Below are positions 1-64,000 of a DNA stretch of 64,000 nucleotides, one piece after another. The position numbers and the translations under genes were made by a program. The stretch is from Tenuifilum sp. 4138str (GTDB lineage Bacteria; Bacteroidota; Bacteroidia; Bacteroidales; Tenuifilaceae): positions 1 through 64,000 of the forward strand of contig NZ_JBGCUE010000001.1 of NCBI RefSeq assembly GCF_041102575.1, in the 5' to 3' direction. The notes beneath the pieces are model-generated. The model was not told where the DNA came from and ran no database searches. It saw nothing but the letters and a program-made list of their open reading frames with translations. Position 1 is the stretch's first letter, and each line of letters starts with the position of its first letter.

Positions 1-46
1 TTTAGAAAAAGATTAAAGAATTTCATTCTTTCCCGTTTAATAAAAC

Positions 47-112
47 CTATGGATTTTCAATCCATAGTGGTTTAGTTATCACCTCAAACCAACACTATGT
101 TAACGCATAGTG
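47..112. other. Two short hairpins upstream of the first gene
   Basis: Two perfect inverted repeats are visible: CTATGGATT/AATCCATAG (47-55 and 59-67, 3-nt loop) and CACTATG/CATAGTG (93-99 and 106-112, 6-nt loop). Neither is followed by a T-run, so they are not clear terminators. They lie between the window edge and the TPR phosphatase gene. Their role is unknown; they could be RNA structure at the end of a transcript from outside the window or operator-like sites. Confidence 0.35.
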
Positions 113-204
113 CAATTTAATCAAAAATTGACACCAATTATTAGTTGCAATAAGAGAAAAAAGTAAATAAATGGCTAAATTTGATTAATAGTCGTGAAAG
201 TGTA

Positions 205-2403
205 ATGCCGTACCCTAAAGCTAAAACTTTCAACATTTTGTCACTACTGATTATATTGCTAATCAGCGGTTCTACTTATTCCCAAAACACTCAGTACGAT
301 CGCTTAACCTTTCAGCGCGATTCCTTGTTTGCCTCGCAGCTTTCCAACCAAATTGATAGCTTATTCTATGCCGGACAGTACGATAGCTGTATGCTGATAA
401 TTGACAAGGCAATAATCTTTTTCGATAAGTTAGGCTTAACCAGGTATAAAATTGATGCCTTAACCCGTAGGGGATCAATTTACAGAATTAATGGTAAGTT
501 TAGTAACGCCATGGCCGATTTTGGCGATGTGCTGGAGTATTACCAACGAACCGGGAATACAAAGGGCGAAGCCTCCACGCTAAACCATATTGGTGCAATT
601 TACCGGCTAAGAGGCGATTATCCCACAGCGCTTGACTACTACTTTAAGGCTTTGGCCAATTACCAGAAAATTAACTACCTGCCTGGCATTTCCTCGGTCC
701 TCAACAATATTGGAGTTGTTCATTTGTACCAAAAAATCTACGATAAGGCTTTAGAATACTACAACAAATCGTTATCCATTGAGGAAACCCTAAAGAGCGA
801 TGAAGGGATTGGTACTTCGTACCTAAACATTGGCGAAGTTTACCGAAAAAAAGGCGATTTGCAAAAGGCCGTCGATTACTACCTCAGAGCTTTAGTTTAC
901 GCTAACCGTACAAATGACCTTGATGGTATTGGAACCATTTACAATGAGCTGGCAGGCATTAACATCGAAAACGGCTCCACTGACGATGTTTTGAAGTACT
1001 TAAAGTTAGCTTATAATACATTTTTAAGTACAAATAGCCCACAACGACTTGCAGAGTGTCTAATAAACTTTGGGAAATACTACCAGGCTATAGGCAACAT
1101 CAATCAGGCCATAAAGCATTACAGCCAAGCCCTTGAACTTGCCGATAAAAACAAACTACTTGAAATTCAAAGCAATGCCCATTGTCAGCTAAGTACACTG
1201 TTCGACAAGCAAGGCAACACCGTATTGGCATACTCCCACTTCAAGAAGTATATTGAAACCCGCGATAGCCTATTTAACGAGGATAACACCCGAAAATCCA
1301 TTCAAGCTGAATTCTTTTACAAGTTTGAGCGCCAACAGGAAGAACACAGAATTGCCGAAGCCAAAAAAGAAGCGGAATACGCTGAACGTTTAAGGCGCGA
1401 AAAAGTGGTCAAAATTTCACTTATCACAATAATAAGCCTTGGTACTATTCTAATTGGGTTCATTCTATTCTATCTAAATAAAATCAAATTAAAAAACGAG
1501 GAGCTCAAGTTCCACCAAAAGGAAATCCTTGAAAAAAACGAGGAGCTCCAGCAGCAACAGGAAGAAATTTTGGCCCAACGCGACGAGATTGAGCGAAAAA
1601 ACGTAATCCTTGAACAATCGCAACAGATAATAGCCGATAAGAACGAAAGGATGATTAGCAGTATAGAGTATGCCAGAACAATCCAAAACGCGTTGCTACC
1701 AAAACCTGAAAAATTTTCGGAATTGTTTTCGGACTACTTTGTTATATACCAACCCAAGGACATTGTGAGCGGCGACTTTTACTGGATTAGCAGCGATGAG
1801 CGATACTCCTATGCTGCAGTTATGGACTGTACAGGGCATGGTGTGCCTGGCGCTTTCATGTCGATGATTGGAAACACCTTGCTTAACATGATTGTGATTG
1901 AGTGGGGTGTTAACCAACCATCAAAGGTTCTTGAGGCGCTTAACGAGCAGCTGCGCGAAGCCCTGAAACAAAAAGAGGTAGGTAATATTGTTTTGGCAGG
2001 TATTGATATTGCCTTTGTAACCATCGATAAGCATGAAAGGAAAATCTACTTCTCAGGCGCAGCACGACCCATGCTAATCATCCAAAACGGCGAGATGCAA
2101 CTGGTAAAAGGCAGCATCCGCTCCACTGGCGGTTTTCAACCGGCAAACACCAAACCTTTTGAGGATGTTTGCTTTGATCTCCTTTCGCCAACAAACATCT
2201 ACCTATTCTCCGATGGCTACTCCGATCAATTCAGTATTGATAAAAAGAAATTTGGCTTACAACGTTTTACTGAACTTATCTATCAATCGCATAGCAAACC
2301 CATGGCTGCACAACGCGACTTGCTAATCCAAATGATGGAGAACCATTTACATGGTGCTGACCAACTTGATGACATCTGCGTGATGGGACTTCGGTTAGCA
2401 TGA
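205..2403 (+). CDS. TPR-repeat, membrane-anchored PP2C/SpoIIE-type serine phosphatase
   Basis: This is a signalling phosphatase predicted to dephosphorylate a protein partner (by family, anti-sigma-antagonist-like proteins or other regulators). In order it shows an N-terminal signal/membrane segment (about residues 8-28), TPR repeats of the NIGxVY..KGDYxxALxYY type (about 50-370), a transmembrane helix at about 403-425, a Gln/Glu-rich coiled coil (about 430-490) and a C-terminal SpoIIE/PP2C domain with the GDFYW, DCTGHGVPGAFMS and SDGYSDQ metal-binding motifs (about 500-732). The open frame extends upstream to a TTG at 181, but ATG 205 directly precedes a credible signal segment and is preferred, giving 732 aa. 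The layout matches the common Bacteroidota 'tetratricopeptide repeat protein/SpoIIE family phosphatase', with sensor outside and phosphatase inside. The next gene is convergent and its stop is 2 bp away. The specific partner is unknown. Confidence 0.9.
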   Translation: MPYPKAKTFNILSLLIILLISGSTYSQNTQYDRLTFQRDSLFASQLSNQIDSLFYAGQYDSCMLIIDKAIIFFDKLGLTRYKIDALTRRGSIYRINGKFSNAMADFGDVLEYYQRTGNTKGEASTLNHIGAIYRLRGDYPTALDYYFKALANYQKINYLPGISSVLNNIGVVHLYQKIYDKALEYYNKSLSIEETLKSDEGIGTSYLNIGEVYRKKGDLQKAVDYYLRALVYANRTNDLDGIGTIYNELAGINIENGSTDDVLKYLKLAYNTFLSTNSPQRLAECLINFGKYYQAIGNINQAIKHYSQALELADKNKLLEIQSNAHCQLSTLFDKQGNTVLAYSHFKKYIETRDSLFNEDNTRKSIQAEFFYKFERQQEEHRIAEAKKEAEYAERLRREKVVKISLITIISLGTILIGFILFYLNKIKLKNEELKFHQKEILEKNEELQQQQEEILAQRDEIERKNVILEQSQQIIADKNERMISSIEYARTIQNALLPKPEKFSELFSDYFVIYQPKDIVSGDFYWISSDERYSYAAVMDCTGHGVPGAFMSMIGNTLLNMIVIEWGVNQPSKVLEALNEQLREALKQKEVGNIVLAGIDIAFVTIDKHERKIYFSGAARPMLIIQNGEMQLVKGSIRSTGGFQPANTKPFEDVCFDLLSPTNIYLFSDGYSDQFSIDKKKFGLQRFTELIYQSHSKPMAAQRDLLIQMMENHLHGADQLDDICVMGLRLA

Positions 2404-2405
2404 TG

Positions 2406-4514
2406 CTACCTGATACTCAAATCGGGGTACTCAAGCCGAACATGGTAAATATTCTGTAACTTCTTCTTAAAAATTGTCTTTATCAGCGAAATATCCCTAA
2501 GCGTAACATCGGCAAAGCCGTACTGCCCTGAGTTAAGCTGATCATCGATAATCCTCTCGACCAACTGATCGATACTTTGTACGGTATACTCCTTAAGGCT
2601 ACGCGAGGCTGCCTCAACGGCATCGGCCATCATCACGATAGCTGTTTCCTTGGTTTGCGGTTCTGGCCCTGGGTATGAGAACTTACCCTCGTCGATATTT
2701 GCATTCTCAGCCTGCAATTCCTTATTGTAGAAGTACTTAACCTTGCTTGTACCATGATGCATCTTTATAAAGTCAACTATTTGACTCGGTAATCCTACCT
2801 TAGCGGCAATTTTCACCCCTTCATGCACATGATTTATGATAATCTCCGCACTTTTAACATTATCAACATTCTCATGAGGATTGAATCCGCCCTGCTGATT
2901 CTCAATAAAGAACATAGGGTTAGCCATTTTCCCAATATCGTGGTATAGGGCTCCAGCCCTAACCAGTAAAGGATTACCGCCAACACGCTGAACAGCGCTT
3001 TCGGCTAAATTGGCCACCTGTAAGGAGTGCTGGAAGGTTCCAGGAGCAACCTCGGCTAGCTTTCGGAGCAAATCGAGGTTGGTATCGGAAAGTTCAATAA
3101 GCGTGATATCGGACAAAAACCCAAAAAACTTCTCAATAATGTAAACTAATTGGTACGAAGCAAGAAGCAACAAAGCGTTTATACCATACCATAATGCGAC
3201 GAACCAGTTTACTCCTTTGAGTGAGCCATCGCCAACAAGATATAGGCTTAATGTTAACGTCAAGTAGGAAAAGTAAACAAGCCCCACAGTTTTAAATAGT
3301 TGACCACGGTTGTATAATTGGGACAATCCAATTATTGCCACTATGCCAGCAATAAAGTTGGTGAATACAAACTCAAAGCTGTTGGGGACTAAAAATGCTA
3401 CAAGAAAAATGGTAATAAGATGAACAAAAAGGGCAAGCCGGGAATCGAAAAAGGCTTTAACAAAAATAGGAACAATGGCTAGTGGAACAACAAAAATACT
3501 GAATGTATTGGTTTTGATTACCAGAGCTGAAATTGCGGCCGATACGGTTATTAACATTAAAATAAATAACAGCTTCCTATTATCATTCAATACCTCGTTT
3601 CGGAAATTCAATAGGAAAAGGAAAAGAACAATGTAGAGCGATGCAATAAGTATCATATTCCCAAAGAGAATGACAAATAAATTTTTTGCTCCCAAGCGTT
3701 TATCATACTCTTTTTTGAGCGATTCAAGAATCTGGTAAATCTCTGAGTTAACCACCTCGCCCTTCACTACAATTTTCTCACCGGATTGTATCAACCCCTT
3801 AGTAATTGAAATATTTGATATTAGCTCATTACTGAACTTTTGCGTTGCAACCTCATCATAAAACAGGTTTGGTTGAATGTATTCCTTAAGGTTAATCATT
3901 TCCCACAAACCTACCAGTCCAGGACTTAAGCTTTTAGTGAAGTCGCTTGCCTTTGAATTTAAAAGCTTAACAGCCTTTTGAACCGTATAAACCTCATCGA
4001 ACCACTTATCATATGCCACATTATTGATAACAACAGCCAAACCCTGCTTGAGCATGCTATTTGAAATGGCGCTCTCATCCTGATTGATAATACCATTTAG
4101 GTATATCTGATTTAGGTTATCGGCAACAAACTTTTCTAGCTTCGGTTTTACTTTCAGGTAATTTGCTTTAGAAGTTTTTGATACATTCTGACTTGTAATG
4201 AACTTGTCAAATGCCAAGTCGAAATTGGCACGAAATCTCTCCAGCTGCTGCGTGTTAATGGTAGAATCGTACCGGTAAAACGATTTGAACTCCTTTAGTA
4301 ACTTGCTTTTTTCGGCAAAGAGCTCTTGCTCTGTCTTATATACCGGAAAGTCGAAAGGGGCATAAAGATCCTCATGCATCCATGGTCGTCCTTTCTGGAA
4401 TTCATAGCTAAATCGACCTTCACGCGGCATTATTGTAACCACAATGAGGTACGACACCACAAATAATACAAATGCGATAATGTGTTTTATTCTGCTTTTT
4501 GGGTTCGTAGCCAT
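2406..4514 (-). CDS. PgpH-like 7TM-HD family phosphohydrolase (probable c-di-AMP phosphodiesterase)
   Basis: This is a 702-aa membrane enzyme. It has an N-terminal TM helix (about 9-30), a large extracytoplasmic 7TMR-HDED-type domain (about 45-270), a block of roughly seven hydrophobic helices (about 275-480) and a cytoplasmic HD domain (about 485-690) with the metal motif HDIGK near residue 525 and a following HH pair. By family (PgpH of Listeria) it hydrolyses cyclic di-AMP to pApA; that substrate is inferred, not visible. It is downstream of the CCA-adding enzyme with a 21-bp gap on the same strand, so the two are probably co-transcribed. The ATG at 4514 opens directly into a basic stretch and the first TM helix, which supports this start. 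Length is normal for the family and no motif is missing. Confidence 0.92.
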   Translation of the reverse strand: MATNPKSRIKHIIAFVLFVVSYLIVVTIMPREGRFSYEFQKGRPWMHEDLYAPFDFPVYKTEQELFAEKSKLLKEFKSFYRYDSTINTQQLERFRANFDLAFDKFITSQNVSKTSKANYLKVKPKLEKFVADNLNQIYLNGIINQDESAISNSMLKQGLAVVINNVAYDKWFDEVYTVQKAVKLLNSKASDFTKSLSPGLVGLWEMINLKEYIQPNLFYDEVATQKFSNELISNISITKGLIQSGEKIVVKGEVVNSEIYQILESLKKEYDKRLGAKNLFVILFGNMILIASLYIVLFLFLLNFRNEVLNDNRKLLFILMLITVSAAISALVIKTNTFSIFVVPLAIVPIFVKAFFDSRLALFVHLITIFLVAFLVPNSFEFVFTNFIAGIVAIIGLSQLYNRGQLFKTVGLVYFSYLTLTLSLYLVGDGSLKGVNWFVALWYGINALLLLASYQLVYIIEKFFGFLSDITLIELSDTNLDLLRKLAEVAPGTFQHSLQVANLAESAVQRVGGNPLLVRAGALYHDIGKMANPMFFIENQQGGFNPHENVDNVKSAEIIINHVHEGVKIAAKVGLPSQIVDFIKMHHGTSKVKYFYNKELQAENANIDEGKFSYPGPEPQTKETAIVMMADAVEAASRSLKEYTVQSIDQLVERIIDDQLNSGQYGFADVTLRDISLIKTIFKKKLQNIYHVRLEYPDLSIR

Positions 4515-4535
4515 ATCAATTTTTTTATAAAAGTA

Positions 4536-5978
4536 CTAACATTTATTTGTCATTGAAATGTATTGAGGGTCAATATTTACCACGCTCAAACCCAGTTCCT
4601 TACCAGCATTGAGCATAAGGGTATAGGCCTCAAAAAAATCGTTACGGATTTCCCCATCCAGGATAGCATCCTTAATCCTATTTTTAATTATCCCCACCTC
4701 CCTGCAGGGTTTCAGGTTAAAGGCTTCCATAATCATTTCGCCTGTAACCGGTGGCTGAAAATTCCTAATGGAATCTTTTTCCTCCACCTCCTTTAGCTTC
4801 TTCCTTACAATCCTAAAGTTTGCCAGATGTTTCCGAACAGTGCTATCGTTCTTTGAGGTTATATCGGCTTCGCAAAGCATCATCAGGTCATCAATATCGT
4901 CGCCTGCATCAAATAGCAGACGGCGAACAGCCGAATCGGTAACAACCTCCTGCGATAAAACGATTGGTCTAAGATGAAGCAGAACCATTTTTTGAACATA
5001 TTTCATCTTATCGTTAAGGGGCAGCTTGAGCTTACGAAATATTTCAGGGATCATTTTTGCACCCAAAAATTCGTGTCCATGAAAAGTCCACCCTTGACCC
5101 GCCACAAAGCGTTTTGTTTTTGGCTTGCCAATGTCGTGAAGCAATGCAGCCCACCGCAACCAAAGGTTGTCGGTTTTCTGCGACAGGTTATCTAACACCT
5201 CAAGCGTATGGTAAAAGTTATCCTTATGCGATACTCCATTGCGCGATTCCACTCCCTTCATTGCCGCCAGTTCCGGGAAAATATGTTGCAATAGCCCTGT
5301 TTGTTCAAGAAGTAACCACCCTACCGATGGCCGTGGCGAAGCCATCATCTTATTTATTTCGTCCACAACCCGCTCAATGGAAACAATAGTAATGCGTGAG
5401 CTCATTTCACGGATAGCATCCAGGGTTTTGAGCTCAATATCAAAGTTTAGCTGTGTTGCAAACCTGATTGCCCTGAGCATACGCAAAGGGTCGTCGGAAA
5501 AGGTGGTGGCGGGGTCGAGCGGTGTGCGTATTGTCTTACTTTTTAAATCCTGCAAACCGTTGAACGGATCAATTAGCTCACCAAAGTTTCGTTTGTTCAG
5601 CCCTATTGCAAGGGCATTTATGGTAAAATCGCGCCTTTTCTGATCGTCCTCAAGCGAACCGTTTTCAACTATTGGCTTTCGGGAGTCGAGCCTGTACGAT
5701 TCCTTTCGGGCACCTACAAACTCAATATCCCACTCGTTGTGCTTTAGCTGTGCTGTTCCAAAGTTTTTGAAATAGGTTACCTTCCGTGCCCTAAGCCTTT
5801 GAGCCACCTTGCGTGCAAAATCTACCCCGCTGCCTACAACAACTATATCGATATCCTTCGATGGTCGGTTCAGTAAAATGTCCCTCACAAAACCTCCAAT
5901 AACGTAAGCATCAACCCCCTCAATCTCTGCCACATCCGATATTACTCTAAATATGTTGCTTTTTAGGTATTCCTTCAT
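4536..5978 (-). CDS. cca: CCA tRNA nucleotidyltransferase with HD domain
   Basis: This enzyme adds or repairs the 3'-CCA end of tRNAs from CTP and ATP. The 480-aa product begins with the nucleotidyltransferase core: GGFVRDILL, then the catalytic DIDIVV carboxylates (about residues 28-48), [10 protein letters not shown] (about 115) and [13 protein letters not shown] (about 163), which is the class II poly(A) polymerase/CCA-enzyme signature. An HD domain with HDIGKPKT follows (about 285). Class II enzymes of this size in Bacteroidota are usually CCA-adding; a pure poly(A) polymerase cannot be excluded from sequence alone. It is first in a two-gene unit with the PgpH-like gene, and is divergent from the thioredoxin gene across 217 bp. 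Confidence 0.92.
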
Positions 5979-5997
5979 ATTGTTATGTTATGCCTGA

Positions 5998-6005
5998 CAA
6001 AATTA
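5998..6005 (-). promoter_or_regulatory. Putative -7 box for cca
   Basis: On the minus strand TAATTTTG matches the Bacteroidota -7 consensus TAnnTTTG, about 20 nt upstream of the cca start codon. A TTAG lies 20 nt further upstream in the -33 position. This predicts a very short leader. It is a motif match only. Confidence 0.45.
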
Positions 6006-6136
6006 CAACTTATCAAACTTTTAGCCTAAATTTTTGTTTAATAGTAAAAATGCATTGTTTAAAACATCGCAATGATAAAATGACATATATCAGCTTAAAA
6101 TATTCAACAAAATTATGCCAATAAATGTTTTGGTAT

Positions 6137-6144
6137 TACTTTTG
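6137..6144 (+). promoter_or_regulatory. Putative -7 box for thioredoxin gene
   Basis: TACTTTTG matches TAnnTTTG exactly, about 50 nt upstream of the start codon. No convincing -33 TTTG is found at the expected spacing. Confidence 0.4.
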
Positions 6145-6195
6145 CATCGAAATATGTAAATAATTTGATTTATTAATAAATAAACCAGTAACACT

Positions 6196-6552
6196 ATGAT
6201 TGAGCACTTAACAGCAGAAACATTCAAGCAGAAAGTATTTGATTACGAAAAGAATAACGAGTGGAAGTTTGAGGGCGACAAGCCTGCCATCATCGATTTC
6301 TATGCCGATTGGTGTGGTCCCTGCAAAATGGTAGCACCTATTCTGGAAGAACTTGCCAAGGAATATGAGGGCAAGCTCAATATTTACAAGGTAGATACCG
6401 AGGAAGAGCAGGAACTTGCTGCGGTTTTTGGAATTCGAAGCATTCCTTCGTTACTCTTTATTCCGCTAAATGATCAGCCTCAAATGGCTATGGGTGCTTT
6501 ACCCAAGGACACCTTTAAAAAGGCATTCAAGGATGTTTTAGGTGTTGAGTAA
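6196..6552 (+). CDS. trxA: Thioredoxin
   Basis: This 118-aa cytoplasmic thiol-disulfide oxidoreductase has the WCGPC active site at residues 39-43 and the cis-proline SIPS motif about 37 residues later. There is no signal peptide, so it should act as a general cytosolic thioredoxin rather than an envelope TlpA-like protein. The N-terminus is slightly longer than in E. coli TrxA. The ATG at 6196 gives a normal family length. It is a single-gene unit: the upstream gene is divergent, and a strong intrinsic terminator begins 22 bp after the stop codon. Confidence 0.95.
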   Translation: MIEHLTAETFKQKVFDYEKNNEWKFEGDKPAIIDFYADWCGPCKMVAPILEELAKEYEGKLNIYKVDTEEEQELAAVFGIRSIPSLLFIPLNDQPQMAMGALPKDTFKKAFKDVLGVE

Positions 6553-6574
6553 TTGAACCTATTTGTAATAAATG

Positions 6575-6602
6575 AAAAGGAGCCAATGGCTCCTTTTTTT
6601 TA
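6575..6602 (+). terminator. Intrinsic terminator after trxA
   Basis: A 10-bp perfect stem AAAAGGAGCC/GGCTCCTTTT with a 3-nt loop (aat) runs into a T-tract. Confidence 0.9.
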
Positions 6603-6716
6603 TTCTGGTTGATTTTGCGTTAGATACCAGAAAGCATGGCCTTAAAACCTTAACCCTAAACTTTGAATTCCGCTTCGCGGGACTGGCTCTTTTCCCCTGT
6701 AAGGCGAGAGGCGGGA

Positions 6717-6742
6717 CTTTTATCCTTTATCCTTTATCCTTT
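6717..6742. repeat. Heptamer tandem repeat (TTTATCC, about 3.5 copies)
   Basis: A 7-bp unit is repeated in tandem in the spacer, ending at the stop codon of the MOSC/MogA gene. It is one of several 7-bp tandem repeats in spacers of this window. Confidence 0.7.
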
Positions 6743-7688
6743 AATGACTATCAATCCCCATCAGCATCAAAAACAAATGCTTTTGCATCTTTGAAATCTC
6801 ACCCATGTATTCCCTTACAGCCTTAACGCTTCCGGGTAATGTGTACACAAATGTAGTTCCCATTAACCCAGCAACGCCTCTACTAAGCAAAGCGTTTGGT
6901 TTTTCGGCCCCATACTTTAAGCGGATGTGCTCCATAATCCCGGGAATTTCTTTATCGAGCAATGGTTTTACAACATCGGGAGTAATATCGCGCGGGCCAA
7001 TTCCAGTTCCGCCAGTTGTTAAAACCATGTCGTATTTAGAGTTTCGTGCTTCAATCAGTCTGTTCTCTAGCAAATCTCGGTCGTCGGGAATAATTTCAGT
7101 TTCCACCTCTAACTGCCAGGATATGGAGTTAAAGAAATCGGAAACAAGTTTAGCAACCTCAGGACCGCTAAGGTCCTCATACTCGCCCCTACTTGCCCTG
7201 TCGCTTAAAGTAATTACTTTTACCCTGTAAACCTTTGGGTAAAAGCAAAGCTCATCGCCTGCTTTTAAGGAACCTCCTTTCAGTACCCGAACAAATATCC
7301 CCTCCTTAGGCATCACACAGTTACCCACCTGACGGTAGATGGCGCACCCATCGCCATGGCACGATTTGCCAATTTGTGTCACCTCAAGTTCAACACCAGC
7401 ACCCACAAAACGGTCGCCTGGCTTTGTCCTGTAAAGTTCAAGGCCATGAGTGGTGATATTTTCGGCAAAATCGCCATACTTTACAGGCAGACCGCTAGCC
7501 TTTGTAAACTTATCGATACTCTCAACGCCGAGCATGCTCACCTGACGATGCCAGGCACCAGCATGTGCATCGCCTTTAACACCAAGCGAGTTTAGCTCAA
7601 TACTATCAACTGCATGCTTAGTTGTTCCTTTTTTTTCGGAGATATTTACCGATACAACCTTTACAGTAATGGGATTAGTTTGCTCCAT
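6741..7688 (-). CDS. MOSC domain fused to MogA/MoaB-type molybdopterin adenylyltransferase domain
   Basis: This 315-aa fusion belongs to molybdenum cofactor biosynthesis. Residues 1 to about 150 form a MOSC domain, seen by homology to MoCo sulfurase C-terminal proteins: KGDAHAG near the N-terminus and a conserved Cys in GKSCHGDGC. Residues from about 158 to the end form a MogA/MoaB domain with TLSDRASRGEYEDLSGP, TTGGTGIGPRDITPDVV and LPGSVKAV. MogA activates molybdopterin by adenylylation; MOSC domains are thought to bind metal-sulfur or deliver cofactor. It is last in the minus-strand operon, 2 bp after moaC. The fusion puts an insertion-step and a cofactor-handling domain in one chain. MoaB-type folds can be MogA-like or MoaB-like, so the exact reaction is inferred. 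Confidence 0.88.
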   Translation of the reverse strand: MEQTNPITVKVVSVNISEKKGTTKHAVDSIELNSLGVKGDAHAGAWHRQVSMLGVESIDKFTKASGLPVKYGDFAENITTHGLELYRTKPGDRFVGAGVELEVTQIGKSCHGDGCAIYRQVGNCVMPKEGIFVRVLKGGSLKAGDELCFYPKVYRVKVITLSDRASRGEYEDLSGPEVAKLVSDFFNSISWQLEVETEIIPDDRDLLENRLIEARNSKYDMVLTTGGTGIGPRDITPDVVKPLLDKEIPGIMEHIRLKYGAEKPNALLSRGVAGLMGTTFVYTLPGSVKAVREYMGEISKMQKHLFLMLMGIDSH

Positions 7689-7690
7689 AG

Positions 7691-8143
7691 CTAATCAATA
7701 TCCTTTTTGGTTTTCTCAATTAGTTCAACGCGTTCAATAACCATTTGCTTGTCAACAGCCTTGCTCATGTCGTAAATGGTAAGGAGCGCCACGGTTGCTG
7801 CTGTTAGTGCCTCCATCTCCACACCGGTTTGCCCAATGCACTTGGCGTAACTTTTAACCTCAACCCCATTTTCGCAAAGGGTAGCTTTAACATCAACTTT
7901 AGTAAGCATGAGTGTATGGCAAAGCGGAATTAGTTCAGGGGTTCGCTTAGCAGCCTGTATGCCAGCAATCTCCGCAATGGTTAAAACATCACCCTTTTTC
8001 ATTTGGTTATCACGGATCAACTTTACCGTTTGGGGTAGTAAACGAATAAAGCCAGTTGCGCTAGCCTCGCGTATCTGATTGGGTTTATGACCAACATCAA
8101 CCATATTGGCCTTGCCATTTTTATCGGTGTGCGATAGTTCCAT
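7691..8143 (-). CDS. moaC: Cyclic pyranopterin monophosphate synthase MoaC
   Basis: MoaC acts with MoaA to convert the 3',8-cyclised GTP intermediate to cyclic pyranopterin monophosphate. Family motifs are clear: KANMVDVGHKP at the N-terminus, then LIPLCHTLMLTKV, and the KCIGQTGVEMEALTA signature near the middle. The open frame reaches back to 8188 inside moaA, but the ATG at 8143, three bases after the moaA stop (TGA at 8145-8147), gives a normal 150-aa MoaC and is the better start. It is followed 2 bp later by the MOSC/MogA fusion. Tight spacing indicates translational coupling within the operon. Confidence 0.95.
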   Translation of the reverse strand: MELSHTDKNGKANMVDVGHKPNQIREASATGFIRLLPQTVKLIRDNQMKKGDVLTIAEIAGIQAAKRTPELIPLCHTLMLTKVDVKATLCENGVEVKSYAKCIGQTGVEMEALTAATVALLTIYDMSKAVDKQMVIERVELIEKTKKDID

Positions 8144-8144
8144 A

Positions 8145-8945
8145 TCAGCCTCCAATGTTGTAAAACTCACCGCTACGGTTTGCAACACCGCAAGCAGGTT
8201 TATTTTTTATAGCCATTTCAATTGCTTGCTGTATGCCTAACTCCCTTACGTTATATCCCTTGTCGCTAAAAAGGCATGGTTTAAGAATTCCATCGGCGGT
8301 TAAGCGCAACCTGTTACAGGTGCTACAATCTCCACCCTCGCCACCCTCAACAACGCCAAAGACACCATCATCGAGGTTCATCTTTGGGATAAAACGGGCA
8401 ATAAAGCCATTAGAGTTAGCAAATGCTTTAACGGCTTGCGCATCGGGTTCGTTAGAATTGTTTTCTACCACGCAATTCAATTTTATGGGGTTAAAACCCA
8501 CCTTTTTGGCTTCCTCAAGCCCCTCCAGCACATCGGATAGCGAGCCAACCCTTGTTATAGCCTTATACTTTTGGGGATCTAACGTATCGAGACTAACATT
8601 TATGCGTTTTAATCCGGCATCGTAAAGGGGTTGAGCAAATTGTTTCAAAAGCGTTCCGTTGGTAGTCAAACCTAAATCGGTAATACCCTCAACAGTTTTA
8701 AGCATCCTTACCAAGTCCACAATTCCTTTGCGGACTAGCGGTTCGCCACCAGTAATGCGAACCTTTTCAAAACCATGCTGAACCGCAATCCGAGCTATTT
8801 CTACAATTTCCTCAAAGGTTAAGACCTGGTTATGGGGTATTTGGACAATACCCTCCTCGGGCATGCAGTAGGTACACCGCAGGTTACACCTATCGGTAAC
8901 CGATATCCTGAGGTAATTAATGCGCCTGTTAAATTGGTCGAACAT
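8145..8945 (-). CDS. moaA: GTP 3',8-cyclase MoaA, short form (radical SAM)
   Basis: This radical SAM enzyme begins molybdenum cofactor synthesis from GTP. The N-terminal Fe-S/SAM motif CNLRCTYC gives Cys20, Cys24 and Cys27, and GGEPLVR follows. The second cluster motif CSTCNRLRLTADGILKPC supplies Cys207, Cys210 and Cys224 with the Arg residues that contact GTP, and the chain ends in the family's C-terminal Gly-Gly. The protein is 266 aa, against about 325-340 usually. The distance from the first to the second cluster is about 46 residues shorter than in E. coli MoaA, with the loss just before the second cluster motif. All known catalytic residues I can recognise remain, so it may be functional. 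It overlaps moeA by 17 bp. Confidence 0.9.
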   Translation of the reverse strand: MFDQFNRRINYLRISVTDRCNLRCTYCMPEEGIVQIPHNQVLTFEEIVEIARIAVQHGFEKVRITGGEPLVRKGIVDLVRMLKTVEGITDLGLTTNGTLLKQFAQPLYDAGLKRINVSLDTLDPQKYKAITRVGSLSDVLEGLEEAKKVGFNPIKLNCVVENNSNEPDAQAVKAFANSNGFIARFIPKMNLDDGVFGVVEGGEGGDCSTCNRLRLTADGILKPCLFSDKGYNVRELGIQQAIEMAIKNKPACGVANRSGEFYNIGG

Positions 8946-10110
8946 CCAAAAGTTCTCCTTTTTTGAGCTCTTTTACTCCAAGCGGAATAGCTGCAATGCC
9001 TGTAGCCTTTGCCAACGAAAATATATGGGCTGAACCATGGAACTCAAGAGGTTCAACCTCCCCTTTATCGTTAACAATAACAGGGAAAAGCCCTAAACGT
9101 TCAGCTCGTTTTCGGGAATAATCAATTGCTAAGGGCAACTTGTATGTCCTAGCATAAGGCTCATTGCATTGCATCATCATCAGGAGTGCAGGTTTTACCA
9201 GCAACTCAAACTGTACAAACGATGATACAGGATTACCGGGCAATCCAAATATTAATTTATTGCCAGCAACTCCAAATGTGGTTGGTTTTCCGGGTTGAAC
9301 TGCAATGGAATCGAATAGGATTTTAACACCCAAACGCTCCATAATTCTTGGGACATAATCAAAATCGCCCATGGAAACGCCACCTGTAAGCACTACCACA
9401 TCGCTTTCAGCCAAAGCCCTAGCAATGGCTTTTTCGGTAACCTCCTCGGTATCGCCAACTATACCATGGTACATTGGAATTGCACCTGCTGAAATTACCT
9501 GTGCAATTAGTTGATGTCCATTGCTATTCCTAATCTTACTACCCTGTGGTATTTCAGTTGGCTCAACAAGCTCATCGCCGGTTGGCAAAATTGACACTCT
9601 AGGCCTTACCGAAACGATTGGGGAATGACATCCGAGTGCAGCCATTATGGCTATATGCTGTGGCTTAATAAGGGTTCCTTTGCTTAACGGCGACTCACCA
9701 ATTTTGATGTCCTCGCCAAGTTCACAGATGTTAGATTTTGGTTTACTGCCTTTAAAGCGAATAGTTCCATCGGACAATAACTCGGTATCCTCAACAGGTA
9801 TAACACAATCAGCTCCATTGGGTATGGGTGCGCCAGTCATTATCTTCGAGCATGTGCCCTGGGCTATAGTTTTTTGGGGTGTAGTCCCTGCTGCAATTAC
9901 CTCAATTACTGTAAGGGGATTATCCAAATCTGCAGCCCTACAGGCATAACCATCAACCGCCGTTTTGCGGAATGGCGGCATATTTATATCGGAAACCACA
10001 TCATGCCTCAACACTCGGTTGAGACTTTCCGATAATGAAACACGCTCTTCGCTATTCAAAGCGGTAACGCTTTGTTCTACAATCCTTATCGCCTTATCTA
10101 ACGATATCAT
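8929..10110 (-). CDS. moeA: Molybdopterin molybdenumtransferase MoeA
   Basis: MoeA inserts molybdenum into adenylylated molybdopterin. The 393-aa protein shows the family landmarks in order: PPFRKTAVDGYA (about residue 41), MTGAPIPNGADCVIPVEDT (about 90), LPTGDELVE (about 170), LTGGVSMGDFDYV (about 240) and LPGNPVSSFVQFE (about 288). It is the first gene of the minus-strand operon moeA-moaA-moaC-(MOSC/MogA). No moaD, moaE or moeB gene is present in the window, so molybdopterin synthase must be encoded elsewhere. Upstream lies the long repeat-rich gene-free region, and the promoter should be within the first 100 bp of it. Confidence 0.95.
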   Translation of the reverse strand: MISLDKAIRIVEQSVTALNSEERVSLSESLNRVLRHDVVSDINMPPFRKTAVDGYACRAADLDNPLTVIEVIAAGTTPQKTIAQGTCSKIMTGAPIPNGADCVIPVEDTELLSDGTIRFKGSKPKSNICELGEDIKIGESPLSKGTLIKPQHIAIMAALGCHSPIVSVRPRVSILPTGDELVEPTEIPQGSKIRNSNGHQLIAQVISAGAIPMYHGIVGDTEEVTEKAIARALAESDVVVLTGGVSMGDFDYVPRIMERLGVKILFDSIAVQPGKPTTFGVAGNKLIFGLPGNPVSSFVQFELLVKPALLMMMQCNEPYARTYKLPLAIDYSRKRAERLGLFPVIVNDKGEVEPLEFHGSAHIFSLAKATGIAAIPLGVKELKKGELLDVRPI

Positions 10111-10201
10111 ACCTCTGATTCATTGTTTTGCAAATATGAACAAAAAAGTTGTTACCGAAAAGTATTTTTTTTCATATCGATTTGTATTATTAAACCAAAG
10201 T

Positions 10202-10620
10202 ACCATGAATTAACAAATTTAACCGGGCTAATTTTAGGTGAATGAATCGGAATGAATCGGAATGAATCGGAATAGACAGAATATGATGGAGTAAGAGGAA
10301 ATTAGAGGAAGTTAGAGGAATAGTAAAAAAGTGAACGGCACAACCAAACGACCATGAATTAAAAAATTCAACAGGGCTAATTTTAGAGGAATGAGTCGGA
10401 ATAAATCGGAATGAGTCGGAATAAGGAGAATATGATGGAGTTAGTCCGTTAAACGTGAACCGTGAGCCGTTAAACGCAATGTTTGAGGCGGGAATGAGTC
10501 GGAATGAGTCGGAATAAGCAGAATATGATCGTGTTAGAGGAAATTAGAGGAAGTTAGAGGAATAGTAAAAAAGTGAACGGCACAACCAAGCGACCATGAA
10601 TTAACAAATACAACCGGCCT
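10202..10620. repeat. Tandem array of a degenerate 150-240-bp block
   Basis: The phrase ACCATGAATTAA..CAA(C) recurs at 10202, 10351 and 10593. Each is followed by a 'ggctaat' stretch, and the first two by 'gaatgaatcgg' decamers. A block ending 'gtgaacggcacaacca' is present before 10351 and before 10593. Exact decamers AATGAATCGG repeat three times at 10241-10270. A 33-bp stretch at 10441-10473 is repeated 23 kb away at 33693-33725. Confidence 0.8.
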
Positions 10621-10663
10621 AATAAAAATGTGGATACAGAAACATTTTTAGAGAAGATTAGTC

Positions 10664-10810
10664 AATAGAAACACAATAAAACATTTAAACAACTTGTTTC
10701 TATTAAATTATCGAGGTAATCCCGACTTATTAAAATCTTTCATTCCGAGATCTCGTAATGATTAGATTTTGTTAGTCGATTCGTCAATTGAAAAGTTCAA
10801 TTGACGAATT
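10664..10810. repeat. Three consecutive inverted repeats
   Basis: In order: AATAGAAAC/GTTTCTATT; AAAATCT/AGATTTT around a central GAGATCTC palindrome; and a 14-bp perfect stem ATTCGTCAATTGAA (10779-10792) with its complement (10796-10809) and a 3-nt loop. No T-run follows. It could be a structured RNA or a protein-binding cluster. Confidence 0.55.
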
Positions 10811-11067
10811 TGGATTAAATGTCGTTTAGTCAAGGGTATTTGTCATGTTGCGCGCAAACGAAACATCACACTGTCGTACTGAGTCCCGATTTATAGGGAT
10901 AGACATCGCCGTAGCATCTCATTGCTCTTTTCTCTTCAATCCTTTGAAGAGATCCCTCGCCTTTGCTCGGGATGACAAAAACCCCTATCTTCCTTTCTGC
11001 TCCCTTGTCATGCTGAGCTAGCCGAAGCATCTCTTTACCTTTAATCCTTGTTGTTTTTTTGTAACCC

Positions 11068-11208
11068 GCTCTTTGCCTTGCTTTTCTGTTGCGATGCAAC
11101 GTTTCAGGATTGCTCTTTGGAAAATGTATTGCGTGCATCGCAAAATAATTTGAACACCTCAATACCCCGGGTTAAAACCCAGGGCTAATGTGATTTGCCC
11201 TTTCAGGG
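11068..11208. repeat. 141-bp direct repeat, copy A
   Basis: It aligns without gaps to 11801-11941 with about five mismatches by eye. It contains the inverted motif 'gttgcgatgcaac' and the palindromic 'gggttaaaaccc' segment. Confidence 0.9.
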
Positions 11209-11597
11209 AGAATGATGCACGCGTCGGGAGACGAGCACTAACAGGTGGGGTTACAGATATTACGTCCTTACGGGGCTGAAAGCGTTGTTCGTGAAACTAT
11301 TGTCATGTTGAGCGCAAGCGAAACATCTCATGGGGTCGATTAGAGATCCTTCGCTATGCTCAGGATGACAAATGAAGTTATTTGTGTAAGTTGCACGTTG
11401 TTCGTTGTACGTGAAATTGACCTCACCCCCGCCCCTCTCCTGTCAGGAGAGGGGAGAAGCAATTAGGAAACCTTATTGCAGGACTAAAGTCTCCCCTCTC
11501 AGGGGAGATTTAGAGGGGTCATCTAGGTTGAATGTGGAAAAAAACCTCACCCCAGTCCTTTTCCCTGAGAGGGAATGGAGCGGAAGAAGCAGGCAAA

Positions 11598-11748
11598 GGC
11601 ATAAAAGCCTGACCCGGCAATGGGTCGGGGGTGGAACGTGGCGGTGGGCTTAGTAAGCGATACCACATGAGGCACGCTTCAGGCGTGGCGAATTGTATCG
11701 CGTGGCAGTTCCACCCGCGGGGTACCCATCGGGTCGGGCTTTTCAGCC
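11598..11748. repeat. Long imperfect inverted repeat
   Basis: The left arm 11598-11637 (through 'ggcataaaagcctgacccgg') is the imperfect reverse complement of 11708-11748. Between the arms are shorter nested complements (GCGATAC/GTATCGC and CACGC/GCGTG). It looks like a structured interspersed repeat rather than a gene. Confidence 0.6.
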
Positions 11749-11800
11749 TTGATTTTCTTTGGTTCTTTCTTGTATCAAGACAAGAAAGAACGTGAAAATC

Positions 11801-11941
11801 GCTCTTTGCCATGCTTTTCCGTTGCGATGCAACGCTTCAGGATTGTTCTTTGGAAAATGTATTGCGTGCATCGCAAAATAATTTGAACACCTCAATACCC
11901 TGGGTTAAAACCCAGGGCTAATGTGATTTGCCCTTTCAGGG
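11801..11941. repeat. 141-bp direct repeat, copy B
   Basis: This is the second copy of 11068-11208, offset by exactly 733 bp, ending just before the PAP2 gene promoter region. Confidence 0.9.
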
Positions 11942-11992
11942 CGGAGCGTTAGGTTAAATTACATTTACAAATGGCTTAATAGTCATATTTAG

Positions 11993-12781
11993 ATGTTTAT
12001 CTTTGCAAAAAAAAAAGAGGTTTTGAAAACAAGAATTATTTTGATTTTTGGGATACTTTTTTATCTAAATGGTTTTTCACAACAGCTAACCCGGATTGAT
12101 AGCCTAAGTCAACGGCCAAAGCCGGAGTATAGGCTCACGGTTAAGAATACAATTATTCCAGTATCGCTAATCACCTATGGTGTGATTGGTCTTAATAATC
12201 CGAAACTGAAACGCTGGAACACTGGAATCCGCAGCGAGGTGTTAGAGCACATAAACACAAAGTACAGAGCCGACGATTACTTTCAGTATGTTCCTGGCCT
12301 AGCGGTTTACATACTCGACGATGCGGGACTAAAGGCGAAGCATTCGTTTTGGGACAGAACTGCTATACTTTCTGGCTCGTTTGTTTTGCAATTGGCAGCG
12401 GTGCGAGTTCTTAAGCATACAACCGGTGTTATGCGGCCCGATAGTAGTTCTGCAACCTCATTCCCATCGGGACATACTGCTATGGCCTTTACAGGAGCTG
12501 AGTTTTTGTGGCAGGAGTACAAGGACCATACAGTATGGATTGGTGTGGCTGGTTATGCCATTGCTGGTACAATTGGTTTTGCAAGGGTTATAAATAACAA
12601 GCATTGGATAACCGATGTTTTTGCAGGTGCAGGAATTGGAATGCTAAGTACTAAAATATCGTACTATACTTACGAACGATTTAAACTAAAACAACGGAGT
12701 AGGGGTCAAACGCATGCTGTAATTGTTCCCTACTTTAATGGAAATGGAATGGTGGGTTTAGCAGCGGGCATTCAATTTTAA
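11993..12781 (+). CDS. PAP2-family phosphatase (exported)
   Basis: This is a membrane-associated acid phosphatase of the type-2 phosphatidic acid phosphatase superfamily. The three catalytic motifs are present (numbering from ATG 11993): K141 with RP at 148-149, PSGH at 158-161, and R198..H204..D208. The substrate could be undecaprenyl pyrophosphate, phosphatidate or another lipid phosphate. A signal peptide ends near FSQQ. The start is uncertain: ATG 11993 puts a hydrophobic MFIF ahead of the basic n-region, and a -7-like box (TATCTTTG) sits at 11998-12005, inside that extension. A TTG at 12023 would give a textbook signal peptide beginning MKTRIILIFG. The stop is 3 bp before the MFS gene start, so the two genes are probably one unit. 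Confidence 0.9.
   Translation: MFIFAKKKEVLKTRIILIFGILFYLNGFSQQLTRIDSLSQRPKPEYRLTVKNTIIPVSLITYGVIGLNNPKLKRWNTGIRSEVLEHINTKYRADDYFQYVPGLAVYILDDAGLKAKHSFWDRTAILSGSFVLQLAAVRVLKHTTGVMRPDSSSATSFPSGHTAMAFTGAEFLWQEYKDHTVWIGVAGYAIAGTIGFARVINNKHWITDVFAGAGIGMLSTKISYYTYERFKLKQRSRGQTHAVIVPYFNGNGMVGLAAGIQF
11998..12005 (+). promoter_or_regulatory. -7-like box inside the 5' end of the PAP2 frame
   Basis: TATCTTTG matches TAnnTTTG. If used, transcription would begin downstream of the ATG at 11993 and the TTG at 12023 would be the start codon. No clear -33 element was found. Confidence 0.35.
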
Positions 12782-12784
12782 TGC

Positions 12785-14056
12785 ATGTTCAGGTACATCG
12801 ATATACGTTCATACTTTAACCGGGTTGGTTTTGCTTTTAGGGCATTGAAAAGCCCTAACTTCAGGATGTTCTTTTATGGGCAGATTGTTTCGCTCATGGG
12901 CACCTACATTCAGAACTTGGCGTTAGGTTGGCTTATATATCGGTTAACCGATTCCCCTTTTCTGCTTGGGTTAGTAGGTTTTGCAGGTCAAATCCCATCA
13001 CTTTTTCTAACGCCAATAGCCGGCGTTTACGCCGACAGGGTAAACCGAAGGTATGTGCTTATTGGTTCGCAGGCTTTATCAATGGTGATGGCCTTTACCC
13101 TAGCAGCGCTTTACCTTACTGGAGTGCTTCAAATTTGGCATATCATACTGATTGCTGTTATAAATGGAGTTTCGCTTGCTTTCGATACCCCATTCCGTCA
13201 CGCTTTTCTGCTGGAGATGGTTGGCGACAGGGACTTGCTTCAGAATGCCATAGCGTTGAACTCAACACTGATTAACTCGGCCCGTTTTATTGGGCCTACC
13301 ATAGGCGGTTTTATTATTGCGTTGTTGGGCGAAGGGTGGTGCTTTATAATCAATGGGTTAAGTTTCATGGCGGTTATAGCATCGTTAATGTCGATGAGGG
13401 TAAAGCCCATGAATACTCATCATCACCATGGTTCCATCTTCCAGGAACTGGCTGAGGGTTTAGCCTATTCATACCGGAATAAAACAATTAGGTATCTGCT
13501 TTTACTAATTTCGTCAATTGGGTTTATTGGCTTGCCGTTTCAGGTGTTTATGCCCGTTTTTGCCCGCGATATCCTTCATGGTAACTCACAGTTGCTTGGA
13601 TTTCTCACTGGCTCGCTTGGTGCTGGTGCATTGGTGGGTGCTTTCTATTTGGCTTCGAGGAAAAGCATTAGAAGTTTACCAAAGATTATTCTTGTTTCTT
13701 CCATTCTCTTTGGGATTGGATTGTTTGTTTTCTCGCTATCATCAAATATAGCTGTATCGCTTGGAGTAATATTTATTACTGGATTTGGTATGATTGTTCT
13801 GTTTGCAGCAACTAACACTCTTCTGCAGCACATTGTTGATGAGGATAAGCGGGGAAGGGTGGTTGCACTCTACGGTTTATCGTTTATGGGTATTACACCT
13901 CTTGGAAGCCTTTTGCTTGGTTCAATTAGCCCTACATTTGGTGTACAGCTAACCCTTACAATATCAGGATTGCTTTGCCTGTTAGCGGTGGTTTTGTTCG
14001 GCAGGAATTATGGAACTATCGCTCAGACCGTAAAAAGATTTGAAAACAGCCACTAA
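12785..14056 (+). CDS. MFS transporter, EntS-like exporter family
   Basis: This 423-aa major facilitator protein has about twelve hydrophobic helices. The N-terminal half carries the MFS_3-type signature: SPNFRMFFYGQIVSLMGTYIQNLALGW (quoted in two parts: SPNFRMFFYGQ, then IVSLMGTYIQ), and the loop 2-3 motif GVYADRVNRRYV (about residue 77). By family it exports small molecules, with enterobactin exporter EntS as the named relative; its substrate here is unknown. A short His-rich loop (about residues 208-213) lies in the central cytoplasmic region. It starts 3 bp after the PAP2 gene and ends in a bidirectional terminator shared with the convergent peptidase gene. Confidence 0.9.
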   Translation: MFRYIDIRSYFNRVGFAFRALKSPNFRMFFYGQIVSLMGTYIQNLALGWLIYRLTDSPFLLGLVGFAGQIPSLFLTPIAGVYADRVNRRYVLIGSQALSMVMAFTLAALYLTGVLQIWHIILIAVINGVSLAFDTPFRHAFLLEMVGDRDLLQNAIALNSTLINSARFIGPTIGGFIIALLGEGWCFIINGLSFMAVIASLMSMRVKPMNTHHHHGSIFQELAEGLAYSYRNKTIRYLLLLISSIGFIGLPFQVFMPVFARDILHGNSQLLGFLTGSLGAGALVGAFYLASRKSIRSLPKIILVSSILFGIGLFVFSLSSNIAVSLGVIFITGFGMIVLFAATNTLLQHIVDEDKRGRVVALYGLSFMGITPLGSLLLGSISPTFGVQLTLTISGLLCLLAVVLFGRNYGTIAQTVKRFENSH

Positions 14057-14077
14057 CCCTGTTCTGGTATAAATAAA

Positions 14078-14102
14078 AAGCCGTCCTAATGCGGACGGCT
14101 TT
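14078..14102. terminator. Bidirectional terminator between MFS and peptidase genes
   Basis: The stem AAGCCGTCC/GGACGGCTT has a 6-nt loop and is flanked by A-run and T-run, serving both convergent genes. Confidence 0.85.
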
Positions 14103-14121
14103 CAAGTATTGTTGGGTTGAA

Positions 14122-16176
14122 TTACTTTTTCTCGGAGAGTTTTTGTACGGCAACTGCCGAAGCCTCAAGAATAGGAGTAACCGAAAGAGGCTCACCAACA
14201 CCTTTCTTAAGCCAGAGTTGAGGGATTAAACGACCCTGTGAGTAAATCCGTTCAACCTCTGCAGCAAAAGAGCGACCACGGAACTGCTTTTCCAGCTGAA
14301 AATCGATAAGATGACCTATTGGGTAAGCCGATAGGTAAAGCGGATTGTCAATCATATGTGAGTAAATGGCAAGTATGGGCTCGTCGGTGCTGCCAAACAC
14401 ATCGGCGTAGTATTTATTCCAAATGTCGCGCGCAATGGTAAGGGTAGCATTACGAACCTCATCGGCGGTAGCATTGGGGTTGTTGTACAACCACTTCCAG
14501 AGGTTAATATCAACCAGCGATACGCCCATAATTTCGTAGCACGACCAAAGGTTATCGAGGGTTTCAAGGTATTCCTTATCGGGGTTAACCTCCTTCATGC
14601 CCAGCACATCAAGGTCGCGTTTCTGGAACACGAATGCCAATGCCTCAGTAAAGGCTGTGTTAGGCACACCGTGCATTATGTAGTAATCAACATCGTGCAG
14701 GGTAATGGTTTGCTCCACGTTGTGGCCAAACTCATGCATGGCAATGTTAAATCCCTTGTAGTTCATGCCCGAAGCAGGAACACGGGTGCGGAGCAGTGCC
14801 ACATCGTTGTGCATCTCGGCACCCCATGCATGCCCTGCGCCACGCGAGGCCTCAACTTTTACCCGGTCGGCAATGAATTTAGCTTTTTCCTTGCTCCATC
14901 CGAGCGAGGTAAGGATATTTGGAAGCTCAGCCTCAAAGGCTTTGGCATCGCGAAAACGCTTGGTGGTAATGCCATCAAGTTTTTCAGCAGGGATGCCGCT
15001 GCGGGCTTTAAATCCATCGTACCAGATATCGAATGGCTGTAACGGGCGACCTAAGCGCTGGCTGATTAGTTTCCCAGCTTCGCGAACCTCCTTTGACGAT
15101 ACCAAATCAATAAACAGCTGTTCAACCTCATCGACCGGAAGTTCAAACTCACCCTCAAACTTGCGTTGTATGTAGTTTGGCATTTTAAGGGTGTACTCGT
15201 CAATAGCTTTTAGTGCCTTGAATTGGTTTATTACATGCTGGTAGCGAGTATTAGGCTCGGGTGTAGCTTGAACCTCATTACCTTCCTTGGTTAAAGTATT
15301 GGTATATGGATTCCACTTATACTCGTTGCTGTTGATAACCTGCTGGGGTATGGATTGGTCTATGATTCGCTTCATCACCTGGTAAATCATCTGCTGGTGA
15401 GCAAGTCCATCCTCCTTGTTGGCATAGTGCGACTTTAGCTCATCGCGCAATCCCCAGTGCGATATCAACTTCATATCGGCAGGGAACATGGTTTGACCCT
15501 TGTCATCCACAAGGTTGCCCATGTAAATGTTATACTCGCTGATGTAGGTATCGGCATTGGTGTTTACTGTTGAAAAGTTCTGGATGAGCTGGGCCGGAAC
15601 TCGACTTGTGAACATATCGCCCATGCGAGCGTAAGCCCATTGCTTGCGGCTCCAGTTTTCACCCATTTCGGTTTTTTCCTTCAGGGTGTAGTATGGGAAG
15701 TTTAGGGCAGTAATAAATGCAATCTTGTTGGCATAGAGGTCGTCGTTTAAATGTGCTGCCGCGTTGTATGAGCCAAAGAGTTCATCAATGGGGGTTACTG
15801 GCCCCCAGTCCAGGTGGAGGGGTTTCATGAGTTCCTTACTCAACAGGATGAAGTAGCCATTTAGCATTTCAAAACCATAGGATAGCTTGTTGAATAGCTG
15901 CTCCAGCGCTGCATCGTCCGATACAAATTGTGTGGTGCAGAACTGCTCAAAATCGGTCTCGGTGCCATCGGTAATCCTCCAAAGCATGGCCACTTGAGCA
16001 ACTCCGCGTTCAATTCTTTCCTTTTGGGAATCGCCGTGCTGTTTAACCAGTTCAGCAGTTACTTTTTTCACTGTGGCATCGCTAATGGGCGATACGTCCA
16101 CCTTTTGTTCAGGTTGATTGCACTGTGCCATAAGCAATGCGGTTGCAATAGTTAGTAGTGTAAATATTTTTCTCAT
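14122..16176 (-). CDS. M3-like gluzincin metallopeptidase, exported (putative lipoprotein)
   Basis: This is a zinc peptidase of 684 aa from the ATG at 16176. The open frame runs to 16200, but the ATG at 16176 starts a clean signal peptide, MRKIFTLLTIATALLMAQC. The active site is HEFGH at residues 481-485 with a third zinc ligand Glu in TEALAF at about 511, the gluzincin spacing seen in thimet oligopeptidase-like (M3) enzymes; the rest of the chain is too divergent to assign a named peptidase. The Cys after LLMAQ could be a lipidation site, although Gln at -1 is atypical. It probably degrades peptides in the periplasm or at the outer membrane. It is a single-gene unit: both flanking genes converge or diverge. 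Confidence 0.75.
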   Translation of the reverse strand: MRKIFTLLTIATALLMAQCNQPEQKVDVSPISDATVKKVTAELVKQHGDSQKERIERGVAQVAMLWRITDGTETDFEQFCTTQFVSDDAALEQLFNKLSYGFEMLNGYFILLSKELMKPLHLDWGPVTPIDELFGSYNAAAHLNDDLYANKIAFITALNFPYYTLKEKTEMGENWSRKQWAYARMGDMFTSRVPAQLIQNFSTVNTNADTYISEYNIYMGNLVDDKGQTMFPADMKLISHWGLRDELKSHYANKEDGLAHQQMIYQVMKRIIDQSIPQQVINSNEYKWNPYTNTLTKEGNEVQATPEPNTRYQHVINQFKALKAIDEYTLKMPNYIQRKFEGEFELPVDEVEQLFIDLVSSKEVREAGKLISQRLGRPLQPFDIWYDGFKARSGIPAEKLDGITTKRFRDAKAFEAELPNILTSLGWSKEKAKFIADRVKVEASRGAGHAWGAEMHNDVALLRTRVPASGMNYKGFNIAMHEFGHNVEQTITLHDVDYYIMHGVPNTAFTEALAFVFQKRDLDVLGMKEVNPDKEYLETLDNLWSCYEIMGVSLVDINLWKWLYNNPNATADEVRNATLTIARDIWNKYYADVFGSTDEPILAIYSHMIDNPLYLSAYPIGHLIDFQLEKQFRGRSFAAEVERIYSQGRLIPQLWLKKGVGEPLSVTPILEASAVAVQKLSEKK

Positions 16177-16309
16177 GGTGAGTTGGTTTGAGTTTAACAA
16201 TGTAGTTACAAAAATGCAAATTCATAGGTTAGATTGCAATTCATTCTGAAAGTTTATCAAGTTTTTTACTATAGAATTATTTTTGCTGATGTTTAAAAGT
16301 GAATTAGCT

Positions 16310-16522
16310 ATGGATTGTAAAAAAGAGAATAACTCCAAGTTTTGCAACTGCTCCTACCCATGCGGTAAGCATGGTGTGTGTTGCGATTGTTTAGCCTATC
16401 ACCGTAAGAATGGCGAACTGCCTGCCTGCTATTTTCCAGCCGATATTGAGCGTGGATACGATAGGTCCATTGAAAATTTTATCAGAGTGGTTAAGGAAAG
16501 GGGAACAGGTTACTTAAGGTAG
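16310..16522 (+). CDS. Small Cys-rich DUF6485-type protein
   Basis: This 70-aa cytoplasmic protein of unknown function has cysteines clustered in CNCSYPC, then GVCCDC, then the conserved tail ELPACYFP, which I recognise as the DUF6485 pattern. The arrangement suggests bound zinc or another metal. A TTG start at 16283 would add nine residues, but ATG 16310 begins the conserved region (MDCKKENN). It is divergent from the peptidase gene and ends at a bidirectional terminator shared with rocD. Confidence 0.75.
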
Positions 16523-16529
16523 AAAATAA

Positions 16530-16560
16530 AAAAGGTGACACGTAAGTGTCACCTTTTTGG
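16530..16560. terminator. Bidirectional terminator (DUF6485 gene / rocD)
   Basis: A 12-bp perfect stem AAAAGGTGACAC/GTGTCACCTTTT with a 4-nt loop sits between two convergent genes. Confidence 0.9.
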
Positions 16561-16574
16561 TGTGTAACTTTTTA

Positions 16575-17795
16575 CTATTCAAATTGTTTAAAAGCTTCCT
16601 TGATAAGGCCAATAGCCTCACGTAGTTGCTCCTCAGTAATAACAAGGGGTGGGGCGAAACGGATAATATTTCCGTGAGTTGGCTTTGCCAGAACACCTTT
16701 TTCGGCCATGGCCAAGCAAACGTCCCAAGCTGTTTTACCGGGCTTATTACGGATAACCACTGCGTTAAGCAATCCCTTACCACGAACAAGCTCAATCATT
16801 TCGCTCTTGATGTTCTTCATCTCATCGCGGAAGATTTTGCCAAGGCGTTCAGCGTTTTCAGCAAGTTTCTCTTCCTTAACTACCTCAAGGGCTGCAATGG
16901 CAACCTTTCCGGCAAGTGGGTTCCCGCCAAAGGTTGAGCCATGCTCGCCTGGCTTAATGGTAAGCATAATCTCATCGTCGGCAAGCACGCACGAAACAGG
17001 CATTGCGCCGCCTGAAATAGCTTTACCCAGAATTAGGATATCGGGACGAACTCCTTCGTGATCGCAAGCTAGCATTTTACCTGTGCGGGCAATACCGGTT
17101 TGAACCTCGTCGGCAATGAAAAGCACGTTGTGCTTCTTGCAGAGGTCATAAGCTTTTTTCAGGTAACCTTCATCGGGAACAAATACACCTGCTTCGCCCT
17201 GGATTGGTTCAACAAGGAAACCAGCAACATTAGGGTCCTGCAATGCTTTTTCAAGGGCTGGAATATCGTTGTAAGGAATCTTGATAAAACCAGGAGTGTA
17301 TGGACCGAACCCGCCATAGGAATCTGGGTCGGTTGACATGGAAATTACGGTGATTGTACGGCCATGGAAATTGTTCTCGCAAACAATAATCTTGGCCTCG
17401 CCATCCTTAATTCCCTTAACGTTATATGCCCAGCGGCGGCAAAGCTTTAGTGCAGTTTCATCGGCTTCGGCTCCGGTGTTCATGGGTAAAACCTTGTCGT
17501 AACCAAAGTATTTGGTTACATACTCCTCAAATTCGCCAAGTACGTTGTTATAAAACGCGCGTGATGTTAGGGTTAACTTTTGTGCTTGCTCACACATGGC
17601 GTTAATGATTTTTGGGTGGCAGTGCCCCTGGTTAACTGCTGAGTATGCCGATAGAAAGTCGTAGTAACGCTTCCCTTCAACATCCCATAAGTAAACGCCT
17701 TGACCCCTTTCCAGCACAACAGGCAGTGGGTGATAGTTATGAGCGCCATACTTGCTTTCGCGCTCCATGTAATCCTTTGGTGTCATCTTGCTCAT
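16575..17795 (-). CDS. rocD: Ornithine aminotransferase
   Basis: This class-III PLP aminotransferase converts ornithine and 2-oxoglutarate to glutamate semialdehyde and glutamate, linking arginine/ornithine and proline metabolism. The 406-aa sequence closely follows the ornithine-oxo-acid transaminase pattern: [13 protein letters not shown] near the start, [13 protein letters not shown] (about residue 105), FHGRT (about 145), the cofactor Asp in [13 protein letters not shown] (about 230), the PLP-lysine in [14 protein letters not shown] (about 265) and the [10 protein letters not shown] segment. No neighbour belongs to the same pathway. The ATG at 17795 gives the usual length. Confidence 0.95.
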
Positions 17796-18085
17796 AGTTT
17801 TTGTTTTTTTGTTATATGTTGATATTTAGATGATTATGTTACTTCTAATCAGTTATTTGTCGTTTTGCAAGGTTAAGTATTGTTAACCAATTTTCAAAGA
17901 GTTGTTTAGATTTACAAAATATGTTAAGAAACATAAGTCGGAAAACCTTTGAAAACAATGATATTCCTAACAATTCGTAATGAATTTAGCGATTGAATTC
18001 AGGGTAAAAAATCTCTACGTTGTAATAGCTTTTTTAAACTTTGTTGGGGTTATCTTGTTAATGCAACAAATAATTCAAAAATAGA

Positions 18086-18637
18086 ATGAACGAAATATTA
18101 CAATCAATTCAACAGCGCCGAAGCGCTATGGCCTTTAGCCCTGAGCCAATTCCAAATGAGCATTTAATTCAGCTTTTTAGGGCTGCCATACTAGCTCCAT
18201 CGGCATATAACGAACAGCCCTGGTTGTTTTTTGTTGCAAACAGGGGAAATACCTCAGCCTTTGAAAGTGTGCTTAATACCTTAGCCCCTGCCAACCAGGA
18301 GTGGGCTAAGAGTGCAGGTGCATTAGTGGTTACAGCAGCCCGTAAAAACTACACCAGAACAGGTGAGTCCAACTACTATGCCCTGCACGATTTGGGAATG
18401 GCTACAGCCATGTTTTTAGTTCAGGCTCAATCCATGGGTTATGTTACACATATGATGGGCGGCTTTGACCATATAAGCATTAGGAGTGCTATTAAACTTG
18501 ATGATGGCTACCAAATTGGAGCGGTAATTGCTTTAGGAAAACCCGGAAGCATCGAAAATCTTAACCCTCAGAATAAACAAAGAGAACTGTCGCCACGGAT
18601 TAGGCTGGAGCTTGAAAAGATCTTAAGAATTCTTTAA
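18086..18637 (+). CDS. Nitroreductase-family oxidoreductase
   Basis: This is a 183-aa FMN-dependent NAD(P)H oxidoreductase-type protein. It has the family N-terminus QQRRSAMAFSPEPIPNEHL, followed by LAPSAYNEQPW (flavin-contacting loop, about residues 36-46), a central LHDLGMATAMFLVQAQSMG helix and a final MGGFD..A IALGKPG segment. It may reduce nitro compounds, quinones or flavin; the natural substrate is unknown. It is a single gene with about 290 bp of upstream spacer and an intrinsic terminator directly after the stop. Confidence 0.9.
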   Translation: MNEILQSIQQRRSAMAFSPEPIPNEHLIQLFRAAILAPSAYNEQPWLFFVANRGNTSAFESVLNTLAPANQEWAKSAGALVVTAARKNYTRTGESNYYALHDLGMATAMFLVQAQSMGYVTHMMGGFDHISIRSAIKLDDGYQIGAVIALGKPGSIENLNPQNKQRELSPRIRLELEKILRIL

Positions 18638-18644
18638 AATTATA

Positions 18645-18682
18645 AAACCCGGACCATTTATATTATTGATCCGGGTTTACTT
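18645..18682. terminator. Terminator after the nitroreductase gene
   Basis: A 9-bp stem AAACCCGGA/TCCGGGTTT with a 16-nt loop lies between convergent genes, with a T-rich tract after it on the + strand. Confidence 0.75.
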
Positions 18683-18700
18683 TTAAAATCACTTTAGGGA

Positions 18701-20599
18701 TTAAAGCATAAAGCTTTCGACCATATGTATAAGTTGTTGCGCTTGGCTATTTAGCTCTTCAGCACTTGATGCAATTTCCTCAGCCAGCGATGCGTTATGC
18801 TGAGTGAGTTGATTTAGCTGTTGGATAGAGTCGTTTACTTGGTTAGCCCCTGCGTTTTGTTCCACGCTTGCAGCAGCAATTTCTTGAACTAATTCAGCAG
18901 TTTTCTCAATTTGAGGTACAATTGATTCAAATTGTTTACCAGCCGATTCCGCAGTACTAACACTTGAGTTTGAAAACTGTCCAATTTCATCGGCAGCCGT
19001 CCTACTACGTTCAGCCAACTTACGAACCTCAGCGGCAACAACCGCAAAACCTTTACCATGCTCTCCGGCACGGGCAGCCTCTACGGCTGCATTCAGTGCA
19101 AGTATATTTGTTTGAAATGCAATGTCGGTTATAATATTTATTTTTTCATTGATCAGCATCATGGACTTTATTGCTGATGTTACTGACTCTTTCCCTTTTT
19201 TTCCACCTTCAGCTGCCGATTTTGAAATTTTTTCGGTTTCCTTTGCATTGTTGGTGTTTTGCTGAATGCTTGAAACCATTTGTTCCATTGAACTGCTGAT
19301 TTCTTCTACTGACGATGCTTGTTCATTGGTTCGTTCCGATAGCTGTTGGCTACCTTGGCTCATTTGTGAGGCTGCTTGGGTGAAGCTTTCCGCAGCATCT
19401 CTAATACCAGAAATCATCTCTTTAAGGTTATTAACCATGTTTTTCATAGCAAGGTAAACCTGGCCAATCTCATCGGCAGGGATATTGTCGTTCATTTGTA
19501 TTGATAAGTCGCCATTGGCAACTCTATTGGTAACCACTACCAGCTTATTTAATGGGCTAAGTATTCGGCGCAGTGCCAGTACTAAAAGAGTTATTCCAAT
19601 TGCCAGCATTACTAATCCAATGCTTATTTGATACCACATCATCGCCCGAGCATTGGCTGTTATATAGCTCATTGGAATCGAAAGCCTAACCTGCCAGGGT
19701 AATTGGCTGTTGCCTACATAAATTGGGACTTTAACATTAAGCCAATCATTTTCTTCTTCTTTAACTTCCTGACCATCCTTAAGTAGCTTTATTTGACGGG
19801 CATAATCGGTAGGGTCTAATTCCTTGAGCGATTTTCCAATCTGGTCTGCATTAATGGTTGAAGCCACAATAACTCCCTCATTACTGAGAATTGAAATATT
19901 TGCTCCTCGCTCAAGCAAGTAAGATTTTGACACCATTTCCTGAATGAAGTCAATAGTATAGTCAATACCTGTTACCCCAATAAACCTGTCGTTGCCAATG
20001 ATTGGAGCCATAAACGACACCATGTAAACCATCTTCCCCTGAACCGGATAGTAAACAGGTTCTGTTACAAAGTCAGTTTTTAGCTCTTTGGGTCTAAAAT
20101 ACCAGGGTGCCTTACTGGGGTCGGTATAATCTATTAATGGCTCAATTACATATGAACCATTTTCTGATTTTGTTAAATAGGATATAAATCGTCCAGTTTC
20201 ATCATGCCCGGGTTTGTTGATAAATTGGTTGTCTTTTCCATCGAAGGCGTTAGGTTCAAAGCAAAGAGTGAACCCGAGGTAATCGGGGTCGCTGAGTAGA
20301 ACCTGGCCGGCCATTCGTTGTGCTTGCTCCCGGCTAATCGCATTGCCTGTTCCTGAAATTGTAACATAGCTTAAGGCATCGGCTATAGCTCTTGCTGAGA
20401 GCATGGCCTTATTCATTTTATGCTTTATAAGATCGGCGTAATTTTTTGAAACTGCAACAGCTTCGGCCTTGGCATCGTCAATTGCAACCCTTCTGGCATT
20501 CATTGCACTAAACATTACCTGGGCTGAGATTATTAAAAAGATGCTTCCGCCAACCAGTAATGAAAGTTTTACCAGAATCGACTTTGATCTTAGTTTCAT
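18701..20599 (-). CDS. Methyl-accepting chemotaxis protein with dCache sensor
   Basis: This is a 632-aa transmembrane chemoreceptor. TM1 is at about 8-30; the extracytoplasmic dCache-type ligand domain spans about 40-315 and carries the typical [18 protein letters not shown]-like and APWYFRP segments; TM2 is at about 318-342, then HAMP to about 395. The cytoplasmic signalling domain holds the hairpin tip [26 protein letters not shown] at about 500-530 (quoted in part as [17 protein letters not shown]) where CheA/CheW bind. There is no NWxxF pentapeptide at the C-terminus, so CheR/CheB tethering is not expected. It is 6 bp downstream of the outer-membrane protein gene on the same strand. The ligand is unknown. 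Confidence 0.92.
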
Positions 20600-20605
20600 A
20601 CCCTC

Positions 20606-21325
20606 TTACTTTAAGGTTAGTCCTACAACAAAATACACATCCTCCTTGGCAGGGTTTAATATGAATGAGGCTGATAGAGGTAAGGAAAAATGGTCAGTTA
20701 CCTTTACATCTTTAGAAACTGTAAATCCCAAATTGACTATGTTGGCGCCTGTGTGGTAGAGCCCCTTTGCTGGCGTTCCACCTAGAAATACATCTATTGA
20801 ATAGTCATTAAGGTTAAACGGATAACCCACCTCGAAATAGGTGGAGTAATACTGATTGCCATCGGCATCGCGATCGTTTCCGTAAAAGAACGTGGCGGCT
20901 AGCGCCCTAAGCGGAAAACTCTCAGTCCCATTCCAGGCAAGTGTGACTTCAAGGGCATGGCCGGTTATCTTTCTGTCCCACTTAAAGTATTTAATTGAGG
21001 CCATGTCCGCTTCGTTTTCATTGTAGTAGTCAAATAGGGTTGCGGAAAAACCTCCAATAGCGTATGTAATATACAGATCTACTTCAGCGTAGTTCTGGTT
21101 AAAACTGTATGAAGCCCAACTTCCGATGCTAAAATTACCTACTGATAGCGACAGATCAGGTTGAAAGTTTGGGCTGGAGTTATATAGCAAACCCCTCCAA
21201 ATATACCTGCTTACAATGTTAATGCTGTAATCAACTGAAACATTTGAATTGGAACTTGATGTTTCTTGCGCAATTGAAACTGAACCAGTCAGAATAATTG
21301 CCAAACCAATTATTATCCTTTTCAT
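20606..21325 (-). CDS. Small outer-membrane beta-barrel protein (TorF/Gcw_chp-like)
   Basis: This 239-aa protein has a signal peptide (about 1-19, ending SVSIAQ) and an alternating-residue beta-barrel pattern ending in VYFVVGLTLK. The N-terminal VDYSINIVSRYIWRGL phrase is typical of the TorF/Gcw_chp putative porin group. I infer a small barrel or pore; the transported solute is unknown. It is the promoter-proximal gene of a two-gene unit with the chemoreceptor (6-bp gap). This hints that uptake or sensing of one ligand class is shared, but this is context only. A 10-bp palindrome lies upstream. Confidence 0.7.
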   Translation of the reverse strand: MKRIIIGLAIILTGSVSIAQETSSSNSNVSVDYSINIVSRYIWRGLLYNSSPNFQPDLSLSVGNFSIGSWASYSFNQNYAEVDLYITYAIGGFSATLFDYYNENEADMASIKYFKWDRKITGHALEVTLAWNGTESFPLRALAATFFYGNDRDADGNQYYSTYFEVGYPFNLNDYSIDVFLGGTPAKGLYHTGANIVNLGFTVSKDVKVTDHFSLPLSASFILNPAKEDVYFVVGLTLK

Positions 21326-21351
21326 GTGGTTGATTTTTTTGTGTTATCTTA

Positions 21352-21361
21352 AACGTACGTT
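21352..21361. promoter_or_regulatory. Palindrome upstream of the outer-membrane protein gene
   Basis: AACGTACGTT is a perfect 10-bp palindrome 27 bp upstream of the start codon. It is a possible operator; no regulator is known from this context. Confidence 0.3.
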
Positions 21362-21420
21362 CAATAACATGAAAAGGTTTAGTTTCAATATTTGAAATTT
21401 TGGTGATATTTATCACCTTT

Positions 21421-24261
21421 TTAATGCCTATTACATATGGAATTGAAACTACAGTTTTCGCATAGCTTGATGTTTGATGTCTGTGAAAATGGGCTATCAT
21501 CAACTATTCTGTATATCAATGATTTTAGGTAGCTAATAAATTCTTCCCAAAACTCATCGGTATCCGGAACTTCGGTGCTTGGTATTCCGTCGGTGCTGCG
21601 AACATACCAAAGCAGAATGTCAACATCACCATTGCCTAAACTATTTTCTTGGGTATAAATGAACTTGTAAACAAGTTGCTGGAACAGTCCATCCTTATCG
21701 ATTTTCCCATCAAAATCGCTGATGTTGCTAATTTTAGTTTTGGCTGGTTCGTGCTTACCGGTTTTAAAATCTACAATGGTCAGTTTCCCATTTTTGAGTT
21801 CCAAACGGTCGATTTTTCCGCCAAGTCGGACGTTTAAGGCTTTGCCGTTAAGTTCAATTGGTATTACCGTTTCAACTTCTTCCTCTATTGCCAACAGCTT
21901 GTATGGTGTCCTGTTAGGGTCGGAACTTAGGGCATTCCTTACCATCCAGTTCACCCTTTCCAGCAGCAACCTATTCCGCCCGTTCAGCTCATCGATATTT
22001 CCGTTAAACTTACTAATTTCTTTAAAAGCCCTAAAAACAGTTTCTTCAACTAATCCAAGCTGGTTAAGTCTGTTCTGGATCTGGTCTTTTGTCACTTCTT
22101 TACCAACAAAACCGCTATAGATTTGTTCCATTGCTTTATGGAATACGCTGCCAATGCCCATGGCATCGAGCTCTTCATCGAGCTCATCGGGGGCTGATAT
22201 GCCCAACACTCTGTTAAAAAAGAAACTTAAGGAGCAGTTCTTAAACTCCGATAGAGCCGATGGGGAGAGGTACCTACTGCCCTCAGTTGTTTCAAAATAC
22301 TTGCTTAATCTTTTAGCAATGGCCTCATTTTTAGTCACCTCAATAGGTCTTTCGCTATTTACGCCAAGATCAAAGTTAACGGTTACTTCTTTTATGTTTA
22401 GGTTTGACTCCATTTGAAGCTGCTTAACAAAGCGACTTAGTTCACCCGATTTTAATCCCTCGGTTATGTTTGTGTATACAAGGTAGATATTTTCGGCGCG
22501 TTGCATTAAGCGGTAAAAGTAGTAGGCGTATACCGCATTTTGGTGCTTGTAGTCGGGCAATCCGTATGCTTGCCGTAGGGTAGGCACTATGAACGATGGG
22601 CTAAAGTGGCTTCCCGGTAAAAGATTGTCGTTTACCGAGAGAATTACAAGGTTTTTAAAGTCGAGGTTACGGGTTTCCAGGAAACCCATTATCTGTATAC
22701 CCGAAAGAGGCTCGCCTATAAACGATACTCTTTGCTCAGCTAAAGCTTTGGTTAGGTATGAGCGGAACGTTTTGTTGGAGTATTCTTCATTTATCTCCGA
22801 TATCACTAGGCTTAACCGTTTTAAGGCTCGATTAATGGTAAGCAGGTATTCAACTTCAAGCTTAAGCTTATCGTCGTTAGCATCCATTTCATGGGTTAAT
22901 CGGCTAACAATTGAGTTAATGCACGTGGCAAGGTAGTTTGCCAGCTCTGAACCCTTGGTTACAGGCTTGAAAATTTGCTCCAGGATGTCGCTTCCACTAA
23001 AGGTGTCGGGGGGGATGTTTAGTAATTGCCTATCGATGATTATATCCCTTATCCTATTGGCCTCGTCGGGGCACGCAAGTTGAATGTAGGGATGCGATAG
23101 TATTAGCAGAACATCGCGGTAGTAGAACTTGGTTTGTTTATCGCTCGATTTTTGGAGAGTTAGCAGGGCATCAATAAAAGAGTAGGCCGAAGTTTCGCGC
23201 AGCGGATACTCCATGGTAATATTGGCATTACTGTACTTCTCGGGTAATGCCGTGAGCAGCGGAAGCAAAAGTTTCTCGTCGGGTAAAACCACTGCCGTGG
23301 TTAGCTCATTAGTGTTGTTAATGTTTAGCTCATCAAGAATATCGGGAACAATTTTGGTTTGTGTTACTTCCGATGGCGATGAAATAAGTGTTACCTTTTT
23401 GCTAGAGCCTTTATTCCCAATGAAATCAAAGGTTGTGTTGCTAAGAGCATTCGGAAACAGTTTAAGATTCTGGCGCATGAATAGTCCTGCCTCGTGATCG
23501 ACACCTGTTGGGGAGTTTATGTAGTAATTGTCGTAGTCCCAATAGAAAAGCGCTCTTTCTCCACTTTTTAGAAGCAAAAGCAATCGTTGTTCCGACTTGC
23601 TTAGTGCGTTAAACCCAATAAAAACAAATTTTTGATTTGGTATGGCTGATGTGCCGCCCTCCAATTCCTTTACGGCTAGCCGGTAAGCTAATCCCTCGTA
23701 GGCTATTCCTTCCGATATTAAGCTGTTGGTAAAGGCATTGTAAATTCCGTAAAGGTTTGCCCAAATTTTTGAGTAGCGTGAACGAATTAGCGATTCGCCC
23801 TCGGATGAAACAAGGTTTAGGAATTTTTCAATTAGTTCAATAGTTTCCTTATCAAACTCGTTGAATTGCTGCTCAATTTCCTTAAGGTCGTTGATATTGG
23901 TGAATAGCTTTTTAGGGTCAACCAGGTATTTGTCAATCTGGTCGAAATCGGAAAGCATTACATTTCCCCAGAAGTAAAACTCATCGTAAGGTTCAAGGCT
24001 GTGGGTGGCCTGGCAATAAACTTTGTAAAGCTTATAGTTGAGCATTAGCGGGTCGGCTGGTTTTACACCAGAATAGCTGAACATCAGGTCGCTAATGGTT
24101 GTTGTTTCAGGCAACCAAATAGGTTTAGCAATTTGCTTGCTAAGGTATCTGCTGAAGAAAAGCGATGCCCTTCGGTTTGGAAAAACCAGGGTTAATTTTG
24201 AAATATCATTTCCGTGTGTTGAGTATAAATGCTCTGCAACAGTCTCAAGAAATGGTTTCAT
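21421..24261 (-). CDS. AddB/RexB-like PD-(D/E)XK nuclease subunit with Fe-S cluster motif
   Basis: This 946-aa protein is the partner-type subunit of a RecBCD-like double-strand break repair complex. The N-terminal half is a degenerate UvrD-like fold without a Walker A motif: the expected position reads LVFPNRRASLFF. The C-terminal nuclease domain carries LTIVDFKTGKHEP (catalytic Asp and Lys, about residue 845). One Cys in SEFKNCSLSFFF (about 695) plus three Cys in the final CENCSFNSICNRH fit the AddB Fe-S cluster staple. The AddA-like helicase is 3 kb upstream on the same strand, separated by three unrelated genes. A hairpin GGTGATA/TATCACC lies just past the stop but lacks a T-run in the sense direction. 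Confidence 0.85.
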   Translation of the reverse strand: MKPFLETVAEHLYSTHGNDISKLTLVFPNRRASLFFSRYLSKQIAKPIWLPETTTISDLMFSYSGVKPADPLMLNYKLYKVYCQATHSLEPYDEFYFWGNVMLSDFDQIDKYLVDPKKLFTNINDLKEIEQQFNEFDKETIELIEKFLNLVSSEGESLIRSRYSKIWANLYGIYNAFTNSLISEGIAYEGLAYRLAVKELEGGTSAIPNQKFVFIGFNALSKSEQRLLLLLKSGERALFYWDYDNYYINSPTGVDHEAGLFMRQNLKLFPNALSNTTFDFIGNKGSSKKVTLISSPSEVTQTKIVPDILDELNINNTNELTTAVVLPDEKLLLPLLTALPEKYSNANITMEYPLRETSAYSFIDALLTLQKSSDKQTKFYYRDVLLILSHPYIQLACPDEANRIRDIIIDRQLLNIPPDTFSGSDILEQIFKPVTKGSELANYLATCINSIVSRLTHEMDANDDKLKLEVEYLLTINRALKRLSLVISEINEEYSNKTFRSYLTKALAEQRVSFIGEPLSGIQIMGFLETRNLDFKNLVILSVNDNLLPGSHFSPSFIVPTLRQAYGLPDYKHQNAVYAYYFYRLMQRAENIYLVYTNITEGLKSGELSRFVKQLQMESNLNIKEVTVNFDLGVNSERPIEVTKNEAIAKRLSKYFETTEGSRYLSPSALSEFKNCSLSFFFNRVLGISAPDELDEELDAMGIGSVFHKAMEQIYSGFVGKEVTKDQIQNRLNQLGLVEETVFRAFKEISKFNGNIDELNGRNRLLLERVNWMVRNALSSDPNRTPYKLLAIEEEVETVIPIELNGKALNVRLGGKIDRLELKNGKLTIVDFKTGKHEPAKTKISNISDFDGKIDKDGLFQQLVYKFIYTQENSLGNGDVDILLWYVRSTDGIPSTEVPDTDEFWEEFISYLKSLIYRIVDDSPFSQTSNIKLCENCSFNSICNRH

Positions 24262-24269
24262 TTTTTTTG

Positions 24270-24749
24270 TTATAGTCGGTAAAAGTAAATTGCTTGCTCT
24301 TTAGTGCTGTCGCCAAATTGTGTAAAAAAGTTTTCGCTCATCAACTCCTCTTGGGTGTTGGGGTCAAGGTACATAACTGTAACCTTAACCTTTCCGGTAT
24401 CTTCGACCTTAAACTTAGCGTAGTTGTAAACAAATCCTTTTCCCTTTGGGTTTTGAATCAGCTTGTTTTCTGAGAAAACAACAAAGGCGTGCTCGTTTCC
24501 ACGTACGGCTTTAGGGGCAAAGTACTCGTAGGTGTCAATGGTCATACCTCCAATGGCATCGGGCGATTTGTCCTGTAATTCATTATCAGCAACCAGGGTG
24601 CACTTGGCGTAATGTATTACAACCCTTACATTGTAGCCTGTATTCAGGGCTGCCATAAGCTCATCGAAGTTTTTTAACGCCTTGGGCTGAGCAATTGCTG
24701 CCGTAAAGGCTGAAAGGGTTATGGCAATTAAAATGCTTACACGTTTCAT
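24270..24749 (-). CDS. VirK-like secreted protein
   Basis: This is a 159-aa exported protein of unclear function. It has a signal peptide (about 1-20, AAIAQ cleavage), then LKNFDELMAALNTGYNVRVVIHYAKCTL, which resembles the VirK (pfam VirK) pattern; I quote only its start, LKNFDELMAAL. There are no enzyme motifs. VirK family members are periplasmic or secreted and poorly understood. It ends 8 bp before the AddB-like gene, so it shares a transcript with it. Confidence in the family is moderate; confidence that this is a real secreted protein is high. Confidence 0.65.
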   Translation of the reverse strand: MKRVSILIAITLSAFTAAIAQPKALKNFDELMAALNTGYNVRVVIHYAKCTLVADNELQDKSPDAIGGMTIDTYEYFAPKAVRGNEHAFVVFSENKLIQNPKGKGFVYNYAKFKVEDTGKVKVTVMYLDPNTQEELMSENFFTQFGDSTKEQAIYFYRL

Positions 24750-24835
24750 ATTTTGTTTGTTTAAGTTCTTATCCGATTTAGTAACTGGTGTTAAAATAAT
24801 TACTTGACACTAAAATAGTTTCTTATTTTTTTATT

Positions 24836-25792
24836 CTAAACTTTGTTTTCAAACAATCGCCCCTGCCAGGTGTCGCGTTTTTCGAGCACATTTTCAAATG
24901 CAATCATCAGCTGGTCGGTTCTCAGGTTGCCCCAGGGTGGAACTGCCAGGTAGCGGGGTGGCGCTTCGCCAGTAAAACGTTCAATTACAAAGTTAGGGTT
25001 TAACCGCTCAATAAAATCGGCAAGAAAGTTAAAGTATTCGTCCATGCTGAACAGCATGAACCATTCAGGATTGGTTGTGTACTGCTGCTCCATAATTGTT
25101 CCCTTGATTATTTGCAGCTGATGAAATTTTACGGTGTGTAAGGGTAACTTTGAAATAATATCGGCTTCGGCAAGCATTTGCTCCTGGGTTTCGCCGGGTA
25201 GGCCAAAGATGAAGTGGGCTCCTACGCGTATTCCGCGTTTACTTGTTTCGTTAATAGCCCAAACCGATTGTTCAAAGGTATGCCCGCGATTAATAAGTTG
25301 CAAGGTCCTGTTGTAGCAGCTTTCCACTCCGTATTCAAGGGCAATGTAGTATTTGCTGTTGAGCTGCTGAAAGTAGTCAAGTTTAGCTTCATCCACACAG
25401 TCGGGGCGAGTTCCAATCACTAACCCAATAATCTTAGGGTGCGAAAGGGCTTCGCTGTAAAGCGCCCTTAACTTCTCCAATGGGGCATAGGTATTTGAGT
25501 AGGCCTGGAAGTATGCCAGGTATCGGTCGGCCCTCCTGTAACGCACTGCATGGAACTCAATCCCCTCCTCAATTTGCTGGGTAATCGATTTTTGTGGTGT
25601 GCAGTAGCTGGGGTTAAAGGCATCGTTGTTGCAGTAGGTGCAGCCTCCCAGGCCAACAGTGCCATCGCGGTTTGGGCAGGTGAAGCCTGCATCAATGGTT
25701 AACTTTTGAACCCTGCCCCCAAACTCCCTCTTAAAGTAGCCCGAGTAACTATTGTATCGGCGTGTGTCGCCCCAGGGGTAAACTTTAGTCAT
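24836..25792 (-). CDS. TIGR01212/YhcC-family radical SAM protein
   Basis: This is a 318-aa radical SAM enzyme of the YhcC/TIGR01212 group, whose reaction is not established. The cluster motif is spaced CX11CX2C (Cys39, Cys51, Cys54), characteristic of this group, followed by typical IGTRPDC and EYGVESCYNRTL and HFIFGLPGE segments. The open frame runs upstream to 25978, across a terminator and into the TlpA-like gene; the ATG at 25792 begins the conserved MTKVYPWGDTRRYNSYS and is the correct start. The terminator directly upstream isolates it from the TlpA-like gene, so it should have its own promoter in the short gap. Confidence 0.9.
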   Translation of the reverse strand: MTKVYPWGDTRRYNSYSGYFKREFGGRVQKLTIDAGFTCPNRDGTVGLGGCTYCNNDAFNPSYCTPQKSITQQIEEGIEFHAVRYRRADRYLAYFQAYSNTYAPLEKLRALYSEALSHPKIIGLVIGTRPDCVDEAKLDYFQQLNSKYYIALEYGVESCYNRTLQLINRGHTFEQSVWAINETSKRGIRVGAHFIFGLPGETQEQMLAEADIISKLPLHTVKFHQLQIIKGTIMEQQYTTNPEWFMLFSMDEYFNFLADFIERLNPNFVIERFTGEAPPRYLAVPPWGNLRTDQLMIAFENVLEKRDTWQGRLFENKV

Positions 25793-25836
25793 GTTTATAG
25801 CAAATAACCTGATAAAGATAGAAAAACCTTGCCAAA

Positions 25837-25864
25837 CAAAAAAAAGGCCGGCATTGCCGGCCTT
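25837..25864 (-). terminator. Terminator after the TlpA-like gene
   Basis: A 9-bp perfect stem AAGGCCGGC/GCCGGCCTT with a 3-nt loop runs into a T-run on the minus strand. Confidence 0.9.
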
Positions 25865-25883
25865 CAGGTATTTGGCGTAATCA

Positions 25884-27266
25884 TTAAATCTTTGCAAGCT
25901 CCTGGTCGAGCAGGGTACGGATTTCCTCCGACGATGGACGGGGTGCATTGGGGTTGATAATTTTACCATCGGCACCAATTAACACAAAGGTTGGGATTCC
26001 TTTAATCTGGTAATTCTTGGCGGCATCGGAACTCCAGGCACCATCGGCATGTAGCTGAACGCCACCCAATTTCTTTTCGGTTACCATTTTACGCCAGGCA
26101 TCCATGTCGTCGTCGAGCGATATCTTCACAAAAACAATCTTTTTCCCCTTGTAGTCTTTTTCCAGTTTGTCCAGGTGAGGAATCTCGCCGCGGCATGGGC
26201 CGCACCAGGTTGCCCAAAAGTCAATGTAAACCAGTTTGCCATTGAAGTCGGAAAGTGACACTGACTTGCCGTTTATATCGTTGTAGGTAAAAGTGGGGGC
26301 GCTGTTACCCGGGGCAATCTTTAGCTTTTCGTTGTAAACCGATTGAACCTCCTGTTTGTAAACAGGTGTGGTACAGGCAGCAAGGTAGTTGTTGCAAATA
26401 TCGTTCAGCTTCCAGAATTCACCAAACTGAATCTCTTCCATTAGGTACTGTTTCTTAACGTAATCCCTGATTTTAGGATTTGTGAAAATGCTGTCGATCA
26501 TGCTGAAAATAGCAGGAAGACGTTCTTGTGCAGGTTTCGACGATAGTTCCTTGAAGTTCTGAGCCTTTTGAATTCTGAGCTGTGCGTATGTTTCAACAAG
26601 CGAAGCGTACTCGTCGTAACTCAGGTGTTCGCCGTTGTTCATGTCCACATTGTCAAAGAATGAGTAATCGGCGCTGTCGGGGTTAAATTCTTCGCCCGAT
26701 AGGTAGGCCGAGTATTCGGGGTATTGGCTACGTAAGCGTAGCATGAAGTAGCGAACCCGGTTGGCCTCCATCTCAGCAAAGTTTTTGCTTTTGGCCTTTA
26801 ACGAATCGGTTTTCTGGAATAATTCCTTGCTTATGGAATCAATCTTTAATCCAAATTCGTTGAGGTTTAGCGAGAAAAGGTCGCGCCAACCGCGGAAAAT
26901 ATTTTGAAGTTCCTTGCTGCGTGAGCGTAGGTTTTGGTTCAGTTCGCTGTTGCTTCCACTGAAGCTAATGCCATCGGCATTGTTGGCGTCAACCTCAAAG
27001 TAACTGCTATCGCCGGGTTCAAGGTAAAGGGTTGTTTGTATTCGGCCCGATCTAACTTTGAGCATCGCAGGATTGGCCAGGTTTACCTTATGAACAAAAA
27101 GCCCATTTTCATTTAGGGATATGGTATCAATAGCATCGGGGCTAATAACAATTACCTTGTTGTCGGTACCATTTGTGTATCGACCAGCAAGTGTGGTCGG
27201 TTTTGGCTCCTTTGAGCCACATGCAACCATAGCGGGTATGGTTAAATAGATTAAATACTTTCGCAT
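25884..27266 (-). CDS. TlpA-like thiol-disulfide lipoprotein
   Basis: This 460-aa envelope redox protein has a lipobox ending in Cys16 (PAMVAC), predicting a membrane-anchored lipoprotein. A DUF4369-like beta-rich N-terminal domain is followed by a helical linker rich in charged residues, then a C-terminal TlpA/AhpC-TSA thioredoxin fold with WCGPC at 354-358 and the cis-Pro motif GIPTFVLI near 430. By family it reduces or shuffles disulfides in periplasmic proteins. The domain order is common in Bacteroidota. It is monocistronic, judged from the terminator right after it and the 71-bp gap to the helicase gene. Confidence 0.9.
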   Translation of the reverse strand: MRKYLIYLTIPAMVACGSKEPKPTTLAGRYTNGTDNKVIVISPDAIDTISLNENGLFVHKVNLANPAMLKVRSGRIQTTLYLEPGDSSYFEVDANNADGISFSGSNSELNQNLRSRSKELQNIFRGWRDLFSLNLNEFGLKIDSISKELFQKTDSLKAKSKNFAEMEANRVRYFMLRLRSQYPEYSAYLSGEEFNPDSADYSFFDNVDMNNGEHLSYDEYASLVETYAQLRIQKAQNFKELSSKPAQERLPAIFSMIDSIFTNPKIRDYVKKQYLMEEIQFGEFWKLNDICNNYLAACTTPVYKQEVQSVYNEKLKIAPGNSAPTFTYNDINGKSVSLSDFNGKLVYIDFWATWCGPCRGEIPHLDKLEKDYKGKKIVFVKISLDDDMDAWRKMVTEKKLGGVQLHADGAWSSDAAKNYQIKGIPTFVLIGADGKIINPNAPRPSSEEIRTLLDQELAKI

Positions 27267-27337
27267 TGTTAAACTGGTTTTGGTTAGTATTTAGCTAATT
27301 GATTGGTAAAGTTATTCATAATTACCGGATTTTTGAC

Positions 27338-30300
27338 TTATACCTCCTCGTGTCGGTTTAATTGGAAATACCATAAATATCCCTTCACCCTTTCGTAGCC
27401 CATGCTTAGTAGTAGTTCTTTGTACTGCTCAACCTGTTTGCGGTGTTTTGGGGTTGCTAATCCAAATTTAAAATCGATAATTACAGCTTGGTTATCGCCA
27501 ATAAGAACTCGGTCGGGGCGGTAAATATTGCCATCGGTGTTTACTATCGATGCCTCGTTTTTCACTTCCCAGGTGCTGCTGAACCACTGTTTGTAGGGTT
27601 CACTGTTTATCATCGATATTAAGCTGTTGTGGACATTTTGCCTTTGGTTTGCAGTAATGTACCCATTCTGAACAGCCCAATCCATGGCTTCATCCAAATC
27701 GTCAAGGGTGATAATTTTCGATAGAATGGCATGCATGGCAATACCGTGCTGCAAATCGCCCTTTTGGTCTATTTCGCCCGAATCCACTTTGAACTGCCGG
27801 GCAATTTTCCCACGCATGGGGTTGATTGGGTAATGTTTAATAAGTTTTGTTTCTTCGCCTTTACCTTCGGTTGAGCCTGCTTTGTTTGTAGACTTTTGAC
27901 CATATGTGAAAGCTACCTTTTTCCCATCAACTACCTTTTGCGGACTTATGCTTGAGCTGTTTGGCAAAAACTTCAGAAAGCTGTTTTGGTCTACAATTTC
28001 TTGTGCTTTACTTGCTTCAACTTCAGCAAGCTTTTTGTCGGTAACCAAAATGTATAGCTCATGCTTAGCACGGGTAAAAGCCACGTATTGCAGGTTTATA
28101 TCGTCTATCTCTTTGCAGAATTGTTCATCGTAGTAATCGGCTTCAAAGTATGTTTGAGCCAATGCCTTTTTTGGTTTTATTGGTAAAAGCGGGTAATTTT
28201 TAAGGATTTCGTTAGGTGTATCGGCCGGAAGCTTGAACCACATTATGCTGTCTTGTTGTTTCTGTTGGTTCTGCAGGTCGGCAAAGGGGAATATGATTAT
28301 AGGGAACTCTAATCCCTTTGATTTATGGATGGATAGGATGTTGATGGTATTTTCGGTTTCGGCCATAAAAAGACGTTTACCTTTTCCGTCCTGCTCGTAC
28401 CACTCAATAAACCGACTTAGCGAAGAAGTGCCCCTGTACGAAAAGTCAATAGCATACTCATGCAGTAGCGATAGGTAGGGTAGGTGGTCATTAATATCGA
28501 TATCTTGGTCATGGAAGTACTTTTGAATTATTGCTTCAACCATATAACCCAAAGGGTAGAATCGGATAGAGCTCAGCCAATCAAAGGTATCGTCACTATC
28601 GGGAAGGAAGATACTTGGCCAGTGGATGGTTGCGTGTTGATTTTTAAGCAATGCAAATTCCTTGCGGAACTGAGCCACGGCAAGGGTGTCCTTTGGGTTT
28701 AGGGCGATTTTAAGTGCAGCAACGCACAGCCTTACTGCAGCCGATGAGTTCAGTATTAGCGCATCCTGCGAAACTATTTTGATAAACCCCGATAGCTGGG
28801 TGTCACTCTTGCTTAGCTGAAGCAGGAGTTCGGCTAGCTGTCTTCCTTGCTCGTTTTTGCGCACCAAAAAGGCAATATCGCCTGCCCTGTATCCCCTGTC
28901 TTTCAAATCAACAAGTATATTTCTAATGTGATTTGTAAAGTAATCGTTGGCTTCATCGGTCTTTGGTGGCATAAAAGCTACCTCTACATAGCCTTCCGGC
29001 TCAAGTTTCTTTACCTCCTGCTTAACGTCGGAATAGAGGTTTTTTAGGTTGAAGGCTGGGTTTTGTGGATTGATAGTATTTTCCCATTCGTTGATTTCGA
29101 TGGCTTTTTGAAAGAAATGGTTGTTGAATTCAACAATCGTTCTTGCGCTCCGGTAGTTAACTGTTAGCTGCTTAACCTGTGGGTAAAACTGTCGCTCGGC
29201 CTCAATTCCGGCCATAATACGCCAATCGCTGTTGCGCCAACGGTAAATTGATTGTTTAACATCGCCTACCACCATGCTAAGTCCGCTGCTCCCTAAGCTG
29301 TCGGCAATGAGTGGTTCAAAGTTGCGCCACTGCAGCTGCGATGTGTCCTGAAACTCATCGAGCATGTAGCTGGTGTATTTAGTTCCAATCTTTTCGTAGA
29401 TGAAAGGGGTGTCCGTTTGCGAAACAAACTCCTTGAGCAACGCACTACTGTCCGATAGGAGCATTACGCCATCGTCGTTAAGCTTTTCCCTGAGCTTTTT
29501 GTAAAGCTCGTTGATGATGTAAAGCGTTGAAATGTTTTCATTTATTGCCAGGGCGGTATTGTATAACCTGTAGTTGTAGTTAAGGTAGCTATAGAGCTCA
29601 CGGTATTGGGGCATCAGCTGTTGCTCAACAAAGCCCTTAAGCATACTTATTTTTTCCTTGGTCAGCCAAACCGATATATCGGAAAGCGCATCTTCCGCAA
29701 TGCTTTTAAGTTCAATAGGTGTAAGTCGTTTTAGCTCCGCAAGCTTTGCTATCACTGGTATAATTCCGCCTTTTTTCTTGAAAAAATCGCTGTAGTTGTC
29801 TTGGTTAATACCATCTATGCCAGAGCTGTAGATTTGTTCAAGCAATTTTCCTGCAGGTGTTTTAATACCATGGTATATTTCGGAGATAATTCGGTTTACC
29901 TCTGCTTTAAGCGCATTGAGCGTTTCCTTGTTGTGCATTAGTTCCCGTTCCTCGGAGCTGAGTAGCTTGTAGCGCTCATGGAATAGCATGTTGCCCAGGT
30001 TGATGAGGTCGTTTTGAATGTTGGGCGATTTGTTCTCGTCAAGCCTCTCCTCAATCAACCTTTTCACATGGTTAAATAGTTCGGGGTGTTTGGTAAGCTC
30101 ATCGAGCAGCGTATCGGAAGCCTTCTCAATATAGGGCTTGTGTTCCAGAACCAGTTCATTGTTTCCGTGTTGGCCTAGTTCCCAGAGCAGGTTTTGGATT
30201 ATGCGTTGCACAAAACTATCGATGGTGCTTATGCTGAACATTGAGTAATCGTGTAGAATGTTGGAAAGCGCTACCTCCGCGCGACTTCTTATTTTATCCT

Positions 30301-30541
30301 CGTTGAAGTCTGTTTCGGCTTTAAGGGTTTGCAGCAAATCTGGTTCTTCACTCTTTTTCAGCTTGTAAAGTTTTTCAATAATTCGACCTTTCATTTCGGC
30401 AGTGGCCTTGTTGGTGAATGTAACCGCAAGTATTTCGCGGTAAGCCTGCGGATTTTCAATGAGCATTTTGATGTATTCGGCTACAAGTCGATATGTTTTA
30501 CCCGAACCCGCCGATGCTTTATAAACCAATAAACCTGCCAT
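27338..30541 (-). CDS. AddA/RecB-like UvrD helicase-nuclease
   Basis: This 1067-aa ATP-dependent exonuclease/helicase subunit shows SF1 helicase motifs in order: Walker A ASAGSGKT (about 9-16), VTFTNKATAEMKGR (Ia), DEFQDTSQLQW (Walker B, about 390), GDVKQSIYRWR, VNYRSARTIV and LSIHKSKGLEFPI, and VAFTRAKHELYI. The C-terminus has the nuclease motif AVIIDFKFG (about 1035). It probably pairs with the AddB-like protein 3 kb downstream. No Chi-recognition element can be predicted from sequence alone. It lies downstream of the clpB terminator. Confidence 0.9.
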   Translation of the reverse strand: MAGLLVYKASAGSGKTYRLVAEYIKMLIENPQAYREILAVTFTNKATAEMKGRIIEKLYKLKKSEEPDLLQTLKAETDFNEDKIRSRAEVALSNILHDYSMFSISTIDSFVQRIIQNLLWELGQHGNNELVLEHKPYIEKASDTLLDELTKHPELFNHVKRLIEERLDENKSPNIQNDLINLGNMLFHERYKLLSSEERELMHNKETLNALKAEVNRIISEIYHGIKTPAGKLLEQIYSSGIDGINQDNYSDFFKKKGGIIPVIAKLAELKRLTPIELKSIAEDALSDISVWLTKEKISMLKGFVEQQLMPQYRELYSYLNYNYRLYNTALAINENISTLYIINELYKKLREKLNDDGVMLLSDSSALLKEFVSQTDTPFIYEKIGTKYTSYMLDEFQDTSQLQWRNFEPLIADSLGSSGLSMVVGDVKQSIYRWRNSDWRIMAGIEAERQFYPQVKQLTVNYRSARTIVEFNNHFFQKAIEINEWENTINPQNPAFNLKNLYSDVKQEVKKLEPEGYVEVAFMPPKTDEANDYFTNHIRNILVDLKDRGYRAGDIAFLVRKNEQGRQLAELLLQLSKSDTQLSGFIKIVSQDALILNSSAAVRLCVAALKIALNPKDTLAVAQFRKEFALLKNQHATIHWPSIFLPDSDDTFDWLSSIRFYPLGYMVEAIIQKYFHDQDIDINDHLPYLSLLHEYAIDFSYRGTSSLSRFIEWYEQDGKGKRLFMAETENTINILSIHKSKGLEFPIIIFPFADLQNQQKQQDSIMWFKLPADTPNEILKNYPLLPIKPKKALAQTYFEADYYDEQFCKEIDDINLQYVAFTRAKHELYILVTDKKLAEVEASKAQEIVDQNSFLKFLPNSSSISPQKVVDGKKVAFTYGQKSTNKAGSTEGKGEETKLIKHYPINPMRGKIARQFKVDSGEIDQKGDLQHGIAMHAILSKIITLDDLDEAMDWAVQNGYITANQRQNVHNSLISMINSEPYKQWFSSTWEVKNEASIVNTDGNIYRPDRVLIGDNQAVIIDFKFGLATPKHRKQVEQYKELLLSMGYERVKGYLWYFQLNRHEEV

Positions 30542-30705
30542 ATGTGAAAAGAAAATTGAATTTGGAGTTTAGATTTAGGAGTTACAGAAAATTATTCATT
30601 AATCAGTTTTTTAATATCCTCTAACTTCCTCATGTTCTTTGTTCCTTAGTGTAATGGTTAACGAATCTCTTTTAGCTATTCACTTTTTCTAATCCTTTTC
30701 AAATA

Positions 30706-30735
30706 TAAAAAAAGCCGCCCAAAAGTAGGCGGCTT
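30706..30735 (-). terminator. Terminator after clpB
   Basis: The 8-bp stem AAGCCGCC/GGCGGCTT (30712-30719 and 30728-30735) is followed by a T-run in the minus-strand direction. Confidence 0.85.
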
Positions 30736-30755
30736 GTCAGAAAAATACTCGGAAA

Positions 30756-33344
30756 TTATCGGAAAACCAATATGTCGTCGCCAAAGTAGTCAACGGTTAT
30801 GGTTTGTTCCTTGTTTATAGTTCCAGCCAGCAACTGTTTGGAGAGTTCGTTAAGGATTTTCTTTTGCATTACCCGCTTAATGGGGCGTGCTCCGTAAACT
30901 GGGTCGAATCCTATATCGGTTATCCATTCCACTGCGCTCTCACTAATTTCAATGCCTACGCCATTTTGAGCAAGCATCTGCTTGATTCGTTCAAACTGCA
31001 ACAGAACAATCTGCTTTATTTCCTCACGGTTAAGCGGAGTGAACATTATTATCTCGTCCACACGGTTAAGGAATTCGGGCCTGATGCTCTGCTTGAGCAG
31101 CTCAAATACCTGGTTGCGGGTTCGCTCAAATACTTGTTCAGCATTGCTCTTGCTAAGCTGAGCGTAGTTCTCCTGGATAATATGCGAACCAATGTTCGAT
31201 GTCATAATGATGATAGTGTTCCTGAAGTCGACCGTGCGGCCCTTGTTATCGGTAAGCCTACCATCGTCGAGTACCTGAAGCAGGATGTTGAACACATCGG
31301 GGTGGGCTTTCTCAATTTCATCGAGCAGAACCACCGAGTAGGGTTTGTGCCTTACCGCTTCAGTGAGCTGGCCTCCCTCATCGTAGCCAACATACCCTGG
31401 AGGTGCGCCAACCAGACGCGATACCGAGTGGCGCTCCTGATACTCGCTCATATCGATACGGGTCATCAGGTTCTCATCGTTGAAAAGGAACTCGGCCAAA
31501 GCCTTGGCAAGTTCGGTTTTACCAACACCAGTAGTGCCAAGAAATATGAATGACCCTATTGGGCGTTTGGCATCCTGTAAGCCGGCGCGGCTACGTCGAA
31601 CGGCATCGGCAACAGCGGCAATGGCTTCGTCCTGCCCAACCACGCGCTTGTGCAACTCCTCTTCAAGGTGAAGTAGCTTTTCCCTTTCGCTCTGGAGCAT
31701 GCGGCTAACCGGAATACCAGTCCAGCGCGATACTACTTCGGCTATGTCCTCAGCATCAACCTCCTCCTTGATTAGGGCAAAGTCGGCCTGAACCTTCTTG
31801 AGTTCCCCCTTTAGGTGTTCAATCTCGGCCTCGGCCTGTTTGATTCGCCCGTAACGTATTTCGGCAACCTTGCCGTAATCGCCATTGCGTTCAGCATCCT
31901 CAGCTTCATACTTCATCTGTTCAATACTTTGCTTGAGCTGCTGAATTCGGTCAATAACGTTCTTTTCGCTTTCCCACTTAGCGCGCAAACGGGTACGTTC
32001 CTCGTTTAGCTCAGCCAGTGTTCTGGATAGTTCCTCGAGCTTAGGTTTATCGCCCTCGCGCTTAATGGCCTCGCGCTCAATTTCAAGCTGCTTGATTTTG
32101 CGCTCAAGCTCGTCAATCTCTTCGGGAACCGAGTTCATCTCAAGCCTTAGCTTCGATGCGGCCTCATCAATAAGGTCAATAGCTTTATCGGGCAGGAAAC
32201 GGTTGGTGATATACCTGTGCGAGAGCTCCACAGCCGCAATAATGGCTTCGTCCTTAATGCGCACCTTGTGGTGGTTCTCGTAACGCTCCTTTAGCCCGCG
32301 CAGTATGGAAATGGCATCGGCGGGTTGGGGCTCATCAACCACAACGCTCTGGAAACGGCGCTCAAGCGCCTTATCCTTCTCAAAGTATTTCTGGTACTCG
32401 TTGAAGGTGGTTGCGCCAATGGCACGCAGTTCGCCTCGCGCCAGCGCTGGTTTCAGGATGTTGGCGGCGTCCATGGCTCCCTCGCTCTTTCCTGCACCCA
32501 CAAGGGTATGTATTTCGTCGATGAATAGGATAACCTCACCCTCCGATGCAATTACCTCCTTAACCACCGACTTCAATCGCTCTTCAAACTCGCCCTTATA
32601 CTTGGCTCCGGCAATGAGTGCGCCCATATCGAGCGAGAAAATCTGTTTGGTTTTCAGATTTTCGGGCACATCGCCATTGACAATTCGGTGGGCAATGCCC
32701 TCCGCAATGGCGGTTTTACCCACGCCGGGCTCCCCAATAAGTATGGGGTTGTTCTTGGTTCGGCGCGATAGGATTTGAAGCACGCGTCGTATTTCCTCGT
32801 CGCGGCCAATTACGGGGTCGAGCTTGCCTGTCCGTGCCATTTCGTTTAGGTTAATGGCAAAGCGGTTAAGCGCATTGTAGGTATCCTCGGCGGTTTGCGA
32901 GTCCACCTTAGCACCCTTGCGTAGCTCAGCAATGGCTTGCTTCAGCTCCTTCTCGGTAATGCCTGCATCTTTCATTAGCTGGCCAACCTGTTCGCCGGCT
33001 GCAACAAGTCCCAAAAGGATATGCTCAACCGATACAAACTGGTCGCCCATGGCCTTGCTGTACTCAAGGGCTTTCTGTAAAACCCTGTTGGCTGCGTTGC
33101 TGAGATACTGCTCACCGCCCGATACCTTGGGCATGGAATCGAGCATGCGGTTCAGCACCGCATCAAAAGTGCCCGGGTTTACCCCCAGCTTACGGAGCAG
33201 GAATCCGGTAATGTTTTCGCCCTCATCAAGTATTGCGCGGAGCAGATGGGCTGGCTCCACAGCCTGATGGCTGTAACCCTGCGCAATTTCAACGGCTTTT
33301 TGTATTACCTCCTGCGATTTAATTGTAAAATTATTTAAATTCAT
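30756..33344 (-). CDS. clpB: ATP-dependent disaggregase ClpB
   Basis: This protein-disaggregating chaperone works with DnaK. The 862-aa length is normal. It contains an N-terminal repeat domain with two Clp_N copies (about 1-145), the first AAA+ module with GEPGVGKTA (about 205) and FIDEIH, a middle coiled-coil domain with heptads (about 400-530), and the second AAA+ module with GTTGVGKTE (about 600) and LLDEIEKA, then a ClpB_D2 C-terminal domain. The start at 33344 is preceded by AAAGGAG, one of the few strong Shine-Dalgarno sequences here. Two direct repeats of ATCAAAAGG upstream may be regulatory. Confidence 0.97.
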
Positions 33345-33374
33345 ACCTAACTCCTTTCTTTTCGCTTTTCTTTA

Positions 33375-33397
33375 ATCAAAAGGAGAGCATCAAAAGG
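33375..33397. promoter_or_regulatory. Direct repeat ATCAAAAGG upstream of clpB
   Basis: ATCAAAAGG occurs at 33375-33383 and 33389-33397, a 14-bp period, between the likely promoter and the strong ribosome binding site of clpB. It is a possible regulator site for a heat-shock gene; no known consensus was matched. Confidence 0.35.
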
Positions 33398-33580
33398 TTT
33401 GCCGTTGATTAAAATGCGCCAATATGACCGAATTTAATGGGTTTGAAATGTCAAAATGACGCTATGTGTTATCTTTTACACTGGTGGCGGTAGTTTGGTA
33501 AGGGTAAGTTTTGTAAAAATATTATATGCTACGCATTTTACCGTTTGTAATGGAGCGGAATGAGTCGGAATAACAGAATA

Positions 33581-33690
33581 TTAAGAAGTTAGAGGAAGTT
33601 AGAAGAACTTAGAAGAAGTTAGAAAAAAGTTAGAGTAAGTTAGAAGAACTTAGAGGAAGTTAGAAGAAGTTAGAGGAAGTTAGAGGAATT
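33581..33690. repeat. Degenerate 10-bp minisatellite (AGTTAGAAGA-type)
   Basis: About eleven units of 10-11 bp on a 'gttagaggaa/gttagaagaa' theme. Similar decamers occur at 10296-10321. The repeat unit matches the helical pitch and is A-rich, so intrinsic curvature is likely. Confidence 0.8.
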
Positions 33691-33736
33691 TTTTAGTCCG
33701 TTAAACGTGAACCGTGAGCCGTTAACCGTTAAGCGG

Positions 33737-34240
33737 TGTCTAGTCCTGATATACGGGATAGGCAGTATTGAGAAATCTCATTAAAAAGTGAATGAAGGTA
33801 CAAAGTGATGCTTCGGCTAGGCTCAGCATGACATCAGGGCTAAATTCTCTTCTGCTAACAACCATCAACCATCAACTATCAACTAAACTGGTGTCACAGA
33901 GTTACACAGCGTAACACGGTGTTGCACAGAGCGTATGACGTGGCATTCTCGAACAACGAACAACGAACAACGCTTCCAGCCCCTAGGGGCTTAATATTTG
34001 TATCTCCATGGCCACTCCCTCACGAGCAGCGATGCACACAATGACATTCCAAAGTTCAATACTGAAACATTGCATCGCAAAGGAAAAAAACATTGTTCAC
34101 GCACGCGTTTGAAAACGCATACGACATACGCTACTCCGCACGGTAACTATCAGTAAATGTAGTAAAAATCCCTTCTTTCAGGCAAGTGAAAAAACTTTTT
34201 TATGTCCTGCTGACGGTTGCGTGTATGAAACGTTTGGCAT
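33737..34240. repeat. ~0.5-kb direct repeat, copy 1
   Basis: Nearly identical to 40536-41022 apart from small indels. Both begin 'tgtctagtcctgatatacgg' and run through 'ctatggc.../ccactccctcacgagcagcg' and 'gcatcgcaaaggaaa' to an element ending 'tttggcat'. The two copies flank the ion-channel operon in direct orientation. No open frame, no terminal inverted repeats and no transposase motif were found. Near the end the two copies diverge in the same place as the attC-like palindrome. Confidence 0.9.
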
Positions 34241-34337
34241 TTCGAAGCGATTTCCTATCAAGTTACAACTACTTTTGATACGAGCTGAAACTCTCAATAA
34301 ACCACTGACTGCTAAATGTTTTATACACGTTGTTAGC
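34209..34337. other. attC-like imperfect palindrome (129 bp) downstream of the channel operon
   Basis: Outer cores are GCTGAC (34209-34214) and GTTAGC (34332-34337). Inner 20-nt arms are 34219-34238 (GCGTGTATGAAACGTTTGGC) and 34311-34330 (GCTAAATGTTTTATACACGT). All four arm mismatches, and the one core mismatch, are G.T wobbles on the + strand. Spacers are 4 nt on the left and 1 nt on the right. It shares the block GCGATTTCCTATCA (34247-34260) with the sister element at 42626-42753, which has GCGATTCCCTATCA at the same offset. Confidence 0.55.
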
Positions 34338-34505
34338 GTTTCGTGCTTTGTTTTCCTCTCTGTCAATTTTTTTCTTTTAATTTTTATTCTGTGCGGTGGG
34401 GCATTTTTTAAATTACTTTTTCATTGGGTTGGATTGTAGGCTCTTTGACAAAGCTTTGGCTATAGCGTTGGTTTGTGGGGCTTTGGCAATGTGCCTGCAA
34501 TTGGG

Positions 34506-35405
34506 TCAGGAATTAATTTTTACTTTAAATTCGGGAGCTTCAACCAAATGAAAGGTAGCTGATGCAAACTTTATCTCTCCATTTGTTGCTTCAATTGTAT
34601 TTAAAATCTTTGTAAATAACTCGGTTTTAGTAATTCTTCTCCGTTTGTAATCGACAACGTAACGAAGTGTATATTCAACCCAATTATCATTAGCAATCAA
34701 TGACACCATAGGTTCGGTTTGTGCATTTTCAAGACGCTATTTATTTTGAAGAAAATCCCATTTTTGTTTTGATTTTTCAGATAAATCTCCAGAAACCTCT
34801 TTTCCAATTTTAAGTAAAATTTCACCAGTTTTTTCGTAGTTGCTTCCGTATTGAATCGGTATTTTTATTTCGTCCCAAAGAAAAGGGAAATCGCCAGAGT
34901 AATTATAAACAGGTTCTTTAAATACAAAACTGTTTGCAACCAATACAATTCTTCCGTTATATAAGTCACCATCAACCCATTGCCCAGTTTCCATAATAGT
35001 CGTCCTTAGGATACCAATGTCCATTACATCTCCTTTAATACCGCCTAATTGAACCCTGTCACCACTTTTGTAAAAACCGCCAAACATTATGGCCAGCCAA
35101 CCCGCAAAAGAGGCGATAACTTCTTGTAAAGCAAAAGCAATACCTGCACCTGCAACACCAAAAGCAACAGTCAACCCACCTAGTTTATCACTGAAAACTA
35201 TTGTTACAAAAAGTATAGTTAGAAAGTATCCTATAAAACTTCCAAATTTCTTGGCTCGGTAACGATGGTCATTGTCTTTAATCTTTGAAAAAAGATTTTT
35301 CTGAATAATTTTAACAATTATCCAAATAAAAGCAATGCCAATAAAAATTGTAGCTATTTTTTCTACTATCGGATTGAAGAGCCATTTATTGATTTGTTCT
35401 TCCAT
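34506..35405 (-). pseudogene. MscS-type channel gene split by an in-frame TAG
   Basis: Both halves of one MscS-type channel are visible: 35405-34737 codes 222 residues ending in WDFLQNK, then TAG at 34737-34739, then the same frame continues RLENAQTEPMVSLIANDNW through to the stop at 34506, with a typical MscS C-terminal segment. Without the stop the protein would be 299 residues. The pore-like helix reads GVAGAGIAFALQEVIASFAG, followed by GGFYKSGDRVQLGGIKGDVMDIG, the family's beta-domain start. The stop could be a nonsense mutation, an assembly/sequencing error, or a site of readthrough. No pyl genes are seen nearby. The upstream gene ends directly before the start codon, so it was the last gene of the operon. 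Confidence 0.8.
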
Positions 35406-36968
35406 TTACGCGTTTATTGTCGTTACATTGTTGTTACTTTCTTCATCATTGCCTCCTAAATAGGTAAGAGAGTAAAAATCCTTTCTCCGATTTTTTAGAT
35501 TTTTTACGCTTCCATAATTATGCAACTCATCTAGTAATTTTAAATCAACATCGGATATTAAAACCATTTCTACATTAGGCGTAGCTTCACTTTTTATTCC
35601 ATTAGACGGAAAAGCAAAATCGCAAGGGGTAAAAACGACAGATTGTGAATAGTTTACATCTAAATTGTTTACTTGGGGCAAATTACCCGTGCTTCCTGTA
35701 ATGGCTACATAACATTCGTTTTCTACCGCTCTTGCTTGTGCACAGGTACGCACTCTCATATATGCATTTTGTGTATCTGTCAGGAAGGGTACAAATAGTA
35801 TTTGCATTCCTTGTTCCGCTAATATTCTGGATAGTTCAGGAAACTCTACATCATAGCATATCAATATTCCAATTTTTCCTGAATCCGTATTATACACCTT
35901 TATAAAATCGCCTCCTTCCATACCCCAGTATTTAGTTTCGTCAGGTGTAATATGAATTTTTTCGTACTTATCAATCTTACCGTTTCGATGGCATAAAAAC
36001 CCAACATTCTTTAGTTTGCCGTTTTCATACATCGGCATACTGCCGGTTATGATGTTAATATTATATTTAATGGCCATGTTAGAGAATTCATTTTTAATTT
36101 CATGCGTGTATTGTGAAATGGCCCTCATAGCATTAGCTTCAGACATTTTATCAAATTCATACATGAGTGGCGCATTAAAAAATTCTGGAAATACCACAAA
36201 ATCTGAATGATATGCAGAAACTGCATCTACAAAAAATTTGGCTTGAGAATAAAACTCCTCAATATTTTTAAACAATCGCATTTGCCATTGCACAAGCCCT
36301 ATACGTACAACAGTTTTAGATGATTGTTTATCAGACTTTGGTTCATAGTAAACATTGACCCACTCCAATAGCGTTGCATATTCCTTGCTTTGTGTATCTT
36401 CCGGCATATAGTTTTGTAACAACTTAACTACATGAAAATCGTTACTAAGTTGAAAACTAAGTACAGGATCATATATTTCTTTTTGTTTTACTTTTTGTAT
36501 ATACTCTTTTGGGGTTAGTTCGGAATAATACTTTTGATAGCTAGGTATTCTTCCTCCGAAAACTATTCGTTTTAGATTTAACTTTTCACATAATTCTTTC
36601 CTGGCATCATACAATCTTCTCCCTAATCTTAATCCTCTATAATCTGGATGAATAAAAATTTCTATTCCATACAAAGTTTCTCCATCATTAGTATGGGTAG
36701 AAAATTTGTAATTGTCTACAATTTCTAAGTAAGTATGTCCTTTTTCAAATTTCGAATAATCGACAATTATTGACAAAGCACAGCCCACAACCTTGTTATC
36801 AACAACGGCTACAAATTGACCTTCCGGAAATTTTTGAAGTAAGGCAGTAATGGATTTTTCACTCCATAAATTGCCGGCCCAATTTGGATACGCTTTTTTC
36901 ATTGACTCAATGAGTTCCGGAAAATTATCTAGTGTTAGGTTTTTAATTTCGACTTGATTAATATTCAT
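35406..36968 (-). CDS. Bifunctional GNAT acetyltransferase / carbon-nitrogen hydrolase (nitrilase superfamily)
   Basis: This 520-aa fusion has an N-terminal GNAT domain (about 1-200) with an acetyl-CoA loop of the RGLRLGRRLY type at 111-120. The C-terminal domain (from about 222) is a nitrilase-superfamily amidase with its catalytic triad visible: Glu262 in FPEFF, Lys337 in EKIHI and Cys371 in ICYDVEFPE. The pairing is a known protein family but the substrate is unknown; an N-acyl or amide metabolite is likely. It sits inside an ion-channel operon, with no spacing to the split MscS gene that follows and 10 bp after the MscS gene before it. This suggests co-regulation with osmotic response. 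Confidence 0.9.
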   Translation of the reverse strand: MNINQVEIKNLTLDNFPELIESMKKAYPNWAGNLWSEKSITALLQKFPEGQFVAVVDNKVVGCALSIIVDYSKFEKGHTYLEIVDNYKFSTHTNDGETLYGIEIFIHPDYRGLRLGRRLYDARKELCEKLNLKRIVFGGRIPSYQKYYSELTPKEYIQKVKQKEIYDPVLSFQLSNDFHVVKLLQNYMPEDTQSKEYATLLEWVNVYYEPKSDKQSSKTVVRIGLVQWQMRLFKNIEEFYSQAKFFVDAVSAYHSDFVVFPEFFNAPLMYEFDKMSEANAMRAISQYTHEIKNEFSNMAIKYNINIITGSMPMYENGKLKNVGFLCHRNGKIDKYEKIHITPDETKYWGMEGGDFIKVYNTDSGKIGILICYDVEFPELSRILAEQGMQILFVPFLTDTQNAYMRVRTCAQARAVENECYVAITGSTGNLPQVNNLDVNYSQSVVFTPCDFAFPSNGIKSEATPNVEMVLISDVDLKLLDELHNYGSVKNLKNRRKDFYSLTYLGGNDEESNNNVTTINA

Positions 36969-36978
36969 CTTTATCGGA

Positions 36979-37794
36979 TTAATTGTTATTTGCTATATGA
37001 ATGACTCTTTGTGGAAATGGTATGCTGATATTGTTGTCCTTAAGGGCTTTAAATATTTCAACGCGAAGTTCGCTTTTAATATTTTCAACCCGAAAAACTT
37101 CATTAGTGTAAAAATATACTGAAAAGATTAAGGCAGAGTCTGCATAATCTTCAAATCTTACGAATGGTTCGGGTGAGTTTAACACCTGCTCATGTGCTTT
37201 TGCTACTTCTTTTAAAACTGGCATTAAAACTTGTATATCAGTAGAATAGTCAACACCAACGGTAACTTTAAACCTTGATGATATTTCACTATGCGTCCAG
37301 TTTATAACACTATTGCTAGTAAGTGTTGAATTGGGCAGTATTATGTAATTCCCATCTCTACCGAGTACGGTTGTGGTGCGGAAATTTATTTCCAGCACTT
37401 TATAAATCATTGAATTTACTTCAATAATATCGCCAACTTTTAATGTTCTGTCAAGTAATAGAATAATTCCTGAAATAAAGTCGTTGAAAAGGTTTTGTAA
37501 CCCAAACCCTAACCCAACAAGTAAAGCGGCTGAACCTGCAAGCAAAACTGATACATTAAAACCAAGTAAGTGAAGACTTATAACAAATGTAATTACAATG
37601 GATAAATATTTGAAAAGTTTAGATATTGAAAACTTTTTGGCTAAATCTAAGGTGCTTGATTTATAAATTACACGTTTGATTATAAAGTAAATAAAAATCA
37701 CAAAGCCAAGAAAAACAATTAAACTTAAGACATTCTGGAGTTTCAGGGTGTAATCACCTAATTCGATAATATTTGTTTGTAAAAACTCTTTCAT
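36979..37794 (-). CDS. MscS-family mechanosensitive channel (short form)
   Basis: This is a 271-residue protein from ATG 37794; the open frame extends back to 37833 inside the K+ channel gene, but the ATG two bases after that gene's stop is the likelier start. It has a TM helix at about 22-42, another at about 60-80, then the MscS pore helix GSAALLVGLGFGLQNLFNDF and the beta-domain entry LDRTLKVGDIIEV. By family it opens on membrane tension and releases solutes. It is the third gene of the operon, 2 bp after the K+ channel gene. The cytoplasmic domain is complete, ending in FPQRVIHI. Confidence 0.92.
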   Translation of the reverse strand: MKEFLQTNIIELGDYTLKLQNVLSLIVFLGFVIFIYFIIKRVIYKSSTLDLAKKFSISKLFKYLSIVITFVISLHLLGFNVSVLLAGSAALLVGLGFGLQNLFNDFISGIILLLDRTLKVGDIIEVNSMIYKVLEINFRTTTVLGRDGNYIILPNSTLTSNSVINWTHSEISSRFKVTVGVDYSTDIQVLMPVLKEVAKAHEQVLNSPEPFVRFEDYADSALIFSVYFYTNEVFRVENIKSELRVEIFKALKDNNISIPFPQRVIHIANNN

Positions 37795-37796
37795 GA

Positions 37797-38600
37797 CTAA
37801 TTCTTTTTTAACATTGAACCGCAGTTTGTACAATAATTTGAAGTTTCAATATTATTAGTATTACATTGAGGACATATTTTATTCTTTTCTGACGATTTTG
37901 ACATTTCTACGGTAATAATCCCTGTTGGAACAGCTATTATTGCATAACCAATTATCATGGCAAGAGATGAAATGAATTTTCCTAAAATTGTATGAGGAAC
38001 AATATCGCCATAGCCCACGGTTGTAACAGTAATTATTGCCCAATAAATACTTTGAGGGATGCTGGTAAAACCGTTTTCGCCATTCTCAACAACATACATA
38101 ATTGTGCCTAAAAGAATGACTATAGTAAGCACTGCCGAAAAGAATATCCCGATTTTGTAGGAACTTGCTCTTAATGCTCTCAATAAAAATATAGCTTCGC
38201 GATTGAAACGAACAAGCTTTAGAATTCTGAAAACCCTAAGCAAACGCAATATTCGTACTACAAGCAGATAATGATAACCGTAAAAGAACAAACTTACATA
38301 GGTTGGAAGAATTGCAAGCAAATCAATTATACCCCAATAACTAAAAATATAGCGAATTGGCTTGGGACTTATGTATATTCGCATAAAATATTCAATGCTA
38401 AATATAACAGTAAAGACCCATTCTATAGTGTAAAATTCATTTTTATAGATCAGGTTTAAGTATGGAACACTGTCTAATACTGCAATGAGAATGCTAAGTA
38501 AAATACACCAAAGCAACAAAATGTCAAAACGCTTGCCAGCTTTTGTGTCGCTCTCAAAAACGATTTGGTAAAGACGATATTTATTTACCATCCTTGTCAT
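37797..38600 (-). CDS. Voltage-gated-type potassium channel with C-terminal zinc ribbon
   Basis: This 267-aa channel has six hydrophobic segments. The S4-like helix at 116-131 carries regular Arg/Lys (RILRLLRVFRILKLVRF), the selectivity filter TTVGYGD is at 193-199, and the S5/S6 helices flank it. At the C-terminus Cys243, Cys246, Cys257 and Cys260 form a zinc-ribbon-like tail (CPQC..CTNC). It should conduct K+ with voltage or other gating; the tail may serve assembly or regulation. It overlaps the upstream MscS gene by 20 bp, so translation is likely coupled. A second in-frame Met at residue 4 is an equally possible start. Confidence 0.92.
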   Translation of the reverse strand: MTRMVNKYRLYQIVFESDTKAGKRFDILLLWCILLSILIAVLDSVPYLNLIYKNEFYTIEWVFTVIFSIEYFMRIYISPKPIRYIFSYWGIIDLLAILPTYVSLFFYGYHYLLVVRILRLLRVFRILKLVRFNREAIFLLRALRASSYKIGIFFSAVLTIVILLGTIMYVVENGENGFTSIPQSIYWAIITVTTVGYGDIVPHTILGKFISSLAMIIGYAIIAVPTGIITVEMSKSSEKNKICPQCNTNNIETSNYCTNCGSMLKKN

Positions 38601-40458
38601 CCAACTTTACATTAAAATTAGGTGCTTTATAGTCATTTGGCAAATAGTCAGCAGGAATAGTTGTCATATTTCCGTCCCTCACTGCACGATAGTGTGGTGA
38701 AAGGATTTCAATACCTCTTTCATTAAATACATCCTGAATATTTTGGTGCAAGTTTGAATATATTAATGCCTGCTTTCCAACTTCTCTTATATATGCGTTT
38801 ATTTGGTACGAAACATAGAAATCATCTAGGCTGGTTTGTAGAACAAAAGGTTTTGGCTCATCAAGTATCAAATCTGTTCTCAATGCTGCATCAATCAAAG
38901 CCTTATGCACATTTTTCCAGGGTACATCGTATCCAATGGTTACAGTCGTGTGAATGATTAATCCCTTTTCCCTTGCTTCGCTGCTATAATTTGTTGTGTT
39001 GCCGTTAAGAACTGATGAATTTGGGATTGTAATAACTTCATTCTTAATAGTCCTAACCCTTGTAACTAATAGCGTTTTTTCAACCACATCACCTGTAACA
39101 TCACCAATCTTTATTCGGTCGCCTATTTTAAAAGGTCGCATGTAAGTTATTACCAATCCGGCAACCATATTTGCAATGGCGGATGATGAACCCAAAGAAA
39201 ACAGAACTCCAATAAATACAGAGACTCCTTTGAAAATATTTGAATCAGAACCAGGCAAATAAGGAAATATTAAAACAAACATAAATGCATAGAGCAGGAA
39301 TTTTACAATACTGTAGGTCGGCATTGCCCAATCGGCATGAAAGCCCGATATTTTTAGCTTTTCAGATTCAATTTCATGAAAAATATACTTTACAAAGCGT
39401 ATTACATACTTCATTACAAAGTAAATAACGAGGATGCTGAACAGGTTGGGCAAGTATTCCCAAACAGCTACTAAAACCCCTTTGAATGGAGACCAGATAA
39501 GATGAAAAAGTGCATCTGCCCATGTGCGCGAGAATGGGAAGATGCTGAAAATAATGGGTAAGGTGATATAAAGTAAAACCGCATAAACGAACCAACGGAA
39601 TATCTTTAATAAAAATAAAACAACTTGCAATTCCTGTTCAGCTGTTAAAAATGTATAATCCTTGTAGGCCAAGTTCTTAAGCCATTTATCTTTTTTAGAG
39701 TTGATAAATAATAAAAGTTTTGAATAACCTTTGCCAACCAGCCAAATCATTAACCAAGCAATCCCAATTACGAGTAGTACCAGACCAATCCTTGCAATAA
39801 GTTTTAACCAGCTATTCTGATTTTTAGCTTCAACTATGGATTTTTTTATGGTTTCTTTTAATGATTGGGCTAATTCGGGCATGCTTTTACCATGCCATAT
39901 TGCATCGTTCTCTGAAATACTCATTATTATAATATCGCCATAAACAATATCGAGGGTGTTTTCCGATTTCATGACCAGAATAGAATCAACTTTTAAAAAA
40001 TCATCTTCGTAAAGTTTTTCTATTTTTCTACTTATGTTTATTGCTCTCTCTTTCGGGGTTGATGCTCCAATTTTTGAGTAGATAAGAAAAAGAGTGTCAT
40101 TCATTGGCCCTATCACAGGATAACCTTTGGCGGTTTTACGTAACGATTCAATATATGCTTTTTTATCTTCTATTCTTTTTTTCTCCTTTTCTTCAATTGA
40201 TTTTAGCTGTTGCAGCAATTCTTCTTTTTGAAGGTTGTCAGTTGTTTTCAATTTAAGTAGTTGAGATTCCAATTCAGCCTTTTTAATCGAATCAGCAATT
40301 CGCTGTTGCTCAACTTCGGCAAGTTTTTGGTTTAACTCATGCAATACGATATTATTCAGGGAGTCTTTACCTTGAACTAAAACATCAGTTTGCCCATAAG
40401 ATGCAATGCTGAATGTGAGCATAAGCAACGTTGCTATTTTTTTTAATAAGTTTTTCAT
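38581..40458 (-). CDS. MscS-family mechanosensitive channel with periplasmic coiled coil (long form)
   Basis: This 625-aa protein begins with a signal peptide (about 1-23, SIASYGQ), a charged coiled-coil region (about 35-135, LLKLKTTDNLQKEELLQQLK..), then several TM helices (about 215-440) and the MscS pore/beta domain starting GVLFSLGSSSAIANMVAGLV and RPFKIGDRIKIGDVTGDVVEK near residue 440. It is the long MscK/YbdG-like architecture and should be a tension-gated channel. It is the first gene of the five-gene operon; the start ATG is at 40458, and repeat copy 2 follows about 80 bp upstream. No promoter match was found in that gap. Confidence 0.93.
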   Translation of the reverse strand: MKNLLKKIATLLMLTFSIASYGQTDVLVQGKDSLNNIVLHELNQKLAEVEQQRIADSIKKAELESQLLKLKTTDNLQKEELLQQLKSIEEKEKKRIEDKKAYIESLRKTAKGYPVIGPMNDTLFLIYSKIGASTPKERAINISRKIEKLYEDDFLKVDSILVMKSENTLDIVYGDIIIMSISENDAIWHGKSMPELAQSLKETIKKSIVEAKNQNSWLKLIARIGLVLLVIGIAWLMIWLVGKGYSKLLLFINSKKDKWLKNLAYKDYTFLTAEQELQVVLFLLKIFRWFVYAVLLYITLPIIFSIFPFSRTWADALFHLIWSPFKGVLVAVWEYLPNLFSILVIYFVMKYVIRFVKYIFHEIESEKLKISGFHADWAMPTYSIVKFLLYAFMFVLIFPYLPGSDSNIFKGVSVFIGVLFSLGSSSAIANMVAGLVITYMRPFKIGDRIKIGDVTGDVVEKTLLVTRVRTIKNEVITIPNSSVLNGNTTNYSSEAREKGLIIHTTVTIGYDVPWKNVHKALIDAALRTDLILDEPKPFVLQTSLDDFYVSYQINAYIREVGKQALIYSNLHQNIQDVFNERGIEILSPHYRAVRDGNMTTIPADYLPNDYKAPNFNVKLDDKDGK

Positions 40459-40535
40459 AATAGCAATTTTAGACTATAAAATTACAAAAAAAAGGTTTGT
40501 TGGCTTATTCCTCTATCATCATTTTTCATCTTATT

Positions 40536-41022
40536 TGTCTAGTCCTGATATACGGGATAGGCAGTATCGAGAAATCTCATTAAAAAGTGAATGAAGGTAC
40601 AAAGTGATGCTTCGGCTAGCTCAGCATGACATCAGGGCTAAATTCTCTTCTGCTAACAACCATCAACCATCAACTATCAACTAAACTGGTATCACAGAGT
40701 TACACAGCGTAACACGGTGTTACACAGAGCGTATGGCGTGGCATTCTCGAACAACGAAGAACGCTTTCAGCCCCGTAGGGGCGTAATATTTGTATCTCCA
40801 TGGCCACTCCCTCACGAGCAGCGATGCACACAATGACATTCCAAAGTTCAATACTGAAACGTTGCATCGCAAAGGAAAAAAAACATTGTTCACGCACGTT
40901 TGTAAACGCATGCGACATACGCCACTCCGCCGGGTTACTTTCAGTAAATGTGGTAAAAAATCCTCATGTTCAGGCAAGTGAAAAAAACTTTTTATGTCCG
41001 GCTGAAGCGCTGCGTTTGGCAT
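40536..41022. repeat. ~0.5-kb direct repeat, copy 2
   Basis: Direct copy of 33737-34240, lying upstream of the ion-channel operon. It keeps the same start 'tgtctagtcctgatatacgg'. A deletion near the end of this copy removes about half of one palindrome arm present in copy 1. Confidence 0.9.
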
Positions 41023-41065
41023 GTACTCTGCTCAACCTCTTTATTAAACGAGTCCGCAGACGCGC

Positions 41066-41177
41066 TCTAACACAGGGGATTGTGGGCTATTTACAGTCAA
41101 GGAATATTTAACTTTGTTACAGATAAAAATCTTTGTATACCTCTTTATTAATCCCAATGGCTAAATTATGTGTTGGC
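41066..41177. other. Degenerate attC-like palindrome downstream of the glycosyltransferase gene
   Basis: Right core GTTGGC at 41172-41177, preceded by a 1-nt spacer and the arm ATCCCAATGGCTAAATTATG (41151-41170), which resembles the right arm of the 42626-42753 element. The left arm (about 41071-41095) pairs only partly, so the site may be decayed. It is the weakest of the four candidates. Confidence 0.3.
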
Positions 41178-41183
41178 AATTAT

Positions 41184-42596
41184 CTATAGTTCATAAATGC
41201 TATAATCTTCATTTTCTAAAACCTTTCTATAGCGATTTAGTGAAGTTGCAGTTCCAAAGCTTCTTTTTAAAATTACAATATATTTAAGTCCCTTGCCTTT
41301 CAATGACATAATATATTCTTCATCCCTTATTTTATCATTAGTATTAACCCAACCCTTTCTATGTGCAAAATACATTGGTGTTGGATAACTACCACTATTA
41401 ATTATTATTAAATCATTCCGAAACGACATGCTATCAAGGTCTTTTTCTAGATTTAACAAATGCATGTCTTTTTCTTTAATTCTAAAATCATGTTGTTGAT
41501 TAGCAATGCCTTCTACTGATATTGCAATCAATAAAATTATGGCTAATTTTGAATACTTAATTTTGGATAAGCCATAGCCTGCAACCAGAGCCATTACTGG
41601 AACGAATGGAATTATATAATAGTTGTGATGTGAAAATGTAAATCCAGCTTTGAGTATAATTATGGAGAAACTTATAAAAGTCAGTATAAACAAATATAAA
41701 ATCTTCGAATCACTTTTTATAAATGAATAACCTAATCCAAACAAAAAAACACCAAAACCTATAAATTTCAATGCAGTATCATAAAATTTACTCAACGTTT
41801 CGTTTATGTTCAGTAAAATTTCATTAAAACCTTGACTAATCCCCTTTCCCATGAAGAAATGCCAAAATCCGTATTTATCAACAAGATAAGGTACCCAATA
41901 GTAGTACCAGACAATTACAGGTAAAACCCCAATTAACGAGACAGTAGAAAAAATTACTTTTCTTTTTATCGGAATACTCCTATCGAAAAGAAAAAAAACA
42001 AAAATAACAAGTAAGAAACCTGAGGGCAGTTTTGATAATACTCCCAAAGGCATTAATACTCCATAACAAATTAAATTCAAAGAATTATTCTTACTTAAAG
42101 TATTTTCCAAATAATTACTCCCAAAAAAAATACTTGCAGTTATTAATGACATGGAAAAAGTATCCGGCATTATTTTTCTCGAAAATTGAAACCATATAGA
42201 AACAGCTAATACTATCGTAGAAGGGAAGGCAACTTGCTCGGAAAAATATTTCCTTATGAGTTTGTAAAAGTAAAAAAGTCCTATACTAGAAATAATCAAA
42301 TTTATTAAACGTCCATACCAATGTTGATAACCAAAAATCTTAGCTATTATGTAAATCAAATAATTTAGCAATGGAAATTCCATTCCAGTAATACCTGATT
42401 TTTCCCCCGCAATATCAATTCTTGGATAAAAAATATTGTTGTCAACTTCCAGGAAGTTTCTTGCAACCATAATAACGGTAGTCTGTCGCCAATTATGTCC
42501 AACCTCCAAGGGTGGATTTGTGATACCAATCAGTCTGATGATGAATAATACAAATATCCAGAATCGTATATCCTTCAATGTTTTTCTTGTAATCAT
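41184..42596 (-). CDS. GT-C (family 39-like) membrane glycosyltransferase
   Basis: This 470-aa integral membrane protein has about ten hydrophobic helices and an early loop with EVGHNWRQTTVIMVARNF, a pattern found in GT39/ArnT-like dolichyl- or undecaprenyl-phosphate-sugar glycosyltransferases. The donor and acceptor cannot be told. Its base composition is much more A+T-rich than its neighbours, with poly-A and poly-T tracts, as expected for acquired DNA. It sits alone on its strand between two attC-like palindromes. The start ATG at 42596 lies 30 bp from the inner palindrome. Confidence 0.75.
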   Translation of the reverse strand: MITRKTLKDIRFWIFVLFIIRLIGITNPPLEVGHNWRQTTVIMVARNFLEVDNNIFYPRIDIAGEKSGITGMEFPLLNYLIYIIAKIFGYQHWYGRLINLIISSIGLFYFYKLIRKYFSEQVAFPSTIVLAVSIWFQFSRKIMPDTFSMSLITASIFFGSNYLENTLSKNNSLNLICYGVLMPLGVLSKLPSGFLLVIFVFFLFDRSIPIKRKVIFSTVSLIGVLPVIVWYYYWVPYLVDKYGFWHFFMGKGISQGFNEILLNINETLSKFYDTALKFIGFGVFLFGLGYSFIKSDSKILYLFILTFISFSIIILKAGFTFSHHNYYIIPFVPVMALVAGYGLSKIKYSKLAIILLIAISVEGIANQQHDFRIKEKDMHLLNLEKDLDSMSFRNDLIIINSGSYPTPMYFAHRKGWVNTNDKIRDEEYIMSLKGKGLKYIVILKRSFGTATSLNRYRKVLENEDYSIYEL

Positions 42597-42625
42597 CTAT
42601 TTTTCAGTATTGTTCTTAAATTGTT

Positions 42626-42753
42626 GCCAACGTTTGACAATATGGCCAGTAAGGGATTGCGGGCGATTCCCTATCACGGTACACGTAAAGTTGAATCGGG
42701 CTACAAACCTTCGCATACCACTGAAACCCTTATTGGCTATATTGTGTGTTGGC
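42626..42753. other. attC-like imperfect palindrome (128 bp) between glycosyltransferase and LRR genes
   Basis: Outer cores are GCCAAC (42626-42631) and GTTGGC (42748-42753), perfectly complementary. Inner 20-nt arms are 42636-42655 (GACAATATGGCCAGTAAGGG) and 42727-42746 (CCCTTATTGGCTATATTGTG), pairing at 19 of 20 positions if two G.T wobbles on the + strand are allowed. Left spacer 4 nt, right spacer 1 nt. It holds the internal block GCGATTCCCTATCA (42663-42676) shared with the element at 34209-34337. The spacer asymmetry is the same in both. Confidence 0.6.
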
Positions 42754-42761
42754 TACAGTGT

Positions 42762-43619
42762 TTATTCTATCGTTCGTTTAAAATATTGTCCACTCGTCGC
42801 TATGAATGGCTTTTTGACGTTTTTAAAATGAAACGAATTTAACGTCTTTTCATCGTCTATCCAAAGTTCTTCCAATGCTGGAAACTGAGATAAATCAAGC
42901 TGTTTTATTTGTGTAGATTTAATATCAAGCTTTTTCAAATGTGGCAAAACAATTTTGTTATCTATTGAATTTATTGGATTTACGTCAATAATCAACTGCT
43001 CTAATCTTTCAAGTTTTGATAAACTTATTGGTAATGTTGATAATTTAGATTGTCCAATTTGTAAAAACCTTAGATTTTTCAGCTGTGATAACAATTCTAT
43101 TGTATCTTCTAAATCCAATTTGTCTTGTTGTCTAAAGTTCACTACACTTAAATGTTGAAGCTTAACTATTTTTCTTGGTAATTTTTCTATTTTAACTTGA
43201 TAGCAATCAAATATGTTCTCAATTTCATCTCCATATCTCATAAAAGCATATGAAATCATACCAACTTTAGGCTTAACTAAGTAATAATTTTTCCGTATCA
43301 CTTGTGCAAAAACCAAATATTCACCTAAGTCAATAGAAGAATGTTCAAATAGCTCTTTTCGATAATATTCTTGATTTTTAAGATAACTCGATTTCCAATT
43401 TTCCTTGACTTTTAATATCAAGTCAGTTGGTGCAGATTTTTCAAAAAGATTCTGGGCTAATTTCCTTATTTTAGAATCTCGATGAAAATTAGCCAAATTC
43501 AATATGTATGATAGTATGGGTTTATTAATCACTGATTCATTTAAACGATTCAAACAATTAATAACTATAGAATCATCTTCGCTTATTAGTAAATCAAATA
43601 TCTCGTCTACGTTAATCAT
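42762..43619 (-). CDS. Leucine-rich-repeat protein
   Basis: This 285-aa cytoplasmic-type protein has no signal peptide. The N-terminal half (about 1-120) is helical and reads like a HEAT-type or adaptor region; the C-terminal half (about 145-285) has LRR units such as LSQLKNLRFLQIGQSKLSTLP and LSKLERLEQLIIDVNP. LRR proteins bind other proteins; no partner can be inferred. Composition is strongly A+T-rich relative to the window. It lies between attC-like elements at 42626-42753 and 43653-43739 and is encoded in the same direction as the glycosyltransferase. Confidence 0.75.
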   Translation of the reverse strand: MINVDEIFDLLISEDDSIVINCLNRLNESVINKPILSYILNLANFHRDSKIRKLAQNLFEKSAPTDLILKVKENWKSSYLKNQEYYRKELFEHSSIDLGEYLVFAQVIRKNYYLVKPKVGMISYAFMRYGDEIENIFDCYQVKIEKLPRKIVKLQHLSVVNFRQQDKLDLEDTIELLSQLKNLRFLQIGQSKLSTLPISLSKLERLEQLIIDVNPINSIDNKIVLPHLKKLDIKSTQIKQLDLSQFPALEELWIDDEKTLNSFHFKNVKKPFIATSGQYFKRTIE

Positions 43620-43652
43620 AATTTGTGTAGTAATTGTCTTGTTAACATTGTA

Positions 43653-43739
43653 GCCAACTAGTTTATATGCGCTACTTTGTTGCGCCTTATTTCCATTTTT
43701 GGATGTATAGGCGCTATAAAATAGCGTTTTATTGTTAGA
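43653..43739. other. attC-like imperfect palindrome (87 bp) upstream of the LRR gene
   Basis: Left core GCCAAC (43653-43658) with a 4-nt spacer; right core GTTAGA at 43734-43739. The inner stem pairs GCGCTACTTTGTTGCGCC (43669-43686) with the complement in GGCGCTATAAAATAGCG (about 43710-43726); one of its mismatches is a G.T wobble on the + strand. It is shorter than the other two elements. Confidence 0.45.
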
Positions 43740-43925
43740 ACAAATATAAAAAATTTTTCACAAATAATCACGCGGACTTTTAAATCCTTTGCATTCCATT
43801 TTCACTAACAATTGAGGTTGTTCTTTTATGATTGATAGTGAGTTTTGTAGAACGCAGATTTCGCTGATTTAATTGATTTACACAGGATAAATTAACCAAA
43901 CACCAAACACTAAACTCAATCTCCC

Positions 43926-43962
43926 CTGCACACTGCACACTGCACACTGTACACTGCACACT
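43926..43962. repeat. Heptamer tandem repeat (CACACTG, about 5 copies)
   Basis: The unit CACACTG repeats with one variant (TACACTG). It is near, but outside, the stop codon of the GDCCVxC gene. Confidence 0.8.
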
Positions 43963-43971
43963 ATATTTCCA

Positions 43972-44202
43972 TTACCCGCAACAGCTGCAACCCTTTTGCC
44001 CCTTACTCTCCTGCTCCTGTAAGGGTGGGCATTTTACGCTGCCGTATGAGCAGAATACACAGCAGTCGCCAGGCTTGGGTTTTAGCAGCTTCCCGCAGTT
44101 GGTGCATTCGTAAAAGTACTGGCAGGTGTCGGTAGGCATGGTTTCAACCTTGCTATATCCACAATACGGGCATGTGATGGTTGATTGCAGGATTATATTC
44201 AT
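43972..44202 (-). CDS. GDCCVxC-domain small metal-binding protein
   Basis: This 76-aa cysteine-rich protein has a zinc-ribbon-like CPYCGY..CTNC start and the signature GDCCVFCSYGSVKCPP, which matches the GDCCVxC (seleno)protein family: in some relatives one of these Cys positions is selenocysteine, here all are Cys codons. The C-terminus ends in GCSCCG. The family often occurs with heavy-metal or mercury transport genes, but none are adjacent here. Function is unknown; metal binding is likely. It is divergent from the 5'-nucleotidase gene. Confidence 0.8.
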   Translation of the reverse strand: MNIILQSTITCPYCGYSKVETMPTDTCQYFYECTNCGKLLKPKPGDCCVFCSYGSVKCPPLQEQESKGQKGCSCCG

Positions 44203-44299
44203 ACTAACATAGAATTATTTTTTGAACGTAATGTTCTCAATTTTGTTCAATATTTATAGGTTTGGTTAGATACCAATACAATATTGCTTAAACCCACAG

Positions 44300-44330
44300 T
44301 TGCAAACCTTAACCGTTAGGGCTATCTTTG
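44300..44330 (+). promoter_or_regulatory. Putative Bacteroidota promoter for the 5'-nucleotidase gene
   Basis: TATCTTTG (44323-44330) matches TAnnTTTG. TTG at 44300-44302 is a partial -33 element with a 20-bp spacer. Confidence 0.6.
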
Positions 44331-44349
44331 AAAATAAAAATTTTATAGC

Positions 44350-46101
44350 ATGAAGTGGTTTAACCGTTTATTTATCAGCATTTTACTGCTTGTTGCAGCA
44401 TTTACGGCTTTCGCACAGCGGCAGGTAACAATTAAAGTGCTTCAAACCAGCGATGTGCATGGTACTCTTTTCCCATACGATTTCATTAGAAATACTCCAA
44501 CCGATGGTAGTTTGGCGCGTGTTTACACATACGTGAAGCAGGAGCGCAACAATCCCAACCAGCAGGTAATTCTGCTCGATAATGGCGATATTCTTCAGGG
44601 TCAACCCACTGTTTACTACTCCAACTTTATCGATAGTACAAATCCGAATATTGTTTCGCAGATGTTGAACTACATGGGTTACGATGCCGCTACGGTTGGA
44701 AACCACGATATTGAGACTGGCCCTGGGGTTTACCGAAAGGTGGAACGGGAATCGAATTTCCCTTGGCTGGCGGCCAATGCGGTTAGCACAACCACCGGCA
44801 AGCCCACCTTTAAGCCATACGTGGTGTTGGAACGCAATGGTATTAGGATTGCAGTGCTTGGCCTCATAACGCCGGGCATCCCCAAGTGGCTCCCAAAAAT
44901 TCTTTGGCCCAACATGCAGTTCAACGATATGGTTGAGTCGGCCAGGTATTGGGTGAAATACATTCAGAAAAAGGAGAAGCCACAGGTAATCATTGGCTTG
45001 TTCCATTCCGGGCACGACACTTCGTATGGTGGAGCCGATGCAGCCGAGAGCCATAACGAGAACTCATCGCAGCTAGTTGCGCAGCAGGTACCCGGATTTG
45101 ACATGGTGCTCATTGGGCACGATCACGACCGGGTTGCCCGTAAGGTTATTAACGCAAATGGCGACTCGGTGCTTATACTTGACCCCGGCGCCTCGGCACG
45201 CTTACTCTCTGAGGCTACCATTACCCTGAACCTGAATAAGCGGGGTAGGGTTGAGTCAAAATCCGTTACCGGTAGGTTGGTTGAGATGAAAAACTATGAA
45301 CCCGACCCTGATTTTATGAACCAGTTCTCAGATTTTTACAAGCGGGTGAACGACTTTGTGAGCAGGCCCATTGGAACAATTACAGAGACTATATCGAGCG
45401 CAAATGCCTATTTTGGGCCAACCGCATTCATGGACTTGATTCACGATGTTCAGCTCAACATTTCCGGTGCCGATATATCGTTTGCCGCACCACTCTCATT
45501 CGTTTCAAAAGTCGACTCGGGTACAATTACCGTTAGCGATATGTTTAAGCTGTACCGTTTTGAGAATTTCCTTTACACCATGGAGCTAACCGGTAAGGAG
45601 ATTGATGGATTCCTGGAGCACGCGGCATCGCTTTGGTTTAATACCATGACAGGTGCTGATGACAATTTGCTACGATTCAAGGAAGAGAATGGCAGGAAAC
45701 GTCTATATGCCAACTACTACAACTTCGATTCTGCAGCGGGTATCTACTACACCATCGACGTTAGTAAGCCTGCTGGTGATAGGGTTACCATTACTGGAAT
45801 GGCCAATGGCTTGCCCTTTGATGAGAATAAAACCTACCGGGTGGCCATAAACTCGTACCGAGGGAATGGTGGAGGTGGCCATTTAACTGAGGGCGCTGGC
45901 ATACCTCACAATAAGCTTCAACAGCGTGTTGCGAAATCAACCGACAAGGATTTAAGGCTTTACATGATGAAGTATATTGAGGGTCAAGGCAAAATTAGCC
46001 CGCAGTGCCATAACTACTGGACTATTGTTCCTGAACCCTGGGTAAAGGCAGCCATGGAGCGCGACAAGAAAATTCTTTTCAGTAACAGGCCAAACGACTA
46101 A
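44350..46101 (+). CDS. Exported 5'-nucleotidase / 2',3'-cyclic nucleotide phosphodiesterase (UshA-like)
   Basis: This 583-aa periplasmic phosphohydrolase has a signal peptide (about 1-22). The calcineurin-like metallophosphatase domain includes TSDVHGTL (Asp35, His37), LLDNGDILQG, GNHDIE and LFHSGHDTSYG..IGHDHD metal-ligand motifs. A C-terminal 5'-nucleotidase domain follows, with NSYRGNGGGGHL near residue 500 for substrate binding. By family it removes phosphate from nucleotides or cyclic nucleotides to allow uptake of nucleosides. It is followed 5 bp later by queE on the same strand. Confidence 0.93.
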   Translation: MKWFNRLFISILLLVAAFTAFAQRQVTIKVLQTSDVHGTLFPYDFIRNTPTDGSLARVYTYVKQERNNPNQQVILLDNGDILQGQPTVYYSNFIDSTNPNIVSQMLNYMGYDAATVGNHDIETGPGVYRKVERESNFPWLAANAVSTTTGKPTFKPYVVLERNGIRIAVLGLITPGIPKWLPKILWPNMQFNDMVESARYWVKYIQKKEKPQVIIGLFHSGHDTSYGGADAAESHNENSSQLVAQQVPGFDMVLIGHDHDRVARKVINANGDSVLILDPGASARLLSEATITLNLNKRGRVESKSVTGRLVEMKNYEPDPDFMNQFSDFYKRVNDFVSRPIGTITETISSANAYFGPTAFMDLIHDVQLNISGADISFAAPLSFVSKVDSGTITVSDMFKLYRFENFLYTMELTGKEIDGFLEHAASLWFNTMTGADDNLLRFKEENGRKRLYANYYNFDSAAGIYYTIDVSKPAGDRVTITGMANGLPFDENKTYRVAINSYRGNGGGGHLTEGAGIPHNKLQQRVAKSTDKDLRLYMMKYIEGQGKISPQCHNYWTIVPEPWVKAAMERDKKILFSNRPND

Positions 46102-46106
46102 TTCCC

Positions 46107-46742
46107 ATGAACTTTTACGATACCGTTAAACAGTTTGACGATGGCCGGATGCTCCCGCTTGTGGAGGAGTTTTATACCCTACAGGGTGAGGGCTATCAGA
46201 CTGGTAGGGCTGCATACTTCATTCGCATTGGTGGTTGCGATGTGGGTTGTTCCTGGTGCGATTCCAAGCTGTCGTGGAACCCGGAGGTATTCCCTCCCGT
46301 TAGGGTTGATGAAATAGTTGAGCGGGCAGCAAGTTTTCCTGCAAAAGCAGTTGTGGTTACCGGAGGTGAGCCAACCCTTTACCCGCTCGATTATCTATGC
46401 ACTGAACTCAAGAAGCGGGGTGTTCAAACCTTTATTGAAACTTCCGGGGCCTATACCCTTACCGGCCAATGGGATTGGATTTGCCTATCGCCTAAAAGGC
46501 AGCAGCCACCCACTGAGGGCATTCACATGATGGCCGATGAGCTAAAAGTAATAGTATCCACTCCTGCCGACTTTGAATGGGCTGAGGAGAATGCCGCCAA
46601 GGTAAAAGCAACCTGCCAGCTTTTTCTCCAGCCTGAGTGGAGCGTTTACAATCAAATTATTCCGGCCATTGTTGACTACATTATGCTCCATCCCAAGTGG
46701 CGAGTTTCGCTTCAGGCGCATAAGTTTATGAGGATACCTTGA
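46107..46742 (+). CDS. queE: 7-carboxy-7-deazaguanine synthase QueE
   Basis: This radical SAM enzyme makes 7-carboxy-7-deazaguanine from 6-carboxytetrahydropterin in preQ0/queuosine synthesis. The 211-aa protein is of usual size. The modified cluster motif GGCDVGCSWCD provides Cys44, Cys48 and Cys51 in a CX3CX2C spacing, and EEFYTLQGEGYQTGRAAYFIR (substrate/SAM start region) precedes it. VVTGGEP and the SLQAHKFMRIP tail are present. No other queuosine genes are adjacent. It is the second gene of a two-gene unit. Confidence 0.95.
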   Translation: MNFYDTVKQFDDGRMLPLVEEFYTLQGEGYQTGRAAYFIRIGGCDVGCSWCDSKLSWNPEVFPPVRVDEIVERAASFPAKAVVVTGGEPTLYPLDYLCTELKKRGVQTFIETSGAYTLTGQWDWICLSPKRQQPPTEGIHMMADELKVIVSTPADFEWAEENAAKVKATCQLFLQPEWSVYNQIIPAIVDYIMLHPKWRVSLQAHKFMRIP

Positions 46743-46836
46743 GGGTAAATCCAAGGCAGAGGTGTGCCTGAATTATTTTATAGGGTAAGTGTTGTGTTAA
46801 AAACTTAGGGCATTTTAAATCTAATGAAAAAAAAAT

Positions 46837-46844
46837 TAATTTTG
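46837..46844 (+). promoter_or_regulatory. Putative -7 box for the permease gene
   Basis: TAATTTTG matches TAnnTTTG, 18 nt before the start codon. A TTTT at 46813-46816 lies at 20-bp spacing. Confidence 0.45.
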
Positions 46845-46861
46845 CTTATTAACCTAAGTAT

Positions 46862-49078
46862 ATGAGCGAAAATATTAAAAAGTTTGGAACAGCGCCAGTG
46901 TTCTTCACTGCTTTTTCCACTATTCTTGGCGCAATACTTTTCTTGCGATTTGGTTTTGCAGTAGGTACACTGGGTTTTTTTGGTGTGATTTTAATCATTT
47001 TGCTTGGACATATGGTTACTATTCCCACCTCGTTTGCCATATCGGAATTAGCCACTAACAAACGTGTAGAAGGGGGAGGGGAATATTTCATTATATCAAG
47101 GTCATTCGGTTTAAATATAGGTGCAACCATTGGAATTGCGCTATACCTCTCTCAGGCCATTAGTGTTGCCTTCTATGTGATTGCTTTTACTGAATCATTT
47201 CAGTTTTTATTTGATTTTATCGAAAAAACATATGGCTTTTCGCTACCCAGACAGGCAGTAAGTTTGCCGTTAATGTTGCTGTTGAGTTATGTAATACTTA
47301 AAAAAGGAGCAAACCTTGGAGTAAAAGCGCTATACGTTGTAGTAGGAATATTAACCCTATCACTTATCTTGTTTTTTCTAGGTAAAGGTGAAACCGTTTC
47401 AGGAGTTGATCTAAATATTTTTAATGAACCGCTTAGGAATGTTGACCAATTTTTTGTGGTGTTTGCAATCATATTTCCTGCCTTTACAGGAATGACTGCA
47501 GGAGTTGGATTGTCAGGCGACCTTAGAAACCCTGCAAAGTCAATTCCAATAGGGACCATTTCTGCTACCATTGGGGGAATGATAGTTTACTTTTTCATTT
47601 CATATAAGCTGGCAAGCTCAGCTTCACCCGAAGCATTGATTGGTAATCAGTTTGTGATGAGCGATATTGCCCTGTTGGGATGGTTATTTATACCATTAGG
47701 TTTGGCTGCATCAACGCTTTCGTCGGCTTTGGGATCTGTGATGGTTGCTCCAAGAACCTTGCAAGCCTTGGCTTTGGATAAAACTTTTCCTGTAAAGCAG
47801 GTTAACTCCTGGTTAGGTAAGTCCCGCGACGAAGATAATGAGCCATACAATGCATCTTTAATCACTTGTATTATTGCATTGTTTTTTGTTGCAATTGGCG
47901 ATGTTAATATGGTTGCCCAAATTATTTCGATGTTTTTCTTAATAACTTATGGCACTTTATGCTTAATCTCCTTTTTGCATCATTTCGGTTCATCTCCATC
48001 GTATCGTCCTTCCTTTAGGTCAAAGTGGTATATTTCACTTGTTGGATTTGTTACCTCGGTTTGGGTAATGTTAAAAATAAGCATGGTGTACACCCTTCTG
48101 GCCTTAGGTATTATAGTATTACTGTACATTTATATTGACAATGTTCATAAGAATCGTAAAGGGCTTTCTTCAATTTTTGCAAATACCATTTTTCAGATAA
48201 ATAGACGCTTACAGATTTATTTACAGAAGAGCAATTTGGTTCGTTCCATATCTGACTGGCGACCAAGCGTTATTTGCATTTCAAAGGATTCGTTTGTTCG
48301 TAATAATGCATTTTTGTTAACTAACTGGATATCATACAAGTATGGTTTTGGTACATACTTGCATCTTATAGATGACTATTTCTCAAAAGCCTCATATCTA
48401 AAATCCCAGGAAGAGCTTAAACGGCTCATCCATAACTATGGCGACAATAGCCACGTTTACATTGATACGCTAATCTCACCATCGTACACATCTGCTATTG
48501 CCAATTCCATTCAAATGCCAAGCATTTCAGGAATGGAAAACAATATGGTCATTCTTGAATGCCTGAAGGATGATGCTGACGAGATGGATAAGATAATTGA
48601 AAATCTTAATTTGATTAACGCAGGCAATTTTGATATAGCGATTTTAACTTCCAGCAATAAACCTATAATTTATAAGAATGGGATTCATATCTGGATAAAA
48701 ACAACCGATGCTGATAACGCTAACTTAATGATAATTTTGGGATTTATTCTGCTTGGCCACCCCGATTGGCATGGGGCCGACATTAAAATCTTTGATTTAT
48801 GCAAGAAAAGCGATGTGGCTGAAACCCGAAGACAAATGAAGGAGCTGATAGATAAAGGACGACTACCCATCACTCCTCAAAATGTTAAAATTATCGTTGA
48901 AGAGCAAGATAAGTCGAATAAGGATGTTATCAACCAATACTCAGTAGATGCAGGATTAGTAATTGTGGGTTTTAACCGTGAGAGTATTAAAAATCAAGGC
49001 AAATCAATATTTGAAGGCTATGATAATTTGGGGAATGTGTTGTTTGTTAACTCATCAATAAATAAGATAATTGAATAG
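46862..49078 (+). CDS. APC-superfamily permease of the cation-chloride cotransporter type (SLC12-like)
   Basis: This 738-aa protein has about twelve TM helices in the first 430 residues. It begins KFGTAPVFFTAFSTILGAILFLRFGFAVG, of which GTAPVFFTAFSTILGAILF is the typical TM1, and has EGGGEYFIISRSFG and FPAFTGMTAGVGLSGDLRNPAKSIP, typical of amino-acid permease/CCC proteins; the long soluble C-terminus (about 450-738) resembles the cytosolic domain of eukaryotic-like CCC family members. It probably moves K+, Na+ or Cl-, or an amino acid. It is followed by a Na+/H+ antiporter gene in the same direction after 174 bp. Ion specificity is inferred. Confidence 0.85.
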   Translation: MSENIKKFGTAPVFFTAFSTILGAILFLRFGFAVGTLGFFGVILIILLGHMVTIPTSFAISELATNKRVEGGGEYFIISRSFGLNIGATIGIALYLSQAISVAFYVIAFTESFQFLFDFIEKTYGFSLPRQAVSLPLMLLLSYVILKKGANLGVKALYVVVGILTLSLILFFLGKGETVSGVDLNIFNEPLRNVDQFFVVFAIIFPAFTGMTAGVGLSGDLRNPAKSIPIGTISATIGGMIVYFFISYKLASSASPEALIGNQFVMSDIALLGWLFIPLGLAASTLSSALGSVMVAPRTLQALALDKTFPVKQVNSWLGKSRDEDNEPYNASLITCIIALFFVAIGDVNMVAQIISMFFLITYGTLCLISFLHHFGSSPSYRPSFRSKWYISLVGFVTSVWVMLKISMVYTLLALGIIVLLYIYIDNVHKNRKGLSSIFANTIFQINRRLQIYLQKSNLVRSISDWRPSVICISKDSFVRNNAFLLTNWISYKYGFGTYLHLIDDYFSKASYLKSQEELKRLIHNYGDNSHVYIDTLISPSYTSAIANSIQMPSISGMENNMVILECLKDDADEMDKIIENLNLINAGNFDIAILTSSNKPIIYKNGIHIWIKTTDADNANLMIILGFILLGHPDWHGADIKIFDLCKKSDVAETRRQMKELIDKGRLPITPQNVKIIVEEQDKSNKDVINQYSVDAGLVIVGFNRESIKNQGKSIFEGYDNLGNVLFVNSSINKIIE

Positions 49079-49252
49079 TCATCTCAGGTAAGCTGTTTTT
49101 TACGTTCGAGGGAATGTTCGCTAAATTCAATTATTGAGAAAATGTGGGAAAAGAATGATTTGTTATATATTCGCAAACCAAGTGGTTTAACTTTTAATCC
49201 ATTAGTTTTTAAGTTCTTTTACTGATACAGTTAGTTTATCAAAGTGTTCTAA

Positions 49253-50494
49253 ATGAACTCATCGTTAACCATATTGTTTTTAGGGATAATTATTTTTTTG
49301 GCCCACTGGTTTTCCGGGATTTTTGACCGGAAAGGGATTCCCGATGTACTACTTTTGATGCTTGTGGGTATCCTATTTGGCCCTATCCTAAAATTGGTAA
49401 AACACGATGATTTTGGAATTGCCGGGCCCATGTTCACATCGTTAACGCTGGTAATCATACTTTTTGAGGGTGGAATTGGTTTGAATATAAGCGAGTTAAG
49501 GAAATCGTTGGGAGGTTCGCTAACGCTTACGGCAATAAACTTTGTTGTAACTACCATTGCTGTATCAATTCTATCATACATGCTGTTTCATCTTTCCGTA
49601 TTAGAATCGCTAACACTTGGTGCAACTCTGGGTGGAACCTCATCGGCAGTGGTTATTCCCATGGTAAGGCAGATATCGATGCAGGAGATATCCAGAACCT
49701 ATCTGGTATTAGAGTCGGCATTAAGCGACGTGCTTTGCATTGTGTTTGCACTTGCTATTATCGAGGGAATTAGTGGTGGAGAGGTTCAGCCAGGATTAAT
49801 AGTTGGTAAAATAATTTCATCGTTTGTTCTTGCATCGTTTGTTGGTTTTGCTTCAGCCGTGGTTTGGGCTGTTCTGCTAAACCGGATGCGCTCAATCAAA
49901 AACTCCATTTTTACTACGCCGGCTTTTGTTTTTATAGTTTACGGATTGGCTGAGATATTAGGATATAGCGGGGCTATATCATCGTTGGTTTTTGGAATAA
50001 CCCTTGTTAATACCGAGCAGCTTAGGGGCACGTTTCTAAACAAGTATTTGCCACAAAATCCTGTTTCGCTCAACGAAACCGAAAAGATCTTCTTCTCGGA
50101 GATAGTTTTTCTGCTTAAAACCTTCTTCTTCGTATATATAGGCATATCAATTCGGTTCGATAATCTGATGATTCTGGGGCTAGGTTTGTTGGTTGCAATA
50201 TCGCTTTACATACTCAGAATTCCGGTGGTAAGGCTTACTGCCCATAATGGAATTCAGGTTGCTGATAAGGTTACCATGTCGGTAATGATTCCAAAAGGGT
50301 TAGCCGCTGCTGTACTGGCGGGAATACCGTTGCAAAAAGGGATTCCGGGAGGACAGGTCATCCAGGACTTAACTTACTCTATCATCCTAATTACAATCAT
50401 ACTTACTAGCGTGCTAATTCCTCTTTTAGGTCGAAATAAAAGATTAAACGCTATTTACGGTTGGTTTTTTAGGATTCGGTTTAATAAACGTTAA
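49253..50494 (+). CDS. Cation:proton antiporter (CPA, NhaP-type)
   Basis: This 413-aa membrane antiporter has about twelve helices. The region reading LEGxIGLNISELRKSLGGS, TLGATLGGTSSAVVIPMVRQIS and LESALSDVLCIVF is characteristic of the CPA superfamily; the Asp in LSDV (about residue 162) sits at the ion-binding position. By family it exchanges Na+ or K+ for H+. It is closest to the CPA permeases of about 400 aa, without a long C-terminal TrkA domain. The preceding permease gene suggests a shared role in ion balance. Confidence 0.9.
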   Translation: MNSSLTILFLGIIIFLAHWFSGIFDRKGIPDVLLLMLVGILFGPILKLVKHDDFGIAGPMFTSLTLVIILFEGGIGLNISELRKSLGGSLTLTAINFVVTTIAVSILSYMLFHLSVLESLTLGATLGGTSSAVVIPMVRQISMQEISRTYLVLESALSDVLCIVFALAIIEGISGGEVQPGLIVGKIISSFVLASFVGFASAVVWAVLLNRMRSIKNSIFTTPAFVFIVYGLAEILGYSGAISSLVFGITLVNTEQLRGTFLNKYLPQNPVSLNETEKIFFSEIVFLLKTFFFVYIGISIRFDNLMILGLGLLVAISLYILRIPVVRLTAHNGIQVADKVTMSVMIPKGLAAAVLAGIPLQKGIPGGQVIQDLTYSIILITIILTSVLIPLLGRNKRLNAIYGWFFRIRFNKR

Positions 50495-50542
50495 GCAACT
50501 CCCTGGTCATTAAAAAAAATCTTAGTTTTACAATCATTTTTT

Positions 50543-50550
50543 TACTTTTG
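50543..50550 (+). promoter_or_regulatory. Putative -7 box for the HD hydrolase gene
   Basis: TACTTTTG matches TAnnTTTG, 20 nt upstream of the start codon; TTAG is present upstream at shorter spacing than usual. Confidence 0.45.
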
Positions 50551-50570
50551 CTTAATTTTTTATTGCAAAT

Positions 50571-51125
50571 ATGGAACAGCGCGAATTTTACGTTGAGCTG
50601 CTAAACAAGCACGTTTCAAATCCTAAAATGATAGCCCATTGCCTGGCTTCGGAAGCCGTGTTGCGCGAGCTGGCCCGGAAGTTTGGTGAGGATGAGGATG
50701 TTTGGGGTATAGCCGGTTTGCTTCACGACTTGGATGTTGAAATAACCAACGCCGATCCTAAAAGCCATGCGCTGGTTGCTGCTGAAATGCTTCAAAATGT
50801 ATTGCCAGCCGAGGCTGTTGATGCCATTAAAATGCACAACGAGGAGGCAACAGGCATGCCTCGTACAACTCGTTTCCAGCATGCCCTGGCCGCCGGCGAA
50901 ACCATAACCGGCCTAATATTTGCCACGGCCTTAGTTTATCCCGATAAAAAAATTGCAAGCGTTAAGCCAAAGTCAGTGGTAAAACGTATGAAGGAAAAAC
51001 AGTTTGCAGCCTCTGTAAACCGCGATACAATAATGGAGTGCGAAAGGATTGGGCTTAGCCTGGATGAGTTTGTTCAGCTCTCCCTAAACGCTTTAATACC
51101 AATTGCGCCAACTTTAGGTTTTTAA
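50571..51125 (+). CDS. HDIG-type HD-domain phosphohydrolase
   Basis: This 184-aa cytoplasmic protein has an HD metal motif in GLLHDLDVE (about residue 52), preceded by a conserved His in HCLASEAV and followed by HALVAAEML and MHNEE, the pattern of small HDIG family hydrolases annotated near predicted nucleotide phosphatases. The substrate is not known. The gene is upstream of the inositol phosphatase gene (10 bp gap) and starts the five-gene run through the glycosyltransferase and acyl-CoA ligase. The two are possibly co-transcribed. Confidence 0.85.
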   Translation: MEQREFYVELLNKHVSNPKMIAHCLASEAVLRELARKFGEDEDVWGIAGLLHDLDVEITNADPKSHALVAAEMLQNVLPAEAVDAIKMHNEEATGMPRTTRFQHALAAGETITGLIFATALVYPDKKIASVKPKSVVKRMKEKQFAASVNRDTIMECERIGLSLDEFVQLSLNALIPIAPTLGF

Positions 51126-51135
51126 TGGTTCGATA

Positions 51136-51930
51136 ATGAATATTGATTTAGTACTTCCTCTGGTAATTGATGCTGCCCAAAGGGCAGGTGAGTGGGCTTT
51201 GTCCGAAAGGGAAAAGTTTACAGCCGAAATGGTTGAGGTGAAGGGAAAGCACAACTTTGTTTCGTATGTCGATAAGCATTGCGAGGCCATGCTGGTTGAA
51301 ACATTGGGCAAAGCGCTTCCGCAAGCCGGTTTTATTGCCGAGGAGGGAACCGGTAGCAAAAATTCCAGCGGTTTAAACTGGATAATCGATCCGCTCGATG
51401 GCACCACAAACTACATTCATGGGCTATCGCCTTTTGCTGTAAGCATTGCATTGATGGACAATGATAGGGTTGTTCTTGGTGTAGTGCATGAGGCAAGCCT
51501 AAGGGAATGCTTTTGGGCAACCGAAAGTGGTGGTGCTTACCTTAACGGAAACCCCATTAAGGTAACAACTACACAAAAGGTAAACGATTCGCTTATTGCA
51601 ACTGGTTTCCCGTACTACGATTACTCCCGCATCAGCCCCTTTTTCCAAACCATGGATTACTTCATGCGCAACTCGCACGGCTTACGCCGTCTGGGTTCAG
51701 CTGCTACCGACCTGGTTTACGTTGCTTGTGGCCGTTTCGATGCGTTTTACGAGTATGGCCTCAGCCCCTGGGATGTTGCTGCTGGTGCTTTTATTGTTGA
51801 AAGGGCTGGTGGTAAGGTGTGCGATTTTAAGGGCGGAAATAGTTACATTTTTGGAGGTGAAATAATTGCAACTAATTTAAACATTCATCAAGAGTTTACA
51901 TCCGTAATTCGCGGTATTATGTTTGGCTAG
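51136..51930 (+). CDS. Inositol monophosphatase family protein
   Basis: This 264-aa Mg2+-dependent sugar/inositol phosphatase (SuhB/CysQ fold) has the catalytic metal motifs EEG (69-71) and IDPLDGTTNYIHG (84-96), plus GLSPWDVAAGAFIVERAGG near the C-terminus. It is likely to act on a phosphorylated sugar alcohol or 3'-phosphoadenosine 5'-phosphate; the substrate is unknown. The next gene starts 3 bp after its stop codon, so it is tightly linked with the lipid acyltransferase. Confidence 0.92.
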   Translation: MNIDLVLPLVIDAAQRAGEWALSEREKFTAEMVEVKGKHNFVSYVDKHCEAMLVETLGKALPQAGFIAEEGTGSKNSSGLNWIIDPLDGTTNYIHGLSPFAVSIALMDNDRVVLGVVHEASLRECFWATESGGAYLNGNPIKVTTTQKVNDSLIATGFPYYDYSRISPFFQTMDYFMRNSHGLRRLGSAATDLVYVACGRFDAFYEYGLSPWDVAAGAFIVERAGGKVCDFKGGNSYIFGGEIIATNLNIHQEFTSVIRGIMFG

Positions 51931-51933
51931 CCT

Positions 51934-52842
51934 ATGAGAAAAGTGATTCATGCCATATCGTTCTACACTTTTAGTATACTAACATTCCCTTTCAAATTCA
52001 TGCCCTTGCGCTGGCTTTATGGGATATCGGATATCATGTACCTTATCATTTATAAAATTATAGGGTATAGGGTTGATGTTGTGAAAAAAAACCTGAAAAA
52101 TTCTTTCCCTCAAAAAACAGAAAGTGAGTTGCTGGAAATTGAAAGGAAGTTTTACCGCCACTTCTGCGATTTGTTTGTGGAGCAGTTTTACATTCTGCAT
52201 GCCAATGCTAAAAAAGCCAAACGGTTATGTAGTTTTAAAAATTTAGAGCAACTTGACCGGTATTACAATGAAAACAAAAGCATTGTTGTGGCTGGCGGAC
52301 ATTATGGGAATTGGGAATTGTATGGTTTGTTTGGGCTTTTTTTAAAGCATCAAGTTTTTGGTGCATATAAACCATTAGCTAATAAGTACTTTGAGAGTTT
52401 TGTAAATGCTTCGCGAGAGCGATTTGGTGCGCTGGCTGTTCCCATGAGAGACACTCCCAGAACCGCAATGCAATTTGCCAGGGAAGGGAAACTATTCTTT
52501 CTGGGATTAATCGCCGATCAAACCCCAGCTAAGGGCGAAATAAGGTACTGGACAACCTTTTTAAACCAGGATACACCTGTTTTCCTGGGTACCGAGAAGA
52601 TTGCCAAGAAACTCAACCAGCCGGTTTTCTTCTGCAACATGCGAAAGCTTAAAAGGGGTTTCTATGAGGTTGAACTTGAACTCTTAACCGATAAACCTGC
52701 TGAAACCAAGCCCTACGAAATAACCGAAATGCACGTAAGAGCATTAGAGCGATTGATTAACGAGGCTCCTGAATACTGGCTTTGGTCGCACCGACGCTGG
52801 AAACACTCCCGTAACTTAACTCAAACTCCCAATGAGCAGTAG
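51934..52842 (+). CDS. Lipid A-type lysophospholipid acyltransferase (LpxL/HtrB family)
   Basis: This 302-aa inner-membrane protein has a hydrophobic N-terminus and the catalytic H(X4)E pair His123 and Glu128 in GGHYGNWELYG, typical of Kdo2-lipid A late acyltransferases. It should add an acyl chain to lipid A precursors. The RYWTTFLNQDTPVFLGTEKIAKKLNQPVFF region is the usual family core. It overlaps the following glycosyltransferase by 11 bp. Its context in an envelope-building run (acyltransferase, glycosyltransferase, acyl-CoA ligase) supports the lipid role. Confidence 0.92.
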   Translation: MRKVIHAISFYTFSILTFPFKFMPLRWLYGISDIMYLIIYKIIGYRVDVVKKNLKNSFPQKTESELLEIERKFYRHFCDLFVEQFYILHANAKKAKRLCSFKNLEQLDRYYNENKSIVVAGGHYGNWELYGLFGLFLKHQVFGAYKPLANKYFESFVNASRERFGALAVPMRDTPRTAMQFAREGKLFFLGLIADQTPAKGEIRYWTTFLNQDTPVFLGTEKIAKKLNQPVFFCNMRKLKRGFYEVELELLTDKPAETKPYEITEMHVRALERLINEAPEYWLWSHRRWKHSRNLTQTPNEQ

Positions 52843-53860
52843 TAAAGTTGCGGTGGTTATTCTGAACTGGAATGGGGAACATTTCCTGAAAAAGTTCCTT
52901 CCTACGCTTATTGAGAACACTCCAAGGTCTCAGGTTGAAATAGTGGTTGCCGACAATGGTTCAACCGATGGCTCGCTTTTGATACTTAATGATTACCCAA
53001 CGGTTCGGACAATTCTGCTCGATAAAAACTTTGGTTACACCGGTGGATACAACCGTGCCCTTAGCCAGGTAGAGGCTCAGTATTACGTGCTCCTGAACTC
53101 CGATATAGAAGTACCCAGTGGATGGTTGGAGCCCATGGTTACATTTATGGATAAAAACCCCCAAGTGGCCGCGTGCGCTCCTAAGCTAATTGATTTTAAC
53201 CACAAGGAATACTTTGAGTACGCTGGGGCAGCAGGAGGTTTTATCGATCTGTTTGGTTATCCATTCTGCCGGGGACGTATCCTTTCCGAGATTGAGGCCG
53301 ACAATGGCCAGTACGACGATCCCATGCCAATATTCTGGGCAAGCGGAGCTTGCATGATGGTTCGCTCATCATGTTTCTGGGAGGCTGGAGGTTTCGATGA
53401 CGATTTTTTTGCCCACATGGAGGAAATTGATTTGTGCTGGCGCTTGCAGAATAGGGGCTACATAATTTACTCCATTCCCAGCTCGGTGGTTTACCATGTT
53501 GGAGGGGGAACACTGCCTAACAATAACCCCTTCAAGCTTTTCCTGAACTACAGGAATAACCTCTCCATGTTGCATAAAAACCTTTCACTTAGGGCGCTCC
53601 TTGTGGTTATCCCTATAAGAATGGTGCTTGATATTCTTTCGGCTTTTGTTTACCTTGTTAATGGTCGCCTTTCGTTTACTAAAGCTGTGTTTAAGGCTCA
53701 CAAACAGTATTTAGCCAACATCTCTACTTTAAATAAGAAACGGAAACTCCTTAAACCTTTCAATCAGGCTACCCGCTACAGGGGATTAATTCTAGTTGAT
53801 TTTTTCATACTCCGTCGTCGTAAATTTTATAGCTTGCCAATTTCTGGTAACAATTATTAA
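52832..53860 (+). CDS. Family 2 glycosyltransferase
   Basis: This 342-aa cytoplasmic-membrane GT2 has the fold start VVILNWNGEHFLKKFLPTLI, VVADNGSTDGS (nucleotide-sugar site), LLNSDIEVPSGWL (the DxD-like metal motif near residue 87) and the GGFDDDFFAHMEEIDLCWR acceptor-side motif near 185. A hydrophobic C-terminal segment (about 255-275) may anchor it to the membrane. It is probably a rhamnosyl- or related transferase for a surface glycan. It overlaps the acyltransferase gene by 11 bp. Confidence 0.92.
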   Translation: MSSSKVAVVILNWNGEHFLKKFLPTLIENTPRSQVEIVVADNGSTDGSLLILNDYPTVRTILLDKNFGYTGGYNRALSQVEAQYYVLLNSDIEVPSGWLEPMVTFMDKNPQVAACAPKLIDFNHKEYFEYAGAAGGFIDLFGYPFCRGRILSEIEADNGQYDDPMPIFWASGACMMVRSSCFWEAGGFDDDFFAHMEEIDLCWRLQNRGYIIYSIPSSVVYHVGGGTLPNNNPFKLFLNYRNNLSMLHKNLSLRALLVVIPIRMVLDILSAFVYLVNGRLSFTKAVFKAHKQYLANISTLNKKRKLLKPFNQATRYRGLILVDFFILRRRKFYSLPISGNNY

Positions 53861-53959
53861 CCATTGAAAAACCCATATTTCAAACGATTGTTCCAATCGC
53901 TTTGTCATTTATCACATGTAAAAAACGAACATTTAGTTAGATATTGTCGTTAATAGGTA

Positions 53960-53967
53960 TATATTTG
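53960..53967 (+). promoter_or_regulatory. Putative -7 box for the acyl-CoA ligase gene
   Basis: TATATTTG matches TAnnTTTG, about 50 nt upstream of the start codon; TTAG-like sequence at the -33 position. Confidence 0.45.
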
Positions 53968-54017
53968 CATCTTGGATATCGATGCATTGCCTTTAGAGTT
54001 TCACGTAACACACATTT

Positions 54018-55703
54018 ATGGTTTCATTTAAGAAGTTAACAATCAGGGATATACTGTTCCGTTCGCGAATGGCATATTACAACAGGCCATCATTAGCATT
54101 TGTTGGTCAGGAGCCTGTAACCTATGCCGATATGGCAGTAATAGTCCGAAATGTTTCGGGCATGCTAAACACCCTTGGTATAGGCAAAGGCGATAAGGTG
54201 GCACTAATTGGCGAGAATAGCCCCAACTGGGGAATGGCCTACCTTGCCATTACATCAATGGGTGCTGTAGTGGTGCCAATTCTTCCTGACTTTTCGGGGC
54301 ACGAGATGGAAAGTATTATTAACCATAGCGAAGCTAAGGTTGTTTTTGTCTCAGCCAAGCTATATGGCCAACTCGATAGAAAGAACATTCCGGGTGTAAT
54401 TGCTTACATACTAATCAATAACCTGCAGCCCTTTGACGAGAGCGTTACCACGCCTACGGCTGGTATGCCTTACGAAACGCCAAAGGCTATTGTGAATGTT
54501 GATTACTGCGATTGCGAACTACCTCGCCCCGATGAGGATGACCTTGCAGCAATTATTTACACATCGGGTACTACTGGTCGCCCCAAGGGTGTAATGCTCA
54601 CCCATAAAAACCTGGTGTCAAACGTACTATCAACCCTGATGATACAGGAGGTAAACGAAAACGACAGGTTGTTATCCATCCTTCCGCTTTCGCATACCTA
54701 CGAGTGTACGATAGGCTTCTTAATACCCATGGCAACCGGGGCATCGGTTTACTATCTGGATAAGCCGCCTACACCAGCCGTACTTATTCCCGCCATGCAG
54801 GCTGTTAAGCCTACCATGTTGCTTTCAGTACCCTTAGTAATTGAAAAGATTTACAAGAATAAGATCAAGCCTGAACTTACATCAAGCTCTCTCAAGCGAA
54901 AACTTTACAGCTTTACCCCTACCCGCAAGCTGCTTCACCGGATTGCAGCAAAAAAACTCCATAAAACATTTGGTGGGGAGCTTCACTTTTTTGGCATTGG
55001 TGGTGCAAAGCTGTCGTTTGAGGCGGAACGCTTTCTGAACGAGGGTCGTTTCCCGTATTCCATTGGTTACGGTATGACCGAAACATCGCCACTTTTAACG
55101 GGAAGTTCACCAAAGCTGGTTAGGTTCCGTACAGCAGGTTTTTCCATTCCCGGACAGGAACTTAAGTTGCTAAACCCTAACCCACATACAGGGGAAGGCG
55201 AGATAATTGTAAGGGGTGCCAATGTTATGGTTGGCTACTACAAGGATCCTGAACTTACCCAAACCATGTTTATTGACGGTTGGCTCCGTACCGGCGACTT
55301 AGGGTATATTGACAGCGATGGATACGTTGAAATTCGTGGACGCTCAAAGAATATGATCCTTACCGCTTCCGGCGAAAACATTTATCCCGAAGAGATTGAA
55401 GACGTAATCAACAAGCATGAGTTTGTGCTTGAATCGCTGGTTTACGAACTTCGTGGAAAACTTGTGGCTCGTGTCCACCTGAACAAGGAAGCACTTGAGA
55501 AATATTACGAGAATCTTAAACACTCTGCCAAGGATTGGCAACACAATGCTGAGGAGCATACCCGAAAGGTGTTAGACGAAATAATGAACTACGTAAATGC
55601 TAAGGTTTCAAAGTTTTCCCGTTTGAATCATATTGTTGAGCAACAGGAACCCTTTGTAAAGACCCCTACACAAAAAATTAAACGATTCCTTTACAAGGAG
55701 TAG
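54018..55703 (+). CDS. AMP-dependent long-chain acyl-CoA synthetase/ligase
   Basis: This 561-aa adenylate-forming enzyme activates fatty acids with ATP and CoA. The P-loop-like motif YTSGTTGRPKGVMLTH is at about 180-195, GYGMTETSPL at about 350 and the hinge region with GDLGYIDSDGYVEIRGRSKNMI at about 420; the catalytic Lys lies near the C-terminus (TPTQKIKRF). It is shorter than eukaryotic ACS and ends in the usual FLYKE. An unusually clear terminator follows. The substrate chain length is not known. Confidence 0.92.
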   Translation: MVSFKKLTIRDILFRSRMAYYNRPSLAFVGQEPVTYADMAVIVRNVSGMLNTLGIGKGDKVALIGENSPNWGMAYLAITSMGAVVVPILPDFSGHEMESIINHSEAKVVFVSAKLYGQLDRKNIPGVIAYILINNLQPFDESVTTPTAGMPYETPKAIVNVDYCDCELPRPDEDDLAAIIYTSGTTGRPKGVMLTHKNLVSNVLSTLMIQEVNENDRLLSILPLSHTYECTIGFLIPMATGASVYYLDKPPTPAVLIPAMQAVKPTMLLSVPLVIEKIYKNKIKPELTSSSLKRKLYSFTPTRKLLHRIAAKKLHKTFGGELHFFGIGGAKLSFEAERFLNEGRFPYSIGYGMTETSPLLTGSSPKLVRFRTAGFSIPGQELKLLNPNPHTGEGEIIVRGANVMVGYYKDPELTQTMFIDGWLRTGDLGYIDSDGYVEIRGRSKNMILTASGENIYPEEIEDVINKHEFVLESLVYELRGKLVARVHLNKEALEKYYENLKHSAKDWQHNAEEHTRKVLDEIMNYVNAKVSKFSRLNHIVEQQEPFVKTPTQKIKRFLYKE

Positions 55704-55725
55704 AATTCACTCTTGAAGTAAAAGT

Positions 55726-55755
55726 CAAAGGCTGCCAGTGGCAGCCTTTGATGTT
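55726..55755. terminator. Terminator between acyl-CoA ligase and lysA
   Basis: An 11-bp perfect stem CAAAGGCTGCC/GGCAGCCTTTG with a 3-nt loop sits between convergent genes; the T-run after it is weak in both directions. Confidence 0.75.
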
Positions 55756-55787
55756 CAAAATGGGTTAATGTGCGTCACCTAAGCTTA

Positions 55788-56927
55788 CTAGTGTTTAGGC
55801 AATAAGGCTAAACCTGAATGGTTAAAAACAGATTTTGGCCGTTCCCTTAGGTTGTAATCCGAGGCCATGGATTCGGCATAGGCACCACAAGAATGGACAA
55901 CAAGCAAATCGCCACGTTCTGTATTGGGGAGGTTTACCTGCTCGCCAAAACAATCGGTTGTTTCGCAAATTGGCCCAACCACATCGTAGGTGGCAATAGT
56001 AGGGTATTCAATTTTACTTATGTTCTCAATGCGGTGTATGGCGCCATAGAGTGCCGGACGGATTAGGGCATTCATTCCAGCATCTACAATGGCAAAGTTT
56101 CGCGATTTAGTAGTTTTGGTATACAGCACTCGGGTGTATAGCTGGCCACATTGGCCAACCAATGAGCGGCCAAGCTCAAAATGGATAGTTTGCTCCTTTC
56201 CGGGGTTGAGCCACTGGTTGATGGTTTTGAAATACCCTTCAAAGTCAGCTATCCTATTAATCGAGGGATTGATATAGTCAATTCCCAAACCTCCACCCAG
56301 GTTTAGGTAAGGAAGTGCTTTGCTTTGTAACCTTTCCTGAATACGGTTTACCTCAAGGGCTAGGTTCTTGAACACTTCCATGTTCATTATCTGTGAACCA
56401 ATATGAAAGTGTAGTCCAACCAGGTTGATATTCTTATACTTATTTGCAGAGTTTAATATCAAACTTGCCTCTTCCGCACTCATTCCAAACTTATTCTCTT
56501 TTAGTCCGGTGGTAATTGACTTGTGGGTGTTGGCGTCCACATTAGGGTTGATGCGAAGCGCTATACTGGCAGTTTTGTTCAACTTTTGTGCAATCTGTTC
56601 AATTACCTGAAATTCCTGAACCGACTCGCAATGGATGCATTGAATATTCTGCTCAATGGCATACTCTATTTCCCAATCGGTTTTACCAACTCCGGCAAAC
56701 ACAATGCCTTGGGGCTTAAATCCATTTTTCAAGGCAACTTTAATCTCGTTTCCGCTAACACAATCGGCGCCAAAACCCGCACCCGAAATGATCTTCAAAA
56801 GGGCAGGGTTGGCATTAGCTTTAAGTGCGTAATGAATAGTGTACCCATACCTTGTTGCTTGCGCAACTGCTGCGTTCAGTGTATCGTTCAGTAGCGCTAA
56901 ATCATACTGGTAGAATGGAGTTTGCAT
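55788..56927 (-). CDS. lysA: Diaminopimelate decarboxylase
   Basis: This fold-type III PLP enzyme makes lysine from meso-diaminopimelate, the last step of the pathway. The 379-aa product has the PLP lysine Lys36 in HYALKANANP, NKFGMS, the HFHIGSQ phosphate-contact motif and the DVVGPICETTDCF substrate loop. It follows lysC by 2 bp on the same strand and should be co-transcribed and controlled by the lysC leader. The length is slightly shorter than E. coli LysA (420 aa), as usual for this subfamily. Confidence 0.95.
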   Translation of the reverse strand: MQTPFYQYDLALLNDTLNAAVAQATRYGYTIHYALKANANPALLKIISGAGFGADCVSGNEIKVALKNGFKPQGIVFAGVGKTDWEIEYAIEQNIQCIHCESVQEFQVIEQIAQKLNKTASIALRINPNVDANTHKSITTGLKENKFGMSAEEASLILNSANKYKNINLVGLHFHIGSQIMNMEVFKNLALEVNRIQERLQSKALPYLNLGGGLGIDYINPSINRIADFEGYFKTINQWLNPGKEQTIHFELGRSLVGQCGQLYTRVLYTKTTKSRNFAIVDAGMNALIRPALYGAIHRIENISKIEYPTIATYDVVGPICETTDCFGEQVNLPNTERGDLLVVHSCGAYAESMASDYNLRERPKSVFNHSGLALLPKH

Positions 56928-56929
56928 GG

Positions 56930-58291
56930 CTAAAAGGGGTTTGCTTCAATGTTCTGGTGGGTTGAATCACTTACACTCACCGCCGGGAAAAGCTGCTGTA
57001 GCAACCTTAAGGCCTGAACCTTGTAGTGCGAATCAATCAGAAACGAGATATTGTTTACGCTTCCTCCGTAGGAGATCATCCGTATAGGTATCTCGCGCAG
57101 GCAATCGAAAACCATGGCTGCATAGCCCTTATGCGATGCTGGGAAATCGCCAACTACGCAAACAATGGTTTGGTTCCGTTCCACTTCCACCTGCGCAAAT
57201 TGGCTTAAAACATTTACAATCTTTTCAAGGTTAATAGTGCTATCAATGGTAAGCGATATGGATACCTCCGATGTAGTAATCATATCGACTGGGGTTTTGT
57301 AAGTGTCAAAAACCTCAAAAACCCTGTGCAGGAAGCCGTAGGCTAAAAGCATCCGCGACGACTTGATGTTTATTGCTGTAATACCATCCTTTGCTGCCAC
57401 TGCCTTTATCCCTTTCCGGTTCTTCATGGATGATATTACCGTTCCTTCGTCTATAGGGTTCAAAGTGTTCTTCAACACAACAGGGATATTCTTTACCTTG
57501 CAGGGTTGAATGGTTTGGGGGTGAAGTATTTTTGCGCCAAAGTAGGCAAGTTCGGCAGCCTCGTCGTACGATAGCTGTCGCAATGGGAAAGTATTTGTAA
57601 CAAAGCGTGGGTCGTTGTTGTGTACCCCATCTATATCGGTCCAAATTTGCACCTCGTTTGCGTTCAGCACATTTCCAACAATGGCTGCGGTAAAATCGCT
57701 TCCACCTCGGCCCAAGTTATCAACCAACCCATTTGCATTGCGGCAAATAAAACCCTCGGTTACATAAATTTTTGCAAAAGGGTTATTTTGCATGAGGCGT
57801 TTTAGGTTCTGTTCAATGTAAAAGAAATCGGGCTCGCTATCCTTGTCAATCCTCATGTATTCCAGTGCAGGAATGTACGCGGCTCTTTTCCCCTGCTCTG
57901 TTAGTAGCATGTGGAATAGTCCTACCGATAGTTGCTCTCCTAGGGCAACTATATTCCGCGAATCGGTCTGGTTGAAGCCTTCAATCAATCTCGATAGAAT
58001 CCGCAAAAACAGGTTGCTAATAAACTCTTCACCCCTTTTTCGGTACATTTTTGAATCAAATAGTCCGTCGGCGGTTTTTATGTGTTTGTCCTCAAGCTCT
58101 TTAGTTTTTTCAATTGCCTCGAGCATCTTACCCGACTGTGCCAGCTCTGTGATTTCCACTAAGCTGTTTGTAACTCCTGCCATGGCCGATAAAACCACTA
58201 CAATGGGTTCATCGCCATTAAGCAGCTCGTTTACCTTTCTGAGCCTATCGGCATTACCAACCGATGTTCCGCCAAACTTTAAAACTTTCAT
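56930..58291 (-). CDS. lysC: Aspartate kinase
   Basis: This enzyme phosphorylates aspartate, the first step to lysine, threonine, methionine and isoleucine. The 453-aa product starts with KFGGTSVGNADRL (kinase start), has GRGGSDFTAAI and WTDIDGVHNNDPR in the kinase domain, and two ACT domains at about residues 310-445 for allosteric control (DMITTSEVSISLTI and VGDFPASHKG). The first gene of the lysC-lysA unit; a 36-codon leader ORF and intrinsic terminator lie upstream, so transcription is likely attenuated. Confidence 0.95.
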   Translation of the reverse strand: MKVLKFGGTSVGNADRLRKVNELLNGDEPIVVVLSAMAGVTNSLVEITELAQSGKMLEAIEKTKELEDKHIKTADGLFDSKMYRKRGEEFISNLFLRILSRLIEGFNQTDSRNIVALGEQLSVGLFHMLLTEQGKRAAYIPALEYMRIDKDSEPDFFYIEQNLKRLMQNNPFAKIYVTEGFICRNANGLVDNLGRGGSDFTAAIVGNVLNANEVQIWTDIDGVHNNDPRFVTNTFPLRQLSYDEAAELAYFGAKILHPQTIQPCKVKNIPVVLKNTLNPIDEGTVISSMKNRKGIKAVAAKDGITAINIKSSRMLLAYGFLHRVFEVFDTYKTPVDMITTSEVSISLTIDSTINLEKIVNVLSQFAQVEVERNQTIVCVVGDFPASHKGYAAMVFDCLREIPIRMISYGGSVNNISFLIDSHYKVQALRLLQQLFPAVSVSDSTHQNIEANPF

Positions 58292-58323
58292 TTTCTTTTT
58301 TTTGATTTTTTAGGGGTTTAACA

Positions 58324-58354
58324 TAAAAAAAGGCCTGCAGGGCTCTGCAGGCCT
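58324..58354 (-). terminator. Attenuator terminator upstream of lysC
   Basis: Minus-strand stem AGGCCTGCAG (5' arm, 58354-58345) pairs with CTGCAGGCCT (58340-58331) across a 4-nt loop and runs into seven T. It lies between the leader ORF stop (58380) and lysC (58291). Its 5' arm contains GGCCTGC, the exact complement of GCAGGCC at 58407-58413 in the leader, which could form the antiterminator. Confidence 0.85.
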
Positions 58355-58379
58355 AACACTCAATATCATTGTAATACTT

Positions 58380-58490
58380 TTATGCTGATTTTATCAATGC
58401 GTCAACGGCCTGCTTGTGGGTCTGTTTTTTCATGGTAATAACCATCTGTTTCATGCAAATGGTTTGCATGAAAAACTGTTTATTACTCAT
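58380..58490 (-). CDS. lysC leader peptide (36 aa)
   Basis: A short ORF on the minus strand starts at ATG 58490 and stops with TAA at 58380-58382. The peptide has five Met, three Thr, three Ile and six Lys (17 of 36 residues), all amino acids of the aspartate family and their end-products: its middle reads MKQMVITMKKQTHK. This is what is expected of a thrL-like leader whose ribosome stalls when charged tRNA is short, followed by an intrinsic terminator and then lysC. A 9-bp inverted repeat TCATGCAAA/TTTGCATGA within codons 7-14 could be a pause hairpin. The ORF is too short for standard gene calls. I infer the function; no experimental support is known to me. Confidence 0.75.
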   Translation of the reverse strand: MSNKQFFMQTICMKQMVITMKKQTHKQAVDALIKSA

Positions 58491-58535
58491 GGTATAGCAA
58501 GCCGAAAATTCCATTTTTGTGCTATTTTACTTTTG

Positions 58536-58543
58536 CAAAAATA
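58536..58543 (-). promoter_or_regulatory. Putative -7 box for the lysC leader
   Basis: TATTTTTG on the minus strand matches TAnnTTTG, about 46 nt upstream of the leader start codon. The nearest TTTG further upstream has only a 15-nt spacer, shorter than usual. Confidence 0.35.
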
Positions 58544-58604
58544 CTTTTTTTCTAATATCAAACCAGCTTTTAGGAAAAAATGTTTTTATTTTTTATGAAG
58601 CACT

Positions 58605-58636
58605 TTTGTGGGTACGATTGATAAATGTTACTTTTG
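58605..58636 (+). promoter_or_regulatory. Bacteroidota-type promoter for pheT
   Basis: TTTG at 58605-58608, 20-bp spacer, then TACTTTTG at 58629-58636: an exact match to the TTTG-N19-21-TAnnTTTG consensus. The start codon is 44 nt downstream. Confidence 0.8.
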
Positions 58637-58680
58637 TTGGCTAAAATTGATTGACAACAAGTTGACTAAATCTTTTCTTT

Positions 58681-61134
58681 ATGAAAATTTCGCATAGCTG
58701 GCTTACGCAATACCTGAATGTGAGTAAAACACCTGATGAGATTTCAAAGATACTAACATCAATTGGATTAGAGGTTGAAAGCCTTGAGGCAAAGGAAACC
58801 GTTAAGGGTGGCCTTGCCGGAGTTGTGGTGGGTGAGGTTTTAACATGCGAAAAGCATCCCGATGCCGATAAGCTGAGCTTAACCACGGTAAACGTTGGTG
58901 CTGAGCAACCCTTAAGCATTGTATGCGGTGCGCCCAATGTGGCCAAAGGCCAAAAGGTACTGGTTGCAACCGTTGGAACTAAGCTGTATTTCAACGATCA
59001 GGAAATAGTAATTAAAAAGGCAAAACTTCGCGGTCAGCTCTCCGAGGGCATGATATGTGCCGAGGATGAGTTGGGTTTAGGCGATAGCCACGATGGTATA
59101 ATGGTTTTACCTGCTGATGCTCCTGTGGGCATGCCTGCTGCTGATTACCTTAGGATTGAGAAAGATTACCAGTACGAGATAGGCTTAACCCCTAACCGAA
59201 TTGATGCTGCCTCGCATTACGGTGTGGCTAGGGATTTAGCAGCTTTCCTTACCTACCATGAGAGCCCGGTTAAGGCCAATCTTCCTGATGTTTCCAGCTT
59301 TAAGGTTGATAACAACACGTTGCCCATACCCGTTGAGGTTTTGAACCCTGAGGCATGCCCGCGTTACTGTGGTATCACCATTAACGGGGTAAAGGTTGCC
59401 CCTTCGCCTGAGTGGTTGCAGAAACGATTACGCTCAATTGGGCTCAATCCCATTAATAATGTGGTTGATGTTACCAATTTCGTTCTGCATGAGGTTGGTC
59501 AACCACTCCATGCTTTTGATGCTGATGCCATTAAGGGCAACAAGGTGATTGTTAGAACCATGCCTGAGGGTACCCCTTTTGTTACCCTCGACGGAGTGGA
59601 ACGCAAGCTATCAGCCGATGATTTGATGATTTGCAACGAGAGTGAGCCCATGTGTATTGCCGGTGTTTTTGGTGGGCTACATTCGGGAGTCACTGAAAAG
59701 ACTACAAAAGTATTCCTTGAAAGCGCTTGCTTTAACCCTGTTTACGTCCGTAAAACCGGCCGTAGACACGATTTGCATACCGATGCCTCGTTCAGGTTTG
59801 AACGCGGTACTGACCCCAATATTACAATTTGGGCACTAAAGCGTGCAGCGCTTTTGATTAAAGAGGTTGCTGGCGGGACTATCTCGTCAGAGATTGTGGA
59901 TGTAAATAGCAGTCCGGTTAACCACTTCGAGGTGGATTTCAACATCCACAGCGCATTGAGTTTAATTGGAAAGCAAATTCCCGAAGTTGATATCGAAAGA
60001 ATTCTTGAGGGTCTTGAAATTAGGGTGCTTAAGAAAAATGGACAGCAGTGGCTTTTGGGAGTTCCTACATACAGGGTAGATGTTCGTCGTGAAGCCGATG
60101 TGGTTGAGGATATTCTCAGGATTTACGGCTATAATAACGTTGAAATAGGCGCAAAGGTTAATGGAACATTAAGTTACACCAAAAAGCCCGATAGTCTTCA
60201 GATGCAGAACATTGTATCGGACTACCTTTCGTCAAATGGTTTTGCTGAAATTATGTGCAACTCGTTGACAAAGGGCGGTTACTATGAAGGGCTGGCTACT
60301 TTCCCCGGGGTAAACTCAGTTAAGATTCTTAACCCCCTAAGCAACGAGCTGAATGTTTTACGCCAAACACTCCTTTTTGGAGGGCTCGAGAGCATTCAGC
60401 GAAACATTAATTTCCGTAATCTAAACCTTAAACTCTACGAGTTTGGGAACTGCTATGTATTCAAGCCCGAAGTAAAATCGCAGAAACCGCTTGATAAGTA
60501 CTCGGAGCATTTTAGCATTGGCATTTGGTTAACTGGCGAAAATTTAAAGGAACACTGGATGACCAAGCCAGAAAAGCAGAATTTTTATCACCTGAAGGGT
60601 TATGTTCATTCTATACTATCGCGCTTTGGTTTTAGTATTGATAGAATTGACGTATCTGAAGCTCCTTGTGATATTTACGCTTATGGATTAACTTACAAGG
60701 CACAGGGTAAGCATCTTGTTACTTATGGAATGGTAAGCCCAGAAATACTCAGGCAATTCGATATAAAGACCGATGTTTTCTTTGCCGAGATAATGTGGCT
60801 GCCTTTAATGGACATGATTGCAGAAAGTAAAATTCAGTACCAGGAATTACCCAAGTTTCCTGAGGTTCGTCGCGATTTAGCTTTGCTAATCGATTCATCG
60901 GTTAAGTATGAGCAAATCCGAAAGCTAGCCTTTGAAACCGAGCGCAAGCTCCTAAAAAGCGTAAACCTTTTCGATGTTTATCAAGGAAAGAATATACCGG
61001 AGGGGAAGAAGTCGTATGCAATTAGCTATATCCTTCAGGACGAAAGTAAAACCCTTACCGACGAGCAAATAGATAAGACAATGAAGCGCCTAATAGATGT
61101 TTACGTTAGGGAGCTTGGTGCGCAAATCCGTTAA
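58681..61134 (+). CDS. pheT: Phenylalanyl-tRNA synthetase beta subunit
   Basis: This beta subunit charges tRNA-Phe together with PheS (not in the window). The 817-aa protein has all standard modules: N-terminal tRNA-binding OB fold (about 40-150, VVVGEVLTCEKHPDADKLS), B3/B4 editing domain (about 210-385), B5 (about 400-475), a core catalytic-like domain, and the C-terminal FDX-ACB anticodon-binding domain (about 725-817, FPEVRRDLALLID). It starts at an ATG 44 nt from a strong promoter. The macrodomain gene follows after 9 bp. Confidence 0.97.
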   Translation: MKISHSWLTQYLNVSKTPDEISKILTSIGLEVESLEAKETVKGGLAGVVVGEVLTCEKHPDADKLSLTTVNVGAEQPLSIVCGAPNVAKGQKVLVATVGTKLYFNDQEIVIKKAKLRGQLSEGMICAEDELGLGDSHDGIMVLPADAPVGMPAADYLRIEKDYQYEIGLTPNRIDAASHYGVARDLAAFLTYHESPVKANLPDVSSFKVDNNTLPIPVEVLNPEACPRYCGITINGVKVAPSPEWLQKRLRSIGLNPINNVVDVTNFVLHEVGQPLHAFDADAIKGNKVIVRTMPEGTPFVTLDGVERKLSADDLMICNESEPMCIAGVFGGLHSGVTEKTTKVFLESACFNPVYVRKTGRRHDLHTDASFRFERGTDPNITIWALKRAALLIKEVAGGTISSEIVDVNSSPVNHFEVDFNIHSALSLIGKQIPEVDIERILEGLEIRVLKKNGQQWLLGVPTYRVDVRREADVVEDILRIYGYNNVEIGAKVNGTLSYTKKPDSLQMQNIVSDYLSSNGFAEIMCNSLTKGGYYEGLATFPGVNSVKILNPLSNELNVLRQTLLFGGLESIQRNINFRNLNLKLYEFGNCYVFKPEVKSQKPLDKYSEHFSIGIWLTGENLKEHWMTKPEKQNFYHLKGYVHSILSRFGFSIDRIDVSEAPCDIYAYGLTYKAQGKHLVTYGMVSPEILRQFDIKTDVFFAEIMWLPLMDMIAESKIQYQELPKFPEVRRDLALLIDSSVKYEQIRKLAFETERKLLKSVNLFDVYQGKNIPEGKKSYAISYILQDESKTLTDEQIDKTMKRLIDVYVRELGAQIR

Positions 61135-61143
61135 AAGGAAGCT

Positions 61144-61647
61144 ATGGCCAAAATTGAATTGGTGTTAGGCGATATAACCCAAATGGATGTTGATGCCATT
61201 GTAAATGCGGCAAACGAGTCGTTGTTGGGGGGTGGAGGTGTTGATGGAGCTATACATCGTGCTGCCGGGCCCCAGCTGCTTGAGGAGTGCCGAGCCATAG
61301 GTGGCTGCCCAACGGGTGAAGCGCGAATCACCAAAGGATACAACCTTAATGCGCGGTATGTAATCCATACCGTTGGGCCAATCTGGCGGGGTGGCCAGCA
61401 TAACGAAACGCTTCTACTGCGGCATGCCTATGTTAATAGCCTAAAATTAGCCCAAAAGCATGGGCTTAAAAGCATTGCATTCCCTAATATTAGTACAGGT
61501 GTTTACCATTTTCCTAAGCAATCGGCTGCGCAGATTGCCATAAGGGCAGTTGAGGAATTCGTGACCAAAAACCCTTTACCGGAGCGGGTGGTATTTGTAT
61601 GTTTCGACCAGGAAAACTACAATATTTACAGGGAAATTCTTGGGTAA
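61144..61647 (+). CDS. Macrodomain ADP-ribose / O-acetyl-ADP-ribose deacetylase-type protein
   Basis: This 167-aa stand-alone macrodomain has the binding-loop motifs [23 protein letters not shown] (about 17-40, quoted in part: [18 protein letters not shown]) and [13 protein letters not shown] (about 115-127), typical of MacroD/YmdB-type enzymes that remove ADP-ribose or acetyl groups. A strong RBS-like AAGGAAG (61136-61142) precedes the start. It lies 9 bp after pheT and is probably co-transcribed. The true substrate is unknown. Confidence 0.93.
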
Positions 61648-61650
61648 TCG

Positions 61651-63030
61651 CTATAAATTGATATCGTATTTTTCCAACCTTCGGTCTAGTGCCTGACGGG
61701 TAATGTTAAGTAGCTGTGCCGCCTTGGTCTTCTTGTAGCCCGTGCGCTCAAGGGCTTTCATTATCACTATCTTTTCAATAAGATCAAGATCAAAAATTTC
61801 TTCACCTATTACGCCGGTTGTGGGAGTGCTGTCGGCAGGTGCAATTAAACCGCTAAAGTTTTTCATGGTTAGCCTGCCACCTTCGGAAAGAATTATTGCG
61901 CGTTCAACCATGTTGCGCATCTCCCTGATGTTACCCGGAAAGTTGTAGCTCATCATGGCTTTAACTATGAATGGGTCAACCTGATTTATCTTTTTGCCCA
62001 TTCGGGTTGATATATGTTTTACGTAGTAATCGAAAAGTATTGGAATATCCTCCTTTCGCTCGCGGAGCGGCGGTATGTGTATTTGGAACGAGTTTAAGCG
62101 GTAGTATAGATCGCCACGGAACTTTCCGTCTTCAATCAGCTTGTTAATATCCTGGTTGGTGGCCGCAATAATCCGGACATCAACAGGGATATCTACACTT
62201 GAGCCAATCCTGCGGATTTTGCGGTCTTCAAGAACGCGTAGCAGCTTGCTCTGCATGGCTGGTTGCATTTCAACCACCTCATCGAGGAAGAGCGTGCCAC
62301 CATTTGCCACCTCGAACCATCCAGCTTTATCCTCGTTGGCTCCGGTAAATGCCCCTTTTTTGTGACCAAAAAATTCACTCTCGAACAGGGTATCGGGGAT
62401 GGCCGAGCAGTTCACGGCATAAAAGTACGATTTCTTGCGGGAGCTAAGGTAGTGAATGCCACGGGCAACAAGTTCCTTACCGGTTCCGCTCTCGCCAGTT
62501 ATTAGTACTGAGGTGTTATCGGTTTTAGCCACCTTGCCCATAAGGTCAACTACCTGTCTTATTCCAAAGGAGTTTCCAATAATCTCGGTACCAATACTCT
62601 CAATCAAATCCTTTGACACCAAAGAGTATGTTTGGTTAATTTCCTTAAGCTGCTCGTTAAGGGCGATATAGCGTTTGGTGCGTTGAATGGCAGCACGCAT
62701 GTCGAGTAATCGGAAGGGTTTTGGGAAGAACTCAATAGCGCCCATGCGCATGGCGTTTATAACAGCATCCATGTCGCCATGCCCGGTAATCATGATAACC
62801 TCAATGTCGGGGTATTCTTCCTTTACCTTGGTGAGCACTTGTAGGCCATCCATCTCGGGTAGGCGGAGGTCAAGGATAAGTATATCTATGTGATTCTCGC
62901 TGAGAATGCTGAATGCTTCTGAGGGTCGTTCTGCGGTTAGGACGGAAAAACCTTCTCCATCCAGAAATTCTTTTATCTCTTTACGAAAAACCTTTTCGTC
63001 GTCGAGAACCAAAATATTTATCTCTTTCAT
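61651..63030 (-). CDS. Sigma-54-dependent response regulator (NtrC/AtoC type)
   Basis: This 459-aa DNA-binding activator has a receiver domain (1 to about 120) with phosphoacceptor Asp54 and acidic pair Asp10/Asp11. The AAA+ domain has ITGESGTGKE (about 175) and the sigma-54 contact GAFTGA (about 232), R-finger region, and a Fis-type helix-turn-helix at the C-terminus (about 418-459, KTKAAQLLNITRQALDRRL). It controls genes with sigma-54 promoters in response to the kinase encoded just upstream (23-bp gap). Target genes are not visible in the window. Confidence 0.95.
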   Translation of the reverse strand: MKEINILVLDDEKVFRKEIKEFLDGEGFSVLTAERPSEAFSILSENHIDILILDLRLPEMDGLQVLTKVKEEYPDIEVIMITGHGDMDAVINAMRMGAIEFFPKPFRLLDMRAAIQRTKRYIALNEQLKEINQTYSLVSKDLIESIGTEIIGNSFGIRQVVDLMGKVAKTDNTSVLITGESGTGKELVARGIHYLSSRKKSYFYAVNCSAIPDTLFESEFFGHKKGAFTGANEDKAGWFEVANGGTLFLDEVVEMQPAMQSKLLRVLEDRKIRRIGSSVDIPVDVRIIAATNQDINKLIEDGKFRGDLYYRLNSFQIHIPPLRERKEDIPILFDYYVKHISTRMGKKINQVDPFIVKAMMSYNFPGNIREMRNMVERAIILSEGGRLTMKNFSGLIAPADSTPTTGVIGEEIFDLDLIEKIVIMKALERTGYKKTKAAQLLNITRQALDRRLEKYDINL

Positions 63031-63053
63031 TGTCTTACATTGGTTTGTATAAA

Positions 63054-64000
63054 TTATTCTCTTGGGATTGATATCTCAAAAAGGGTGAACTCGTTGGGTT
63101 CGCTTACAACGCGAATATCTCCTAGTAGATCCTTGATAAACCCATAGGATATTGAAAGGCCTAAACCAGTACCTTTATCTTCGCTTTTAGTGGTGAAGAA
63201 TGGGTCGAAAATTTTCTCTACTATTTTTTGGGGAATGCCCGTTCCGTTGTCCCATACTGTTAGGTAAACGTTTTGTTCATCTTTGCGGGTGCTAACTTTA
63301 ATCTTTTTTCGGTATGTCCTATCCTCGTTTTTCTTTTCTTTTTCATCTACTGCATATTTTGCATTGGAAAGTAGGTTCAGTAAAACCTGCTCAAGTTTAT
63401 ACTTGTCGGCCGTAATTGGTGGAATGTTCTCATCCAATGAGGTTTCAATTGTAACCCCGTGGTTTTCAAATTGAGCCGATACCATAAAGAGGGCACTTTT
63501 TACCACATCGTTTAGGTTAACCATTGAAAAGGTTACCGGCTTTTGGGTGCGAGAAAAGTAGCGGATATGGTCTATTATCTTTTTAATACGCTCAACATTC
63601 TCAAATAGAGAGTTCAGTTTCTCTTTCAGGTACTCCTCGCTACAGTTTTTGTCCTGAATACGCATAAGGATATTATCCAGACCCATCGATATTCCCCCAA
63701 GTGGCTGATTGATTTCGTGTGCAATACCGGCTGCTAGGGTACCTAGCGATTCGAGCTTCGACTTCTGCGATAGAAGTTGCTGTTGCTTTTCCTGTTTCTT
63801 TATCTCTTCAATCATTCGGCGTTCAAGTTCTCGGTTAATCTCAGTGATACGCTGTTCCGTTTCCTTTTGCTTGGCAATCTCTTTCTGTTTATTGCGGAAT
63901 AGCACAACCAGTAACGAGAGAATTATTGCCACAACCACTAGCATCGATATCAGAAAACGCAATTGGTACCTCGACTTCGCTATCTGTAACTTTTGGATCT
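63054..64000 (-). CDS. Sensor histidine kinase (5'-truncated by window edge)
   Basis: The frame is open to the window edge, so the N-terminus (sensor domain) is missing. Visible parts: one TM helix ([22 protein letters not shown]), a long coiled-coil linker (about 25-65), the HisKA H-box with the phosphorylated His in [15 protein letters not shown], and an HATPase domain with the N box NLLSNAKYA and G boxes [15 protein letters not shown], ending SIPRE. It is the cognate kinase of the sigma-54 regulator 23 bp downstream. The TTG at 63962 is only the start of the visible part, not a real start. Confidence 0.9.

Follow-up and report, generated by a model that had tools for sequence, protein, structure and literature searches.

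A candidate ribosome-mediated attenuator with lysine and methionine codons upstream of lysC-lysA in Bacteroidales

Which end-products govern the expression of aspartate kinase at a Bacteroidales locus where a short open reading frame (ORF) and an intrinsic terminator precede lysC? The window analysed here, the whole stretch of 64,000 nucleotides from Tenuifilum sp. 4138str (contig NZ_JBGCUE010000001.1; surrounding genome 3.28 Mb), carries on its minus strand, in the order leader, lysC, lysA and with pheT divergent, the genes for a monofunctional aspartate kinase (lysC, 56930-58291; TIGR00657, 313.8 bits, over the cut-off) and diaminopimelate decarboxylase (lysA, 55788-56927; TIGR01048, 391.8 bits, over the cut-off), which begin and complete lysine biosynthesis; the LysC proteins of relatives are 90-98% identical. 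A preliminary description of this DNA had proposed that translation of the leader attenuates transcription of lysC, and the retention of the leader ORF, the pairing arms and the terminator in relatives supports such ribosome-mediated attenuation. On the basis of the comparisons presented below, we put at about three in four the probability that the region is a ribosome-mediated transcription attenuator of lysC-lysA that senses charged tRNA-Lys and tRNA-Met together.

The 3' part of the leader matches the original account. A 10-bp terminator (AGGCCTGCAG-AGCC-CTGCAGGCCT, 58354-58331, all features being on the minus strand), made of a 5' arm (region 3, AGGCCTGCAG, 58345-58354) and a 3' arm (region 4, CTGCAGGCCT, 58331-58340) and completed by a run of seven T (58325-58331), is present in the sequence ahead of lysC. 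Likewise, GCAGGCC (58413-58407) is the exact complement of GGCCTGC (58353-58347) in the terminator 5' arm, in support of the mutually exclusive antiterminator that had been postulated. The antiterminator strand, region 2 (AGCAGGCCG, 58406-58414), has two alternate partners by shuffle tests and fold snapshots: region 3 and a further element that is absent from the preliminary description, region 1 (CGGCTTGCT, 58496-58504, leader codons 4-7), an anti-antiterminator strand that pairs with 58414-58406 in the minimum free energy (MFE) fold. Addition of the 1:2 pairing gives the classic 1:2 / 2:3 / 3:4 attenuator.

The 36-residue ORF initially drawn at 58490-58380, of which 17 residues (counted by eye) are Lys, Met, Thr or Ile, is present and its frame is right, but its start lies 24 nt too far downstream. 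A Met aligned with position 58490 occurs in only 5 of 18 leaders (the window, L003, L004, L010 and L014), and this start was rejected; the frame opens upstream at the conserved ATG 58514 and encodes a Lys- and Met-rich peptide of 44 residues (MEFSACYTMSNKQFFMQTICMKQMVITMKKQTHKQAVDALIKSA; ORF 58380-58514), with an ORF at the matching place in all 18 leaders. Counted from its first base, a TATTTTTG box (58543-58536) lies 29 nt ahead of this ATG; we take it to be a Bacteroidetes-type -7 promoter element (consensus TAnnTTTG). TAnnnTTG is placed likewise in relatives: in all leaders but one (17 of 18) its first base precedes the leader ATG by 26-30 nt, and no such box was found for L015. On the basis of this resemblance we predict that transcription starts near 58530, about 20 nt ahead of the leader.

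The comparison with relatives that the preliminary description had proposed bears out the conservation of the ORF, the antiterminator arm and the terminator. Among the 27 genomes of family f1, 16 have a matching lysC at E 1e-60 or better, and inspection by eye revealed a leader ORF, region 2 and a terminator upstream of lysC in all 16; the same three elements precede lysC in both genomes of a second Bacteroidales family (f80). Removal of duplicates left a comparison set of 18 leaders from 7 genera, and it is the comparison across this set that brings out the parts of the element, the frame-specific Lys and Met codons and the complementarities between the arms.

The codon content of the leaders (729 internal codons in the 18 leaders) was compared with that of the same DNA read in its two other frames (711 codons each), a reference that controls for base composition. 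Met codons number 90 in frame versus 3 and 2 out of frame (12.3% of internal codons versus 0.3-0.4%), and Lys codons 109 versus 42 and 49 (15.0% versus 5.9-6.9%). As leaders within a genus share ancestry, these counts are not independent; with one leader per genus, the counts by frame are 33, 2 and 0 for Met (33 of 35 in frame, binomial p 5e-14) and 39, 16 and 20 for Lys (p 7e-4). Gln is also commoner in frame (43 versus 14 and 29 in the 18 leaders). Thr codons stay at background (54 versus 45 and 45; 20, 15 and 16 with one leader per genus, p 0.23), and Ile codons show at most a weak rise, being at background relative to one other frame (52 versus 48) and raised relative to the second (17), with 21, 16 and 4 when one leader per genus is counted and thus not clearly above one of the frames. 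An excess confined to the coding frame implies that the leader is translated, and it singles out Lys and Met as the best candidate signals; Thr and Ile are unsupported and were rejected as signals on these counts.

That a single leader senses all the aspartate-family products (Lys, Met, Thr and Ile), as the preliminary description had it, is accordingly very unlikely, only Met and Lys standing out in the frame test. The idea draws on the 17 of 36 residues of the shorter ORF that belong to these four amino acids, and on the share of Ile codons in frame, which at 21 of 41 with one leader per genus lies above one in three (p 0.014). Against it stand the counts of Thr (54 versus 45 and 45) and Ile (52 versus 48 in one other frame), together with the homoserine kinase model TIGR00191, which passes its cut-off in only one of the 27 family genomes (G023) and in none of the other 26; that one genome additionally carries a Thr-rich leader at thrA. 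The Rfam Threonine operon leader has no match in the window. ThrC (TIGR00260) in the window genome scores 178 bits, just over the cut-off of 167.1, so the absence of threonine synthesis is not proved. At L162 (G000:C11), a threonine-synthase-like gene just over the TIGR00260 cut-off is followed by a gene whose product resembles, by eye, an iron-sulfur protein of the xanthine dehydrogenase type, a neighbour which suggests that this threonine-synthase-like gene is perhaps not a biosynthetic ThrC.

The main regulatory codons of the window leader lie at 58425-58454 (ATG AAA CAG ATG ... ATG AAA AAA), the last two Lys codons beginning 17 and 14 nt ahead of the core of the antiterminator. Every one of the 18 leaders places one or more Lys codons at 14-22 nt from the region 2 core on its upstream side, and 16 of them place two there, while 76 of the 90 Met codons are located 12-75 nt upstream of region 2. 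With the ribosome footprint that we assume, a stall at these codons would leave region 2 mostly uncovered. A point against the model is that most regulatory codons reside in the loop separating the two arms of 1:2 and not within region 1, and stalling there need not hide region 1 itself.

The Lys codons are the codons most fixed in position relative to region 2, as they would be if the attenuator read lysine alone through those placed 14-22 nt ahead of region 2 and if the Met codons were a by-product of a CATG hairpin or of a start-codon-like context. Met codons do lie partly inside self-complementary CATG hairpins, CATG pairing with CATG in the inner hairpin, and Lys-rich, Met-poor leaders exist before lysC in families f19 and f99. 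Yet ATG is nearly restricted to the coding frame (90 versus 5 in the other frames combined) even though hairpin sequences and positions differ by genus, and Met occupies every second codon in L020-L022 (MAMAM, MDMSM and MAMSM); we therefore regard a lysine-only attenuator as unlikely, though less so than one for all four products. The peptide itself appears a much poorer candidate for the sensor. The seven leaders from the genus of the window, and L013 besides, all contain the motif MKQM, a constancy that would suit a leader peptide that stalls the ribosome upon binding a metabolite, in the way that nascent TnaC arrests the ribosome with tryptophan. Such an arrest is extremely improbable in the face of a Met/Lys order and spacing that vary by genus (MAMAMLMKKRM, MKQMVITMKK, MMKKDMFKGKK) with composition constant.

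Several comparisons bear on the pairing of the RNA. First, the 2:3 complementarity beats leader shuffles (p < 0.05) in 17 of 18 leaders, the one failure being L005; region 2 of L005 and L017 is GCAAGCC, which places an A-C mismatch in 2:3 (p 0.44 and 0.027, respectively). For the window leader the terminator-arm match has p 0.0066, and with one leader per genus the Fisher combination gives 2e-7. Second, regions 2, 3 and 4 are changed jointly in L026 (CTGTAGG / CCTACAG / CTGTAGG), with 2:3 and 3:4 retained. Third, region 2 (GCAGGC) is read as K-Q-A in some genera and as C-R-P or R-R-L in others, and its being read in two different frames indicates that it is conserved as RNA.

The 1:2 pairing was assessed by duplex and ensemble tests against shuffles in place of base-by-base covariation, the covariation count having been set aside because region 1 is out of register between genera (alignment A2). 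The duplex test gave p 0.018 for the window, p < 0.05 in 14 of 18 leaders and a Fisher p of 5e-8 with one leader per genus, the four leaders not below 0.05 being L014 (0.095), L018 (0.109), L021 (0.194) and L023 (0.424). When region 1s were swapped between genera, at least 7 foreign-genus region 1s paired equally well or better in 5 of 18 leaders (L017, L018, L021, L022 and L023). By the ensemble test, only 8 of 18 leaders are singly below 0.05 and 10 are at 0.05 or more. In MFE folds without the terminator, the opening 40 nt of the ORF are the partner of 3-7 of the 7 region 2 core bases in all 18 leaders. Inside the 1:2 hairpin of the window resides an inner hairpin (TTTCATGCAAA-CCA-TTTGCATGAAA, 58449-58473). 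The inverted repeat that forms it had been noted as a 9-bp repeat and a possible separate pause hairpin; it is present, but with 11 bp (58473-58463 / 58459-58449), and the predicted fold makes it the inner part of the larger 1:2 hairpin, where it may still act as a pause hairpin. By eye, its stem is kept in L014 with a C-G pair changed to T-A.

Without the terminator, the leader folds with a z score of -3.3, and a long stable hairpin of this kind would also be compatible with a riboswitch that binds a metabolite (a lysine aptamer, for instance) and is accompanied by an incidental ORF. A lysine riboswitch (RF00168) controls lysC in other bacteria and is listed for Shewanella lysC in PMC2659441. 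No Rfam riboswitch reached its gathering score in the window, RF00168 was rejected for want of a covariance-model match at that score and the scan of the window found no Rfam family of any kind at gathering score in the leader region; together with the in-frame codon bias, this leaves the riboswitch with a very small probability indeed. The sole Rfam match of the window is an Acido-Lenti-1 RNA (RF01687) at 11898-11943 on the plus strand (39.8 bits versus a gathering score of 37), here in a Bacteroidales genome.

Fold snapshots of partial transcripts are consistent with an ordered exchange of partners by region 2. Before region 3 exists, all 18 leaders form 1:2, each with 4 or more expected pairs, a result to be read beside the control, in which a shuffled region 1 already averages 2.1-6.7 pairs. 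Masking of the upstream part lets 2:3 form in every one of the 18 leaders, and when region 4 is present 3:4 dominates. At equilibrium with regions 1, 2 and 3 free, 2:3 is stronger than 1:2 in 16 of 18 leaders; equilibrium folding as the sole basis of the off state was therefore rejected, and the off state must be kinetic, with 1:2 made first. The E. coli trp leader has a similar order of strengths.

The leader ORF with its pathway-product codons, the intrinsic terminator before the first gene, the antiterminator and the protector (1:2) hairpin make up the elements of an attenuator, from which we infer ribosome stalling, its effect on the RNA and Met as a true signal. During synthesis of the leader, region 1 (codons 4-7) would pair with region 2 near the leader end. 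When Lys- and Met-tRNA are both ample, the ribosome would run through the ORF and depart, 1:2 would re-form and, with region 2 sequestered, 3:4 would pair and transcription would end before lysC; in leaders whose stop codon lies near region 2, a ribosome paused on that codon may mask region 2 as well. When either tRNA is short, the ribosome would stall at the Met and Lys codons between regions 1 and 2 and open 1:2, and the freed region 2 would capture region 3 before region 4 emerges, permitting RNA polymerase to read into lysC-lysA. If so, aspartate kinase would be under the control of a single leader in which both Lys and Met codons are translated; no description of this pairing turned up in the open-access papers searched.

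Why should a leader of lysC carry Met codons? The window genome contains two aspartokinases over the TIGR00657 cut-off (frames of 453 and about 430 codons), both without a homoserine dehydrogenase (HSD) part, and one HSD (PF00742) that is standalone (453-codon open frame). This hom gene lies in a gene run that we read as a methionine operon, metY-metX-hom-metH-metF, in which metY and hom are over NCBIfam cut-offs, metH and metF were assigned by eye and metX matches TIGR01392 with 335.5 bits, below a cut-off of 500 that none of 14 control genomes passes. A SAM riboswitch (RF00162, 73.8 bits) is located upstream of this operon; at 7 loci around metX/hom in other genomes no Rfam match was found within flanks that may stop short of the operon start. 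As no HSD with its own aspartokinase was found here, lysC probably supplies methionine besides lysine, and this wiring of the pathway is likely to be the reason for the Met codons in its leader. Counting against this argument, the second aspartokinase (L051) could also feed methionine.

Leaders from other families permit a comparison of codon content with wiring. The four Lys-rich, Met-poor lysC leaders, from f99 (L036, L041) and f19 (L063, L067), contain 27 Lys and 4 Met among 82 internal codons; the Met:Lys ratio differs from the 90:109 of the Lys+Met leaders with p 6e-4 and the Met share alone with p 0.045, in codons that are not independent. All three f19 genomes have fused aspartokinase-homoserine dehydrogenase (AK-HSD) frames of 818-821 codons, although in the third (G253) no Lys-rich, Met-poor leader was seen by eye upstream of lysC, and the two f99 genomes gave no HSD match. 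Conversely, genomes with Lys+Met leaders have a standalone HSD where one is found, including the two f80 genomes (frames of 421 and 425 codons). We therefore entertain, tentatively and at somewhat less than even odds, a two-input leader whose codon content follows wiring, with Met codons where HSD lacks its own aspartokinase and lysC must therefore feed methionine, and with many Lys but few Met codons where methionine is fed by a fused AK-HSD or where no homoserine is produced. Across just four families, leader content goes with the set of products that rely on lysC. The worst-fitting case is G023, which has a fused AK-HSD plus a standalone HSD and yet keeps a Lys+Met leader at lysC (L018), which argues against a simple wiring rule; its fused AK-HSD carries its own leader, ending ITTTTTTTTTPVRE. 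Nor is a standalone HSD sufficient for a Lys+Met leader, as it also occurs in other genomes of the order among the matches listed, for example in G081, where a strict terminator script reported no leader (L080). If the relation held, leader codons would be a readable record of the end-products that depend on a gene, and the difference between leaders with both codons and those poor in Met suggests that pathway wiring could be inferred from leader codons, a prediction testable across genomes. Upstream of the fused thrA of G023 we observed a Thr leader, MFASSFSITTTTTTTTTPVRE (or with a longer start), with nine consecutive Thr (L179, G023:C101).

Across the order, lysC was located at 115 places, and 90 upstream regions were covered: 3 of f1, 27 by eye and 60 by a script whose strict terminator search may miss imperfect stems and which reported 4. 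Among these 90 of 115 regions, Lys+Met leaders are confined to f1 and f80. A covariance model (R1) built on region 2 and the terminator, searched over 295 genomes of the order, matched in 72 at E 0.01; above 50 bits it matched only f1 and f80 lysC leaders and one site upstream of a hisG-like gene. Weaker R1 matches were inspected at seven loci (L186-L192), and upstream regions were read for L185, L186 and L191. Upstream of hisG-like genes lie tandem His-rich leader ORFs, MNLQVLHTAHHQHYIAGMGKLYIIL then MNQKHHHIHHHHSSENQTRQKIL, each with its own terminator, in L185 (G222, f97) and MKLLSANKHHLVHQYN then MNLIHKHHKYNHHSVL in L191 (G193, f64), apparently double His attenuators in Bacteroidales (gene names by eye). 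Upstream of a trpB-like gene (by eye) in G085 (L186), a leader with a Trp pair, MRTILVNTYWWRYLQLTKS, is followed by a terminator. Just upstream of lysC in three f78 genomes (L045, L046, L048) there is a common element, GTGGATGAGGAAGGTCTCCC..ATGACGTCCAAACTTAAAATT, without an Rfam match; all three belong to one genus, so its conservation is weak evidence.

By all comparative signs in the sequences, the lysC leader is a conserved attenuator of the classical kind with an unusual codon pair. Classical ribosome-mediated attenuators are known from the trp, his, thr, leu and ilv leaders of Enterobacteria, and leaders of the thrL type carry Thr and Ile codons. Like thrL-type leaders and the Thr leader of G023 (L179), the lysC leaders can report more than one aspartate-family product; unlike these Thr-rich leaders, the latter of which precedes thrA, they are rich in Lys and Met. 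The f19 and f99 lysC leaders resemble them in having a short Lys-rich ORF and a terminator, and differ in their 4 Met of 82 codons and in the fused AK-HSD or missing HSD match of their genomes. The present analysis favours the view that classic attenuation operates in Bacteroidales, a topic on which published statements are general: a Flavobacterium transcriptome gave strong clues to leader peptide attenuation ahead of amino-acid operons (PMC9723704) and short ORFs reminiscent of leader peptides are mentioned for Bacteroides thetaiotaomicron (PMC7366714), lysC being absent from the main texts of both papers. As in the classical attenuators and the Shewanella leuA leader, for which a terminator, an antiterminator and an anti-antiterminator are described (PMC2659441), a codon-bearing leader ORF and 1:2, 2:3 and 3:4 pairings precede a biosynthetic operon. 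Unlike in those systems, with which a relation in sequence was compared via Rfam only, the target here is lysC-lysA, the host belongs to the Bacteroidales, the two codon types are Lys and Met, and most of these codons occupy the loop that separates region 1 from region 2.
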